Translations under genes and position numbers: made by a program
The notes under the pieces: generated by a model
Seen by the model: the letters and a program-made list of their open reading frames with translations, nothing else
The model's database searches: none
Told to the model about the DNA's origin: nothing
NCBI RefSeq assembly: GCF_020037125.1
Contig: NZ_JAIQDG010000036.1
Coordinates: 1-64,000 of the forward strand
DNA length: 64,000 bases
From: Myxococcus sp. RHSTA-1-4
GTDB lineage: Bacteria > Myxococcota > Myxococcia > Myxococcales > Myxococcaceae
Direction of reading: 5' to 3'
Part shown: positions 1-64,000 of the stretch, piece after piece
Position numbering within the stretch: position 1 is the stretch's first letter
How the letters are laid out: the number at the start of each line of letters is the position of its first letter

Positions 1-20606
<20,606 letters not shown>

Positions 20607-20618
20607 CAGGTGCGTGGT

Positions 20619-20646
20619 GGCCGGCGGCCTGCCTGGGTCGCCGGCC
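20619..20646 (+). terminator. GC-rich hairpin after the synthetase gene
   Basis: An exact 8-bp inverted repeat (GGCCGGCG / CGCCGGCC) with a 12-base loop begins 13 bases after the stop codon. There is no T-run. It sits between convergent genes, so it may act for both strands. Confidence 0.45.
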
Positions 20647-20705
20647 GTCGCGATGGCACGTCCTTCCTGCTGGTCGCTGGCCGCCGAGAGGCCGGGACCG
20701 CGGCG

Positions 20706-21731
20706 TTACGCCGGGCTGGCGCCGTACTGCTTCAGCTTGCGAAGCGACTCACGCGCGGCCTCGCGCAGAGACTCCTCCGGCGCGTCCTCGAGCGCTTTCA
20801 GCGCGGCTGGCACCTCGTCACCCGGGTAGAGGATGTCCCCCAGCCGCTGGACCGCGAGGAGGCGGTCCGGCAGTTCGCCGCGCCGCACCTCGGCCAGCAG
20901 GTAGTCCCTGTACCCGGCGAGGAAGTGGTTCTCCGCCTCCAGCATCCGGGCGCAGAGCGCGCGCAGGTGCTCGCGGTCCGCGGGCGCCTCCGGCACGCGG
21001 TAGCCCCAGCGCTTGCGGCACTCGTAGATGTCCATGAACAGGGGCGTCCACGCGTCATTCACGTGCTGGCGGTGCGCCTCGATGGCGTCCTGCTTGGAGG
21101 ACGTGTGCCTTCCGGCCTTGCTCGCCACTTCCACCGTCGCGAGCCGGCAGGCGAGGGTGACGAGCTCCTTGAATCCCCGGTGGAGCTGGCCCCGGGCGTC
21201 CATCGCCTCGCGGTGGTCGTAGCCGTACAGCTCACCGCGCGGGTCCGGGTAGCCGAGCGGGTAGCGCAGCGGCTCGCCCTCGGCCCGGGCGCGGGCGCGC
21301 TCGATGAACATGTAGGGCCGGTGCATGCAGTAGCGCAGCCACCGGTCCATCGGCATCAGGGGGATTCGCTCCCGGAGGTCCTCTCCCGCCAGCAGCACGG
21401 AGGACAGCTTCAGGTTGACCTCTCCTTGCTCCAGCAGCCGCGCCTCTTCCACCGCGCTCAGGTCCAGGGGGAACCGGGCCAGTGGCCCGACATAGTGGCG
21501 GAGGCGCTCGGCGCGCTCCTTCTCCCCCTCCTGGAAGCGCTCCTTGAAGACCAGCACCAGGTCGATGTCGCTGTCCTCCACGGCCTCGCTCGTCGCGTGG
21601 CTGCCCAGCAGGTAGACGGACCGGAGACGGCCCGGGAAGACCATCTGGCACAGGCCGATGAAGCCGTAGAGGACGGCGTTGACGTGCATGTCCTCCGTCA
21701 GGCCGACCAGGGAGAGCTCTTCATCCACCAC
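20706..21731 (-). CDS. Nucleotidyltransferase-fold protein
   Basis: A 341-residue protein with a Pol-beta-type nucleotidyltransferase signature near the N-terminus: GSHATSE at residues 43-49, then DSDIDLVLV with the metal-binding pair D55 and D57. A helical region follows. The C-terminus (AALKALEDAPEESLREAARESL) looks like a short HEAT-type repeat. The GTG at 21731 is chosen because GGAGGA lies six bases upstream; the longer reading from 21800 has no such site. Members of this fold transfer nucleotides to small molecules, RNA or proteins, and the substrate here is unknown. It is convergent with the synthetase gene and divergent from the next gene. A minimal toxin-antitoxin nucleotidyltransferase is less likely given the length. 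Confidence 0.7.
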   Translation of the reverse strand: MVDEELSLVGLTEDMHVNAVLYGFIGLCQMVFPGRLRSVYLLGSHATSEAVEDSDIDLVLVFKERFQEGEKERAERLRHYVGPLARFPLDLSAVEEARLLEQGEVNLKLSSVLLAGEDLRERIPLMPMDRWLRYCMHRPYMFIERARARAEGEPLRYPLGYPDPRGELYGYDHREAMDARGQLHRGFKELVTLACRLATVEVASKAGRHTSSKQDAIEAHRQHVNDAWTPLFMDIYECRKRWGYRVPEAPADREHLRALCARMLEAENHFLAGYRDYLLAEVRRGELPDRLLAVQRLGDILYPGDEVPAALKALEDAPEESLREAARESLRKLKQYGASPA

Positions 21732-21887
21732 GTGTGTTCCTCCAGGCACCCAGGGGCGCATCGCCGAGGCGAGTCTCGGATGAGCGGGAGGCGGAGGCAA
21801 TCGGGCCAGGCACGGGGCGCTTCCCGGCTATCCGGCGGGACACGGGTGGTGGTAGGAGCGCCGGACCTCAAGACAGGGGAGCAGTCC

Positions 21888-22883
21888 ATGCGGGCATTCG
21901 TCACCGGGGGGTCGGGCTTCGTGGGCAGGAACCTCATCGCCGCGCTGAAGGCGCAGGGGCACTCGGTGCGCGCGCTGGCGCGCTCTCCCTCGGCCGTGAA
22001 GGCCGTGGCCGAGGCCGGCGCCGAGCCCTTCGAGGGAGACCTGTCCGACGCGGACCGGCTGAAGCCGGGCATGGAGGGCTGTGACACCGTCTTCCACTCC
22101 GCGGCGAACGTGAAGGCCTGGGGGCCTCGCGCGGAGTTCTACGCGGCCAACGTGCGGGGCACGGAGCACGTGCTGGAGGCGGCGCGCTCGGCGGGCGTGA
22201 AGCGGCTGGTGCACATCAGCACGGAGGCGGTGCTGGTGGACGGCTCGCCGATGGTGCAGGTCAACGAGACGTGGCCCGTGCCGGAGCGCCCCATCGGCAA
22301 CTACGCCTCCACGAAGGCCGAGGCGGAGAAGCGGGTGATGAGCGTGAACTCCGCGGAGCTCACCACCGTGGCGGTGCGCCCTCGCTTCATCTGGGGGGCG
22401 GGCGACACGTCGCTGCTGCCTGCCATCGTCGAGGCGGTGAAGGCGGGCCGCTTCCGGTGGTTCGGCGGAGGGCGCTACCTCACCTCCACGTGCCACGTGG
22501 CCAACTGCGTGGAGGGGACGCTGCTCGCGGCGGAGAAGGGCCGGGGTGGCGAGGCGTACTTCCTCACCGACGGCGAGCCGGTGGTGTTCCGGGACTTCAT
22601 CACCGAGATGCTCCAGACGCAGGGCGTGGACCCGGGCACGCGCACGATGCCGTACGGCCTGGCCGCGGCCCTGGCCACCCTGGGCGACCTGGCGTGGGGC
22701 ACGCTCGGGCTGCCCGGGCGCCCGCCGCTCACGCGCACCGAGCTGCTGCTGGTGGGGCGCGAGGTGACGGTGAGCGACCAGAAGGCCCGCCAGGAGCTGG
22801 GCTACGAGGGCCGCATGACGCGCGAGGCGGGCCTGCGCGAGATGCGGGAAGCGCACAAGGCGAATTCGCCACGCACGCTGTGA
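21888..22883 (+). CDS. Extended short-chain dehydrogenase (NAD-dependent epimerase/dehydratase family)
   Basis: A 331-residue Rossmann-fold protein. The nucleotide motif TGGSGFVG (G7, G10, G13) lies at the extreme N-terminus. The catalytic set is HISTEAV (S111/T112) and Y139-x3-K143 in NYASTK. RPRFIWGAGD and the later substrate-binding half match the extended SDR family that includes 3-beta-hydroxysteroid dehydrogenase-like and dihydroflavonol reductase-like enzymes. It probably oxidises or reduces a hydroxy/keto group with NAD(P); the substrate is not evident. The ATG at 21888 is preceded by AGGGGA at about 7 bases. The frame stays open far upstream, but that extension has no ribosome site and overlaps the opposite-strand gene. 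Its nearness to the synthetase allows a tailoring role, but nothing proves it. Confidence 0.85.
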   Translation: MRAFVTGGSGFVGRNLIAALKAQGHSVRALARSPSAVKAVAEAGAEPFEGDLSDADRLKPGMEGCDTVFHSAANVKAWGPRAEFYAANVRGTEHVLEAARSAGVKRLVHISTEAVLVDGSPMVQVNETWPVPERPIGNYASTKAEAEKRVMSVNSAELTTVAVRPRFIWGAGDTSLLPAIVEAVKAGRFRWFGGGRYLTSTCHVANCVEGTLLAAEKGRGGEAYFLTDGEPVVFRDFITEMLQTQGVDPGTRTMPYGLAAALATLGDLAWGTLGLPGRPPLTRTELLLVGREVTVSDQKARQELGYEGRMTREAGLREMREAHKANSPRTL

Positions 22884-22947
22884 GACCCGGAGCGCGTGTG
22901 TGCGCTAGCCTGGGGGCCATCGCCGACGCACGGAGGAGGAAGCGCCA

Positions 22948-23808
22948 ATGCGCAGGTTCGAGTTCGTCGAGGGCAGCAGCTCCAAGTTCTGGGAGCCGGA
23001 GCTGAAGGGCAACACCTTCATCGTCACGTACGGCCGCATCGGCACCACGGGGCAGCGCAAGGAGAAGGACTTCCCCGACGAGGCCTCCGCCCGGCGCGAG
23101 TACGAGAAGAAGGTCGCGGAGAAGCTGCGCGAGGGCTACCGCGAGGTGACCGCCGGTGCCGGAGAAGCCGCCGCCCCGCCGCCTCCGCCCACTCCCGAGA
23201 AGGCCCCGCTGCCCCGCCGCGTGCCGCCGGCCACCCCCACGCCCGAGGCCGTGAAGGCCGCCGCCGAGGCCCTCGCCGGCCTGCGCGCCCGCCTCGGGTG
23301 GCGGAGCTGGGAGGTCACCTCCCGTGCCCGGCGCGCGCGGCGGGCCCTGCTCGCCCTGGGAGGCGTGGACCCCTCTGCGCACCCGGAGCTGGCGGGCACC
23401 TTCTCCGCGCTGATGGAGCGCGTGGTGGCCTCCCCCAGGGAAGGCCGCCTGCCGCTGCGCCACGCGCTGGCGCTGCTGGGCGCGGTGGACGTCGCGGCCT
23501 TCGTGCGCGCCACCGAGGTCTGGCGGCGCGCGGCACAGGCCGTCCCCGCGGCCTCGGTCGTGTCCCAGCAGGCCTCGTCGCTGGGCGAGCCGGAGCTGGC
23601 GCTGCGCCTGGGCATGCTGCTGGCGGAGCGTCCCGGCCTGCGCGGTGGCCCGTCCGAGGAGGGCTGGGCGAAGCGTTGGAAGGAGCTGCGTCCGCACCTG
23701 GAGGCGCACCTGTCCTCCGCCGGGGGCTCGCTGGCCGCCTGGGCCAAGGGCGTGGACGCCGGGGGGGATTCGCACCTCACCCAGCGGCTGGCCCGCCTGG
23801 AGGCGTGA
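22948..23808 (+). CDS. WGR-domain protein
   Basis: A 286-residue protein. Residues 1-65 form a WGR domain: RRFEFVEGSSSKFWEPEL, then YGRIGTTGQ, then EKKVAEKLREGY. The usual W of the WGR signature is Y. Residues ~70-95 are a Pro/Ala-rich linker, and the rest is an Ala/Leu/Arg-rich helical region without a recognised domain. WGR domains occur in PARPs and in bacterial MolR-like proteins and bind nucleic-acid ends in the eukaryotic cases; the bacterial role is unclear. The start is supported by GGAGGAGGA seven bases upstream. It stands alone on the plus strand, 64 bases after the SDR gene. Confidence 0.8.
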   Translation: MRRFEFVEGSSSKFWEPELKGNTFIVTYGRIGTTGQRKEKDFPDEASARREYEKKVAEKLREGYREVTAGAGEAAAPPPPPTPEKAPLPRRVPPATPTPEAVKAAAEALAGLRARLGWRSWEVTSRARRARRALLALGGVDPSAHPELAGTFSALMERVVASPREGRLPLRHALALLGAVDVAAFVRATEVWRRAAQAVPAASVVSQQASSLGEPELALRLGMLLAERPGLRGGPSEEGWAKRWKELRPHLEAHLSSAGGSLAAWAKGVDAGGDSHLTQRLARLEA

Positions 23809-23836
23809 GCCCGCGCCCCGGTGCTACCGTGGGCGC

Positions 23837-24250
23837 ATGACGAGCACCACCCCACGAGGACTGCTGGCGGCGCTCCTGCTGCTGGCGGCGGGCTGTGCCT
23901 CCGAGAGCGGCGCGAAGCGCGGAGGCGGGACGGAGGCGGACGCACGCGTGCAGGAGCTGGAGGCACGCAACCAGGAGCTCCGCGAGGAGCTGCGCCGCAA
24001 GGAAGCGGAAATCGAGCAGTCCTTCGCCGCCACCACCCAGGCGGAGGCCTCCGCCGGGCTGCGTGGCCTGGACTGCGCCGGTGTCACGTCCGCCAGCGCC
24101 CCCGCGCGAGGGATGCCGCGCTCGGGCTCGGTGCACTCGAAGCTGAAGCTGAACCACCGCGCCTTCCAGCTCGCTCCGAGCTTCTCCAGCGCACGGAGCA
24201 CCGGAGGCTGGAAGGTGTCGCAGGGCAACTGCCAGGTGACTCCGCAATGA
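23837..24250 (+). CDS. Small coiled-coil lipoprotein
   Basis: A 137-residue lipoprotein. The signal ends in the lipobox LAAGC (C20), and a Gly/Lys linker leads into a predicted coiled coil (~35-68, VQELEARNQELREELRRKEAEIE). The tail holds two cysteines (~80 and ~133) that could pair after export. The stop overlaps the start of the next gene as ATGA (24247-24250), so the two are translationally coupled. Both carry a lipobox and a coiled coil, so they may form a complex in the envelope. No known family is recognised. The ATG at 23837 gives a clean signal peptide, unlike the longer in-frame reading. Confidence 0.7.
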   Translation: MTSTTPRGLLAALLLLAAGCASESGAKRGGGTEADARVQELEARNQELREELRRKEAEIEQSFAATTQAEASAGLRGLDCAGVTSASAPARGMPRSGSVHSKLKLNHRAFQLAPSFSSARSTGGWKVSQGNCQVTPQ

Positions 24251-24963
24251 GCGCGCGAAAGATGGGGGCCTCTCCGTGGGCGGTGCTCGCGGTGGCCGTG
24301 CTGCTCGGGGGCTGTGCCGTGGACCCCCGCGTGCGCGCGAAGTCGCTGGAGGACGAGAACCGGAAGCTCACCCGCGAGGTGCAGGCCGCCGACCAGGCCG
24401 TGCAGGCGTCCGCCGCGTACCTGGCGGAGATGCAGGCTCCGGCGAAGGCGGGCGGGGCCTTCTCGCTCTACTTCACGCCGGAGACGCTGGACCGGATGGC
24501 CGCGCAGACGGTGCCGTACCGGATGTCCGGCCGCGAGTTCAACAGCAAGCTCAAGGGCGAAATCATCGTCGAGCGGGTGACCGACTTTCAGTTCCTCTCC
24601 CGCAACCGGCTGCGCTGCAAGGCGCACCTGCGAGGGGAGAAAATCAAGTACACCGGCAGCGTGCCCTCCTTCGCGAGGGGCCAGGTGAAGGAGTTCGAGC
24701 AGGCCGTCACCAAGGGCGCCATCGCGGACCTGGAGGTGCGGCTGGAGCTGGACGGGCCCCACGTGGTGGCCCGGGCGCGGGCCACGGACATCCGCCTCAA
24801 GGCGAAGCGCGACTCCAGCGCGGAGAGCCGCCTCCAGGACGAGATGAACAAGAAGGCGCTGCGCCTGCCCCTGGTGTTCGACATGACCATCCAGGGACAT
24901 GGCGCCGTGCCGCGCCGGCTGATGGTGACGGGCAACCACGTCGTCGTCACCTACGCCCCCTAG
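24247..24963 (+). CDS. Lipoprotein coupled to the preceding gene
   Basis: A 238-residue lipoprotein with lipobox LLGGC (C23), a coiled-coil stretch (~33-63, SLEDENRKLTREVQAADQAV) and a soluble domain of alternating beta strands (~70-238) that includes a Phe/Tyr-rich start (FSLYFTPETLDRM) and ends in VVVTYAP. The soluble part looks like a lipid- or ligand-binding beta sandwich, but no family could be named. It starts inside the stop codon of the upstream lipoprotein gene, so the two are expected to be made together. It probably faces the periplasm from one membrane. Confidence 0.7.
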   Translation: MSARKMGASPWAVLAVAVLLGGCAVDPRVRAKSLEDENRKLTREVQAADQAVQASAAYLAEMQAPAKAGGAFSLYFTPETLDRMAAQTVPYRMSGREFNSKLKGEIIVERVTDFQFLSRNRLRCKAHLRGEKIKYTGSVPSFARGQVKEFEQAVTKGAIADLEVRLELDGPHVVARARATDIRLKAKRDSSAESRLQDEMNKKALRLPLVFDMTIQGHGAVPRRLMVTGNHVVVTYAP

Positions 24964-24975
24964 CCACGCGGGTGC

Positions 24976-25803
24976 TCAGGGGGTGCCGCCGGCCGCGGTG
25001 CCCGTGGCCTCGGGCCCCTTCGCGGGGACGAGGTCCGGGTGCCGGTCCATCTCCTCGGCGGGGAAGTTGGCCGCGGCCTCCAGGTAGAGCTTCGGCTGGA
25101 CGCGCCTGCGCATCGCGCGCGACAGCCCCTCCGGCTCGATGAGCTGGGGTTCGCCGCCCGCGGCCTGCTCCACCCGGTGCCCGTCGCAGAAGTGCGCCAC
25201 GGTGCGGCCGTCCGCGTCCTGGCGCACGTAGTAGGCGACAGCCTGTCCCACCTGGGGCTTCTCCGGGCACCAGTTTCCGCGCGCGGACGCCTCCCTCGCG
25301 GGGGCCTCCTCCTTCCACTTGCGCACGGCCTCGCCCCGCTTCGCCGCCTCCAGCGCCTTCGGGGCCTCCGCCAGCCGCGTCCGCGAGGCCTCCAGCAGCT
25401 CCGCGCCGCGCCGGGCGATTTCCGGAAAGGCTCCGGAGCGGCGGAAGCCACACTGCTCCAGGCCCGCGAGCGTGCCGCGATGCACCTCCAGCACCGGGGG
25501 CAGCGTTCGCGTTGCTTCCTGGAGCAGCGCCGCCTGCTGCGCATGGTCCGGAGCCTCCGGACGGTGCGCGCGCTCCGTCTCGCGCAGGAAGCGCGCCAGC
25601 AGGCTGTTGACCGCCGTCAGCTCGTCCGCCAGCCACCGTGGCTCCGCGTCACACGGGTTGGCCTTCGCCCCCGCGTAGTCGCGATAGTCCGCTCGGGCCA
25701 TGCCCAGGACGTAGCTCTTCATGGGAGGCGCGGGCCTCGCCGCACAGGCGCAGAGCGCCGCCCCCAGGCCCGTGAGCACGAGCCGCCGAAGGATTGCCGT
25801 CAT
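24976..25803 (-). CDS. Putative lipoprotein of unknown function
   Basis: A 275-residue protein starting at the ATG at 25803, with a short signal sequence (LRRLVLTGLGAALCAC) whose C20 could be lipidated, although Cys at -2 is unusual. The mature part is helical and rich in Ala, Glu and Arg, with Cys residues near 51, 117 and 172 plus a CDGH motif near 199. The C-terminus is a low-complexity Gly/Thr/Ala tail. It is convergent with the preceding lipoprotein gene (12 bases apart) and divergent from the solute-binding gene. A longer start upstream has no signal peptide and was not used. No function is assigned. Confidence 0.6.
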   Translation of the reverse strand: MTAILRRLVLTGLGAALCACAARPAPPMKSYVLGMARADYRDYAGAKANPCDAEPRWLADELTAVNSLLARFLRETERAHRPEAPDHAQQAALLQEATRTLPPVLEVHRGTLAGLEQCGFRRSGAFPEIARRGAELLEASRTRLAEAPKALEAAKRGEAVRKWKEEAPAREASARGNWCPEKPQVGQAVAYYVRQDADGRTVAHFCDGHRVEQAAGGEPQLIEPEGLSRAMRRRVQPKLYLEAAANFPAEEMDRHPDLVPAKGPEATGTAAGGTP

Positions 25804-26038
25804 GGGTCGATTCTGCCATCCGGTTGGAGTGCAAACAAATATCACGATGGGTGCCAGTCACCGGGGCCCGGGCCGCTCGCGCCCCCAGCATCCGGGCGTG
25901 GTGACACACAGGTGTCTCCGCTGCGTGACGGGCCTGTGACAGGGTTGCAAAGACGAGGTGAGTTAAGGGGCGGACTCCTTGTGGCGCGGCGTCGGGGCGT
26001 TTCAAGGTGGTGACCGACGGCGCGGAGGAGGACTGCCG

Positions 26039-27226
26039 ATGTGGAAGTTCCATGTGGGGTGGCTCGCGCTGGCGCTGCTGGCGGCGTGCAGGTGCGGCGG
26101 CCCTTCGGGTGGGGGAGGGACTCCTGGCGCCGGGAGCGCCACCTCCGGCCGGCCCCGGAACGCGGTGGTGCTCACCGTGGCCTACGGCAGCGAGAAGAAG
26201 ACCTGGCTGGAGGAGCAGGCGCGGGCCTTCGAGGCCGGCCGTCCCACCACGAAGTCCGGCCGCCCCATCCGCGTCGACGCCCGGGCCCTGGGCTCCGGCG
26301 AGGCGCTGCGGGAGATTGTCTCCGGCCGGCTGAAGGCCCACGTCTACAGCCCCGCCTCCAGCGCGTACCTGCCCCTGCTCAACAGCGCATGGACGCGCGC
26401 CACCGGCCGGACGCAGCCGGTGGTGGGGCAGGGGGAGCCGGTGCTGCTGTCCCCCGTCGTCATCGCCATGTGGAAGCCCATGGCGGAGGCGCTCGGCTGG
26501 CCGGACAGGGCCATTGGCTGGGCGGAGCTGATGAAGGTGGCCGCCAACCCGCGGGGCTGGGCCGCCCACGGCCACCCCGAGTGGGGCCGCTTCAAGCTCG
26601 GCCACACCGACCCGGAGCGCTCCAACTCCGGCCTGCTGTCGGTGCTGGCGGAGGCCTACGCGGGCGCGGGCCGGACGCGCGGGCTGAGCGCGGCGGACCT
26701 GGAGTCTCCGGAGACGCTGGACCTGCTCACGCGAATGGAGGGCACGGTGGTGCACGACGGTGAATCCACCGGCGCCCTCGCGGACACGATGCTGGAGCGC
26801 GGCCCGGGCTTCCTCTCCGCCGCCGTCCTCTACGAGAACCTGGTCATCGAGTCCTACGCGAAGCCGCCGCGCGCGCCCTTCCCGCTGGTGGCCGTCTACC
26901 CGGTGGAGGGCACCTTCTGGTCGGACCACCCGTACACGACGCTGGAGGCGGAATGGGTGGGCCCCGAGGAGAGGGAGGCGGCGGAGGCCTTCCGGCGCTT
27001 CCTCGTGTCCCGGCCGGCGCAGGAGCGCGCGCTGGCGCTGGGCTTCCGTCCCGCGGACCCGGCCGTGGCCATCACCGCGCCGGTGGACGCCGCGCATGGC
27101 GTGGACCCGAAGCAGCCGCAGACGTTGCTGGAGCTCCCCGGCGCGGCCGTGCTGGAGAAGCTGCTGGCCGTCTGGCACCAGACGCGGGAGTCCACCGGCC
27201 CCTCGACGGGGAGCCGGGCGGAATGA
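26039..27226 (+). CDS. Lipoprotein solute-binding protein (first of a tandem pair)
   Basis: A 395-residue extracellular solute-binding protein (type 2 periplasmic fold). It has a lipobox LLAAC (C17), then a Gly/Pro/Ser linker, then a fold with LTVAYGSEKKTWLEEQARAF, an MWKPMAEALGWP segment and the signature FKLGHTDPERSNSGL near residue 200. This last motif is typical of a branch of binding proteins related to the molybdate/sulfate type and often paired with von Willebrand A domain proteins. The start is backed by GGAGGAGG eight bases upstream. No permease or ATPase gene is in the window, so it may be a sensor or work with distant transporter genes. It is followed 49 bases later by a homologue. 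Confidence 0.8.
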   Translation: MWKFHVGWLALALLAACRCGGPSGGGGTPGAGSATSGRPRNAVVLTVAYGSEKKTWLEEQARAFEAGRPTTKSGRPIRVDARALGSGEALREIVSGRLKAHVYSPASSAYLPLLNSAWTRATGRTQPVVGQGEPVLLSPVVIAMWKPMAEALGWPDRAIGWAELMKVAANPRGWAAHGHPEWGRFKLGHTDPERSNSGLLSVLAEAYAGAGRTRGLSAADLESPETLDLLTRMEGTVVHDGESTGALADTMLERGPGFLSAAVLYENLVIESYAKPPRAPFPLVAVYPVEGTFWSDHPYTTLEAEWVGPEEREAAEAFRRFLVSRPAQERALALGFRPADPAVAITAPVDAAHGVDPKQPQTLLELPGAAVLEKLLAVWHQTRESTGPSTGSRAE

Positions 27227-27275
27227 ACGCCGGCCCTGGCGCCTTCGAGGAGCCCCTGAAGTCCATTCACGAGGT

Positions 27276-28484
27276 ATGAGTCGGGACATGAAGCCCAAGG
27301 CCCTCATCATCATCGGGTTCCTCGCCGCGGTCATTGGGGTGCTCTATCTGTCCTCCCACCGCAACGGCGGCACGGGGGAGGGCGGCGGTGCCTCGCGTGG
27401 GGGCCCGCGGGCCACGCCCGCCGAGGTGACGGAAATCTCCTTCCTCTACAGCACGGAGAAGAGGGACTGGGTGGAGTCCGCCGCGGCGGCGTTCCAGCGG
27501 GAGAACCCGGCCATCAAGGTCCACCTCGTGGGGCGGGGCTCCCTGGAAGCGGCGCAGGCCATCCTCGATGGCCGCGAGAAGCCCACGGTGTGGAGCCCCG
27601 CGGACAGCGCGGTGCTGCGGATGCTGGAGTCGGACTGGGCCACCGAGCCCTCGCGCGGGCCGCTGTTCGTCACCGACGGCGAGGGCGCTCCGCAGCCGCT
27701 GGTGATTACACCGCTGGTCTTCGTGGTGTGGGAGGACCGGGCGGAGGTGCTCCAGAAGGCCAACGAGGGCCGGTCCGTGTCATGGAAGGCCATCCACAAG
27801 GCGGTGGCGAGCGACCAGGGCTGGTCCTCCATCGGCGGGAAGCCGGAATGGGGCCTCGTGAAGCTGGGCCACACGGACCCGACGCGCTCCAACTCGGGGC
27901 TGCAGGCGCTGCTGCTGGCGACGCTGGAGTACTACGACAAGCGCAGCGGCCTGACGGTGGGCGACCTGCTGGACCCGAAGTACCAGGCGTGGGTGACGCA
28001 ACTGGAGAAGGGCGTCACCCGCTTCGAGACCTCCACCGGTACCTTCATGACGGACATGGTCCGCTTCGGCCCGTCCCGGTACGACATCGCGGTGGTGTAC
28101 GAGAACCTGGCGATTTCCCAGATTGCGAACGCGCAGGGCCGGTGGGGCAACCTCAAGGTGTACTACCCGGCGCTCACGCTGTGGAGCGACCACCCGGCGG
28201 CGGTGCTGCAGGGCCCCTGGGTGACGCCGAAGCAGAAGGAGGCGGCGCTGGAGTGGCTGCGCTACCTGCGCAGCCGGCCGGTGCAGGAGCGGGCGCTGGC
28301 CTTCGGCTTCCGGCCCGCGGACCCGTCGGTGCCGCTGAAGACGCAGGACGCGGCCAATCCCTTCACCCGGCTGGCCTCGCACGGCATCCAGGTGGACGTA
28401 CCGCCCGCGGCGGAGGTGCCCGAAGGGCCGGTGGTCCGCAACCTCCTCACCCTGTGGTCCCGCGTGGTGGCCGTGTCGCGGTAG
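27276..28484 (+). CDS. Membrane-anchored solute-binding protein (second of a tandem pair)
   Basis: A 402-residue paralogue of the preceding protein. Shared landmarks are STEKRDWVESAAAAFQ, WSPADSAVLRML, LVKLGHTDPTRSNSGL, VVYENLAI, LWSDHP and the tail RPVQERALAFGFRPADPSV. It has an N-terminal hydrophobic helix (ALIIIGFLAAVIGVLYLSS) instead of a lipobox, so it is probably anchored in the inner membrane. Two starts are possible, 27276 (MSRDMKPK) and 27288 (MKPK); neither has an ideally spaced ribosome site. The 49-base gap suggests one transcript. The differing anchors hint that the two copies work at different places or as a relay. Confidence 0.8.
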   Translation: MSRDMKPKALIIIGFLAAVIGVLYLSSHRNGGTGEGGGASRGGPRATPAEVTEISFLYSTEKRDWVESAAAAFQRENPAIKVHLVGRGSLEAAQAILDGREKPTVWSPADSAVLRMLESDWATEPSRGPLFVTDGEGAPQPLVITPLVFVVWEDRAEVLQKANEGRSVSWKAIHKAVASDQGWSSIGGKPEWGLVKLGHTDPTRSNSGLQALLLATLEYYDKRSGLTVGDLLDPKYQAWVTQLEKGVTRFETSTGTFMTDMVRFGPSRYDIAVVYENLAISQIANAQGRWGNLKVYYPALTLWSDHPAAVLQGPWVTPKQKEAALEWLRYLRSRPVQERALAFGFRPADPSVPLKTQDAANPFTRLASHGIQVDVPPAAEVPEGPVVRNLLTLWSRVVAVSR

Positions 28485-28516
28485 GCGCGGCGCTCGCGGG
28501 CGGGACGGCCGGGGTT

Positions 28517-29095
28517 TCACGCCGCCCTCCTGGCCGTCATCTGCCGCTCGCGCGGGCCGGCGCGCTGGGGCCGGCGGACGTCGAGCGCGACGCGGAGCTC
28601 CTGGTAGGCGAAGCTCAGGCGGCGGCGCACGTTGACGGGCGTCAGGCCCAGCCGCTGGGCGATGTCCGGGCTGGCCAGGTCCTGCTCGAGACGCAGGACA
28701 CAGGGCCCCCGCAGGGGGGCGGGCAGGGCCTCGACATGCCGCATCAGCAATGAGGTCTGCTCGCGCTCCAGCAGCACCTGTTCGGGAGAGGGGGCTGGCG
28801 GTTTCAGGCCCGGGCCGGGCGCGTCTTCGTCCTGTTGGGACGCAACTGCGTTGCGGCGCCTCCACCGGATGAGGTCGGTGCACGCGTTGATGAGGATGCG
28901 CGCCAGCCAGGCCTCGACGTCCTTCAGCTGGTGCTGCTGCTCCTCGAAGGCGTCGAGCGCCCGGAGCATGGCCGTGCTCAACGCATCCTCCGCGTCGGCC
29001 CTATGTCCTCCCATGCGGTGCAAGCTCAGCTTGAAGAGCTTCGGGCGGTGATTCTGCCACACCTCCCAGAAGCGGGTCATCGTTGTCTCGTGCAT
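28517..29095 (-). CDS. ECF-type sigma factor
   Basis: A 192-residue sigma-70-family factor. Region 2 spans ~10-80 (RFWEVWQNHRPKLFKLSL, RADAEDALSTAMLRALDAF, VEAWLARILINACTDLIRW). A Pro-rich linker follows, and region 4 spans ~115-175 (LPAPLRGPCVLRLEQDL, SPDIAQRLGLTPVNVRRRLSFAYQEL) with a helix-turn-helix. The ATG at 29095 has GGGGA a few bases upstream; a longer in-frame start lacks it. No anti-sigma gene adjoins it, so control must come from elsewhere or from its C-terminal extension (~175-192, Arg-rich). It is convergent with the solute-binding pair and divergent from the GH88 gene. Confidence 0.85.
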   Translation of the reverse strand: MHETTMTRFWEVWQNHRPKLFKLSLHRMGGHRADAEDALSTAMLRALDAFEEQQHQLKDVEAWLARILINACTDLIRWRRRNAVASQQDEDAPGPGLKPPAPSPEQVLLEREQTSLLMRHVEALPAPLRGPCVLRLEQDLASPDIAQRLGLTPVNVRRRLSFAYQELRVALDVRRPQRAGPRERQMTARRAA

Positions 29096-29423
29096 TGGTT
29101 CCCCGCGGGTTGGCCGGGGGCGCGAGAGCAACGGGCATGCCCTCGCGTGCGCGCCTCGCGAGGTAGGCCTCCGCGTGTAGTCCTCCAGCTGGCACCGCCA
29201 GGGCGGACACGGGGCGTGGCAATCCCGTACCTGCCCTGGACGAGACGGCCTTCCCGGGCCCGGAGAGTGTCAGGCAGTGGGCCTTTGGGCCGGCCGTGAT
29301 GCCGCCATCCGGGCAGCTCGCTGCTTCGCAAACCGGGCAGCCAGACGGCGCGACGGCATGGGTCCCTGGCCCCGCTCCGTCTACGCCGTCACCTTGCCGG
29401 CGGATGAATGGGAGGGCTTGTGT
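29096..29423. promoter_or_regulatory. Divergent intergenic region between sigma factor and GH88 genes
   Basis: 328 bases with no convincing gene. It must carry the promoters for both neighbours. GGAGGG at 29411-29416, seven bases before the ATG at 29424, fixes the GH88 start. No clear -10/-35 pair or operator could be named. Confidence 0.5.
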
Positions 29424-31421
29424 ATGACATCAAATCGTGGGTTGGGGAGAATGGCCGCGGCGCTGTGCCTGCTGATGGGGATGGTCATGCCCCGCGCGGA
29501 GGCCTTCAGTGACGCGGACGCCGTGAGGGTGATTGGCTTCGCGCGCACGCAGCTCGCGGACACCACGCGGGAGATGCCGGACGCGACGTGGTCGCCGAAG
29601 GCGGCGCTTCCGGACGGGACGTGGAGCCGGGAGCCCAACACGGACCTCATCGAGTGGACGCAGGGCTTCTTCCCCGGAAGCATGTGGTTCATGTACCAGG
29701 TGGCCGGGGAGCCGCTCTGGAGGGACCGGGCGGACCGCTGGACGCGGGCGCTGGAGCTGCAGAAGACGAACCGGCAGACGCACGACCTGGGCTTCAAGCT
29801 CTTCCTGAGCTTCGGCAACGCGTACCGGCTCACCGGTGACACGTACTACCGCGGCGTCCTGCTCACGGCCGCCGAGTCGCTCGCGTCCCGCTACAACTCG
29901 CAGGTGGGCATCATCAGCTGCTGCGACTGGAACTCCGACTGGCAGGTGCCGCTCGTCACCGACACCATGATGAACCTGGAGCTGCTGCTGTGGGCCTCGC
30001 GGAACGGCGGGCGCGCGGAGTGGCGGACCATGGCCGTCAACCATGCCCTCAAGACGCTCCAGGACGCGGTGCGGGCGGACGGCAGCTCCTTCCATTACGT
30101 GGACTACAACCGCACCACGGGGGCCATCCGCTCCAGGGGCACCTACCAGGGGTACTCGGCCAGCTCCACGTGGGCCCGCGGCCATGCGTGGCTCATCTAC
30201 GGCTACACCATGGTGTACCGGTACACGGGCGACGTGAGGATGCTGGAGGCGGCGCGGAAGGTGACGGACTGGTACCTGGCCCATCTGCCCGCGGACAGGG
30301 TGCCCAACTGGGACTTCAACGCCCCCAGCCAGCAGAAGGACTCGTCGGCCGCCGCCATCGTCGCGTCCGCGCTGCTGGAGCTGAGCGCCCTGGAGACGGA
30401 CGCCACCCGCAAGACGCGCTACCGGGACGCGGCGCTGCGCACGCTCGACGTGCTGGTGTCGCCGGCCTACTACGCGGACGGCACCAACAGCCCGGGCCTG
30501 CTGCTGCACGGCGTGGGGAACCATCCGGCGGGGCGGGAAATCAACACCACCCTCATCTACGGTGACTACTACTTCCTGGAGGCGGTGCTGCGCTTCAACC
30601 CGAAGCCGCCGTATCCCTGGTACTCGAAGACGTCCTTCTACCAGAGCCAGCACCTGCTCGGCTCCTCCAACACCGGCGTGCGTACCATCGAGTTCGACGT
30701 CAACCCACGCGCCACCACGCAGGACGGCACGGTGGGCTACACGGACAGCTCCACGGCGGTGACGGGCTACTCCGTCCTGAACATGACGGTGCGCATGAAC
30801 ACCAGCGGCTACTTCGACGTGCGCAACGGTGGAGGCTACGCGGCGCTCACGCGGGTGAACTGGGTCTCCGGACAGACGTACCACGTACGCATCCGCGCGG
30901 ACCTCGCCGCGCAGCGCTACAGCGTCTGGGTCCGTCCTCCGGGCGGCAGTGAAGTCCAGATTGCCAGCAACTACGCCTTCCGTACCGGCGCTCCGGCCAT
31001 CAACGACATCGGCCGGGCCTCGGTGAGGACGGTCATCGCCGACAGCGACTTCCGCGTGCTGAACCACTCCATCACCGCTGGCTCGAGCGCGGTCTCCACG
31101 CCCTCCAGGCCGCTGGAGGAGCAGGGGCTGTCAACCGCGTTCCTGGACTCGCTGGGCGAGTTCGAGAGCAGGGAGGCGGTCCTGACCGCCGGTGATGGGA
31201 ATGACAGCACGGCCTCGGCGGAGGGGGACGGCGCTCCGGGCGTCATCGAGGACGCCACGGCACAGCCGGAGACGCCCCCGGTGGACGCCGCTCCGGAGGT
31301 GCCCGAGGTGGTGGACGAGCGGGGCGCGGGGTGCGCCAGCGCCGCCGCCGTTCCGCTTCCGCTGGCCGTGCTGATGCTCCTGGGCCTGGCCGTGCGCCGG
31401 AGGCGGGCCTGGAGGAAGTGA
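29424..31421 (+). CDS. Secreted GH88-family glycosidase with MYXO-CTERM tail
   Basis: A 665-residue exported enzyme. Signal peptide ~1-27 (ends PRAEA). Residues ~30-390 are a glycoside hydrolase family 88/105 alpha/alpha barrel: IEWTQGFFPGSMWF, HDLGF with D121, VTDTMMNLELLLW with D180, and ARGHAWLIYG. D121 and D180 correspond in motif and spacing to the two catalytic aspartates of unsaturated glucuronyl hydrolases, which remove the unsaturated uronate left by polysaccharide lyases. Residues ~400-560 form a beta-rich, lectin-like accessory domain. An acidic linker leads to a MYXO-CTERM sorting signal (GAGCAS, hydrophobic helix, RRRRAWRK) at ~633-665, implying cell-surface anchoring. It probably degrades acidic polysaccharide outside the cell. 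Confidence 0.88.
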   Translation: MTSNRGLGRMAAALCLLMGMVMPRAEAFSDADAVRVIGFARTQLADTTREMPDATWSPKAALPDGTWSREPNTDLIEWTQGFFPGSMWFMYQVAGEPLWRDRADRWTRALELQKTNRQTHDLGFKLFLSFGNAYRLTGDTYYRGVLLTAAESLASRYNSQVGIISCCDWNSDWQVPLVTDTMMNLELLLWASRNGGRAEWRTMAVNHALKTLQDAVRADGSSFHYVDYNRTTGAIRSRGTYQGYSASSTWARGHAWLIYGYTMVYRYTGDVRMLEAARKVTDWYLAHLPADRVPNWDFNAPSQQKDSSAAAIVASALLELSALETDATRKTRYRDAALRTLDVLVSPAYYADGTNSPGLLLHGVGNHPAGREINTTLIYGDYYFLEAVLRFNPKPPYPWYSKTSFYQSQHLLGSSNTGVRTIEFDVNPRATTQDGTVGYTDSSTAVTGYSVLNMTVRMNTSGYFDVRNGGGYAALTRVNWVSGQTYHVRIRADLAAQRYSVWVRPPGGSEVQIASNYAFRTGAPAINDIGRASVRTVIADSDFRVLNHSITAGSSAVSTPSRPLEEQGLSTAFLDSLGEFESREAVLTAGDGNDSTASAEGDGAPGVIEDATAQPETPPVDAAPEVPEVVDERGAGCASAAAVPLPLAVLMLLGLAVRRRRAWRK

Positions 31422-31428
31422 AGTGCAG

Positions 31429-31462
31429 GGGCCCCGCCAGCGCGCGTCCACTGGCGGGGCCC
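31429..31462. terminator. Bidirectional hairpin terminator
   Basis: A perfect 12-bp inverted repeat (GGGCCCCGCCAG / CTGGCGGGGCCC) with a 10-base loop, lying between convergent genes, eight bases after the GH88 stop codon. No T-run. Confidence 0.65.
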
Positions 31463-31481
31463 ACTCATCTGGCGCGAAGTC

Positions 31482-31853
31482 TCAGCGCGTTTCCTTCTGG
31501 TAGGCCTTCACCAGGGTGTTGATGCGCCGCCCGCTGGGGTCCTCCTTGCGAGGGTCGGCGATGACGAGCACCGTCTTTCCTGAGGCCACGGAGGAGCCGA
31601 CGGTGTTGCCCACGAGCTTCCAGCCCGCGTCCTCGGCGGCCTTCGCCTTCTCCTCGTTGTCGAAGACGCACACCGTGGCGTCCAGGCCGCTCACCTTGCC
31701 CGCGTGACACTTGCCGCCGGGCAGCTTCTCGCCCACGTCGCTGAAGCCGGAGGGCGACTCACCGGCCGCCTTCCACGCGTCGAGCACGTCATCCGGGCCG
31801 CTGGAGCAGCCCGCCACGAGCAGCGCGGCCAGCGCGCATACCGTCCGCCGCAT
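31482..31853 (-). CDS. Small lipoprotein
   Basis: A 123-residue lipoprotein with lipobox LVAGC (C16). The mature part has two further Cys residues (~49 and ~62), a Gly/Ser-rich middle and an Arg/Lys-rich end. KTVLVIADPRKEDPSGRRINTLVKAY at the end (only part quoted here: TVLVIADPRKEDPSG) recalls small myxobacterial lipoproteins of unknown role. Its ATG lies only two bases after the stop of the upstream gene (31856), so it is almost certainly co-transcribed and translationally coupled with the histidine-rich protein. Function unknown. Confidence 0.7.
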   Translation of the reverse strand: MRRTVCALAALLVAGCSSGPDDVLDAWKAAGESPSGFSDVGEKLPGGKCHAGKVSGLDATVCVFDNEEKAKAAEDAGWKLVGNTVGSSVASGKTVLVIADPRKEDPSGRRINTLVKAYQKETR

Positions 31854-31855
31854 GC

Positions 31856-32584
31856 TCAGTCCCGCCCCTTGAACTTCTTGTGCTTGTGCTTCTTGTGCTT
31901 GTGCCTCCGGTGTTCGCAGTGGTCGTCGTGCTCGTGCACCACTTCGCGCTCGTGCACGACGACCACGTCATGCCGGACCGGAACGGCGCCCACGTTCACC
32001 TCGACTCGCGGCACCGGGAGGTTGACGTTCACCTGGAAGATGGGGCCGTGGTACTCGGGCGGCGGGGCCACCGTCACCACCGGGCGGGTGGGGTTCCACG
32101 TGCGGTACACCGTGTTGACCCGGACGAGCTGCGGGCTCTCGCGCCGGTACTCCTCCGGGTACTCGCCCGCGTAGTAGTAGACGTCCTCCTTCTCCACGAA
32201 CTCCTGACGCGGCGGCGGCTCGTAGGCGTGGTAGTGCGGCCCGTCGTGGTAGCAGTACTCCACCACGTCCACGTCCACCTCGATGTTGATGAGCACGTTG
32301 AGGACCACCGGGTGGTGCCCGTAGTACGAGTGCCGGGGGCCCTCGTAGCCGAAGGGCGTGGGGTCCCCGATGAAGACATAGGCACCGTCATGTGTGCGGT
32401 AGAGCACGTCCGCCTGCACCGGTGCCGCAGTGTGCACGTGCATGGCTTCGATGTGGCAGAGCCCATCCGCCGGCTGCCCACTCCGCGGGTGCATGCCCGC
32501 GTACTTCCACTGCTTCGCCTCGGCCGTGCCCGCGGCGAGCAGCAGCGCGGCTCCCACGAGGCCCATCCGGTTCATCCGTGACAT
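31856..32584 (-). CDS. Secreted histidine-rich protein
   Basis: A 242-residue exported protein with a signal peptide (~1-23, [10 protein letters not shown]). The mature part is rich in His, Tyr, Val and Pro, with [19 protein letters not shown] and [16 protein letters not shown]. It ends in a strongly charged His/Lys tail ([16 protein letters not shown]). The tail could bind metal ions or nucleic acid; no family is recognised. The ATG at 32584 has GGAGG five bases upstream and gives a clean signal; ATGs at 32596 and 32599 are alternatives. It is the first gene of a two-gene unit with the small lipoprotein. Confidence 0.7.
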
Positions 32585-32776
32585 CCATGCCTCCATCATG
32601 GCCACGCACCCTACGCGACGTGCCGTGTCGGAGAGGAGGCGCACTGCCTTCGCGGCCGGGAAAGTGTCCGCTCGGCAGCCTGCGGGTCTTCCTCCCTCAC
32701 AGTCCTCGTGAAGGGTTTCCACCGTACTCAACCGCGCACGCCGCGGCGCGGCCTGAGGTACCTTCGTGCCTCGTCG

Positions 32777-33446
32777 ATGATGCTCCTGCCTTCCCCCCAG
32801 AGACTGCGCCGTGGCCTGCTCGCGACCGCGGGCTTGTTGACGGCTCTGGGACTGGGAGTGGAGACGGTGCACCATGCGTGGGGTGTCTCGCGGCTCGAGC
32901 CGCTCGTTGCCTTCGTCTCGCTCAGCTACGAGCGGAACCTTCCCACGTGGTACGCGTCGGGGCTGCTGCTGTGCTGCGCGCTGGTGCTCGCGCTCATCTC
33001 CCGTGTCACCTCACGCGCGGGCGAGGCCGGGAGGCACCACTGGACGGCGCTGGCCTGTGCGTTCGCGTACATCTCCCTGGACGAGGCCGTGGGTCTGCAC
33101 GAGCACCTGGGCGGGCTGCTGGAGCTGGACGGAGTGCTGTTCTTCAGCTGGGTGGTGCCGGCGGCCGTCGTCGTGACGCTCGGTGGGCTCGCCTTCCTGC
33201 CCTTCCTCATGCGCCTTCCCCCGCGGCGGCGGGGGCAGTTCCTCGTGGCCGGAGTCCTGTACGTGGGCGGCGCGCTCCTCATGGAGCTGCCGCTGGGCTG
33301 GTGGACGGAGCGGCACGGCAACGACAACCTCGTCTACGCGCTCATCGACCATGTGGAGGAGGCGCTGGAGCTGACCGGGGTGAGCCTGTTCCTCGGCGCG
33401 CTGATGGAGGAGCTGGGAGAGCGGGTGCGCGTGGAGGAGGTACCGC

Positions 33447-33475
<29 letters not shown>
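32777..33475 (+). CDS. Multi-pass membrane protein
   Basis: A 232-residue integral membrane protein with about six hydrophobic helices ([83 protein letters not shown]). Conserved-looking polar residues lie in or near the helices: [34 protein letters not shown]. The start is uncertain, since ATG 32777, ATG 32780 and GTG 32708 all lack a well-placed ribosome site. Its 3' end overlaps the next membrane protein gene by 29 bases, so the two products probably act together. No known family is recognised. Confidence 0.6.
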
Positions 33476-34544
<1,069 letters not shown>

Positions 34545-34579
34545 AGCGCCCGCTCAAATCATCCCGTATGGCACGCGGA

Positions 34580-34613
34580 CGGTGGCATGGCGCCCCGCGA
34601 CGCCACGCCACCG
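34580..34613. terminator. Bidirectional hairpin terminator
   Basis: A 13-bp stem with one mismatch (GGTGGCATGGCG against CGCCACGCCACC, plus an outer C-G pair) and an 8-base loop, between convergent genes. No T-run. Confidence 0.55.
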
Positions 34614-34638
34614 CCCGCTGCTCACGCCCGGGGGGGAA

Positions 34639-35412
34639 TCAGTCCTCGCTGCCCTCGTCGTCCTCGTCGTCGTGGTCCTCGCCGCCGTCGTGGTCATCGT
34701 CATCGAAGGCGTCGATGGACTTCTTGATGCTCTCCTCGATGGCGGAGCGCGACTCGTCCTCGCGCGGGTCCAGCCGCTGGCCGTCGGGGCCGGTGAACCA
34801 GGTGCTGGGGTCGATGTTGATGGTGACGTTCTGCCCGTCCTCGGCCTTCACCTCGAAGCGGGCCTCGCGCTCCTGCTCCACCGTCAGGCTGGAGACGAAG
34901 CTGAAGGGCTGCCCGTCGATGCGGCCGTCGATGATGACGGAGGCCTCTTGCTGGGCCATCTCCTTCAGCCCCGCGTCGTCGCCCGCGTCCTCGATGGACA
35001 CCTTCTCGATGCCGAACTCGATTTCGTCGTAGATGCCCGGCTCGACCTGCACGTTGCTCAGCTGCACCACCTTGCCCTCCAGCTCCTGGCCGGACAGGTC
35101 GATGATGAAGGGGCCCGTCTCCCTCTCGTCGTGGTCGTCCGCCGCCTCCGTGTCGCTGGAGCCGCTCTCTCCCGAGAGGCCATCGTCGTCGTCATCGCCC
35201 TCGAGCTCGAGGTCGAGCTCCTTCACGGAGAGCCGGATCCTCTCGACGGTGATGCCGTTGGACGTCTCCAGCCGCTGCGCGGTCTGGCCGGGGACCGCGG
35301 CGCCGCTCTTCGCGGCACCCACCCGCGTGCTCAGCCCCACCGCGGCGGGCTCGTTGCCACTGCAGGCGGACAGCAACATGACGGACGCGCACATTCCCAA
35401 GTAACGACGCAT
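34639..35412 (-). CDS. Acidic lipoprotein, DUF4382-like
   Basis: A 257-residue lipoprotein (lipobox LLSAC, C17). The core has GITVERIRLSVKELDLELEG, a Asp/Glu/Ser insertion (GDDDDDGLSGESGSSD), then FIIDLSGQELEGKVVQLSNV and EPGIYDEIEFGIEKV. That order of strands resembles the DUF4382 family of secreted beta-sandwich proteins. The C-terminus is an Asp/Glu/His run (FDDDDHDGGEDHDDEDDE) likely to bind divalent cations. GGAG lies about ten bases before the ATG at 35412. It is divergent from the sigma-factor operon. Function unknown; the acidic ends suggest a surface calcium-binding protein. Confidence 0.65.
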   Translation of the reverse strand: MRRYLGMCASVMLLSACSGNEPAAVGLSTRVGAAKSGAAVPGQTAQRLETSNGITVERIRLSVKELDLELEGDDDDDGLSGESGSSDTEAADDHDERETGPFIIDLSGQELEGKVVQLSNVQVEPGIYDEIEFGIEKVSIEDAGDDAGLKEMAQQEASVIIDGRIDGQPFSFVSSLTVEQEREARFEVKAEDGQNVTINIDPSTWFTGPDGQRLDPREDESRSAIEESIKKSIDAFDDDDHDGGEDHDDEDDEGSED

Positions 35413-35860
35413 GGCTTTCGTCTCCTGATGTGAGGGGCTCTCCGGTCCGCGGCACCTTCCGGCCCGTCGCCGCGGCACTGGCCCTTTCGAAAAAGAAGGA
35501 GCCCGGACGCGAAAATCGGCCACAGCCCCGCCTTTTCTCCGGGGCTCCTCGCCCCGGCTGTCCAGGTGTGAGGTCCATTCGCACCTGGGGCGTGTGGCCG
35601 AAAAGGGCCTCGTGACTCCTTCCCATGCGGCGGGGTACTCAATGAGGAGACATGGCTTGGTTCCACACTCCCGCACAGGCGTCTTCGAGGGGCTGTCCCG
35701 CCAGGGGCATCCCTACGCCCGGTCGCGAGCGGCCGCTGGCGGACGGGCACGCCTGCGGGTGTCCCGCTGGCCCCTGGAAGCGCCCGCGGGAGGGACTGCA
35801 CGCCGGTACCTCCGGAGACCGGGCACCGGGACGGGGTGGCGCGGGCGGGGAGGCGGTGCC
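35413..35860. promoter_or_regulatory. Divergent intergenic region upstream of the ECF operon
   Basis: 448 bases with no gene supported. A small hairpin (AGCCCCG / CGGGGCT, 35524-35546, loop CCTTTTCTC) is present. GAAAATCGGC at 35511-35520 resembles a segment upstream of dnaE (43248-43258). GGGGAGG at 35847-35853 supports the GTG at 35861. Promoters for both flanking genes must lie here but could not be pinned down. Confidence 0.45.
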
Positions 35861-36433
35861 GTGACGGAGGAGGAAGTCGCCGTCTGCATCCAGCGCGCGG
35901 CGCGGGGCGAGCAGGACGCGTGCCGTCAGCTCTACCAGCGCTTCCACGGCTCGGTGCGCCGCGTGGCGTTCGGCTTCTCGGGACTGGGGCCGGCCGAGGT
36001 GGAGGACGTCGTCCAGGAGACGTTCGCCCGGGCCTTCCGCGAGCTGCCCCGGTTGCAGCACCCGCGGGCCTTCAGCCGCTGGCTGGTGACCATTGCCCGC
36101 AACCACGCGCTGGCGCTCAGCCGTGGCGAGCGCGTGCGGGCCCTCGCCGCGGAGCACCTGTCGCGGGAGGTGGAGGACATCGCTCCCGCCGTGCCACCCT
36201 CGCTCGGGGTGGAGCGGCGGGTGGCCGTGGTGCGCGCGCTCATCGAGGAGCTGCCCGAGGGCCCCGAGAAGGAGACGGCCCGCCTGTTCTACCTGGAGGG
36301 TGAGCTGAGCGCGCGGGAGATCGCCGAACGCCTGGGGCTGGGCAAGAGCGCGGTGACGATGCGGCTGGAGCGCTTCCGGGCCCGGGTGAAGCGGGAGTTG
36401 CTGGCGCGGCTGCTGGCCGCGGAGGTGGAGTGA
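35861..36433 (+). CDS. ECF-type sigma factor, first gene of caspase operon
   Basis: A 190-residue ECF sigma factor. Region 2 spans ~10-85 (RQLYQRFHGSVRRVAFGFSG, EVEDVVQETFARAFRELPRL, FSRWLVTIARNHALALSR) and region 4 ~115-172 (IEELPEGPEKETARLFYLEG, SAREIAERLGLGKSAVTMRL). The GTG at 35861 has GGGGAGG seven bases upstream. The stop at 36431-36433 overlaps or abuts the next gene, which looks like its anti-sigma factor. The pair therefore forms a membrane-linked signalling module that probably controls the downstream caspase and lipoprotein genes and its own promoter. Confidence 0.9.
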   Translation: MTEEEVAVCIQRAARGEQDACRQLYQRFHGSVRRVAFGFSGLGPAEVEDVVQETFARAFRELPRLQHPRAFSRWLVTIARNHALALSRGERVRALAAEHLSREVEDIAPAVPPSLGVERRVAVVRALIEELPEGPEKETARLFYLEGELSAREIAERLGLGKSAVTMRLERFRARVKRELLARLLAAEVE

Positions 36434-36435
36434 CC

Positions 36436-37215
36436 ATGGCCGACACCGGCAGGCACCTGGACGCGGAAGGCTGGCGCGCGCTGCAAAGGAAGGAGCCGGA
36501 GGCGGTGGCGTACTTCGCCAGGCACCTCGCGGCTCCCTGCGACGTGTGTGAGGAGTTCCTCGCGGCGGAGCAGGAGGAGGACGCCCTCGGACTGGAGGCG
36601 CTGGCGGACGAGGCGCTCGGCGAGGCCGCGGGCCCCGCTCGTGAGGACGCGGTGGGCTGGGCGCGTCTGCGCCGCCGCCTGGGAGCGCCGAGGCGCGCCT
36701 GGCTGGCCGGGGCGGTGGCGGCGGCGGTCGCCGCGGGCCTCGCCGTCCTGGTGCTGCCCCAGGTGATGAGGACGGAGACCACGCCCTCGCAGCGCATCAA
36801 GGGCACCGTGCCGCTGGTGCTGGAGCTGGCGGCGATGGCGAAGCTGCCGAACGGCGAGACGCCTCCCGTGCGCGACGACACGGTGCTGCCGCCCGAGGCG
36901 GTGGTGCTGCTGCACTACCATTCCAGCGAGGCCGCCGACGCGCTGCTGCTGCGCGAAGCACCGGGGCTGCCCACGCAGGTGCTGGGCCGCTACGAGCTGG
37001 AGCCGGGAACGAACCCCCTGCGCGAGGGCGCGGACCTGGCCGGCGTCTCGCTCGAAGGCGAGCAGGGCCCCGTGACGCTGGTGCTGGTGGCCTGGCCGAA
37101 GGGCCCCGGTTCGCGGGAGGCCGTGGAGCAGGCGGCCGGGCAGGGGGCCGTCCCACCGGACGCGGTGCGGGCACGGCTGCACCTGCGCGTGGATCCGGGG
37201 CATGCTGCGCCCTGA
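36436..37215 (+). CDS. Putative membrane anti-sigma factor
   Basis: A 259-residue single-pass membrane protein. The cytoplasmic part (1-88) carries RHLAAPCDVCEEF, where H30, C35 and C38 resemble the zinc-binding anti-sigma motif (H-x3-C-x2-C in the canonical form, x4 here). One transmembrane helix follows (~89-110, WLAGAVAAAVAAGLAVLVL), then a periplasmic domain (~111-259) of mixed strands with no recognised family. Position directly after an ECF sigma gene supports the anti-sigma call. The start is ATG 36436; GTG 36430, overlapping the sigma stop, is an alternative. The 3' end overlaps the caspase gene by 14 bases. Confidence 0.75.
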   Translation: MADTGRHLDAEGWRALQRKEPEAVAYFARHLAAPCDVCEEFLAAEQEEDALGLEALADEALGEAAGPAREDAVGWARLRRRLGAPRRAWLAGAVAAAVAAGLAVLVLPQVMRTETTPSQRIKGTVPLVLELAAMAKLPNGETPPVRDDTVLPPEAVVLLHYHSSEAADALLLREAPGLPTQVLGRYELEPGTNPLREGADLAGVSLEGEQGPVTLVLVAWPKGPGSREAVEQAAGQGAVPPDAVRARLHLRVDPGHAAP

Positions 37216-38887
37216 GGAGGTCCGTCTGTCCCGCCTGCTGCTCATTCCGTTGATGCTCGGGGTCCTCGCCCTCTCCGCCTGCCGTACGGCGGAGTCGGGG
37301 GAGAAGGGCCGCGTCGTTCGTGTGCGGATGGAGGAGGAGGCGCTGGTCTCCGCGCAGGCGGGCGAGCGGCACGCGCTGCTCATCGGCATCCCGGAGTATG
37401 CGGACTCCGCCTGGAACCGGCTGCTCTACGCGGGCAAGGACGCGGAGGACCTGGGGCGCGTGCTGGCGGACCCGGTGCGCGGCGGCTTCAAGTCGGTGAC
37501 GGTGCTGGCCCGGCCGGAGCAGACGACACGCCAGTCGGTGCTGAACGCGCTGAAGGCGCTGGAGGCCCGGCCCTGGCGCCCGCAGGACGTGGTGGTCGTC
37601 TACGTCTCCGCCCACGGCACGCTGGCGCGTGACGAGACGGGCGAGCTGCAGCGCTACCTGGTGACGCACGACACCTCCTTCCGCGACGTGCCCGGCACCG
37701 GGCTGGAGATGGCCGCGCTGGAGCGGGCGTTGGAGCGGCTGGGCTCGCGCCGCCGCGTGCTGGTGCTCGCCACCTGTCACAGCGGCACCGGCAAGTCGCT
37801 GCTGCCTCCGGATGTGCGCCACGAGCTGGCGCGTACCAAGTCCGCCTTCGCGCCACGGCCATTGGAGGCCGCCAGCCGCGCGTCCATCGTCCTGTCCGCC
37901 AGCGACTGGGGCGAGGCCGCGCGCGAGGACGACGCGCTGGCCAACGACATCTACACGCACTTCCTCATCCAGGCGCTCGACGGCCGGGGAGACCGCAACC
38001 GGGACGGCGCGGTGAGCGCCACCGAGGCGCACGACTGGGCCCGCCGCCACACGTGGGCCTATACGAACGGGCGCCAGCGGCCGAGCGCGCAGATTCTGGA
38101 GGTGGGCGCGGACCCGGTGCTGCTCGCGGGCGCGCTGGAGCGGCCCGGCCAGCCCGAGGTCTTCTCCTACAGCGCGCGCCTGGAGGGCTTCACGCTCAAG
38201 GTGGACGGCCAGGCCGCGGGTGAGCTGCCCGGCGGCGTGGTGGTGCCGGAGGGCAAGCGCCGGCTGGAATTGCGCAAGGGCGGGCGGGTGCTGTGGGAGG
38301 ACACCGTGGCGCTGGAGGCGGGAGAGCGCCGGGAGCTGGAGTCGCTCGTGCGCCGCGCCTCGGAAGGGCCCCGGCGCACCGTGGCGCTGGAGGCGGGCGC
38401 GCTGGGGTTCCTCGACGCGCGCAGCCGCGAGCAGGTGCTGCCGGCCTCCGTGCTCGCGGGCGTGGGCCTGCGCCTGGACGGGGTGTTGCTGGAGCGGCGG
38501 CTGGACGTCTGGGTGGACGTGGCGGGCGGGCAGGGGCGGCAGTCACTCCAGCTGGAGCTGGGAGGTGTGGTGCCGGTGCGCCACCGCACGCTGCTGGTGG
38601 GCGCGGCGGTGGGGCCCACGTGGTGGTGGGGGCCCCTGGGCCTCTCCACCGGTCCGCGAGTGGCCGGTCTGTGGTTGCAGCGCTCCTTCCAGTTGGACCT
38701 GTTGAGCCGGGATGAACGCTACGTCACGGTGTGGCCCGGCTGGATGGCGGGTCTGTCCTGGCGCTTCAGTCCGGCGTTCGTCCTGGACGCGAAGGCGCAG
38801 TTGCTGTGGGCGTACGTGCCGGTGGACGGGCGGACGCGCATGGTGGGCTTCGGCGGCTTGATGCTGGGCGGAGGGTATCGGTTCTGA
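37202..38887 (+). CDS. Caspase-fold (peptidase C14) lipoprotein with PEGA-like and barrel-like regions
   Basis: A 561-residue protein. Lipobox LALSAC (C27) suggests a lipid anchor. Residues ~53-305 are a caspase/metacaspase domain: ERHALLIGIPEYAD, catalytic H138 in VYVSAHGT and catalytic C192 in LATCHSGTGKS. A canonical EF-hand loop lies at residues 264-275 (D264, N266, D268, G269, E275). Residues ~325-385 look like a PEGA domain (GFTLKVDGQAAGELPGGVVV). Residues ~395-561 are amphipathic strands ending in GGGYRF, like a small outer-membrane barrel. It probably cleaves after basic residues, as metacaspases do, in a calcium-dependent way (inference). It overlaps the anti-sigma gene, and its TGA shares an A with the next ATG. 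Confidence 0.85.
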   Translation: MLRPEEVRLSRLLLIPLMLGVLALSACRTAESGEKGRVVRVRMEEEALVSAQAGERHALLIGIPEYADSAWNRLLYAGKDAEDLGRVLADPVRGGFKSVTVLARPEQTTRQSVLNALKALEARPWRPQDVVVVYVSAHGTLARDETGELQRYLVTHDTSFRDVPGTGLEMAALERALERLGSRRRVLVLATCHSGTGKSLLPPDVRHELARTKSAFAPRPLEAASRASIVLSASDWGEAAREDDALANDIYTHFLIQALDGRGDRNRDGAVSATEAHDWARRHTWAYTNGRQRPSAQILEVGADPVLLAGALERPGQPEVFSYSARLEGFTLKVDGQAAGELPGGVVVPEGKRRLELRKGGRVLWEDTVALEAGERRELESLVRRASEGPRRTVALEAGALGFLDARSREQVLPASVLAGVGLRLDGVLLERRLDVWVDVAGGQGRQSLQLELGGVVPVRHRTLLVGAAVGPTWWWGPLGLSTGPRVAGLWLQRSFQLDLLSRDERYVTVWPGWMAGLSWRFSPAFVLDAKAQLLWAYVPVDGRTRMVGFGGLMLGGGYRF

Positions 38888-39489
38888 TGCGCACTCCAGG
38901 AAGCAGGATGGCCCTCGGGTTGCTGGGGCTGGCGGTGGCGGGCTGTGGCGGCTTCGAGAACGGGCCGCTGGGGTCCGGCACGGTGCGCGGGCGCATCGTC
39001 GACGCGGAGCCCGACGTGGCGATGGTGAGCGTGCTGGGCCGGCCCGAGCTGCGCGCCGGGGTGTCGCAGGACGGGCGCTTCGAGCTGGCCGGCGTGCCCG
39101 CCACCTCCGTGGAGCTGTTCGTGGTGGCCTCGCGCACGCGCGCGGTCCGCTCGGCGGTGGTGGCCCAGGGGGCCCGCATCGTCGACGTGGGCGACATCCA
39201 GGCGCCGCCGGGGGCCTTCATCACCGTGCGGGTGTCGGACGGCCAGGGCGGCGTGCCCTCCCGCGCCGAGGTGGAGGTGGACGGCACGGTGCTGGACGAA
39301 ATCGAGGTGGACGCGACGAGCGGAGAGGTGCGCGTGGGCCCGCTGCCCTCCGGCTGTTATGAGCTGAAGGTGGATGCGGACGAGGTGGACGAGGTGAAGG
39401 AGGACGTCTGCCTCCGGGAGGGCGAGGAGCTGGTGCGCTCCGTCATCCTCGTGCCCGATGGCGACGGTGGCGAGGACGACGACCCCTGA
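38887..39489 (+). CDS. Small lipoprotein with regulatory-like beta domain
   Basis: A 200-residue lipoprotein (lipobox VAGC, C20). Residues ~30-100 have the look of a carboxypeptidase-regulatory-like beta domain (GTVRGRIVDAEPD, RFELAGVPATSVELFVV). A second strand-rich stretch follows (AFITVRVSDGQGGVPSRAEV), and the tail is acidic (DGDGGEDDDP). Its start overlaps the caspase stop (TGATG), so it belongs to the same operon. It might be an adaptor or substrate of the caspase protein in the envelope; this is inferred from position only. Confidence 0.7.
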   Translation: MRTPGSRMALGLLGLAVAGCGGFENGPLGSGTVRGRIVDAEPDVAMVSVLGRPELRAGVSQDGRFELAGVPATSVELFVVASRTRAVRSAVVAQGARIVDVGDIQAPPGAFITVRVSDGQGGVPSRAEVEVDGTVLDEIEVDATSGEVRVGPLPSGCYELKVDADEVDEVKEDVCLREGEELVRSVILVPDGDGGEDDDP

Positions 39490-39492
39490 GCG

Positions 39493-40293
39493 TCACCGGC
39501 CTCCGCGCGCGGCCAGGTCGATGAAGCCGCGAATCCAGATGAGGTTCACCGCGTGGCACCTGGCCAGCGGCGTGGGTGTGGTCGTCTCCAGCGTCGCCGT
39601 GTAGGGCACGCCCTGGCGCATGTACCAGTCGGTGACGCTGCCGTCGTGGTACTCGATGAGGCCGTCCGCGTCCGTGACGTTGTGCTCGTCCACCTTCTGG
39701 TTGCGCACCACGGTGACGTGGCGGGCGCTTGCGTCCACCAGGGGGCGGTAGGCGGCCTTGTCCCCGAAGGTGTACGCGTAGGTCGCCTCGCCGCCCAGGT
39801 AGTTGTCCTGGTGGAGGTCGAGCGCGGCCGCGGGGGGCGGGAAGCGCGCCAGGTCCCCGCGCACGGCGCGCGTCTCCCTGGGCCCCCCGTCGTACAGCAC
39901 CCAGCGGAGGATGGGCTGCGGGCGGCTCAGCTCGCCCTTCCACTCGCCCGGCGCCACCTCGTAGCGGAGGAAGTCGTTGTTGGGTTTCTCTCCGCCGCGG
40001 TTGTAGCGGGTGCCGTCCTCGAAGCCGGAGGGGTTGATGCAGGGATAGACGCGCAGGCCCACGCCGCGCTCGCGGGCGTAGGCCACCACCTCCGGGAAGT
40101 GCTCGGCCAGCGTCAGCGGGCCGGCGGGCTCCTCTCCGTGGAAGCCGGAGGTGATGACCAGCCAACGCTCTCCGGGGACGATGAGCCGGAAGAGCGGGTA
40201 TTCCTGGCCACCCTCGGTGACGCGGCCGTATTCGGCCACCTCCGCGAGTGTCGTGAAGGAGCGGATGCGCTGGGCGTAGTCGGTGTAATTCAC
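39493..40293 (-). CDS. M14-family zinc carboxypeptidase-like protein
   Basis: A 266-residue cytoplasmic protein of the M14 fold (zinc carboxypeptidases and succinylglutamate desuccinylase/aspartoacylase relatives). Zinc ligands are H52 and E55 in GFHGEEPAG and H161 in LDLHQDN. Substrate-carboxylate binding is suggested by NPSGFEDGTRYNRG, and the general base is E236 in TATLETTTP. There is no signal peptide. It should hydrolyse a C-terminal peptide bond or an amide; the exact substrate is open. The start is GTG 40293. It is convergent with the caspase operon, with only three bases between stops. Confidence 0.8.
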   Translation of the reverse strand: MNYTDYAQRIRSFTTLAEVAEYGRVTEGGQEYPLFRLIVPGERWLVITSGFHGEEPAGPLTLAEHFPEVVAYARERGVGLRVYPCINPSGFEDGTRYNRGGEKPNNDFLRYEVAPGEWKGELSRPQPILRWVLYDGGPRETRAVRGDLARFPPPAAALDLHQDNYLGGEATYAYTFGDKAAYRPLVDASARHVTVVRNQKVDEHNVTDADGLIEYHDGSVTDWYMRQGVPYTATLETTTPTPLARCHAVNLIWIRGFIDLAARGGR

Positions 40294-40378
40294 GCACCTA
40301 AACTAGCCGTCGTCCTCTCCGCCGCCCACCCATTACCACCCGGGTACAAGGGGGGCCGCGTTCAGTGCCCCACGCACG

Positions 40379-40404
40379 CGGGCCCGTCTGTCGGGACGGG
40401 CCCG
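40379..40404 (-). terminator. Hairpin terminator after the Spy-like gene
   Basis: A perfect 10-bp inverted repeat (CGGGCCCGTC / GACGGGCCCG) with a 6-base loop, ten bases past the stop on the minus strand. No T-run. Confidence 0.6.
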
Positions 40405-40414
40405 GGGCGAGGGC

Positions 40415-40861
40415 TCACTTGATGCCAGTGCGCTCGCGGAACTCGGTGGCCAGCTCCTTGCGCTGCTCCGGCGTCAGCGTGCCGTGCACCTCCAGCGCGG
40501 CGTCCGTCAGCTTGTGGGCGAAGGCGCGCATGGCGTCGATGCGCGCGTCCACCAGCGCATGGAGCTTCTGGGCGTCCGGGGTGTCCGACGCGAGCTGGGT
40601 GAAGGCCTCCGCGCGCGCCGCGTGCTGCTCCTGCATGAGCTGCGAGCCCTCGTCGAACAGGCGGTCCTTCACGGCGTTGATGGACTGACGCTGCGCGTCG
40701 GTGGCGTCCAGGTCCTCCAGCTTGTCGTTGAGCCGCCAGGTAATCATCTGGCGGATGCGCTCCGGGTCGCGTCCCCAGCCATGACCTCCGCGGAACGCGA
40801 AGCCGCTGAGGAGGAGGACGGCGAGGACGGCGGAACCGGCGATGGCGAGCTTCTTCTTCAT
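40415..40861 (-). CDS. Spy/CpxP-like periplasmic protein
   Basis: A 148-residue exported helical protein. The signal peptide is ~1-23 (AGSAVLAVLLLSGFAF). The mature part is a run of amphipathic helices with the LTPEQRKEL motif near the C-terminus (LTxxQ family). Related proteins are periplasmic chaperones or sensors for misfolded protein or heavy metals (Spy, CpxP, CnrX-type). AGGAGA lies about eight bases before the ATG at 40861. No two-component system adjoins it. Its position after the alkaline-phosphatase-superfamily gene on the same strand allows co-transcription, but a hairpin lies between them. Confidence 0.75.
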   Translation of the reverse strand: MKKKLAIAGSAVLAVLLLSGFAFRGGHGWGRDPERIRQMITWRLNDKLEDLDATDAQRQSINAVKDRLFDEGSQLMQEQHAARAEAFTQLASDTPDAQKLHALVDARIDAMRAFAHKLTDAALEVHGTLTPEQRKELATEFRERTGIK

Positions 40862-40878
40862 GGCACTGTCTCCTGGAT

Positions 40879-40897
40879 GGGGCCCCCGCGGGGCCCC
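40879..40897 (-). terminator. Strong hairpin upstream of the Spy-like gene
   Basis: An 8-bp stem (GGGGCCCC / GGGGCCCC) with a 3-base loop, about 100 bases past the stop of the upstream minus-strand gene and 17 bases before the Spy-like start codon. It may end that transcript or lie in the Spy-like leader. Confidence 0.4.
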
Positions 40898-40994
40898 GGG
40901 TGGATTCGCCACGGTGGCGACGGTGCTCAATGTGCCGGCCGCCCGTTTCGGGCGCCTGTACGGCTCGTGAAGAAGTGTGAAGGGGGCCGGGCTT

Positions 40995-43082
40995 TCAGCG
41001 CCGGCCGTGGGGCTGGGGCAGGTGGGGCACCGGCCGCTCGCGGGCCAGCACTTCGCGAAGGGTGCGCACCACCTCCGGGTGCTCCCCGCTGACGTCATGT
41101 GCTTCCGCCGGGTCCGCCACCACGTCGTACAGCTCCACCTTCAGGCCCCGGGGCGTGGGCAGCTCCAGCAGCTTCCAGCGTCCCAGGTACAGGCCGCGGT
41201 GCCTGGCCCTCTGCACCGGTGCTTCCCACTCCGGCCGGAGCGCGATGTCCCCCGTCTCCGGCTCCACGGTGGCCGTCTCGTAGACCCAGGGGTAGGGGAT
41301 GCGCATCCGCTGATAGGGCTGGCCGTCCCGGTCGCTGAACCAGAGGTCTGTCTCCACGAGCGCGGGCGCGTCCGGAAGCGTCACCCCGTTCGAGCCCGGG
41401 TGGACCAGGGGTGCCAGCGAGCGGCCGCGGAACGACTCCGGCGCGGGCACGCCGAGCAGGTCCAGCAGCGTGGGCGCCACGTCGATGGCACGGGCACGCT
41501 GGGCCACCGTGTGGCCCTCGGCCACGGTCCCCGGGAGCCGGAGCACGAAGGGGATGCGCAGCGCGGCGCCGCCCCACAGGTGGTCTCCATGGCCCACGCC
41601 GCGGCCCTCGTCCGCCAGGTGCTCGCCGTGGTCCGCCAGCACCACCACCAGCGTGGAGTCCCACAGCCCACGGTGCTCCAGTTCCGCGCGCACGTCTCCG
41701 ACGAGCCCGTCGAAGGCGCGCACCGCCGCGTCGTAGTTGGCCACCAGGGCTCGCACGTCCTCGGGGGTGGGTGACTCCTCGCCCGGGAGCGCCTCCAGGC
41801 GCGGCGTGGTGCCGAAGCGCCAGGGGCCGGTGTAACCGGGCGCGACGAAGCGGCCCTCCTCGGGCCAGGGCGCGGCATAGGGGAAGTGCGGTGTGGAGCC
41901 GAAGACGACGAGCGCGAAGGGCGCATCGTCCGGGAAGCCGTCCAGCGTGCGCCGCACCTGCTCCAGCAGCGGGGCCGGGTTGGTCAGTTCGGGGAACTGG
42001 CCGCGCTCCGGGAAGAGGCCGGGCGCCAGCGCCGTCCACGGCAGCAGGGCCACGTGGGTGATGAGCATCCGCTGGCGGATGAGGCCCGGGAAGTGGAAGT
42101 CCGGCGCCTCCACGCGGTGGAAGCCGTAGTCCAGGCGGGAGAAGTGGTCGCCCGCGTAGTCCGCCACCACCGCCGTGCTCCAGCCCGCGTCGTTCAAGGC
42201 CGTCGCCATCGTGTGGAGCGGTTGCTCCCGCGCCTTGCGCCCCACCAGCGTGTGTCGGATGGGGTGCTCACCGGCCCACTGCGAGGTGAGCAGCGTCGTC
42301 CACGAGGGCGCGGTGCGCGGCACCTGCACCACCGTCTCCTGGAACTGGCTGCCCTCGCGCAACAGCCGGTCGATGTTGGGGGTGGTGGGGCGAGGGTAGC
42401 CGTTGCCGGAGAAGTGGTCCGGCCGCAGCCCGTCCGCGGAGAGGATGAGCAGGTGGGGGCGCTCCGGGCGCTTCTCCGTCACGATGGGTGGCGTCCCGGC
42501 CCGTACCAGCGTCCCCGTGCCGAGCAGCAGCGCCGCCCCCAGCGTCCCGCCCAGCGCCAGTGCCGGTGCGCGCCATGGCATCCGCGCGAGCAGCCGCAGG
42601 ACGGCCAGTGCGGGCAGCACCGCCGCGCCCAGGCGCCAGGACAGGGGCGGGGTGCCGCTCACCGCCAGCAGCAGCCACCGGGTGAGGGCCGAGCGCTCGT
42701 ACAGCGTGGCCGCGTAGAGGTGGGGGTGGTGCGCCAGGTCCCCCAGCATCAGCAGCACGCTCACGGCGAGGCAGGCCAGCGCGGTGCCCCGGAACACGGC
42801 CCGGCGGCCCGCCCCGGCCGCCCAGAGCCCCGCGCCCAGCAGCGTGCCCAGCGCCAACCCCAGCACCGTGTACGCCGCGATGAGGCGCGCCACCTGCCAC
42901 AGCACCACCCCGCGCCACTCGCTCCACACGAAGTCGGAGACGAGACGGCTCTCGTTCCCCTGGTAGCCCAGCCGCGTGTTGAGAACCGCGCACAGGGTGT
43001 AGAGCACCAGGAACACGAGCAGTCCCGCCCGGCAGCCGAGCAGGAGGGCACGGGCGAGGGTGGGGCGGTCCGCGGAGGCCAT
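40995..43082 (-). CDS. Membrane-anchored sulfatase/phosphatase-superfamily enzyme
   Basis: A 695-residue protein. Residues ~1-195 hold about five transmembrane helices. Residues ~205-690 form an alkaline-phosphatase-superfamily domain: LILSADGLRPDH (D217), TTPNIDRLLREG, and LADHGEHLAD (D484, H485, H488). The nucleophile site reads T257-A-P-S-W261. Classical sulfatases need C or S followed by x-P-x-R to form formylglycine, so this is probably not a formylglycine sulfatase. Thr is used as the nucleophile in phosphoethanolamine and glycerol-phosphate transferases of the same superfamily. It may therefore transfer or remove a phospho- or similar group on an envelope glycan or lipid. It is divergent from dnaE. 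Confidence 0.8.
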   Translation of the reverse strand: MASADRPTLARALLLGCRAGLLVFLVLYTLCAVLNTRLGYQGNESRLVSDFVWSEWRGVVLWQVARLIAAYTVLGLALGTLLGAGLWAAGAGRRAVFRGTALACLAVSVLLMLGDLAHHPHLYAATLYERSALTRWLLLAVSGTPPLSWRLGAAVLPALAVLRLLARMPWRAPALALGGTLGAALLLGTGTLVRAGTPPIVTEKRPERPHLLILSADGLRPDHFSGNGYPRPTTPNIDRLLREGSQFQETVVQVPRTAPSWTTLLTSQWAGEHPIRHTLVGRKAREQPLHTMATALNDAGWSTAVVADYAGDHFSRLDYGFHRVEAPDFHFPGLIRQRMLITHVALLPWTALAPGLFPERGQFPELTNPAPLLEQVRRTLDGFPDDAPFALVVFGSTPHFPYAAPWPEEGRFVAPGYTGPWRFGTTPRLEALPGEESPTPEDVRALVANYDAAVRAFDGLVGDVRAELEHRGLWDSTLVVVLADHGEHLADEGRGVGHGDHLWGGAALRIPFVLRLPGTVAEGHTVAQRARAIDVAPTLLDLLGVPAPESFRGRSLAPLVHPGSNGVTLPDAPALVETDLWFSDRDGQPYQRMRIPYPWVYETATVEPETGDIALRPEWEAPVQRARHRGLYLGRWKLLELPTPRGLKVELYDVVADPAEAHDVSGEHPEVVRTLREVLARERPVPHLPQPHGRR

Positions 43083-43358
43083 GGGATTTCACGCTGGGCA
43101 TGCTCCCGGTTTCGCAACACCCCGGAATCGCATGGAAGTGCCAGCGGCTGGACGTCCGGTGGGGGCCACGCGGGCGGGCGCCGGCAGGGCCGGGTCGTTA
43201 CTTTCTTCGCCCCCGCTTCCGCTCATGGCAGAAGGGGTTCCCGGGCCGAAAAATCGGCTCCGCCGTCGCCTACCCCCAGGGTCTCAACACTGGACTGGCG
43301 AGCAGGGGAGCCCCGCCCTACTGTTCAGCATCTCTCCTCTTCGGAGTGGCACGAGCCT

Positions 43359-46300
43359 ATGTCCTTTACCCACCTCCACCTCCACACCCTGTACTCGCTC
43401 CTCGATGGGGCGATCCGGATGAAGGACCTCATCAAGACGGTGAAGGAGAAGGGGATGACCAGCGTTGCCGTGACGGACCACGGCAACATGTTCGGCGCCA
43501 TCGACTTCTACAAGAAGGCCAAGGACGCCGGCATCAAGCCCATTCTCGGCATGGAGGCCTACGTCGCCGGCCCCAAGGGCCGCGAGGACCGCTCCGAGAA
43601 GGTGTCCCACCACCTCATCCTGGTGGCGAAGAACGCCGAGGGCTACGCCAACCTCCGCTACCTCTCCTCCACGGCGTACATGCACGGGTTCTACTACCAC
43701 CCGCGCATCGACAAGAAGGTGCTCGCCGAGCACAGCAAGGGGCTCTTCGCCCTCACCGCGTGCCTGGGCGGTGAAATCACCAGCGCGTGCTTCCGCGGCG
43801 ACATGGACCACGCCCGCCGCGCCGCGCAGGAGTACAAGGACATCTTCGAGCCGGGGCACTTCTTCCTGGAGGTGCAGTCCAACGGGATGCCCGAGCAGGA
43901 CAAGGCGAACGAGAACCTCAAGCAGCTCTCGCGCGACCTGGACATCCCGCTGTGCGCCACCGCGGACGCGCACTACATCAAGCGCGAGGACGCCCGCGCG
44001 CACGAGCTGCTCATGTGCATCGCCAGCGGCAAGACGCTGGCGGACGGCAAGCGCATGAAGCACTCCACGGACAAGCTCTACGTCACGAGCCCCCAGGAGA
44101 TGCTGGAGTTCTTCAAGGACACGCCCGAGGCCGTCCACAACACCCAGCGCATCGCCGAGCAGTGCAACCTGGAGCTGAAGCTGGGCAAGCCCATGCTGCC
44201 CACCTTCAAGGTGCCCGACGGCCACACCCCGGACAGCTTCATGGCGGAGCTGGCCTACGAGGGGCTCCGCCAGCGCTTCAAGGAGCTGGAGGGCGCGTAC
44301 CCGCTGGACCGCGAGCAGTACCACGCCCGCCTCACGCTGGAGATTGGCGTCATCCAGAAGATGGGCTTCAGCGGCTACTTCCTCATCGTCCAGGACTTCA
44401 TCAACTGGGCGAAGCAGCACGGCATCCCCGTGGGCCCGGGCCGTGGCTCCGGCGCCGGCAGCCTGGTGGCCTACGCGCTGCGCATCACCGACCTGGACCC
44501 CATCCCGTACAACCTCCTGTTCGAGCGCTTCCTCAACCCGGAGCGCGTGTCGATGCCGGACTTCGATATCGACTTCTGCCAGGACCGCCGGGACGAGGTC
44601 ATCCAGTACGTCGGCCGGAAGTACGGCGAGCTGAACGTGGGGCAGATCATCACCTTCGGCTCACTGAAGGCGAAGAGCGTGCTGCGCGACGTGTGCCGTG
44701 TGTTCGCGCTGCCGTTCAGCGAGGGTGACCGCATCGCCAAGCTGGTGCCGGAGGTGCTCAACATCACCTTGAAGGAGGCCATCGAGATGGAGCCTCGCCT
44801 CAAGGAGATGATGGAGACGCCCTCCAACATCGGCGAGGTGGAGGGCAAGCCCGTCACCACCAAGGACGTGCTGGAAATCGCCCTGGCGCTGGAGGGCCTG
44901 CACCGGCAGCCCGGCATGCACGCGGCCGGCGTGGTGATTGCCGACAAGCCGCTGTGGGAGTTCGTGCCCGTCTACCAGCCGCCCGGTGAGAAGACGCTCA
45001 TCACCCAGTTCGCCAAGGACGAGGTGGAGGCGGCGGGCCTCGTGAAGTTCGACTTCCTCGGCCTGAAGACGCTCACCGTCATCCAGCACGCGCTGGACCT
45101 GGTGAAGCGCAACCACGGCAAGGACATTCCCCGTCACGAGATTCCGCTCAACGACGACAAGGTCTGGGAGCTGATGGCCAAGGGAGACACGGCCGGTGTC
45201 TTCCAGATGGAGTCCAGCGGCTTCACGGAAATGGTGGTGAAGCTCAAGCCGTCCTGCTTCGAAGACGTCATCGCCGCTGGCGCGCTCTACCGCCCGGGTC
45301 CGCTGGACTCCGGCATGGTGGACGTCTTCATCAACCGCAAGCACGGCCGCGAGCCGGTGACGTTCCCGCACCCCGCGCTGGAGCCGGTGCTCAAGGATAC
45401 CTACGGCGTCATCGTGTACCAGGAGCAGGTGATGCAGATCTCGCAGGTCCTGGGTGGCTACACCCTGGGCCGCGCCGACCTGCTCCGCCGCGCCATGGGC
45501 AAGAAGAAGGCCGAGGTCATGCAGGCCGAGCGCGCCGGCTTCCTCGAGGGCTGCGCGAAGAACAGCGTCGACCTGAAGATTGCCGGCGAAATCTTCGACC
45601 TCATGGAGAAGTTCGCCGAGTACGGCTTCAACAAGAGCCACTCGGCGGCGTACGGCCTCGTCACCATCCACACGGCGTGGCTGAAGGCGCATTACCCGTG
45701 CGAGTTCATGGCGGCCCTTCTCTCCAGCGAGAAGGACAACACCGACAAGGTGGTGAAGCACATCGGCGAGGCGCGCGAGTCGGGCCTCGAGGTGCTGCCG
45801 CCGGATGTGAATCAGTCGGACCTGCAGTTCGGCGCGGTGGACGGGAAGATCCGCTTCGGTCTGGGCGCCATCAAGGGCGTGGGCGAGGGCGCCATCGAGT
45901 CCATCCTGGAGGCACGCAAGGAGGGGCCCTTCAAGAGCCTCTTCGACTTCTGCGAGCGCGTGGACAGCCGCCGCGTCAACCGGAAGGTGATGGAAGCGCT
46001 GGTGAAGGCGGGCGCCTTCGACTTCGAGAAGCGGCCGCGCCGGCAGCTCTTCGAGACGATTGAGAAGGCGATGAACCGGGGCTCGGCCAGCCAGAAGGAC
46101 AAGGCCGCGGGGCAGAGCTCGCTGTTCGGCATGCTGGCCGGCCCGTCCTCGGGTGGCGGCGGTGGGCTGAAGGACGAGTACGTGGCGGTGGAGGAGTGGA
46201 CGGAGAAGGAGCGGCTGGCGCTGGAGAAGGAGGCCATCGGCTTCTACGTGTCCGGCCACCCGCTGCATCAGTACGACAAGGAGCTGAAGCGCTACGCGCG

Positions 46301-46907
46301 GCCGATTACCGCGGTGCAGCGGGCGCGCAAGGACGACAAGCTCACGGTGGCGGGCATCGTCACGATTCTCCGCGAGCGGCCCACGAAGACGGGCAAGCGC
46401 ATGGCGTGGGTGACGATTGAAGACCTGTCCGGCTCCATCGAGCTGGTGTGCTTCCCGGGGAAGGAAGGCACGCGCAACGTGATGGGCAAGGACGGCAAGT
46501 GGGCGAAGCAGGGGCCCAAGCCGGGGTACGAGAACTGGGAGCACCTGCTCAAGTCGGATGACCCCATCCTGGTGTCGGGCACGGTGCAGATCAGCCAGCG
46601 CGACGAGAACAACCCCACGCCGGAGCTCATCGTCGACGACATCCAGAGCCTGAAGGCGGTGCGTGAGAAGCGCACGAAGCGGCTGGAGCTGCGCGTGCCC
46701 GCGGACCTGCTCACCGAGGACCGGGTGGCGAAGCTGCACGAGCTGGCGAAGAAGTACGCGGGCGCCACGCCGGTGGCCGTCAGCGTGCTCTTCCAGGGCG
46801 AGGCCGAGGCGCTCATCGGCAACACCTCCATCAAGGTGCAGGTGAACGACGACCTGCTCACGGCCGTGGACCGGTTGTTCGGCATGCGGGTGGTGGAGTT
46901 CGGCTGA
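43359..46907 (+). CDS. dnaE: DNA polymerase III alpha subunit
   Basis: A 1182-residue replicative polymerase, close to the usual DnaE length. The PHP domain is N-terminal (FTHLHLHTLYSLLDG, TDHGNMFGAIDFY). The catalytic aspartates lie in PDFDIDFCQDRRDEV as D401, D403 and D405, the first two at the numbering known for E. coli. Thumb and finger parts include GPGRGSGAGSLVAY, YQEQVMQISQVLGGY and YGFNKSHSAAYGLV. The C-terminal region has the helix-hairpin-helix area (GLGAIKGVGEGAIESI) and an OB fold (VAGIVTILRERPTKTG). The start ATG 43359 is the point where the PHP motif begins; the frame is open further upstream without homology. It works with the clamp and loader at the replication fork. Confidence 0.97.
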   Translation: MSFTHLHLHTLYSLLDGAIRMKDLIKTVKEKGMTSVAVTDHGNMFGAIDFYKKAKDAGIKPILGMEAYVAGPKGREDRSEKVSHHLILVAKNAEGYANLRYLSSTAYMHGFYYHPRIDKKVLAEHSKGLFALTACLGGEITSACFRGDMDHARRAAQEYKDIFEPGHFFLEVQSNGMPEQDKANENLKQLSRDLDIPLCATADAHYIKREDARAHELLMCIASGKTLADGKRMKHSTDKLYVTSPQEMLEFFKDTPEAVHNTQRIAEQCNLELKLGKPMLPTFKVPDGHTPDSFMAELAYEGLRQRFKELEGAYPLDREQYHARLTLEIGVIQKMGFSGYFLIVQDFINWAKQHGIPVGPGRGSGAGSLVAYALRITDLDPIPYNLLFERFLNPERVSMPDFDIDFCQDRRDEVIQYVGRKYGELNVGQIITFGSLKAKSVLRDVCRVFALPFSEGDRIAKLVPEVLNITLKEAIEMEPRLKEMMETPSNIGEVEGKPVTTKDVLEIALALEGLHRQPGMHAAGVVIADKPLWEFVPVYQPPGEKTLITQFAKDEVEAAGLVKFDFLGLKTLTVIQHALDLVKRNHGKDIPRHEIPLNDDKVWELMAKGDTAGVFQMESSGFTEMVVKLKPSCFEDVIAAGALYRPGPLDSGMVDVFINRKHGREPVTFPHPALEPVLKDTYGVIVYQEQVMQISQVLGGYTLGRADLLRRAMGKKKAEVMQAERAGFLEGCAKNSVDLKIAGEIFDLMEKFAEYGFNKSHSAAYGLVTIHTAWLKAHYPCEFMAALLSSEKDNTDKVVKHIGEARESGLEVLPPDVNQSDLQFGAVDGKIRFGLGAIKGVGEGAIESILEARKEGPFKSLFDFCERVDSRRVNRKVMEALVKAGAFDFEKRPRRQLFETIEKAMNRGSASQKDKAAGQSSLFGMLAGPSSGGGGGLKDEYVAVEEWTEKERLALEKEAIGFYVSGHPLHQYDKELKRYARPITAVQRARKDDKLTVAGIVTILRERPTKTGKRMAWVTIEDLSGSIELVCFPGKEGTRNVMGKDGKWAKQGPKPGYENWEHLLKSDDPILVSGTVQISQRDENNPTPELIVDDIQSLKAVREKRTKRLELRVPADLLTEDRVAKLHELAKKYAGATPVAVSVLFQGEAEALIGNTSIKVQVNDDLLTAVDRLFGMRVVEFG

Positions 46908-46920
46908 CGTCCGGCGGTGA

Positions 46921-46947
46921 GGCGTCCACGGCACTCCCGTGGACGCC
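46921..46947 (+). terminator. Hairpin terminator after dnaE
   Basis: A perfect 11-bp inverted repeat (GGCGTCCACGG / CCGTGGACGCC) with a 5-base loop, 13 bases past the dnaE stop. No T-run. Confidence 0.65.
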
Positions 46948-46957
46948 GCCGCGTTGC

Positions 46958-46980
46958 TTCTGGTCAAGTGCCGCCATCTC
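46958..46980 (+). promoter_or_regulatory. Leader motif shared with the dienoyl-CoA reductase gene
   Basis: TTCTGGTCAAGT (46958-46969) followed by GCCGCC matches base for base the 12-mer at 51865-51876 upstream of the reductase gene, which is followed by CGCCGCC. In both places TCGCTT(T)CC comes next and then the ribosome site. It may be a promoter element or operator for unsaturated fatty-acid oxidation genes. Confidence 0.5.
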
Positions 46981-46998
46981 GCTTTCCTGGAGGAATGG

Positions 46999-47826
46999 AT
47001 GGACGGCACGTACAAGTCGCTGCGAATCGAAAAGGGTGAGGGCGTCGCGGAGCTGGTGCTCACCGGCCCGGGCAAGGGCAACGCCATGGGCCCCGACTTC
47101 TGGCGGGAGATGCCCGAGGCCATCCGCGCGCTGGATGCCGACGACACCATTCGCGTCATCCTCGTGCGCGGCGAGGGCAGCCACTTCACCTACGGCCTGG
47201 ACCTGATGGGGATGATGGAGACCCTCGGGCCCCTGTTCATGGGCGAGAGCAACCTGGCCCTCGAGCGCACGAAGCTCCTGAAGCTCATCGGCGACATGCA
47301 GCAGGCCACCGAGGGGCTCGCCCGCTGCCGCAAGCCCGTCATCGCCGCCGTGCATGGCTGGTGCATCGGCGGAGGCATGGACCTCATCGCCGCGTGTGAC
47401 TTCCGGTACTGCTCGCAGGAGGCGAAGTTCTCCCTGCGCGAGGTGAAGGTGGGCATCGTCGCCGACCTGGGCGCGCTCCAGCGCCTGCCTCGCATCATCG
47501 GCGAGGGCCACACGCGCGAGCTGGCCTACACCGGCGGTGACGTGGACTCCGCACGCGCGCTGCGTATGGGGCTCGTCAACGAGGTGTTTCCCACCCCCGA
47601 GGCCCTGCTCACCGAGGCGCGGGCCACCGCCCGGCGGATTGCCGACAACCCACCGCTCGTCGTCCAGGGCGCCAAGCAGGTGATGGAGTACTGCGCCGAC
47701 AAGTCCATCGCGGACGGCCTGCGCTACGTGGCGGTGTGGAACTCCGCGTTCCTCCAGTCGCTCGACCTGGCGGAGGCCTTCTCCGCCTTCGCCGAGCGCC
47801 GGCCTCCTCGCTTCCAGGGGCGGTGA
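46999..47826 (+). CDS. Delta3,5-delta2,4-dienoyl-CoA isomerase-type crotonase
   Basis: A 275-residue crotonase-fold protein. The oxyanion-hole region reads HGWCIGGGMDLIAACD. Three acidic residues, D128 (GGGMD), E148 (FSLREVKVG) and D156 (VADLGALQRLPR), have the same 20- and 28-residue spacing as D176, E196 and D204 of mammalian ECH1, the catalytic set of dienoyl-CoA isomerase. A plain hydratase would have Glu in the second site and a different first site. It should move double bonds so that polyunsaturated acyl-CoAs can be degraded. GGAGGA four bases upstream sets the ATG at 46999. It stands as a single gene after the dnaE terminator. Confidence 0.85.
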   Translation: MDGTYKSLRIEKGEGVAELVLTGPGKGNAMGPDFWREMPEAIRALDADDTIRVILVRGEGSHFTYGLDLMGMMETLGPLFMGESNLALERTKLLKLIGDMQQATEGLARCRKPVIAAVHGWCIGGGMDLIAACDFRYCSQEAKFSLREVKVGIVADLGALQRLPRIIGEGHTRELAYTGGDVDSARALRMGLVNEVFPTPEALLTEARATARRIADNPPLVVQGAKQVMEYCADKSIADGLRYVAVWNSAFLQSLDLAEAFSAFAERRPPRFQGR

Positions 47827-47916
47827 TTCCGCACCCAGGGGTGGGGGCTTCCGCCACGCTGACGCCGGTGCGAGGATCTCCTCATCATCGTGCACGTGCA
47901 GCGGGAGCCTGTCTCA

Positions 47917-48954
47917 ATGCTGGAGAGCATCGCGTTGCTGGGATATGGGCGCTTCGGTCGCGCCCTCTCGGGGTTGCTCCTCGAAGCAGGCATTCCTCAC
48001 AAGGTGCATGACCCACGGCAGGAAGGGGTTCCCCCCGAGCTGCGCGCGGGCTCGCTCGCGGAGGCGGTGAGCGGCGCGAGCCTGGTGGTGCTGGCCATGC
48101 CGGTGGGCGCCATGCGCGCGGTGCTCCAGGAGTTGCGCCCGCACCTGAAGCCCTCCCAGACGGTGATTGACGTGGGGAGCGTCAAGGTGCGGCCGGTGCA
48201 GGTGCTGGCCTCGGTGCTGGGCCGGGACATTCCCTGGGCCGGTACCCATCCGCTCTTCGGCCCCGCCAGCCTCGCTCGCGGGGACAAGCCCCGTCGCACC
48301 GTGGTGTGTCCCAATGAGCTGCACCCGGACGCCGCGCGGAAGGCGCGGGAGTTGTTCGAGCGGCTGGGGTGCGTGGTGACGGAGATGACGCCGGACGAGC
48401 ACGACACGCTGATGTCGCGCACGCACGTGCTCACGTTCTTCCTGGCGCACGGCCTGATGCGTGCCGAGGTGGGGAAGGACCTTCCCTTCGCGCCCCCGAG
48501 CTTCCAGCCCCTTGCCCGCCTGGTCGAGTACGCGAGCCAGGAGGTGCCCCACCTGCTCGGCGTCGTGCAGTCGGAGAACCCCTATGCTCGGGACGCTCGC
48601 GTGGGGCTGATGGACGCCCTCACGCGGCTGCACCTGGAGCTCGAAGCCTCCCGCGCGTCGGACAGCCCGGCTCCCGAGGCCATCCCCACGCCTTCCGGCC
48701 TGACCGAGATTCGTGAGCGCATCGACGTGCTCGACCGGGAAATGGTGGAGTTGCTGGCCCGGCGCGCGCGGCTCGTGCAGCAGGCGGCGCGGGTGAAGGC
48801 GGAGCACGGCCTGCCCCTGCCGGACCTCGGGCGTGAGGCGAGCCTGCTCGAAACGCGGCGTCAGTGGGCCGCGGAGCTGAAGGTGGATGCCAACGCGGTG
48901 GAGGACGTGTTCCGCGCCGTGCTGCGCTTCTCGCGCCGCACGCCCCGGGACTGA
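47917..48954 (+). CDS. Prephenate dehydrogenase fused to chorismate mutase
   Basis: A 345-residue bifunctional enzyme of tyrosine (and phenylalanine) synthesis. Residues ~1-245 are a prephenate/arogenate dehydrogenase: NAD motif GYGRFG at 9-14, the catalytic-type H111 in GTHPLFGP, and EHDTLMSRTHVLTFF. Residues ~260-345 are an AroQ-type chorismate mutase (TEIRERIDVLDREMVELLAR, LVQQAARVKAEHG). In the E. coli T-protein the mutase precedes the dehydrogenase; here the order is reversed. GGGAG nine bases upstream favours ATG 47917 over GTG 47890. It shares no evident operon with neighbours and converges with the U32 gene. Confidence 0.87.
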   Translation: MLESIALLGYGRFGRALSGLLLEAGIPHKVHDPRQEGVPPELRAGSLAEAVSGASLVVLAMPVGAMRAVLQELRPHLKPSQTVIDVGSVKVRPVQVLASVLGRDIPWAGTHPLFGPASLARGDKPRRTVVCPNELHPDAARKARELFERLGCVVTEMTPDEHDTLMSRTHVLTFFLAHGLMRAEVGKDLPFAPPSFQPLARLVEYASQEVPHLLGVVQSENPYARDARVGLMDALTRLHLELEASRASDSPAPEAIPTPSGLTEIRERIDVLDREMVELLARRARLVQQAARVKAEHGLPLPDLGREASLLETRRQWAAELKVDANAVEDVFRAVLRFSRRTPRD

Positions 48955-48967
48955 TTCGCGGCTCCCG

Positions 48968-51793
48968 TCAGCGCTGCACGGTGAAGGTCGGGTTGAGCAC
49001 CTTCATGGTGCCCTTCGTCACGCCGAACTGCTCGTGCACCGCCGCGCGGCGCACGGCCTCTGCGGGGGAGATGCGGCCCGCCAACAGGTCCTGATAGGCC
49101 GACAGCACCCGCGTGGCCTCCTCGCGCGACTCGCGCACGAACTCCACCCGGTAGCGCCGCACCCCGCGCTCCAGCAGCCGGGGCACCAGTGACGCCGCGC
49201 TCTGCGCCTGCGCGTTGAACACCGTGTTGCGGCACCCCACGTCCACCACCACCGGGTGCTCCAGCCCCTTGTGGTCTCTCAGCGACACCCGATGCTTCTC
49301 ACACGGACGCCCGCAGCTCCGGTAGTCGCGCCCGTGCGACAGCGTGTGTGAGTACACGCAGTGCTCCGTGTGGAACGTCGAGATGTGATGGTGCACCGCC
49401 ACCGTGAAGCGCTCCGCCGGCAGGTGCTCCAGCATGGCCCCGAGCTGCACCGCGTCCAGGTCATGCGCGAACGTCAGCGTGTCCAGCCCCAGCCCCAAGA
49501 GGTGCAACGCCGTCATCGAGTTGGTGACGTTCAGCGAGAAGTCTCCATGCAGCGCCGGGCGAGACTCCCCGGGCGCGGGAGGCTTCTCCAGGAAGTGCAT
49601 CATCGCCCCCCAGTGCCGCACCAGCACCGCGTCCGGCTTCAGCTTCGCGATGCGCGCGTCGTAGCCCTCCTCGCCGGGCTTCTGCACGCGCACCGTCGCA
49701 ATCGTTACCCGCAGCCCCGCCGCACGCGCGCTCTCCACCGCGCGCTGCAGGCCCACCAGCTCCATCCAGTCCAGCTCCACCTCGGGCAGCCCCGCGGCGA
49801 TGACGGCCTCCAGCTGCTCGTCCGTCCGGCACAGCGGCAGCAGCCGCGCGGCCTCCGGTGAGCGCCCGGCCGTCACGCGCTCCCGAGGCGACTTGACCGC
49901 GCCCTCCGGTGGGGGCACCGCCGTCACGCGCTCGGGTGACGCAACCGAGCCCGCCGCAACGGACGCCGCCGTCACGCGCTCGGGTGACGCAACCGAGCCC
50001 GCCGCAACGGACGCCGTCGTCACGCGCTCGGGTGACGCAACCGAGCCCGCCGCAACGGACGCCGTCGTCACGCGCTCGCGAAGCGATGCGCGCAGCTCCT
50101 CCAGGACGGACTCCTCCCGGACGGTTCGCACCGGCCCTCGCGCCACGCTCTCCGCCAGCTCCGCCACCAGCCGGCGCCGCAGCGCCTTCAGCTCCGACAC
50201 CGGCAGGTGCAGCCCCGGCACCAGCCCCGCCGTGTCCAGCCCGCTCAGGTGGAACGGTGTCCCGCCCAGCGCCGCCAGCTTGTCCTTCAGCAGCGCCGCG
50301 TCCATGCCGCCACCGCGTGCCTCCGCCAGCACCACCTCGCTGGACACCATGAACACGTGCCCACCGCGCGCCCGGCCCGTCACCACCAGCGGCGCCCCGG
50401 CCGCGCCCGACACCGTCAGCTCCAGCGGCACGCGGCCCTCCGGCTCGCCCTGCGCCAGCAGCTCTTCCGTGCGCTTCGCCAATGCGGGATCGCTCGTCAC
50501 CCACACGCGCTGCCCCGGCGCCACCCGCGCGAGGTCCGGTCCGGGGTTGCCAAAGCCCAGCACCCAGCCGCGGCCCTTGCGCTCCACGCGGAACAGCGGC
50601 CCACCCGGCTCGTGCTTGTCTTCCGGGTGGCCCGCGTCGAACACCACGCCCATGCCGGGGCGCGGGGACACCTCGGCCGCCACCGGCGCGTCGCCTTCCA
50701 GCGGCGAGGACACCTTGCCCTGCGGCGCGTCCGGGCGCTTGTCCGCGTCCTCCTGTCCCAGGCCGCCCGTCCAGGGGCGGCCCTCCGGGTCGTCCACCAC
50801 ACGCACGTCGCGCCCGTGCACGGACTCCACCCGGCCCAGGTACATGCCGCGGTGCTTGGGGAAGCGGCCTTCCACCAGCGTCTGGTGGTCCGAACCCGCG
50901 AAGAACCCGTGCGAGAAGCCCCGGCTGTACGAGAGCGTCATGTCCGCCAGGTCGCGCTTCAGCGCGCCCGCGTCCGGCTTCCCCGCCGCCACGCCATCCA
51001 CCCACCGCCGGTAGCCCTGCACCGCCGTGGCCACGTACTGCGGCCCCTTCTGCCGGCCCTCGATCTTCAGCGAGTGCACGCCGATATCCACCAGCTGCGG
51101 CACCGCCATGACGCCGGCCAGGTCCTTGGGGCTGAGGAGGTACTGCACGTCCCCCAGCTCGCGCGTCTGGCCATCCACCACCAGGTCGTACGGCAGCCGG
51201 CACGACTGCGCGCACTGCCCGCGGTTGGCGGAGCGCCCGCCCCAGGCCTCGCTCGTGAGGCACTGGCCGCTCCACGACATGCACAGCGCGCCGTGGATGA
51301 AGACCTCCAGCTCGATGTCCGTCTCCGACGCCAGCCGGCGAATCTCCGCCACCGACAATTCGCGTGGCACCACCACCCGCGTGGCACCCAGGCCCCGCGC
51401 GAAGCGGGCCCCTTCCGCGCTCGAAATCGTCATCTGCGTGGAGGCGTGGACCTCCATCTGGGGGCACACCGCGCGGGCAATCAGCGCCACCGCCGGGTCC
51501 TGGACGATGAGTGCGTCCACCCCCGCCGCGGCCACCCGGCGCAGGATGTCCTCCACCACGGGCAGTTCAGGCTCGAACACCAGCGTGTTCAGCGTCAGGT
51601 ACGCCCGCGCCCCGGCGCGGTGCACGAGCGCCAGCGTCTGGGGCAGGGTGGCGAGCGAGAAGTTCTCCGCGCGGGCACGCGCGTTGAAGCCCTCGTCCAG
51701 CCCGAAGTAGACGGCGTCGGCACCACCGGCCAGCGCGGCCTTCATCGAGTCGAGGTCCCCAGCGGGGGCGAGGATTTCGGGGCGGCGGGTCAT
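48968..51793 (-). CDS. U32-family (RlhA-like) protein with repetitive linker
   Basis: A 941-residue protein. Residues ~1-270 are a peptidase U32 TIM-barrel (LAPAGDLDSMKAALAGGADAV) with a cysteine cluster C171, C178, C194, C198, likely an iron-sulfur ligand set. A DUF3656-like middle follows, then a linker with three exact 16-residue repeats (576-624). The C-terminal part (~640-941) looks like a second U32-like half with its own Cys/His cluster (HCVYSHTLSHG, SCGRPCEKH). Its closest familiar relative is E. coli RlhA (23S rRNA C2501 hydroxylation), which is about 650 residues long, so this form is much extended. AGAGGA supports ATG 51793. Confidence 0.8.
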   Translation of the reverse strand: MTRRPEILAPAGDLDSMKAALAGGADAVYFGLDEGFNARARAENFSLATLPQTLALVHRAGARAYLTLNTLVFEPELPVVEDILRRVAAAGVDALIVQDPAVALIARAVCPQMEVHASTQMTISSAEGARFARGLGATRVVVPRELSVAEIRRLASETDIELEVFIHGALCMSWSGQCLTSEAWGGRSANRGQCAQSCRLPYDLVVDGQTRELGDVQYLLSPKDLAGVMAVPQLVDIGVHSLKIEGRQKGPQYVATAVQGYRRWVDGVAAGKPDAGALKRDLADMTLSYSRGFSHGFFAGSDHQTLVEGRFPKHRGMYLGRVESVHGRDVRVVDDPEGRPWTGGLGQEDADKRPDAPQGKVSSPLEGDAPVAAEVSPRPGMGVVFDAGHPEDKHEPGGPLFRVERKGRGWVLGFGNPGPDLARVAPGQRVWVTSDPALAKRTEELLAQGEPEGRVPLELTVSGAAGAPLVVTGRARGGHVFMVSSEVVLAEARGGGMDAALLKDKLAALGGTPFHLSGLDTAGLVPGLHLPVSELKALRRRLVAELAESVARGPVRTVREESVLEELRASLRERVTTASVAAGSVASPERVTTASVAAGSVASPERVTAASVAAGSVASPERVTAVPPPEGAVKSPRERVTAGRSPEAARLLPLCRTDEQLEAVIAAGLPEVELDWMELVGLQRAVESARAAGLRVTIATVRVQKPGEEGYDARIAKLKPDAVLVRHWGAMMHFLEKPPAPGESRPALHGDFSLNVTNSMTALHLLGLGLDTLTFAHDLDAVQLGAMLEHLPAERFTVAVHHHISTFHTEHCVYSHTLSHGRDYRSCGRPCEKHRVSLRDHKGLEHPVVVDVGCRNTVFNAQAQSAASLVPRLLERGVRRYRVEFVRESREEATRVLSAYQDLLAGRISPAEAVRRAAVHEQFGVTKGTMKVLNPTFTVQR
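49923..50066. repeat. Three exact 48-bp tandem repeats within the U32 gene
   Basis: The unit starts GTCACGCGCTCGGGTGACGC on the plus strand and is repeated at 49923, 49971 and 50019; the first copy differs from the others by one base at its end. A partial unit follows at 50067 and a degenerate one precedes (~49872). It encodes a 16-residue Ala/Ser/Val-rich linker unit in the minus-strand protein. Confidence 0.9.
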
Positions 51794-51864
51794 GTCGCGT
51801 CCTCTAACACAGCGCCCCCGGACTCGCCGTCCGCCTCGTGAAGGTCATGGCGCGGTGCGGCGGG

Positions 51865-51894
51865 TTCTGGTCAAGTCGCCGCCTGGTCGCTTCC
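51865..51894 (+). promoter_or_regulatory. Leader motif shared with the dienoyl-CoA isomerase gene
   Basis: TTCTGGTCAAGT (51865-51876), then CGCCGCC and TCGCTTCC (51887-51894), 34 bases before the reductase start. It is the same arrangement as at 46958 before the isomerase gene. Confidence 0.5.
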
Positions 51895-51910
51895 ACAGGA
51901 GACGAGTCAA

Positions 51911-52711
51911 ATGGCAGAAGGCGTGTTCCGGGACGGGCTGCTCGCGGGCAAGGTGGCGTTCATCTCTGGCGGCAGCAGTGGCATCAACCTCGGCATCGCC
52001 GAGGCCTTCGTGAAGGCGGGCGCGAAGGTGGCCATCAACGGCCGCAACGTGGAGAAGCTGGAGGGCGCCGTGAAGGGCCTCCAGGCGCACGGCACCGCCA
52101 TGGGCGTGGCCGCCGACGTCCGGGACTACGCCGCCGTGGAGAAGGCCCTCCAGACGGTGCGAGACGCCTACGGCGAAATCGACATCCTCGTCTGCGGCGC
52201 CGCCGGCAACTTCCCCGCGCCCGCGGTGGGCATGTCCTCCAACGGCTTCAAGGCCGTCATGGACATCGACGTGCTGGGCACCTTCAACATCAGCCGCGCC
52301 GCCTTCGACCACCTGCGCAAGCCCGGCGCCTGCGTCATCAACATCTCCGCGCCCCAGGCCTACCTGCCCATGGCCATGCAGGCCCACGTGTGCGCCGCCA
52401 AGGCCGGCGTGGACATGCTCACCCGCGTGCTGGCGCTCGAGTGGGGCGGCTCCGGCGTGCGCGTCAACACGATTACCCCCGGCCCCATCGAGGACACCGA
52501 GGGTATGCGCCGGCTCGCTCCCAGCGAGGAGGGCAAGCAGAAGATGATCCAGGCGCTGCCCCTGCAGCGCTTCGGTACCAAGGACGACATCGCGAAGCTG
52601 GCGCTCTTCCTCGCCTCGCCCGCCGCCTCGTACATCACCGGCTCCATCATGGTCTGCGACGGCGGCCAGTCCCTGCTCGGCGGCGGCGCCATCATGGCCG
52701 CCCTCACGTAG
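51911..52711 (+). CDS. 2,4-dienoyl-CoA reductase-type SDR
   Basis: A 266-residue short-chain dehydrogenase. The cofactor motif is SGGSSGINLGIAEAF. The segments AAGNFPAPAVGMSSNGFKAV, MDIDVLGTFN and TPGPIEDTEGMRRL match the peroxisomal/bacterial 2,4-dienoyl-CoA reductases (DECR2/SPS19 type) closely. As in that family, the usual Tyr four residues before the active-site Lys is absent (V160, K164 in QAHVCAAKAG), and S146 sits in INISAPQA. It should reduce 2,4-dienoyl-CoA with NADPH during breakdown of unsaturated fatty acids. AGGAGA eight bases upstream sets the ATG. It shares a leader motif with the isomerase at 46999. Confidence 0.85.
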   Translation: MAEGVFRDGLLAGKVAFISGGSSGINLGIAEAFVKAGAKVAINGRNVEKLEGAVKGLQAHGTAMGVAADVRDYAAVEKALQTVRDAYGEIDILVCGAAGNFPAPAVGMSSNGFKAVMDIDVLGTFNISRAAFDHLRKPGACVINISAPQAYLPMAMQAHVCAAKAGVDMLTRVLALEWGGSGVRVNTITPGPIEDTEGMRRLAPSEEGKQKMIQALPLQRFGTKDDIAKLALFLASPAASYITGSIMVCDGGQSLLGGGAIMAALT

Positions 52712-52730
52712 CCCCGTGTCACGAGGGGCT
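52710..52730 (+). terminator. Weak hairpin after the reductase gene
   Basis: A 6-bp stem (AGCCCC / GGGGCT) with a 9-base loop, beginning inside the stop codon. No T-run. Confidence 0.3.
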
Positions 52731-52882
52731 GACGGGACGACGCTCACGGCCGGGTGAAGTTTCATTCGAGTTGCAGGTTTACGGCCGTGGGCTACTTCCC
52801 GGGGTGGATTGTCTGGTAGAAAGCGGTGCAACCCCGCGAGTGGAGTCCTCCGCGCGGGGGGTGCTTGCTCCCGGAGACATCC

Positions 52883-55800
52883 ATGTCCCCTCGTCCCCTC
52901 TCGCTGGCCCGGCTGCTCGGGCTGGGCGTGCTGTGCCTGGGCCTCTTGCTGGGCTGTGGTGGTGGTTCCACGCCGCAGACGCCACAGCCGCCGAAGCCGC
53001 TGCCCGACGCCTCGCGCTCCACGGTGGAGGTGAGCCGCGCCTCGGGAGTGCTGGCCGACGGCGAGGACCGGGTGGACGTCACCATCACCGTGAAGCAGGA
53101 GGATGGCTCGGCGTTGGAGGGCCGCACGGTGCGCGTGGAGGTGTCCGGCGACGGCAACACCGTGACGCAGCCGGCGAGCAGGACGGACGCCCAGGGCCGG
53201 ACCACGGCCTCCGTGGTGTCCACCCGCGCCGGGACGAAGACGGTGACGGCTTCCGTGGAGGCCGAGGGCGGCGCGGTGGTGCTGGGCTCGCGTCCCGCCA
53301 TCACCTTCACCCCGCACGTCGCCACGCGGCTGGCCTTCACCGCCACCGCGCTGTCGGCCAGGGCCGGCGCGCCCATGGGCGGCCTGGAGGTGCGCCTTCA
53401 GGACGGCCAGGGCCGCACCGTGACGAGCGCCACGGATGAGGTGACGCTGTCGCTGGCCGCGGGCCCGGGTGACGCCACTCTGGAGGGGACGCTGACGGCA
53501 CGCGCGGTGGCCGGCGTGGTCCGCTTCACGGAGGTGGTGCTGAAGAAGTCGGGCACCGGCTACCAGTTGAAGGTGGAGGCCGCGGGCCTGGAGGGCGCCA
53601 CCAGCCCCACCTTCGCCGTGGCTCCGGCCGCGGCGGCCTCGCTGGAGCTCTCCGGCCTGCCCGGCGTCCTCACCGCGGGTGCCGCCGGGAGCGCCCAGGT
53701 GACGGTGCGCGACGCGTTCGGCAACGTGGCCACGGGCTATACGGGCACGCTGGTGCTGACGTCCACGGACGCCACCGCCGGCCTGCCGGCTCCCCACGCC
53801 TTCACCGAGGCGGACGCGGGCCGCTTCACCTTTACCGGCATCATCCTGAAGCGCGCGGGCAGCCACCGCGTCGACGTGCGGGACGGCGCCAGCGCGGCGC
53901 TGGCGGCCGGGCAGGGCGTGGGCGTGGTGGCCGGTGAGGCCTCGACGCTGGCCTTCATCGAGGCACCGCCGGAGCGGGCCTCCGTGCGCGCGGTGCTGCC
54001 CCTGGTGATGGTGGAGCTCCAGGACGCCTTCGGGAACCGGGCGGTGGTGGGCGCGCCCCTGGTGACGATGGGGCTGGCGCAGGGTGCGCAGGGACTGGGG
54101 GGCGTCACCAGCGCGGCGCCGCTGGAGGGGGTGGCCACCTTCACCAACCTGCGGGTGAGCGAGGAGGGCCGGTTCCAGCTCGTCGCGTCGGCACAGGGGC
54201 TGTCCAGCGCCACCAGCGCGGGCCTCGACATCGTGGACGACGTGGCCCCGGCGACGCCGTCGCTCTCGGCGGGCACGTCCACGTCCAACAGCGCCACGGT
54301 GACGTGGGCCGCCGTGGGGGACGACGGCGGAGAGGGCCGGGCGGCGTCCCAGGAGCTGCGCTACTCGGAGAGCGACATCACCAGCGACGCCCAGTTCGAC
54401 GCGGCCACCCTTGTGACGGGCGTCGGCGCTCCCGCCGAGCCGCGCGCCAGCGAGTCCGCCACCCTCACCGGACTGCTGCCCCGCCGCACCTACTACGTGG
54501 CCCTGCGGGTGACGGACAACCGCGGCAACTCCGCGCGCTCCTCCAGCGTGATGGTGCAGACGCGGGACCCGGACGTGGAGCAGCTGGCCTTCTCCGTCCA
54601 GCCCTCCGGAGGCACGGCGGGCGCGCTGCTGCCGGAGGTCCGCGTCGAGCTGCGGGATGCCAATGGGAATGTCGTTCCCTCGGCCAACACGCCGGTGACG
54701 CTGTCCCTCGTGGGCCACCCCGAGTTCGAGCCGGTGCAGGTGGCCGCCGTCAACGGCGTGGCCGTCTTCGACACCCTGCGGGTGGAGGTGGCGGGCCAGC
54801 ACCGGTTCTCCGCCAGCGCGGCCGGGCTGACGGCGGTGGAGAGCGACCCGTTCACCATCCGCGCGGACGCCGCCAGCCGCCTCATGCTCACCGGCCTGAT
54901 GCCGCCCGTCAGGGCGGGCGTGCCGGGCACCCTGACCGTCATCGTGTTCGACCGCTTCGACAACGTGGTCCGGGACTACACCGGGACGGTGCACTTCAGC
55001 TCGGACGACCCCGCGGCGACCCTGCCGGCCGACTTCGCCTTCACCGAGAATGAAGCGGGCATCGGCTCCTTCGTCGACGGCGTGGTGCTGCGCACGGCGG
55101 GCCTCCGGCGGATAACGGTGGTGGACACGGCCAATGCCGCGCTCACCAGCTCCGTCACGCTGGAGGTGGTCAGCAGCATCGTGGAGTACCTGGCGCTGGA
55201 GGGGCTGCCCGGGGACGTCACGGCGGGCGCCTCGAACATGCTCACCCTCAGCGCGAGGGACCGCTTCGGCAACATCGTCACGGGGTACTCCGGCAGGGTG
55301 CGCTTCACGTCGACGGACCCCCAGGCGGTGCTGCCGGAGGACTTCACCTTCGAGCCCGCACGGGACGCCGGCCTGCACGAGTTCCCGGTGACGCTGCGCA
55401 GCTCGGGCCTTCAGTCCATCACCGTCGAGGAGCAGGGCTTCGGGTCGCGGAACGTCACGGTGAGTACCCGCGTGGCGCCGGCGGCGGTGGCGCGGATGAC
55501 GCTGGAGCTGTCCACCACCACCCCGGCCGCCGGTCAGGCGGTGGATGCCACGGTGACGCTGCTGGATGCGTTCGGCAACCGGGCCTCTGGCTACCGGGGA
55601 ACCGTGGGCTTCCAGGTCAGCGGAGATGCCCAGGCCACCCTGCCGGGGAACTACCCGTTCACCGAGGCGGACGCGGGCCGGCACATTTTCAGCGTGACGT
55701 TCGCGGCGGTGCGCGACAGCGTCCTGGTGGTGGAGGAGACGGCGGGCGCGCCGCTTCGCGCGGAAGCGCCGGTCTCGGTGCGGCCGGGCCTGCTGACGGA

Positions 55801-58669
55801 ATTGCGAGTGGCGCGGGTGCCGGGGCCCGTCGTCGCGGGCCAGGGCAACCTCTTCGTCGTCTCCGCGTATGACCGCTTCGGCAACCTGAAGACGGACTAC
55901 ACCGGCACGGTGGAGACCACCACCACGGACCCGAACCCGGGCCTGCTGGAGTCCCACACGTACACGGAGCTGGACCGCGGCGCGTACACCTTGCAGGCCA
56001 CCCTACGGACCGCGGGGCCACAGACGCTCACCTTCACGGACGCCGCGGCCGGGGTGTTCGCCACGGACGCCGTCACCGTGGACGCGGCGGAGCCCGTGCG
56101 GCTCGTCTTCCTCTCCGCGCCGGCGAGCGGCTCCGTGCGCCAGACGCTCTCTCAGACGCGGGTGGCCCTGCGTGACGCGTTCGACAACACGCCTCGTGTC
56201 TCCATCCCGGCGGTGACGGTGTCCCTGTCCGGCGGCCCCGCGGGCGCCACCCTGGGGGGAACGCTCACGGTCTCCCCGGTGGACGGAGTGGCCGTCTTCT
56301 CCGACCTCACCGTGGACCAGGAGGGGAACTTCCTGCTCGTCGCGCGCACGGAGAACCCCGCCATTCCGACGGTCGACACCCTGCTCACCCTCATCGACGA
56401 CCAGGCTCCGGCTCCGGCGCCCGCGTTCGCCGCGAGCCTCGTGGACAACCGGACCGTCCGCCTGACCTGGCGGGCCACGGGTGATGACGGCAGCCAGGGC
56501 ACGGCGTCCCGCTACGAGCTCCGCTACAGCCCCGACCCCATCGACGCGGGCAACTTCGGCAACGCCTCGGAGGTACCCACCGGCCTGCCCCAGCCCCCGG
56601 ACACGGACGAGGAGGCCACCCTCCAGCTCCCGCTGGTGCAGGCGACCTGGTACTTCGCCCTTCGCATCATCGACAACGCGAACAACGCCAGCACGCTGGT
56701 GCTGACCTCCATCGAGCTGCCGGGCCCGTGCGGCGGCGTCGTCTGTCCGCCCCGGCCGCCGGAGTGCTCGCCCGACAACGTGAGCCTCGTGACGTATTCG
56801 GGCGCGTGCGTGGCCGACAACGGGGAGGCGCGGTGTGAGTACACACCCAGCATCTCGCTTTGCGAAGGCGCGCAGGCGGTCTGCTACGCGGGCGCCTGTG
56901 ACACGGCGGCGCCTCCGGCCGCGGGGGAACTGGTCATCAGCGAGGTGATGCACAGCCCCAACGTGGGAACGACCGAGTACCTCGAGCTCACCAACACCAC
57001 GGACCGGCTGCTCGACGTCACGAACCTGCTCGTCACCTTCGACAACGGCGCCGGCGGGGTGGAGAGCTTCGCGGTGCAGGCTCCGGGCGACCGGCCCACC
57101 CTCGTCGCGGGCGGGGACACCTTCGTCGCCGCGTACAACGTGGACGAGGCCACCAACGGCGGCGTGCCCGCGGACTACAGCTTCTTCGGAGGGACGTTCT
57201 CCCTGGGCGACACGGGGCGCCTCACCCTGGAGTCGGGCGCCACCGTGGTGGATGACCTGGTGCTGACACTCGCCTTCCCGCGCATGCAGGGCCGCTCCAT
57301 GAACCTGTCGTCGGTGGTGCTGGCCTCGCCGGCCCGCCAGCACCCCTGGTACTGGTGCGACTCCAGCGAGGTCCTCCCTGGAGGTGACCGGGGCACGCCG
57401 GGCCGGGCCAACGAGACGTGCGCCGTGGCCATCAACCCGCCGGTGGACTACTGCGCCATCCAGTTCCCGAAGACGATTGCCGCCCCCGTCGTGGTTGACT
57501 CGGCACAGAGCATCTACAGCCAGTTCTACGACGACCAGGTCACCAACCGGAACCAGGCGGGCAATGACGACTTCCCGTTCATCGTCGCCGAGCTGGGCTA
57601 CGGCACCGACGCCAACGACCCGGCGGGCTGGACGTGGGTGCCCGCGTCCTTCAACGCGGGCTACAACCTGCCCGGAGGTGGCAACAACGATGAAATGGTG
57701 GCCCCCCTGAGCATCGGCACGCCGGGCAGCTATCTCTACGGCTTCCGCTACCGCTTCACACAGGGACCGGCGGGGGCTCAGGACTGGGTGTACTGCGACC
57801 AGGACGGCGTCGTCGGTGGGGGCAACCCGGCGGACTACGGCACGGTGACGGTGGTTCCGCCGCCGCCCACCAACACCATCACCGGCGTCAGCCACGAGGT
57901 CATCGCCCGGGGCGGGGAGCTGGTCCTCACGGGCACGGGCTTCACGGGGGCCACCTCCGTCACCGTCGGGGGCACGGCCCAGGTGTTCACGGTGAACAGC
58001 GACACCCAGCTCACCATCACCCGCCTCGATGACTCGACGCCTGCCGGTGCCGCGCGGTCCATCGTCGTCATGAAGGCTGACGGGCCCGGGACTCCGCGCG
58101 ACGTCGTGGTCATCGACCTGCTCATCTCCGAGCTGGACTCGGACACGCCCGGCGGTGACACGCTGGAGTTCGTGGAGCTCTCCACCGGCGTGCCCAACGT
58201 CAGCCTCGCCGGCTACGTGCTGGTCTTCTGGAACGGAAACAACGACCAGTCCTACCTCGCCATGGCACTCAACGCGTCCACGGACGCGGCGGGGCGGTTG
58301 GTGGTGGGCACCTCCACGCTGACACCGGCGCCGGCGCTGACGTTCGCGGCGGCGAAGGACAACGTGGAGAACGGCCCGGACGCGGTGGCTCTCTACCAGG
58401 GCACGACGGCGGCCTTCCCGAACAACACGCCGCTGACGGCCAGCCGGCTCATCGACGTGCTGGTCCATGACACCGCGGACGCGGACGATACCGGCCTGCT
58501 GGGCACGCTGCTGTGGGCCACGCCGGACCCCCGCCGGGTCCAGGTGGACGAGGACGGCACCTCCAGCAGGGAAACGGTGTCCATCCAGCGCTGCGGCAGC
58601 GGGCGCCGGGATGGCCGCGTCTTCCTGCTCGCCGCGCCCACGCCCGGCGCGGCCAACGCCTGCCCGTAG
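52883..58669 (+). CDS. Very large surface lipoprotein with Ig-like, lamin-tail and IPT domains
   Basis: A 1928-residue lipoprotein (lipobox LLGC, C25). Residues ~35-1170 are a row of bacterial Ig-like domains with recurring YTGTV, DRFGN and FTEADAG motifs. Two fibronectin-III-like units lie at ~455-563 and ~1175-1278. A Cys-rich linker (~1279-1345) and a lamin-tail domain (~1349-1490, ELVISEVMHSPNVG) follow. A further myxobacterial-type region spans ~1515-1655, then an IPT/TIG domain (~1663-1740, LVLTGTGFTGATSVTVGG) and a second lamin-tail-like end. It is probably a long, rod-like cell-surface adhesin or matrix protein. GGAG six bases upstream supports ATG 52883. A clear terminator follows. 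Confidence 0.8.
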   Translation: MSPRPLSLARLLGLGVLCLGLLLGCGGGSTPQTPQPPKPLPDASRSTVEVSRASGVLADGEDRVDVTITVKQEDGSALEGRTVRVEVSGDGNTVTQPASRTDAQGRTTASVVSTRAGTKTVTASVEAEGGAVVLGSRPAITFTPHVATRLAFTATALSARAGAPMGGLEVRLQDGQGRTVTSATDEVTLSLAAGPGDATLEGTLTARAVAGVVRFTEVVLKKSGTGYQLKVEAAGLEGATSPTFAVAPAAAASLELSGLPGVLTAGAAGSAQVTVRDAFGNVATGYTGTLVLTSTDATAGLPAPHAFTEADAGRFTFTGIILKRAGSHRVDVRDGASAALAAGQGVGVVAGEASTLAFIEAPPERASVRAVLPLVMVELQDAFGNRAVVGAPLVTMGLAQGAQGLGGVTSAAPLEGVATFTNLRVSEEGRFQLVASAQGLSSATSAGLDIVDDVAPATPSLSAGTSTSNSATVTWAAVGDDGGEGRAASQELRYSESDITSDAQFDAATLVTGVGAPAEPRASESATLTGLLPRRTYYVALRVTDNRGNSARSSSVMVQTRDPDVEQLAFSVQPSGGTAGALLPEVRVELRDANGNVVPSANTPVTLSLVGHPEFEPVQVAAVNGVAVFDTLRVEVAGQHRFSASAAGLTAVESDPFTIRADAASRLMLTGLMPPVRAGVPGTLTVIVFDRFDNVVRDYTGTVHFSSDDPAATLPADFAFTENEAGIGSFVDGVVLRTAGLRRITVVDTANAALTSSVTLEVVSSIVEYLALEGLPGDVTAGASNMLTLSARDRFGNIVTGYSGRVRFTSTDPQAVLPEDFTFEPARDAGLHEFPVTLRSSGLQSITVEEQGFGSRNVTVSTRVAPAAVARMTLELSTTTPAAGQAVDATVTLLDAFGNRASGYRGTVGFQVSGDAQATLPGNYPFTEADAGRHIFSVTFAAVRDSVLVVEETAGAPLRAEAPVSVRPGLLTELRVARVPGPVVAGQGNLFVVSAYDRFGNLKTDYTGTVETTTTDPNPGLLESHTYTELDRGAYTLQATLRTAGPQTLTFTDAAAGVFATDAVTVDAAEPVRLVFLSAPASGSVRQTLSQTRVALRDAFDNTPRVSIPAVTVSLSGGPAGATLGGTLTVSPVDGVAVFSDLTVDQEGNFLLVARTENPAIPTVDTLLTLIDDQAPAPAPAFAASLVDNRTVRLTWRATGDDGSQGTASRYELRYSPDPIDAGNFGNASEVPTGLPQPPDTDEEATLQLPLVQATWYFALRIIDNANNASTLVLTSIELPGPCGGVVCPPRPPECSPDNVSLVTYSGACVADNGEARCEYTPSISLCEGAQAVCYAGACDTAAPPAAGELVISEVMHSPNVGTTEYLELTNTTDRLLDVTNLLVTFDNGAGGVESFAVQAPGDRPTLVAGGDTFVAAYNVDEATNGGVPADYSFFGGTFSLGDTGRLTLESGATVVDDLVLTLAFPRMQGRSMNLSSVVLASPARQHPWYWCDSSEVLPGGDRGTPGRANETCAVAINPPVDYCAIQFPKTIAAPVVVDSAQSIYSQFYDDQVTNRNQAGNDDFPFIVAELGYGTDANDPAGWTWVPASFNAGYNLPGGGNNDEMVAPLSIGTPGSYLYGFRYRFTQGPAGAQDWVYCDQDGVVGGGNPADYGTVTVVPPPPTNTITGVSHEVIARGGELVLTGTGFTGATSVTVGGTAQVFTVNSDTQLTITRLDDSTPAGAARSIVVMKADGPGTPRDVVVIDLLISELDSDTPGGDTLEFVELSTGVPNVSLAGYVLVFWNGNNDQSYLAMALNASTDAAGRLVVGTSTLTPAPALTFAAAKDNVENGPDAVALYQGTTAAFPNNTPLTASRLIDVLVHDTADADDTGLLGTLLWATPDPRRVQVDEDGTSSRETVSIQRCGSGRRDGRVFLLAAPTPGAANACP

Positions 58670-58704
58670 GCTGTCCGTGGCCGATTGAACCGTTGAGAAG
58701 TCCA

Positions 58705-58748
58705 GGAGGCCGCATCCGGCACTCACGCTGGGGCGGCCTCCCGCTTTT
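58705..58748 (+). terminator. Rho-independent-like terminator after the lipoprotein gene
   Basis: A perfect 9-bp stem (GGAGGCCGC / GCGGCCTCC) with a 19-base loop, followed by CGCTTTT. Confidence 0.6.
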
Positions 58749-58834
58749 CGGCCCCGGAAGGCTGCTGCCGCCGGGGTGCATGCACATTACCTTTGGCGCC
58801 CCTTCATCCCTGTCATCAGGTTCAGGAGCAGACA

Positions 58835-60790
58835 GTGTCAGCAGAGACCCTCGTTCCCGACGCCGCCCGCCTCGTCACCTGCCCGCCGGCCGAGTTCCGC
58901 CGCTCCGGTGAGGAGGCCATGGCCGCCGCCCGCGACGGAATCGCCCGTCTCAAGGCCCTCCGCCCCCCATACGGCGTGCGTGAGGTGCTGGAGCTGTACG
59001 ACGAGGCCATGGGCACGCTCGACGACGCCAGCTCCCGCGCCTCCGTGGCCCGCCACGCCCACCCGGACGCGGCCATGCGCGAGGCCGGGGAGGCCGCCGA
59101 GCAGGCGCTGGAGACGCTCATCAACGACATCCGCATGGACCGGGGCGTCTACGACGTGCTCGTCTCGCTCGACCTGTCCGGCGAGGACGGGCCCACGCGC
59201 AAGTGGATGGAGAAGGTGCTGCGCGACTTCCGCCGCGCCGGTGTGGACCGCGACGAGGCCACCCGCGCCCGTGTGAAGGAGCTGCAGGAGGAGCTGGTCC
59301 GCATCGGGCAGGAGTTCAGCCGCAACATCCGCCAGGACACCCGCAGCGAGGCCCTGCCTCCCTCCGCGCTGGAGGGGCTGCCGGACGACTACGTGCGCGC
59401 CCACCCGCCCGGGCCGGACGGGCAGGTGCGCATCACCACCGACTACCCGGACATCGTCCCCTTCATGACGTACTCACGGGACGCGAAGGCCCGCGAGAAG
59501 ATGTGGCGCCTGTTCCGCCTGCGCGGGCACCCCGCCAACGTGGACGTCCTCCAGCGCATGGTGGCCCGCCGCCACGAGCTGGCCACGCTGCTGGGCTACC
59601 GGAACTGGGCGGCCTACTCCACCGAGGACAAGATGATTCGCGACGAGCAGGCCGCCGCGGACTTCATCGCGAAGATTTCCGCCGCCTCCGAGGCGCGCAT
59701 GAAGCGCGACTACGCGATGCTGCTGGAGCGCAAGCGCCGCGACGTGCCCGGCGCCCCGCGCGTGGACCCGTGGGACCAGGCGTTCCTGGAGGACCGCGTC
59801 AAGGCGGAGCAGTACGCGTTCGACTCGCAGGTGGTGCGGCCATACTACGAGTACACGCGCGTGAAGCAGGGCGTGCTGGACCTGACTGCGCGCCTGTTCG
59901 GCGTCACCTACCGGCGCGTCCCGGACGCGCCGGTGTGGCACCCGGACGTGGAGGCCTATGACGTCCTGGAGGGCGACTCGCTGCGCGGGCGCTTCTACCT
60001 GGACATGCACCCGCGCGACGACAAGTACAAGCACGCGGCCCAGTTCACCCTCACCAGCGGGAAGGCGGGCCGCCGGCTGCCGGAGGGCGTGCTCATCTGC
60101 AACTTCCCCCGGCCCGGCGCGGAGCCCGCGCTGCTCCAGCACAGCGACGTGGAGACCTTCTTCCACGAGTTCGGCCACCTGCTGCACCACATCTTCGGCG
60201 GCCACACGCGTTGGGCGGGCGTGTCCGGTGTGCGCACGGAGTGGGACTTCGTGGAGGCCCCCTCGCAGATGCTGGAGGAGTGGGCGCGCGACGCCGCCTC
60301 GTTGCAGACCTTCGCCCGGCACCACCAGACGGGCGAGCCGATTCCCGCGGACGTGGTGGCGCGCATGCGCCGCGCGGAGGAGTTCGGCAAGGGCCTGTGG
60401 GTGCGGCAGCAGATGTTCTACGCCGCGCTCAGCCTGGAGCTGTACCGGCGCGAGCCCGGGAGCGTGGATGCCACCGCGCTCGTGCGCGAGCTGCAGGGCA
60501 GGTACACGCCCTTCCCCTACGTGGAGGGCACGTACTTCCACCTCTCCTTCGGGCACCTCGACGGGTACTCGTCCAACTACTACACGTACATGTGGTCGCT
60601 GGTCATCGCGAAGGACCTGTTCACGGTGTTCCAGCAGAAGGGGATGCTGGACCCCGCGCCCGCCCAGGCGTACCGGCGTGACGTGCTGGAGCCGGGCGGC
60701 TCGGACGACGCCGCGAAGCTGGTGCATGCCTTCCTCGGACGCGACTACGACTTCCGCGCCTACGAGGAGTGGCTCAACAAGGCGGCGTGA
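58835..60790 (+). CDS. M3-family oligopeptidase
   Basis: A 651-residue cytoplasmic metallopeptidase of the thimet/oligopeptidase A group. The zinc site is HEFGH at 444-448, within ETFFHEFGHLLHH. Family landmarks include WRLFRLRGHPANVDVLQRM, RGRFYLDMHPRDDKYKHA, DFVEAPSQMLEEW and FGHLDGYSSNYYTYMWSLVIA. It should cut short peptides to recycle amino acids. There is no signal peptide. The GTG at 58835 is preceded by AGGAG seven bases upstream; the longer reading to 58793 lacks a site. Its 3' end is six bases from that of the convergent foldase gene. Confidence 0.92.
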   Translation: MSAETLVPDAARLVTCPPAEFRRSGEEAMAAARDGIARLKALRPPYGVREVLELYDEAMGTLDDASSRASVARHAHPDAAMREAGEAAEQALETLINDIRMDRGVYDVLVSLDLSGEDGPTRKWMEKVLRDFRRAGVDRDEATRARVKELQEELVRIGQEFSRNIRQDTRSEALPPSALEGLPDDYVRAHPPGPDGQVRITTDYPDIVPFMTYSRDAKAREKMWRLFRLRGHPANVDVLQRMVARRHELATLLGYRNWAAYSTEDKMIRDEQAAADFIAKISAASEARMKRDYAMLLERKRRDVPGAPRVDPWDQAFLEDRVKAEQYAFDSQVVRPYYEYTRVKQGVLDLTARLFGVTYRRVPDAPVWHPDVEAYDVLEGDSLRGRFYLDMHPRDDKYKHAAQFTLTSGKAGRRLPEGVLICNFPRPGAEPALLQHSDVETFFHEFGHLLHHIFGGHTRWAGVSGVRTEWDFVEAPSQMLEEWARDAASLQTFARHHQTGEPIPADVVARMRRAEEFGKGLWVRQQMFYAALSLELYRREPGSVDATALVRELQGRYTPFPYVEGTYFHLSFGHLDGYSSNYYTYMWSLVIAKDLFTVFQQKGMLDPAPAQAYRRDVLEPGGSDDAAKLVHAFLGRDYDFRAYEEWLNKAA

Positions 60791-60796
60791 CGGCCT

Positions 60797-61876
60797 TCAG
60801 TTGCGCCCCCACACCCGGGGGCGCTCGAAGCGCAGGAAGCCGCTCGCCTCTTCCTGGGCGATGATGTCCGCCTCGGTGCCGAAGTAGCGCGCGCGCACCT
60901 CCTGGAGCCTCGCCTCCAGCTCCTCGCCGGAGAGCTCCTTCGCCAGGGCCGCGCGCTCGGCCATGTACCGGGCGCCCGCGTCCCAGCGGGCGTCACGCGT
61001 CCGGTCCAGCGTGTCCCAGCGAGTCAGCGCCTCTTCATCCAGGCCCATCTCCTTGCGGACGGTGCGCAGGCTCTGGGAGCGCTCCTCGGGCGTCATCGCC
61101 CCCAGCTCGCGCTGGATGGAGGACAGGTCCAGGAAGCGGTTCATCAGCTCCTGCTGGTGGCGCGCGACGTATGCGTCGGCCGCCTCGCCGTGCACCTCCT
61201 GGAGCTTCTGCTTGTAGGCGGACAGCTTCTCCGTGAGGCCGGCGCCCTCCGTCGTGTCGAGCGTCCTCAGCGTGTCCGCGAGGGCCTGGTTCTTCAGCTC
61301 GGAGGCCCAGAGGCGCTCCGCGACGTCCTTGCCGAAGAGCCGGTTGCGCGCGTCCCAGACGGCGGCGCGGCGCTCCTTGTCACCCAGCCCGCGCAGGTAC
61401 GCGTCATTGTCCTTCACCCACTTCTCGTAGTCCTCGCGGTTGCGGAGCATGGCGGCCAGCTCCTCGTACCGCTCGGGGAAGGCCTTCTCGAGGAAGGCCA
61501 GCAGCTCCTCGCGCCAGCGGTCCGGGCTGCGCTTCTGGAAGTAGCGCATCAGCTCTTCCAGCATCCGTATCTGCACGGAGGGCTCGTCCAGCCGCGCGCC
61601 GTAGCGCTCGCGCATGGCGGTGACGAGCGCCTCCAGCTCCGGGTCCTCCGCATCCGGTGCGGTGGCGGAGGGAGGGGCCCCGGTGGGCGCGCTGGCGGTG
61701 GCCGCCAGCGGCCCGGGGGAGGGGAGGGCCGTCGCGCTGGGGCCCGCGTTGGAGGGGGGCTGGCGGGCCAGGGCCAGGACGTCGGCCCGCTGTCCCGGTG
61801 CGTATATCGACAGGCCGGCGATGAGCCCGAGGAGGGCCGCCGTGCCTCCCAGCATCCGCTTCATCCACGTTTTCAT
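60797..61876 (-). CDS. Lipase foldase (LifO-type chaperone)
   Basis: A 359-residue protein with an N-terminal membrane anchor (~8-26, LGGTAALLGLIAGLSIYA), a Pro/Ala-rich linker (~40-85) and a long all-helical part. The helical region has the look of lipase-specific foldases: WDARNRLFGKDVAERLWASE and RWDTLDRTRDARWDAGARYM, ending in RARYFGTEADIIAQEEASGF. Such proteins hold the lipase in the periplasm while it folds. The classical R-x-x-F-D-Y motif is not plainly seen, so it is a divergent member. It follows the lipase gene by 40 bases on the same strand, as is usual for this pair. Confidence 0.75.
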   Translation of the reverse strand: MKTWMKRMLGGTAALLGLIAGLSIYAPGQRADVLALARQPPSNAGPSATALPSPGPLAATASAPTGAPPSATAPDAEDPELEALVTAMRERYGARLDEPSVQIRMLEELMRYFQKRSPDRWREELLAFLEKAFPERYEELAAMLRNREDYEKWVKDNDAYLRGLGDKERRAAVWDARNRLFGKDVAERLWASELKNQALADTLRTLDTTEGAGLTEKLSAYKQKLQEVHGEAADAYVARHQQELMNRFLDLSSIQRELGAMTPEERSQSLRTVRKEMGLDEEALTRWDTLDRTRDARWDAGARYMAERAALAKELSGEELEARLQEVRARYFGTEADIIAQEEASGFLRFERPRVWGRN

Positions 61877-61916
61877 GCAGCCCCTTTCTCCGTGACGCGC
61901 CACTCCCCGGCAGCGG

Positions 61917-63029
<1,113 letters not shown>

Positions 63030-63081
63030 GAGAGCTCCTACAGACGGGGGACGGAGTCTCGGGAGCGCACGGAGAGGATAA

Positions 63082-63168
63082 TCCAAGACGCGTCTTGGAC
63101 TTCCTCTACGCCTTGGCGAATCCCGAACACCCAGAGTGTTAGTGCCCGGGATTGACTCCCGAGTCAAT
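63082..63168 (-). promoter_or_regulatory. Three inverted repeats upstream of the lipase gene
   Basis: TCCAAGACGCGTCTTGGA (63082-63099) is a perfect 18-bp palindrome. AACAC-N5-GTGTT lies at 63126-63140. ATTGACTC-CC-GAGTCAAT lies at 63151-63168. They sit 53-139 bases upstream of the lipase start and are likely operator sites. Confidence 0.5.
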
Positions 63169-63442
63169 ACAGCGCGACGTGTTATCAGAATGGCGCTGTG
63201 CGTCAGGAGACAGCTGTCTCGCACCGGAAGGTGAGACGCAGGCGTGTTGTGCATTGCGTCAAAACATGCGACGCAATGTATTGCATGGGTGTTTTGGAGG
63301 AGATTCTGCGGTGCGTCATCCGCGGTGCCGCATCACCGTGCTGACGCCCGCGGGCCGTCACGTGCGCGAGGGGGACTGGGACGCGCTCGAGGACGATGCG
63401 GTGTGTGGCCCGGTGCTCGAGATGGCGGGCGCGCATCGCCCG
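63169..63442. other. Intergenic stretch with a 9-bp inverted repeat
   Basis: Between the lipase operators and the phosphorylase terminator no gene is supported. CATTGCGTC (63252-63260) and GACGCAATG (63270-63278) form an inverted repeat with a 9-base loop, and GCAAT-GT-ATTGC overlaps its right arm. It may be a regulatory site or part of a small RNA. Confidence 0.35.
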
Positions 63443-63466
63443 GCGGCCGGTGTCTCCACCGGCCGC
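63443..63466 (-). terminator. Hairpin terminator after glycogen phosphorylase
   Basis: A perfect 9-bp stem (GCGGCCGGT / ACCGGCCGC) with a 6-base loop, 19 bases beyond the minus-strand stop. No T-run. Confidence 0.55.
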
Positions 63467-63485
63467 GGGCCCGAGGACTACGAGA

Positions 63486-64000
63486 CTACAGCTCCACCGG
63501 CGTCTGCTGGATGCGCCAGATTTCCTCTGCGTACTGCTTGATGGTGCGGTCCGACGAGAAGATGCCGCCGCGCGCCACGTTGATGATGCACTTCTTCGCC
63601 CAGCCGTCGGCGTCCAGGTAGGCGCGGACCACGTCCTCCTGCTTCGCCATGTACGACGGGAAGTCGGCGAGCACGAGGTAGCGGTCCTCCTCCAGCAGGC
63701 TGTCCACGAGCGGCTTGAAGAGGTTCTTGTCCTCCGGCGAGAAGAAGCCGGTGGAGATGAGGTCCAGCGCCTCGCGCAGCTCCAGGTGCTGGTTGTACAC
63801 GTCACGCGGGCGGTAGCCCTCGCGCTTGCGGGTGATGACCTCGTCCGCCGTGAGGCCGAAGAGGAAGAAGTTCTCGTCGCCCACCGCCTCGCGAATCTCC
63901 ACGTTGGCGCCGTCCAGCGTGCCCAGCGTCAGCGCGCCGTTGAGCATCAGCTTCATGTTGCCCGTGCCGGACGCCTCCATGCCCGCGGTGGAAATCTGCT
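63486..64000 (-). CDS. glgP: Glycogen/maltodextrin phosphorylase, C-terminal part
   Basis: The frame stays open to the right edge, so the N-terminal part is missing. The visible end begins with ISTAGMEASGTGNMKLMLNG, the pyridoxal-phosphate and glucose-phosphate binding signature of glycogen phosphorylases. Next come GTLDGANVEIREAVGDENFF and FGLTADEV, and the end is AKKCIINVARGGIFSSDRTIKQY. The family releases glucose-1-phosphate from glycogen using phosphate. About 171 codons are present of the ~830 usual. A hairpin terminator follows the stop. Confidence 0.95.
   Translation of the reverse strand, partial: QISTAGMEASGTGNMKLMLNGALTLGTLDGANVEIREAVGDENFFLFGLTADEVITRKREGYRPRDVYNQHLELREALDLISTGFFSPEDKNLFKPLVDSLLEEDRYLVLADFPSYMAKQEDVVRAYLDADGWAKKCIINVARGGIFSSDRTIKQYAEEIWRIQQTPVEL

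Follow-up and report, generated by a model that had tools for sequence, protein, structure and literature searches.

A caspase encoded with an ECF sigma factor, an anti-sigma factor and a lipoprotein in Myxococcus sp. RHSTA-1-4: a member of a predicted signalling module widespread in myxobacteria

Most bacterial caspases have no known role, and discussion of them often goes no further than treating them as possible relics or forerunners of programmed cell death. We report a four-gene operon of Myxococcus sp. RHSTA-1-4, one of many copies of a proposed signalling module found widely in myxobacteria and repeated across Myxococcota with swapped lipoproteins. More than half of the caspases of this one genome are tied to sigma/anti-sigma pairs with exact candidate residues, anti-sigma Lys122 and caspase Lys213. 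What is new is the invariant Lys122, next to a glycine and a short way outside the membrane, together with the invariant Lys213; conserved residues suggest that the caspase may cut the anti-sigma factor, turning the switch on.

Results

The window (64,000 nucleotides) comprised positions 1-64,000 of contig NZ_JAIQDG010000036.1. The operon at 35861-39489 (+) encodes an ECF sigma factor, an anti-sigma factor with one transmembrane (TM) segment, a lipidated caspase and a lipoprotein, with the following features.

35613..35639, +, putative ECF-type promoter TGACTCCTTCC-N11-GTACT upstream of the sigma gene (autoregulation predicted)
35861..36433, +, ECF sigma factor, 190 aa, GTG start (PF04542, E 3e-13; TIGR02937, 72 bits)
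36436..37215, +, membrane anti-sigma factor, 259 aa, with zinc-finger-like N terminus, one TM segment and Ig-like periplasmic domain
36523..36549, +, zinc-binding motif H30-LAAP-C35-DV-C38 (H30, C35 and C38 each in 41/42 sequences)
36700..36756, +, TM segment, anti-sigma residues 89-107 (hydropathy window 2.35 at residue 89)
36799..36804, +, anti-sigma Lys122-Gly123, predicted site-1 cleavage between K and G, lying between TM segment and Ig-like domain
37202..38887, +, lipidated caspase, 561 aa (PF00656, E 1.7e-9), with PEGA-like domain and predicted C-terminal outer-membrane beta-barrel
37280..37282, +, lipobox cysteine C27 (LSAC) of the caspase (Cys in 39/40 aligned orthologs having the position)
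37304..37309, +, caspase Lys35-Gly36, another conserved K-G, situated in the disordered tether that follows the lipid anchor
37613..37615, +, catalytic His138 of the caspase (invariant in 54 sequences)
37775..37777, +, catalytic Cys192 (ATCHSG) of the caspase (invariant in 54 sequences)
37838..37840, +, caspase Lys213, inter-subunit loop, predicted self-processing site between K and S/G/A
38156..38359, +, PEGA-like domain, caspase residues about 319-386 (weak PF08308 match, E 0.03; beta-rich, well predicted)
38372..38881, +, 8-stranded beta-barrel, caspase residues 391-560 (eight AF2 strands; C-terminal GGYRF like a BAM signal)
38887..39489, +, lipoprotein, 200 aa, with CarboxypepD_reg-type beta domains (PF13620, E 1.2e-7) and lipobox VAGC

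The four genes overlap or abut, as the first-pass annotation had described, and all four were found in place: the anti-sigma gene starts 2 nt past the end of the sigma gene, the caspase and anti-sigma genes overlap by 14 nt, and the lipoprotein gene overlaps the caspase stop by 1 nt. Because the downstream neighbour is convergent (39493-40293, -) and the upstream neighbour divergent, the module forms a self-contained unit. That annotation would have given up its reading had gene order been lost in relatives; the order is kept at 31/31 close loci (orthologs and paralogs, caspase identity 51-100%), each with a lipoprotein ortholog, so this objection does not arise. Among the 73 named caspase loci, 66 have a sigma gene upstream of the caspase; in five of the seven that do not, the end of the locus or contig truncates the region.

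Within this genome, 8/14 caspases lie directly behind an ECF sigma gene, against ~0.08 expected (53 sigma-70 region-2 genes per 11.24 Mb; sigma gene ≤2.5 kb upstream on the same strand, ~0.6% per gene); the arrangement is far from chance. The fourth gene varies, the lipoproteins differing among the genome's eight sigma/caspase modules. Family members were found in 99/195 Myxococcota genomes, and the paralog type in 119/146. Two loci, which tell against the cleavage reading proposed below, carry a P-type caspase with K-G in its loop: L077, with no anti-sigma neighbour, and L075, beside a one-TM DUF4384 protein carrying ERIKG and with no sigma gene.

The sigma protein has regions 2 and 4 only, in about 190 aa, as in ECF (group IV) factors; PF04542 and TIGR02937 scored above cut-offs, the region 4 match is weak but in place, and the GTG start is conserved in orthologs. 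The promoter block is the best-conserved part of the upstream region in 12 operon-A orthologs (spacing 10-11), and the conserved upstream region of operon B differs from it. The pattern TGACTCCT-N13-15-GTACT has a single exact match in the whole 11.2-Mb genome (control pattern, 0), and a genome-wide search for a wider regulon with this strict motif gave no second exact copy.

From gene order and architecture, we infer that the second gene encodes an anti-sigma factor that binds and inhibits the cognate sigma factor. The H-C-C motif noted at first pass is present, with the spacing H-x4-C-x2-C rather than the canonical H-x3-C-x2-C; the former is itself conserved in orthologs, and the latter, which defines ZAS class I, occurs neither in this protein nor in its orthologs and is present in five anti-sigma paralogs of the same genome. 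In the AF2 model (pLDDT 81.5), residues 107-120 are disordered (pLDDT <50) and a beta-sandwich spans about 123-257. A Pfam search of the protein gave no match; its paralogs match zf-HC2 and DUF4384 (PF14326; L052 at E 4e-5 and L051 at E 0.002, below cut-off, with L052 reaching the cut-off in the genome search). DUF4384 matches (E <1) in this genome fall only in genes directly upstream of caspases, and the domain is also found fused to orthocaspases (PMC7475262, PMC6426788). Fold searches with the periplasmic part returned only generic Ig-like sandwiches (Foldseek E >0.001; Z up to 9), so no family was assigned to it.

A PDB sequence search with the caspase gave no match, and a fold search was therefore needed. 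In its AF2 model (pLDDT 83.3), the caspase fold occupies residues 53-313 (Z about 22-23 to MALT1 and caspases; rmsd 2.2-3.6 Å over about 200 residues), and this caspase-hemoglobinase fold spans p20 and p10, as in peptidase family C14 (caspases and orthocaspases). The protein had earlier been described as a lipidated caspase with intact His and Cys, and this holds: lipobox LSAC27, His138 and Cys192 are all present, the dyad in 54/54 sequences. At the C terminus, the model has eight antiparallel strands (391-403 to 544-560) and an aromatic end, with conserved GYRF; Foldseek matched the barrel to that of OmpA at E 2e-9, and to the OmpA/OmpX/NspA range at E 2e-9 to 2e-7. From the model, we predict that lipid and an OmpA/OmpX-like barrel anchor the caspase in the outer membrane, and by OmpA topology its protease domain would face the periplasm. 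Two other assignments were discarded: EACC1-associated caspase (NF047832) scored 91.2 bits, under the curated cut-off of 140 bits, and for a phage-defence or CRISPR role PADLOC returned only a generic caspase match.

For the regulated-proteolysis circuit suggested at first pass, anti-sigma Lys122-Gly123 now offers a concrete candidate site. K122 is present in 42/42 sequences and G123 in 41/42; besides K122, only G191 is invariant across the alignment (42 sequences, down to 20% identity), and K122 sits where the disordered linker meets the folded domain in the AF2 model. Caspase K213 is Lys in 54/54 sequences, followed by G/S/A in 53/54; it lies 21 residues past Cys192 inside a loop of pLDDT <50 (208-225), in the region in which caspases usually undergo processing. 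Another lysine, K198 (SGxGKS), is likewise invariant and in the disordered loop, so invariance there is no proof of processing. In the tether (residues 28-40, pLDDT <50), K35 is kept in 45/46 and G36 in 44/45. Orthocaspases cut after Arg/Lys, and MaOC1 processes itself at Arg219 (PMC7475262, PMC6426788).

Across 182 operons, both candidate sites have a basic followed by a small residue (P1 in caspase/anti-sigma: K/K 175, R/R 4, K/R 2, R/K 1), and the R/R operons form one orthogroup (L078 type) in which both sites read -RG-. In shuffled sequence, K-G within 30 residues is expected 6.5% of the time. Loci with wrong or doubtful automatic anti-sigma picks (e.g., L125, L134 and L147) were left out of the site-matching test. 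Within each of two clades, the P4-P2 residues of caspase and anti-sigma sites were not significantly better matched in true than in shuffled pairs (P4-P2, p 0.05-0.16; P3, p 0.12-0.46); the match of site residues is significant only between clades, and we therefore claim only a clade-level match.

Discussion

We propose that the operon supplies its own site-1 protease, the caspase, which would process both itself (at Lys213) and the anti-sigma factor (at Lys122) and so free the sigma factor, a reading inferred from conserved residues to which we give about an even chance. At the inner membrane, the sigma factor would be kept in check by the anti-sigma factor, whose Ig-like domain would extend into the periplasm; the caspase, held in the outer membrane by lipid and barrel, would present its protease domain to that same compartment. 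A surface or envelope signal would be sensed by the barrel, perhaps together with the lipoprotein, on which the caspase zymogen would cut its own loop after Lys213 and next, as site-1 protease, the anti-sigma factor after Lys122. What is left in the membrane would be cleared by general site-2 and cytosolic proteases. From the conserved upstream promoter, the freed sigma factor would then transcribe its own operon, perhaps along with a wider regulon. The fuller picture, in which outer-membrane caspases self-maturing at Lys serve as dedicated site-1 proteases in many parallel myxobacterial circuits, each with its own surface lipoprotein, is held more tentatively, at somewhat under even.

Alternatively, the caspase and lipoprotein could be merely regulated products acting on other envelope proteins, e.g., in developmental or predatory lysis, which we consider unlikely, as we do its companion assumption that the sigma/anti-sigma pair senses by other means (zinc finger, Ig domain or a general site-1 protease). 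Target genes commonly adjoin ECF sigma genes, which favours such an output role, as does the conserved ECF-like promoter ahead of the operon; with no second exact copy in the genome, the operon may be that promoter's main target. The 2012 survey also suggested developmental autolysis for these metacaspases (PMC3501461). An output role leaves unexplained why anti-sigma Lys122 is conserved as much as, or more than, the zinc ligands, why in this genome DUF4384-type domains are confined to neighbours of caspases, and why caspase and anti-sigma factor remain paired as the lipoproteins vary.

A purely structural origin of the conserved lysines seems less probable still. Given the homology of the anti-sigma factors, their Lys-Gly could do no more than mark where the Ig-like domain begins, as the fixed entry into its first strand, and the fold indeed begins at about residue 123; that this accounts for the site we think improbable. 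It is equally improbable, in our judgement, that Lys213 stays uncut and is needed for caspase folding or activation, with the caspase feeding back indirectly or by binding. The absence of significant co-matching of site residues within clades leaves room for a structural reason for Lys-Gly. Against it, K122 borders one stretch of pLDDT <50 and K213 lies within another, where structural constraint is weak, and the same basic-small pair at both sites, with joint Arg-Gly in one orthogroup, would not be expected from structure alone.

If the site-1 protease reading is true, many bacterial caspases signal rather than kill, a caspase joins the set of proteases known to initiate regulated intramembrane proteolysis, and multicellular predatory bacteria have a signal route from outer membrane to transcription.

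Comparison with known systems

E. coli RseA, the one-TM anti-sigma factor of sigma-E, is cut in the periplasm near the membrane upon an outer-membrane signal. The one-TM anti-sigma factor described here, and the cut proposed for it, resemble those of the RseA/DegS/RseP system, but DegS is a PDZ serine protease of the inner membrane, is encoded outside the sigma operon and carries no barrel. As in FecI/FecR/FecA, where FecA reports a surface signal, an outer-membrane barrel is encoded with sigma and anti-sigma factors; FecA, however, is a 22-stranded TonB-dependent receptor without a protease domain, whereas the barrel here has 8 strands and a caspase. ECF54 sigma factors likewise have a caspase-like protease among their gene neighbours (CHAT/subtilase/carboxypeptidase genes), but ECF54 lacks an anti-sigma factor, direct sigma proteolysis being proposed, in contrast to the conserved membrane anti-sigma factor here (PMC8999054). 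MaOC1-type orthocaspases share the bacterial caspase fold and His-Cys dyad, P1 Arg/Lys and self-processing being only predicted here (PMC7475262); the passages of that source on orthocaspases such as MaOC1 describe no outer-membrane barrel or sigma/anti-sigma linkage.

The first-pass annotation knew of no described system with this composition, which was too strong in view of PMC10028731 and the main text of PMC3501461; its interpretation stands in gene order and dyad, gains a candidate site for its circuit and fails in that claim. It had also missed the PEGA-like domain and C-terminal barrel of the caspase, the phylum-wide repetition of the module and the 2012 sigma/metacaspase operons. Csx29, a caspase-like protease, relieves inhibition of an ECF sigma factor (PMC10028731, 2022), and Csx29/Csx30/CASP-sigma thus resembles what is proposed here, a caspase-like protease cutting an inhibitor to free an ECF sigma factor. 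That system differs in being cytoplasmic and activated by RNA through Cas7-11, with a TPR-CHAT protease and no membrane anti-sigma factor, barrel or lipoprotein (PMC10028731); the present caspase instead carries a predicted secretion signal and barrel, and no type III-E CRISPR CASP parts (Cas7-11, csx30, csx31, crRNA array) were found among the four genes or the adjoining open reading frames scanned.

The 2012 survey placed 4/5 Myxococcus xanthus metacaspases in sigma-70 operons and listed such operons in Myxococcus, Anaeromyxobacter, Haliangium, Sorangium, Ralstonia and Fibrobacter (PMC3501461, main text). That main text gives only the sigma/metacaspase link, with no mention of an anti-sigma factor, outer-membrane barrel, lipoprotein or Lys-Gly sites. 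With its caspase in a predicted operon with a sigma-70 factor, as in the set described there, operon 35861-39489 is very probably a further member.

The window operon (operon A, 35861-39489, plus strand) consists of four genes that overlap or abut, as follows.

Genes of the window operon
35861-36433, plus strand: ECF sigma factor (first gene)
36436-37215, plus strand: membrane anti-sigma factor (second gene)
37202-38887, plus strand: lipidated caspase (third gene)
38887-39489, plus strand: lipoprotein (fourth gene)

The operon is flanked by a divergent gene upstream and a convergent gene downstream (39493-40293, minus strand), so the four genes are closed off as a unit. Orthologs of the sigma gene keep its GTG start. 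Another sigma-70 region-2 gene lies about 7 kb upstream of the operon (28853-29056, minus strand). The four proteins were searched (tblastn) against caspase ortholog and paralog loci of relatives, and all four genes were found in order at 31 of 31 loci, as the circuit proposed in the first-pass annotation had implied. The genus has two paralogous operons: A (the window's; caspase identity, 73-88%), present in 15 of its 27 genomes, and B (51-54%), present in all 27. Operon B (loci L038 and L090 to L118) is adjoined in all aligned Myxococcus-type loci by a divergent gene starting MRVINFNPGPAALPLAAL, which we take to be serC. The BNCN01 records of a "Comamonas sp. KCTC 72670" assembly (loci L081 and L091) also contain both operons, at 74% and 53% identity; this is probably a Myxococcus genome under the wrong label.

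The sigma gene is retained in more distant families of the order, most of which also retain the anti-sigma and lipoprotein genes. Among 73 loci with caspase relatives scanned in one named collection, 66 had a sigma gene upstream of the caspase; five of the other seven were truncated by the locus or contig end, and two of the 73 (L125 and L146) had unrelated genes upstream. Caspase family members were present in 99 of 195 Myxococcota genomes. Judged from this conservation, the four genes very probably work together.

Of the 14 caspase genes in the window's genome (PF00656 detected 13, and a separate search added one on contig C90), eight have an ECF sigma gene directly upstream on the same strand (the window, C73, C75, C90, C68 at 442 kb, C89, C59, and C68 at 93 kb), versus about 0.08 expected by chance given 53 sigma-70 region-2 genes in 11.24 Mb. 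The paralogous modules encode an anti-sigma protein with a canonical H-x3-C-x2-C motif and one TM; the lipoprotein gene always comes next after the caspase gene, and lipoprotein kinds differ. Paralogous caspases were found in 119 of 146 Myxococcota genomes sampled.

The AF2 model of the caspase (54 relatives; mean pLDDT, 83.3) comprised a caspase domain (residues 53-313), a PEGA-like domain, eight long beta-strands (391-560), and a GGYRF end. With Foldseek and VIA-align, the caspase domain matched MALT1 and caspases (Z about 23), and the C-terminal part matched OmpA, Ail, NspA, and OmpX (E, 2e-9 to 2e-7); these matches make an outer-membrane barrel bearing a periplasmic caspase, lipidated at Cys27 as well, the most likely architecture of the protein. 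Contigs of several Corallococcus assemblies (L084, L085, and L086) break at an identical point in the barrel, operon-A caspase residue 423, which suggests hard-to-assemble sequence. In the AF2 model of the anti-sigma factor (pLDDT, 81.5), a helical N terminus precedes the TM helix, residues 107-120 are disordered, and residues from about 123 to 257 fold as an Ig-like sandwich.

Lys122 and Gly191 were the only invariant columns in the anti-sigma alignment (n = 42; identity down to 20%), with Gly123, His30, Cys35, and Cys38 each kept in 41. In the model, Lys122-Gly123 lies where the disordered linker meets the folded domain, some 15 residues past the TM. Caspase Lys213 was present in 54 of 54 sequences, and the next residue was Gly, Ser, or Ala in 53 of them. 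Lys213 lies in a loop (pLDDT under 50) C-terminal to the catalytic cysteine; metazoan caspases are cut in their inter-subunit linker at the equivalent position. Near-invariance extends to Lys35-Gly36, right behind the lipid anchor, and to CHSGxGKS (37775-37798), which runs from the catalytic cysteine in a disordered loop and is similar to the GxGKS core of a P-loop. Lys198 in this stretch might serve as another site of processing or of ligand binding.

At the predicted sites in the caspase loop and anti-sigma linker, P1 residues of 182 operons of both kinds were paired K/K (175), R/R (4), K/R (2), and R/K (1). Most paralogs have R-x-K-G at both sites; operon A has RTKS (loop) and RIKG (anti-sigma), operon B mostly GIKS and GVKG, and the sole orthogroup with Arg at both (L078, L248, L296, and L299) has -RG- at each. 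P4-P2 residues of the two sites matched significantly overall (permutation test, p 0.0002-0.003) but not inside each of two clades (p 0.05-0.16), so the overall match may reflect shared descent. Four window-genome caspases without anti-sigma neighbours (L053, L071, L072, and L073) lack K-G in the loop, L053 having R-G; the L077 caspase has K-G though it too is without such a neighbour. Upstream of the L075 caspase is a one-TM DUF4384 protein with ERIKG, without zinc motif or sigma gene, possibly marking a sigma-less derivative of the module. The L075 caspase (G000:C79, local 4253-8163, minus strand) has a repeat-rich C terminus.

Orthocaspases cleave after Arg or Lys, and MaOC1 self-processes at Arg219 (PMC7475262, PMC6426788). 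The analysis establishes the operon, its conservation, and the modelled fold; cleavage, sensing, and autoregulation we infer. On the simplest reading, each caspase would mature by a cut at its own loop lysine and would carry out the site-1 step of regulated proteolysis by cutting the anti-sigma factor of its operon at the Lys-Gly next to the membrane; the chance that the window operon's caspase cuts its anti-sigma factor at Lys122 is about even. General proteases would act next, releasing the sigma factor, which would transcribe the operon from a conserved ECF-like element (35613-35639; putative promoter). The barrel and interchangeable lipoproteins are natural sensor candidates. This mechanism is sharper than that first proposed.

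A 2012 report (PMC3501461) placed four of five Myxococcus xanthus metacaspases in operons that also encode sigma-70 factors, and described such operons from Anaeromyxobacter, Haliangium, Sorangium, Ralstonia, and Fibrobacter as well. The first-pass statement that no such system was described was thus too strong; the operon it identified is real and conserved (31 of 31 loci), though partly known already. In mostly non-subscription literature, the anti-sigma partner, outer-membrane barrel, lipoprotein, and lysine sites of the myxobacterial operons were not found described. In a CRISPR setting, the caspase-like protease Csx29 can cleave the inhibitor of an ECF sigma factor and so set the sigma factor free (PMC10028731). 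In the window module, ECF signalling under anti-sigma control takes a new form, with a caspase of its own that is predicted to sit in the outer membrane.
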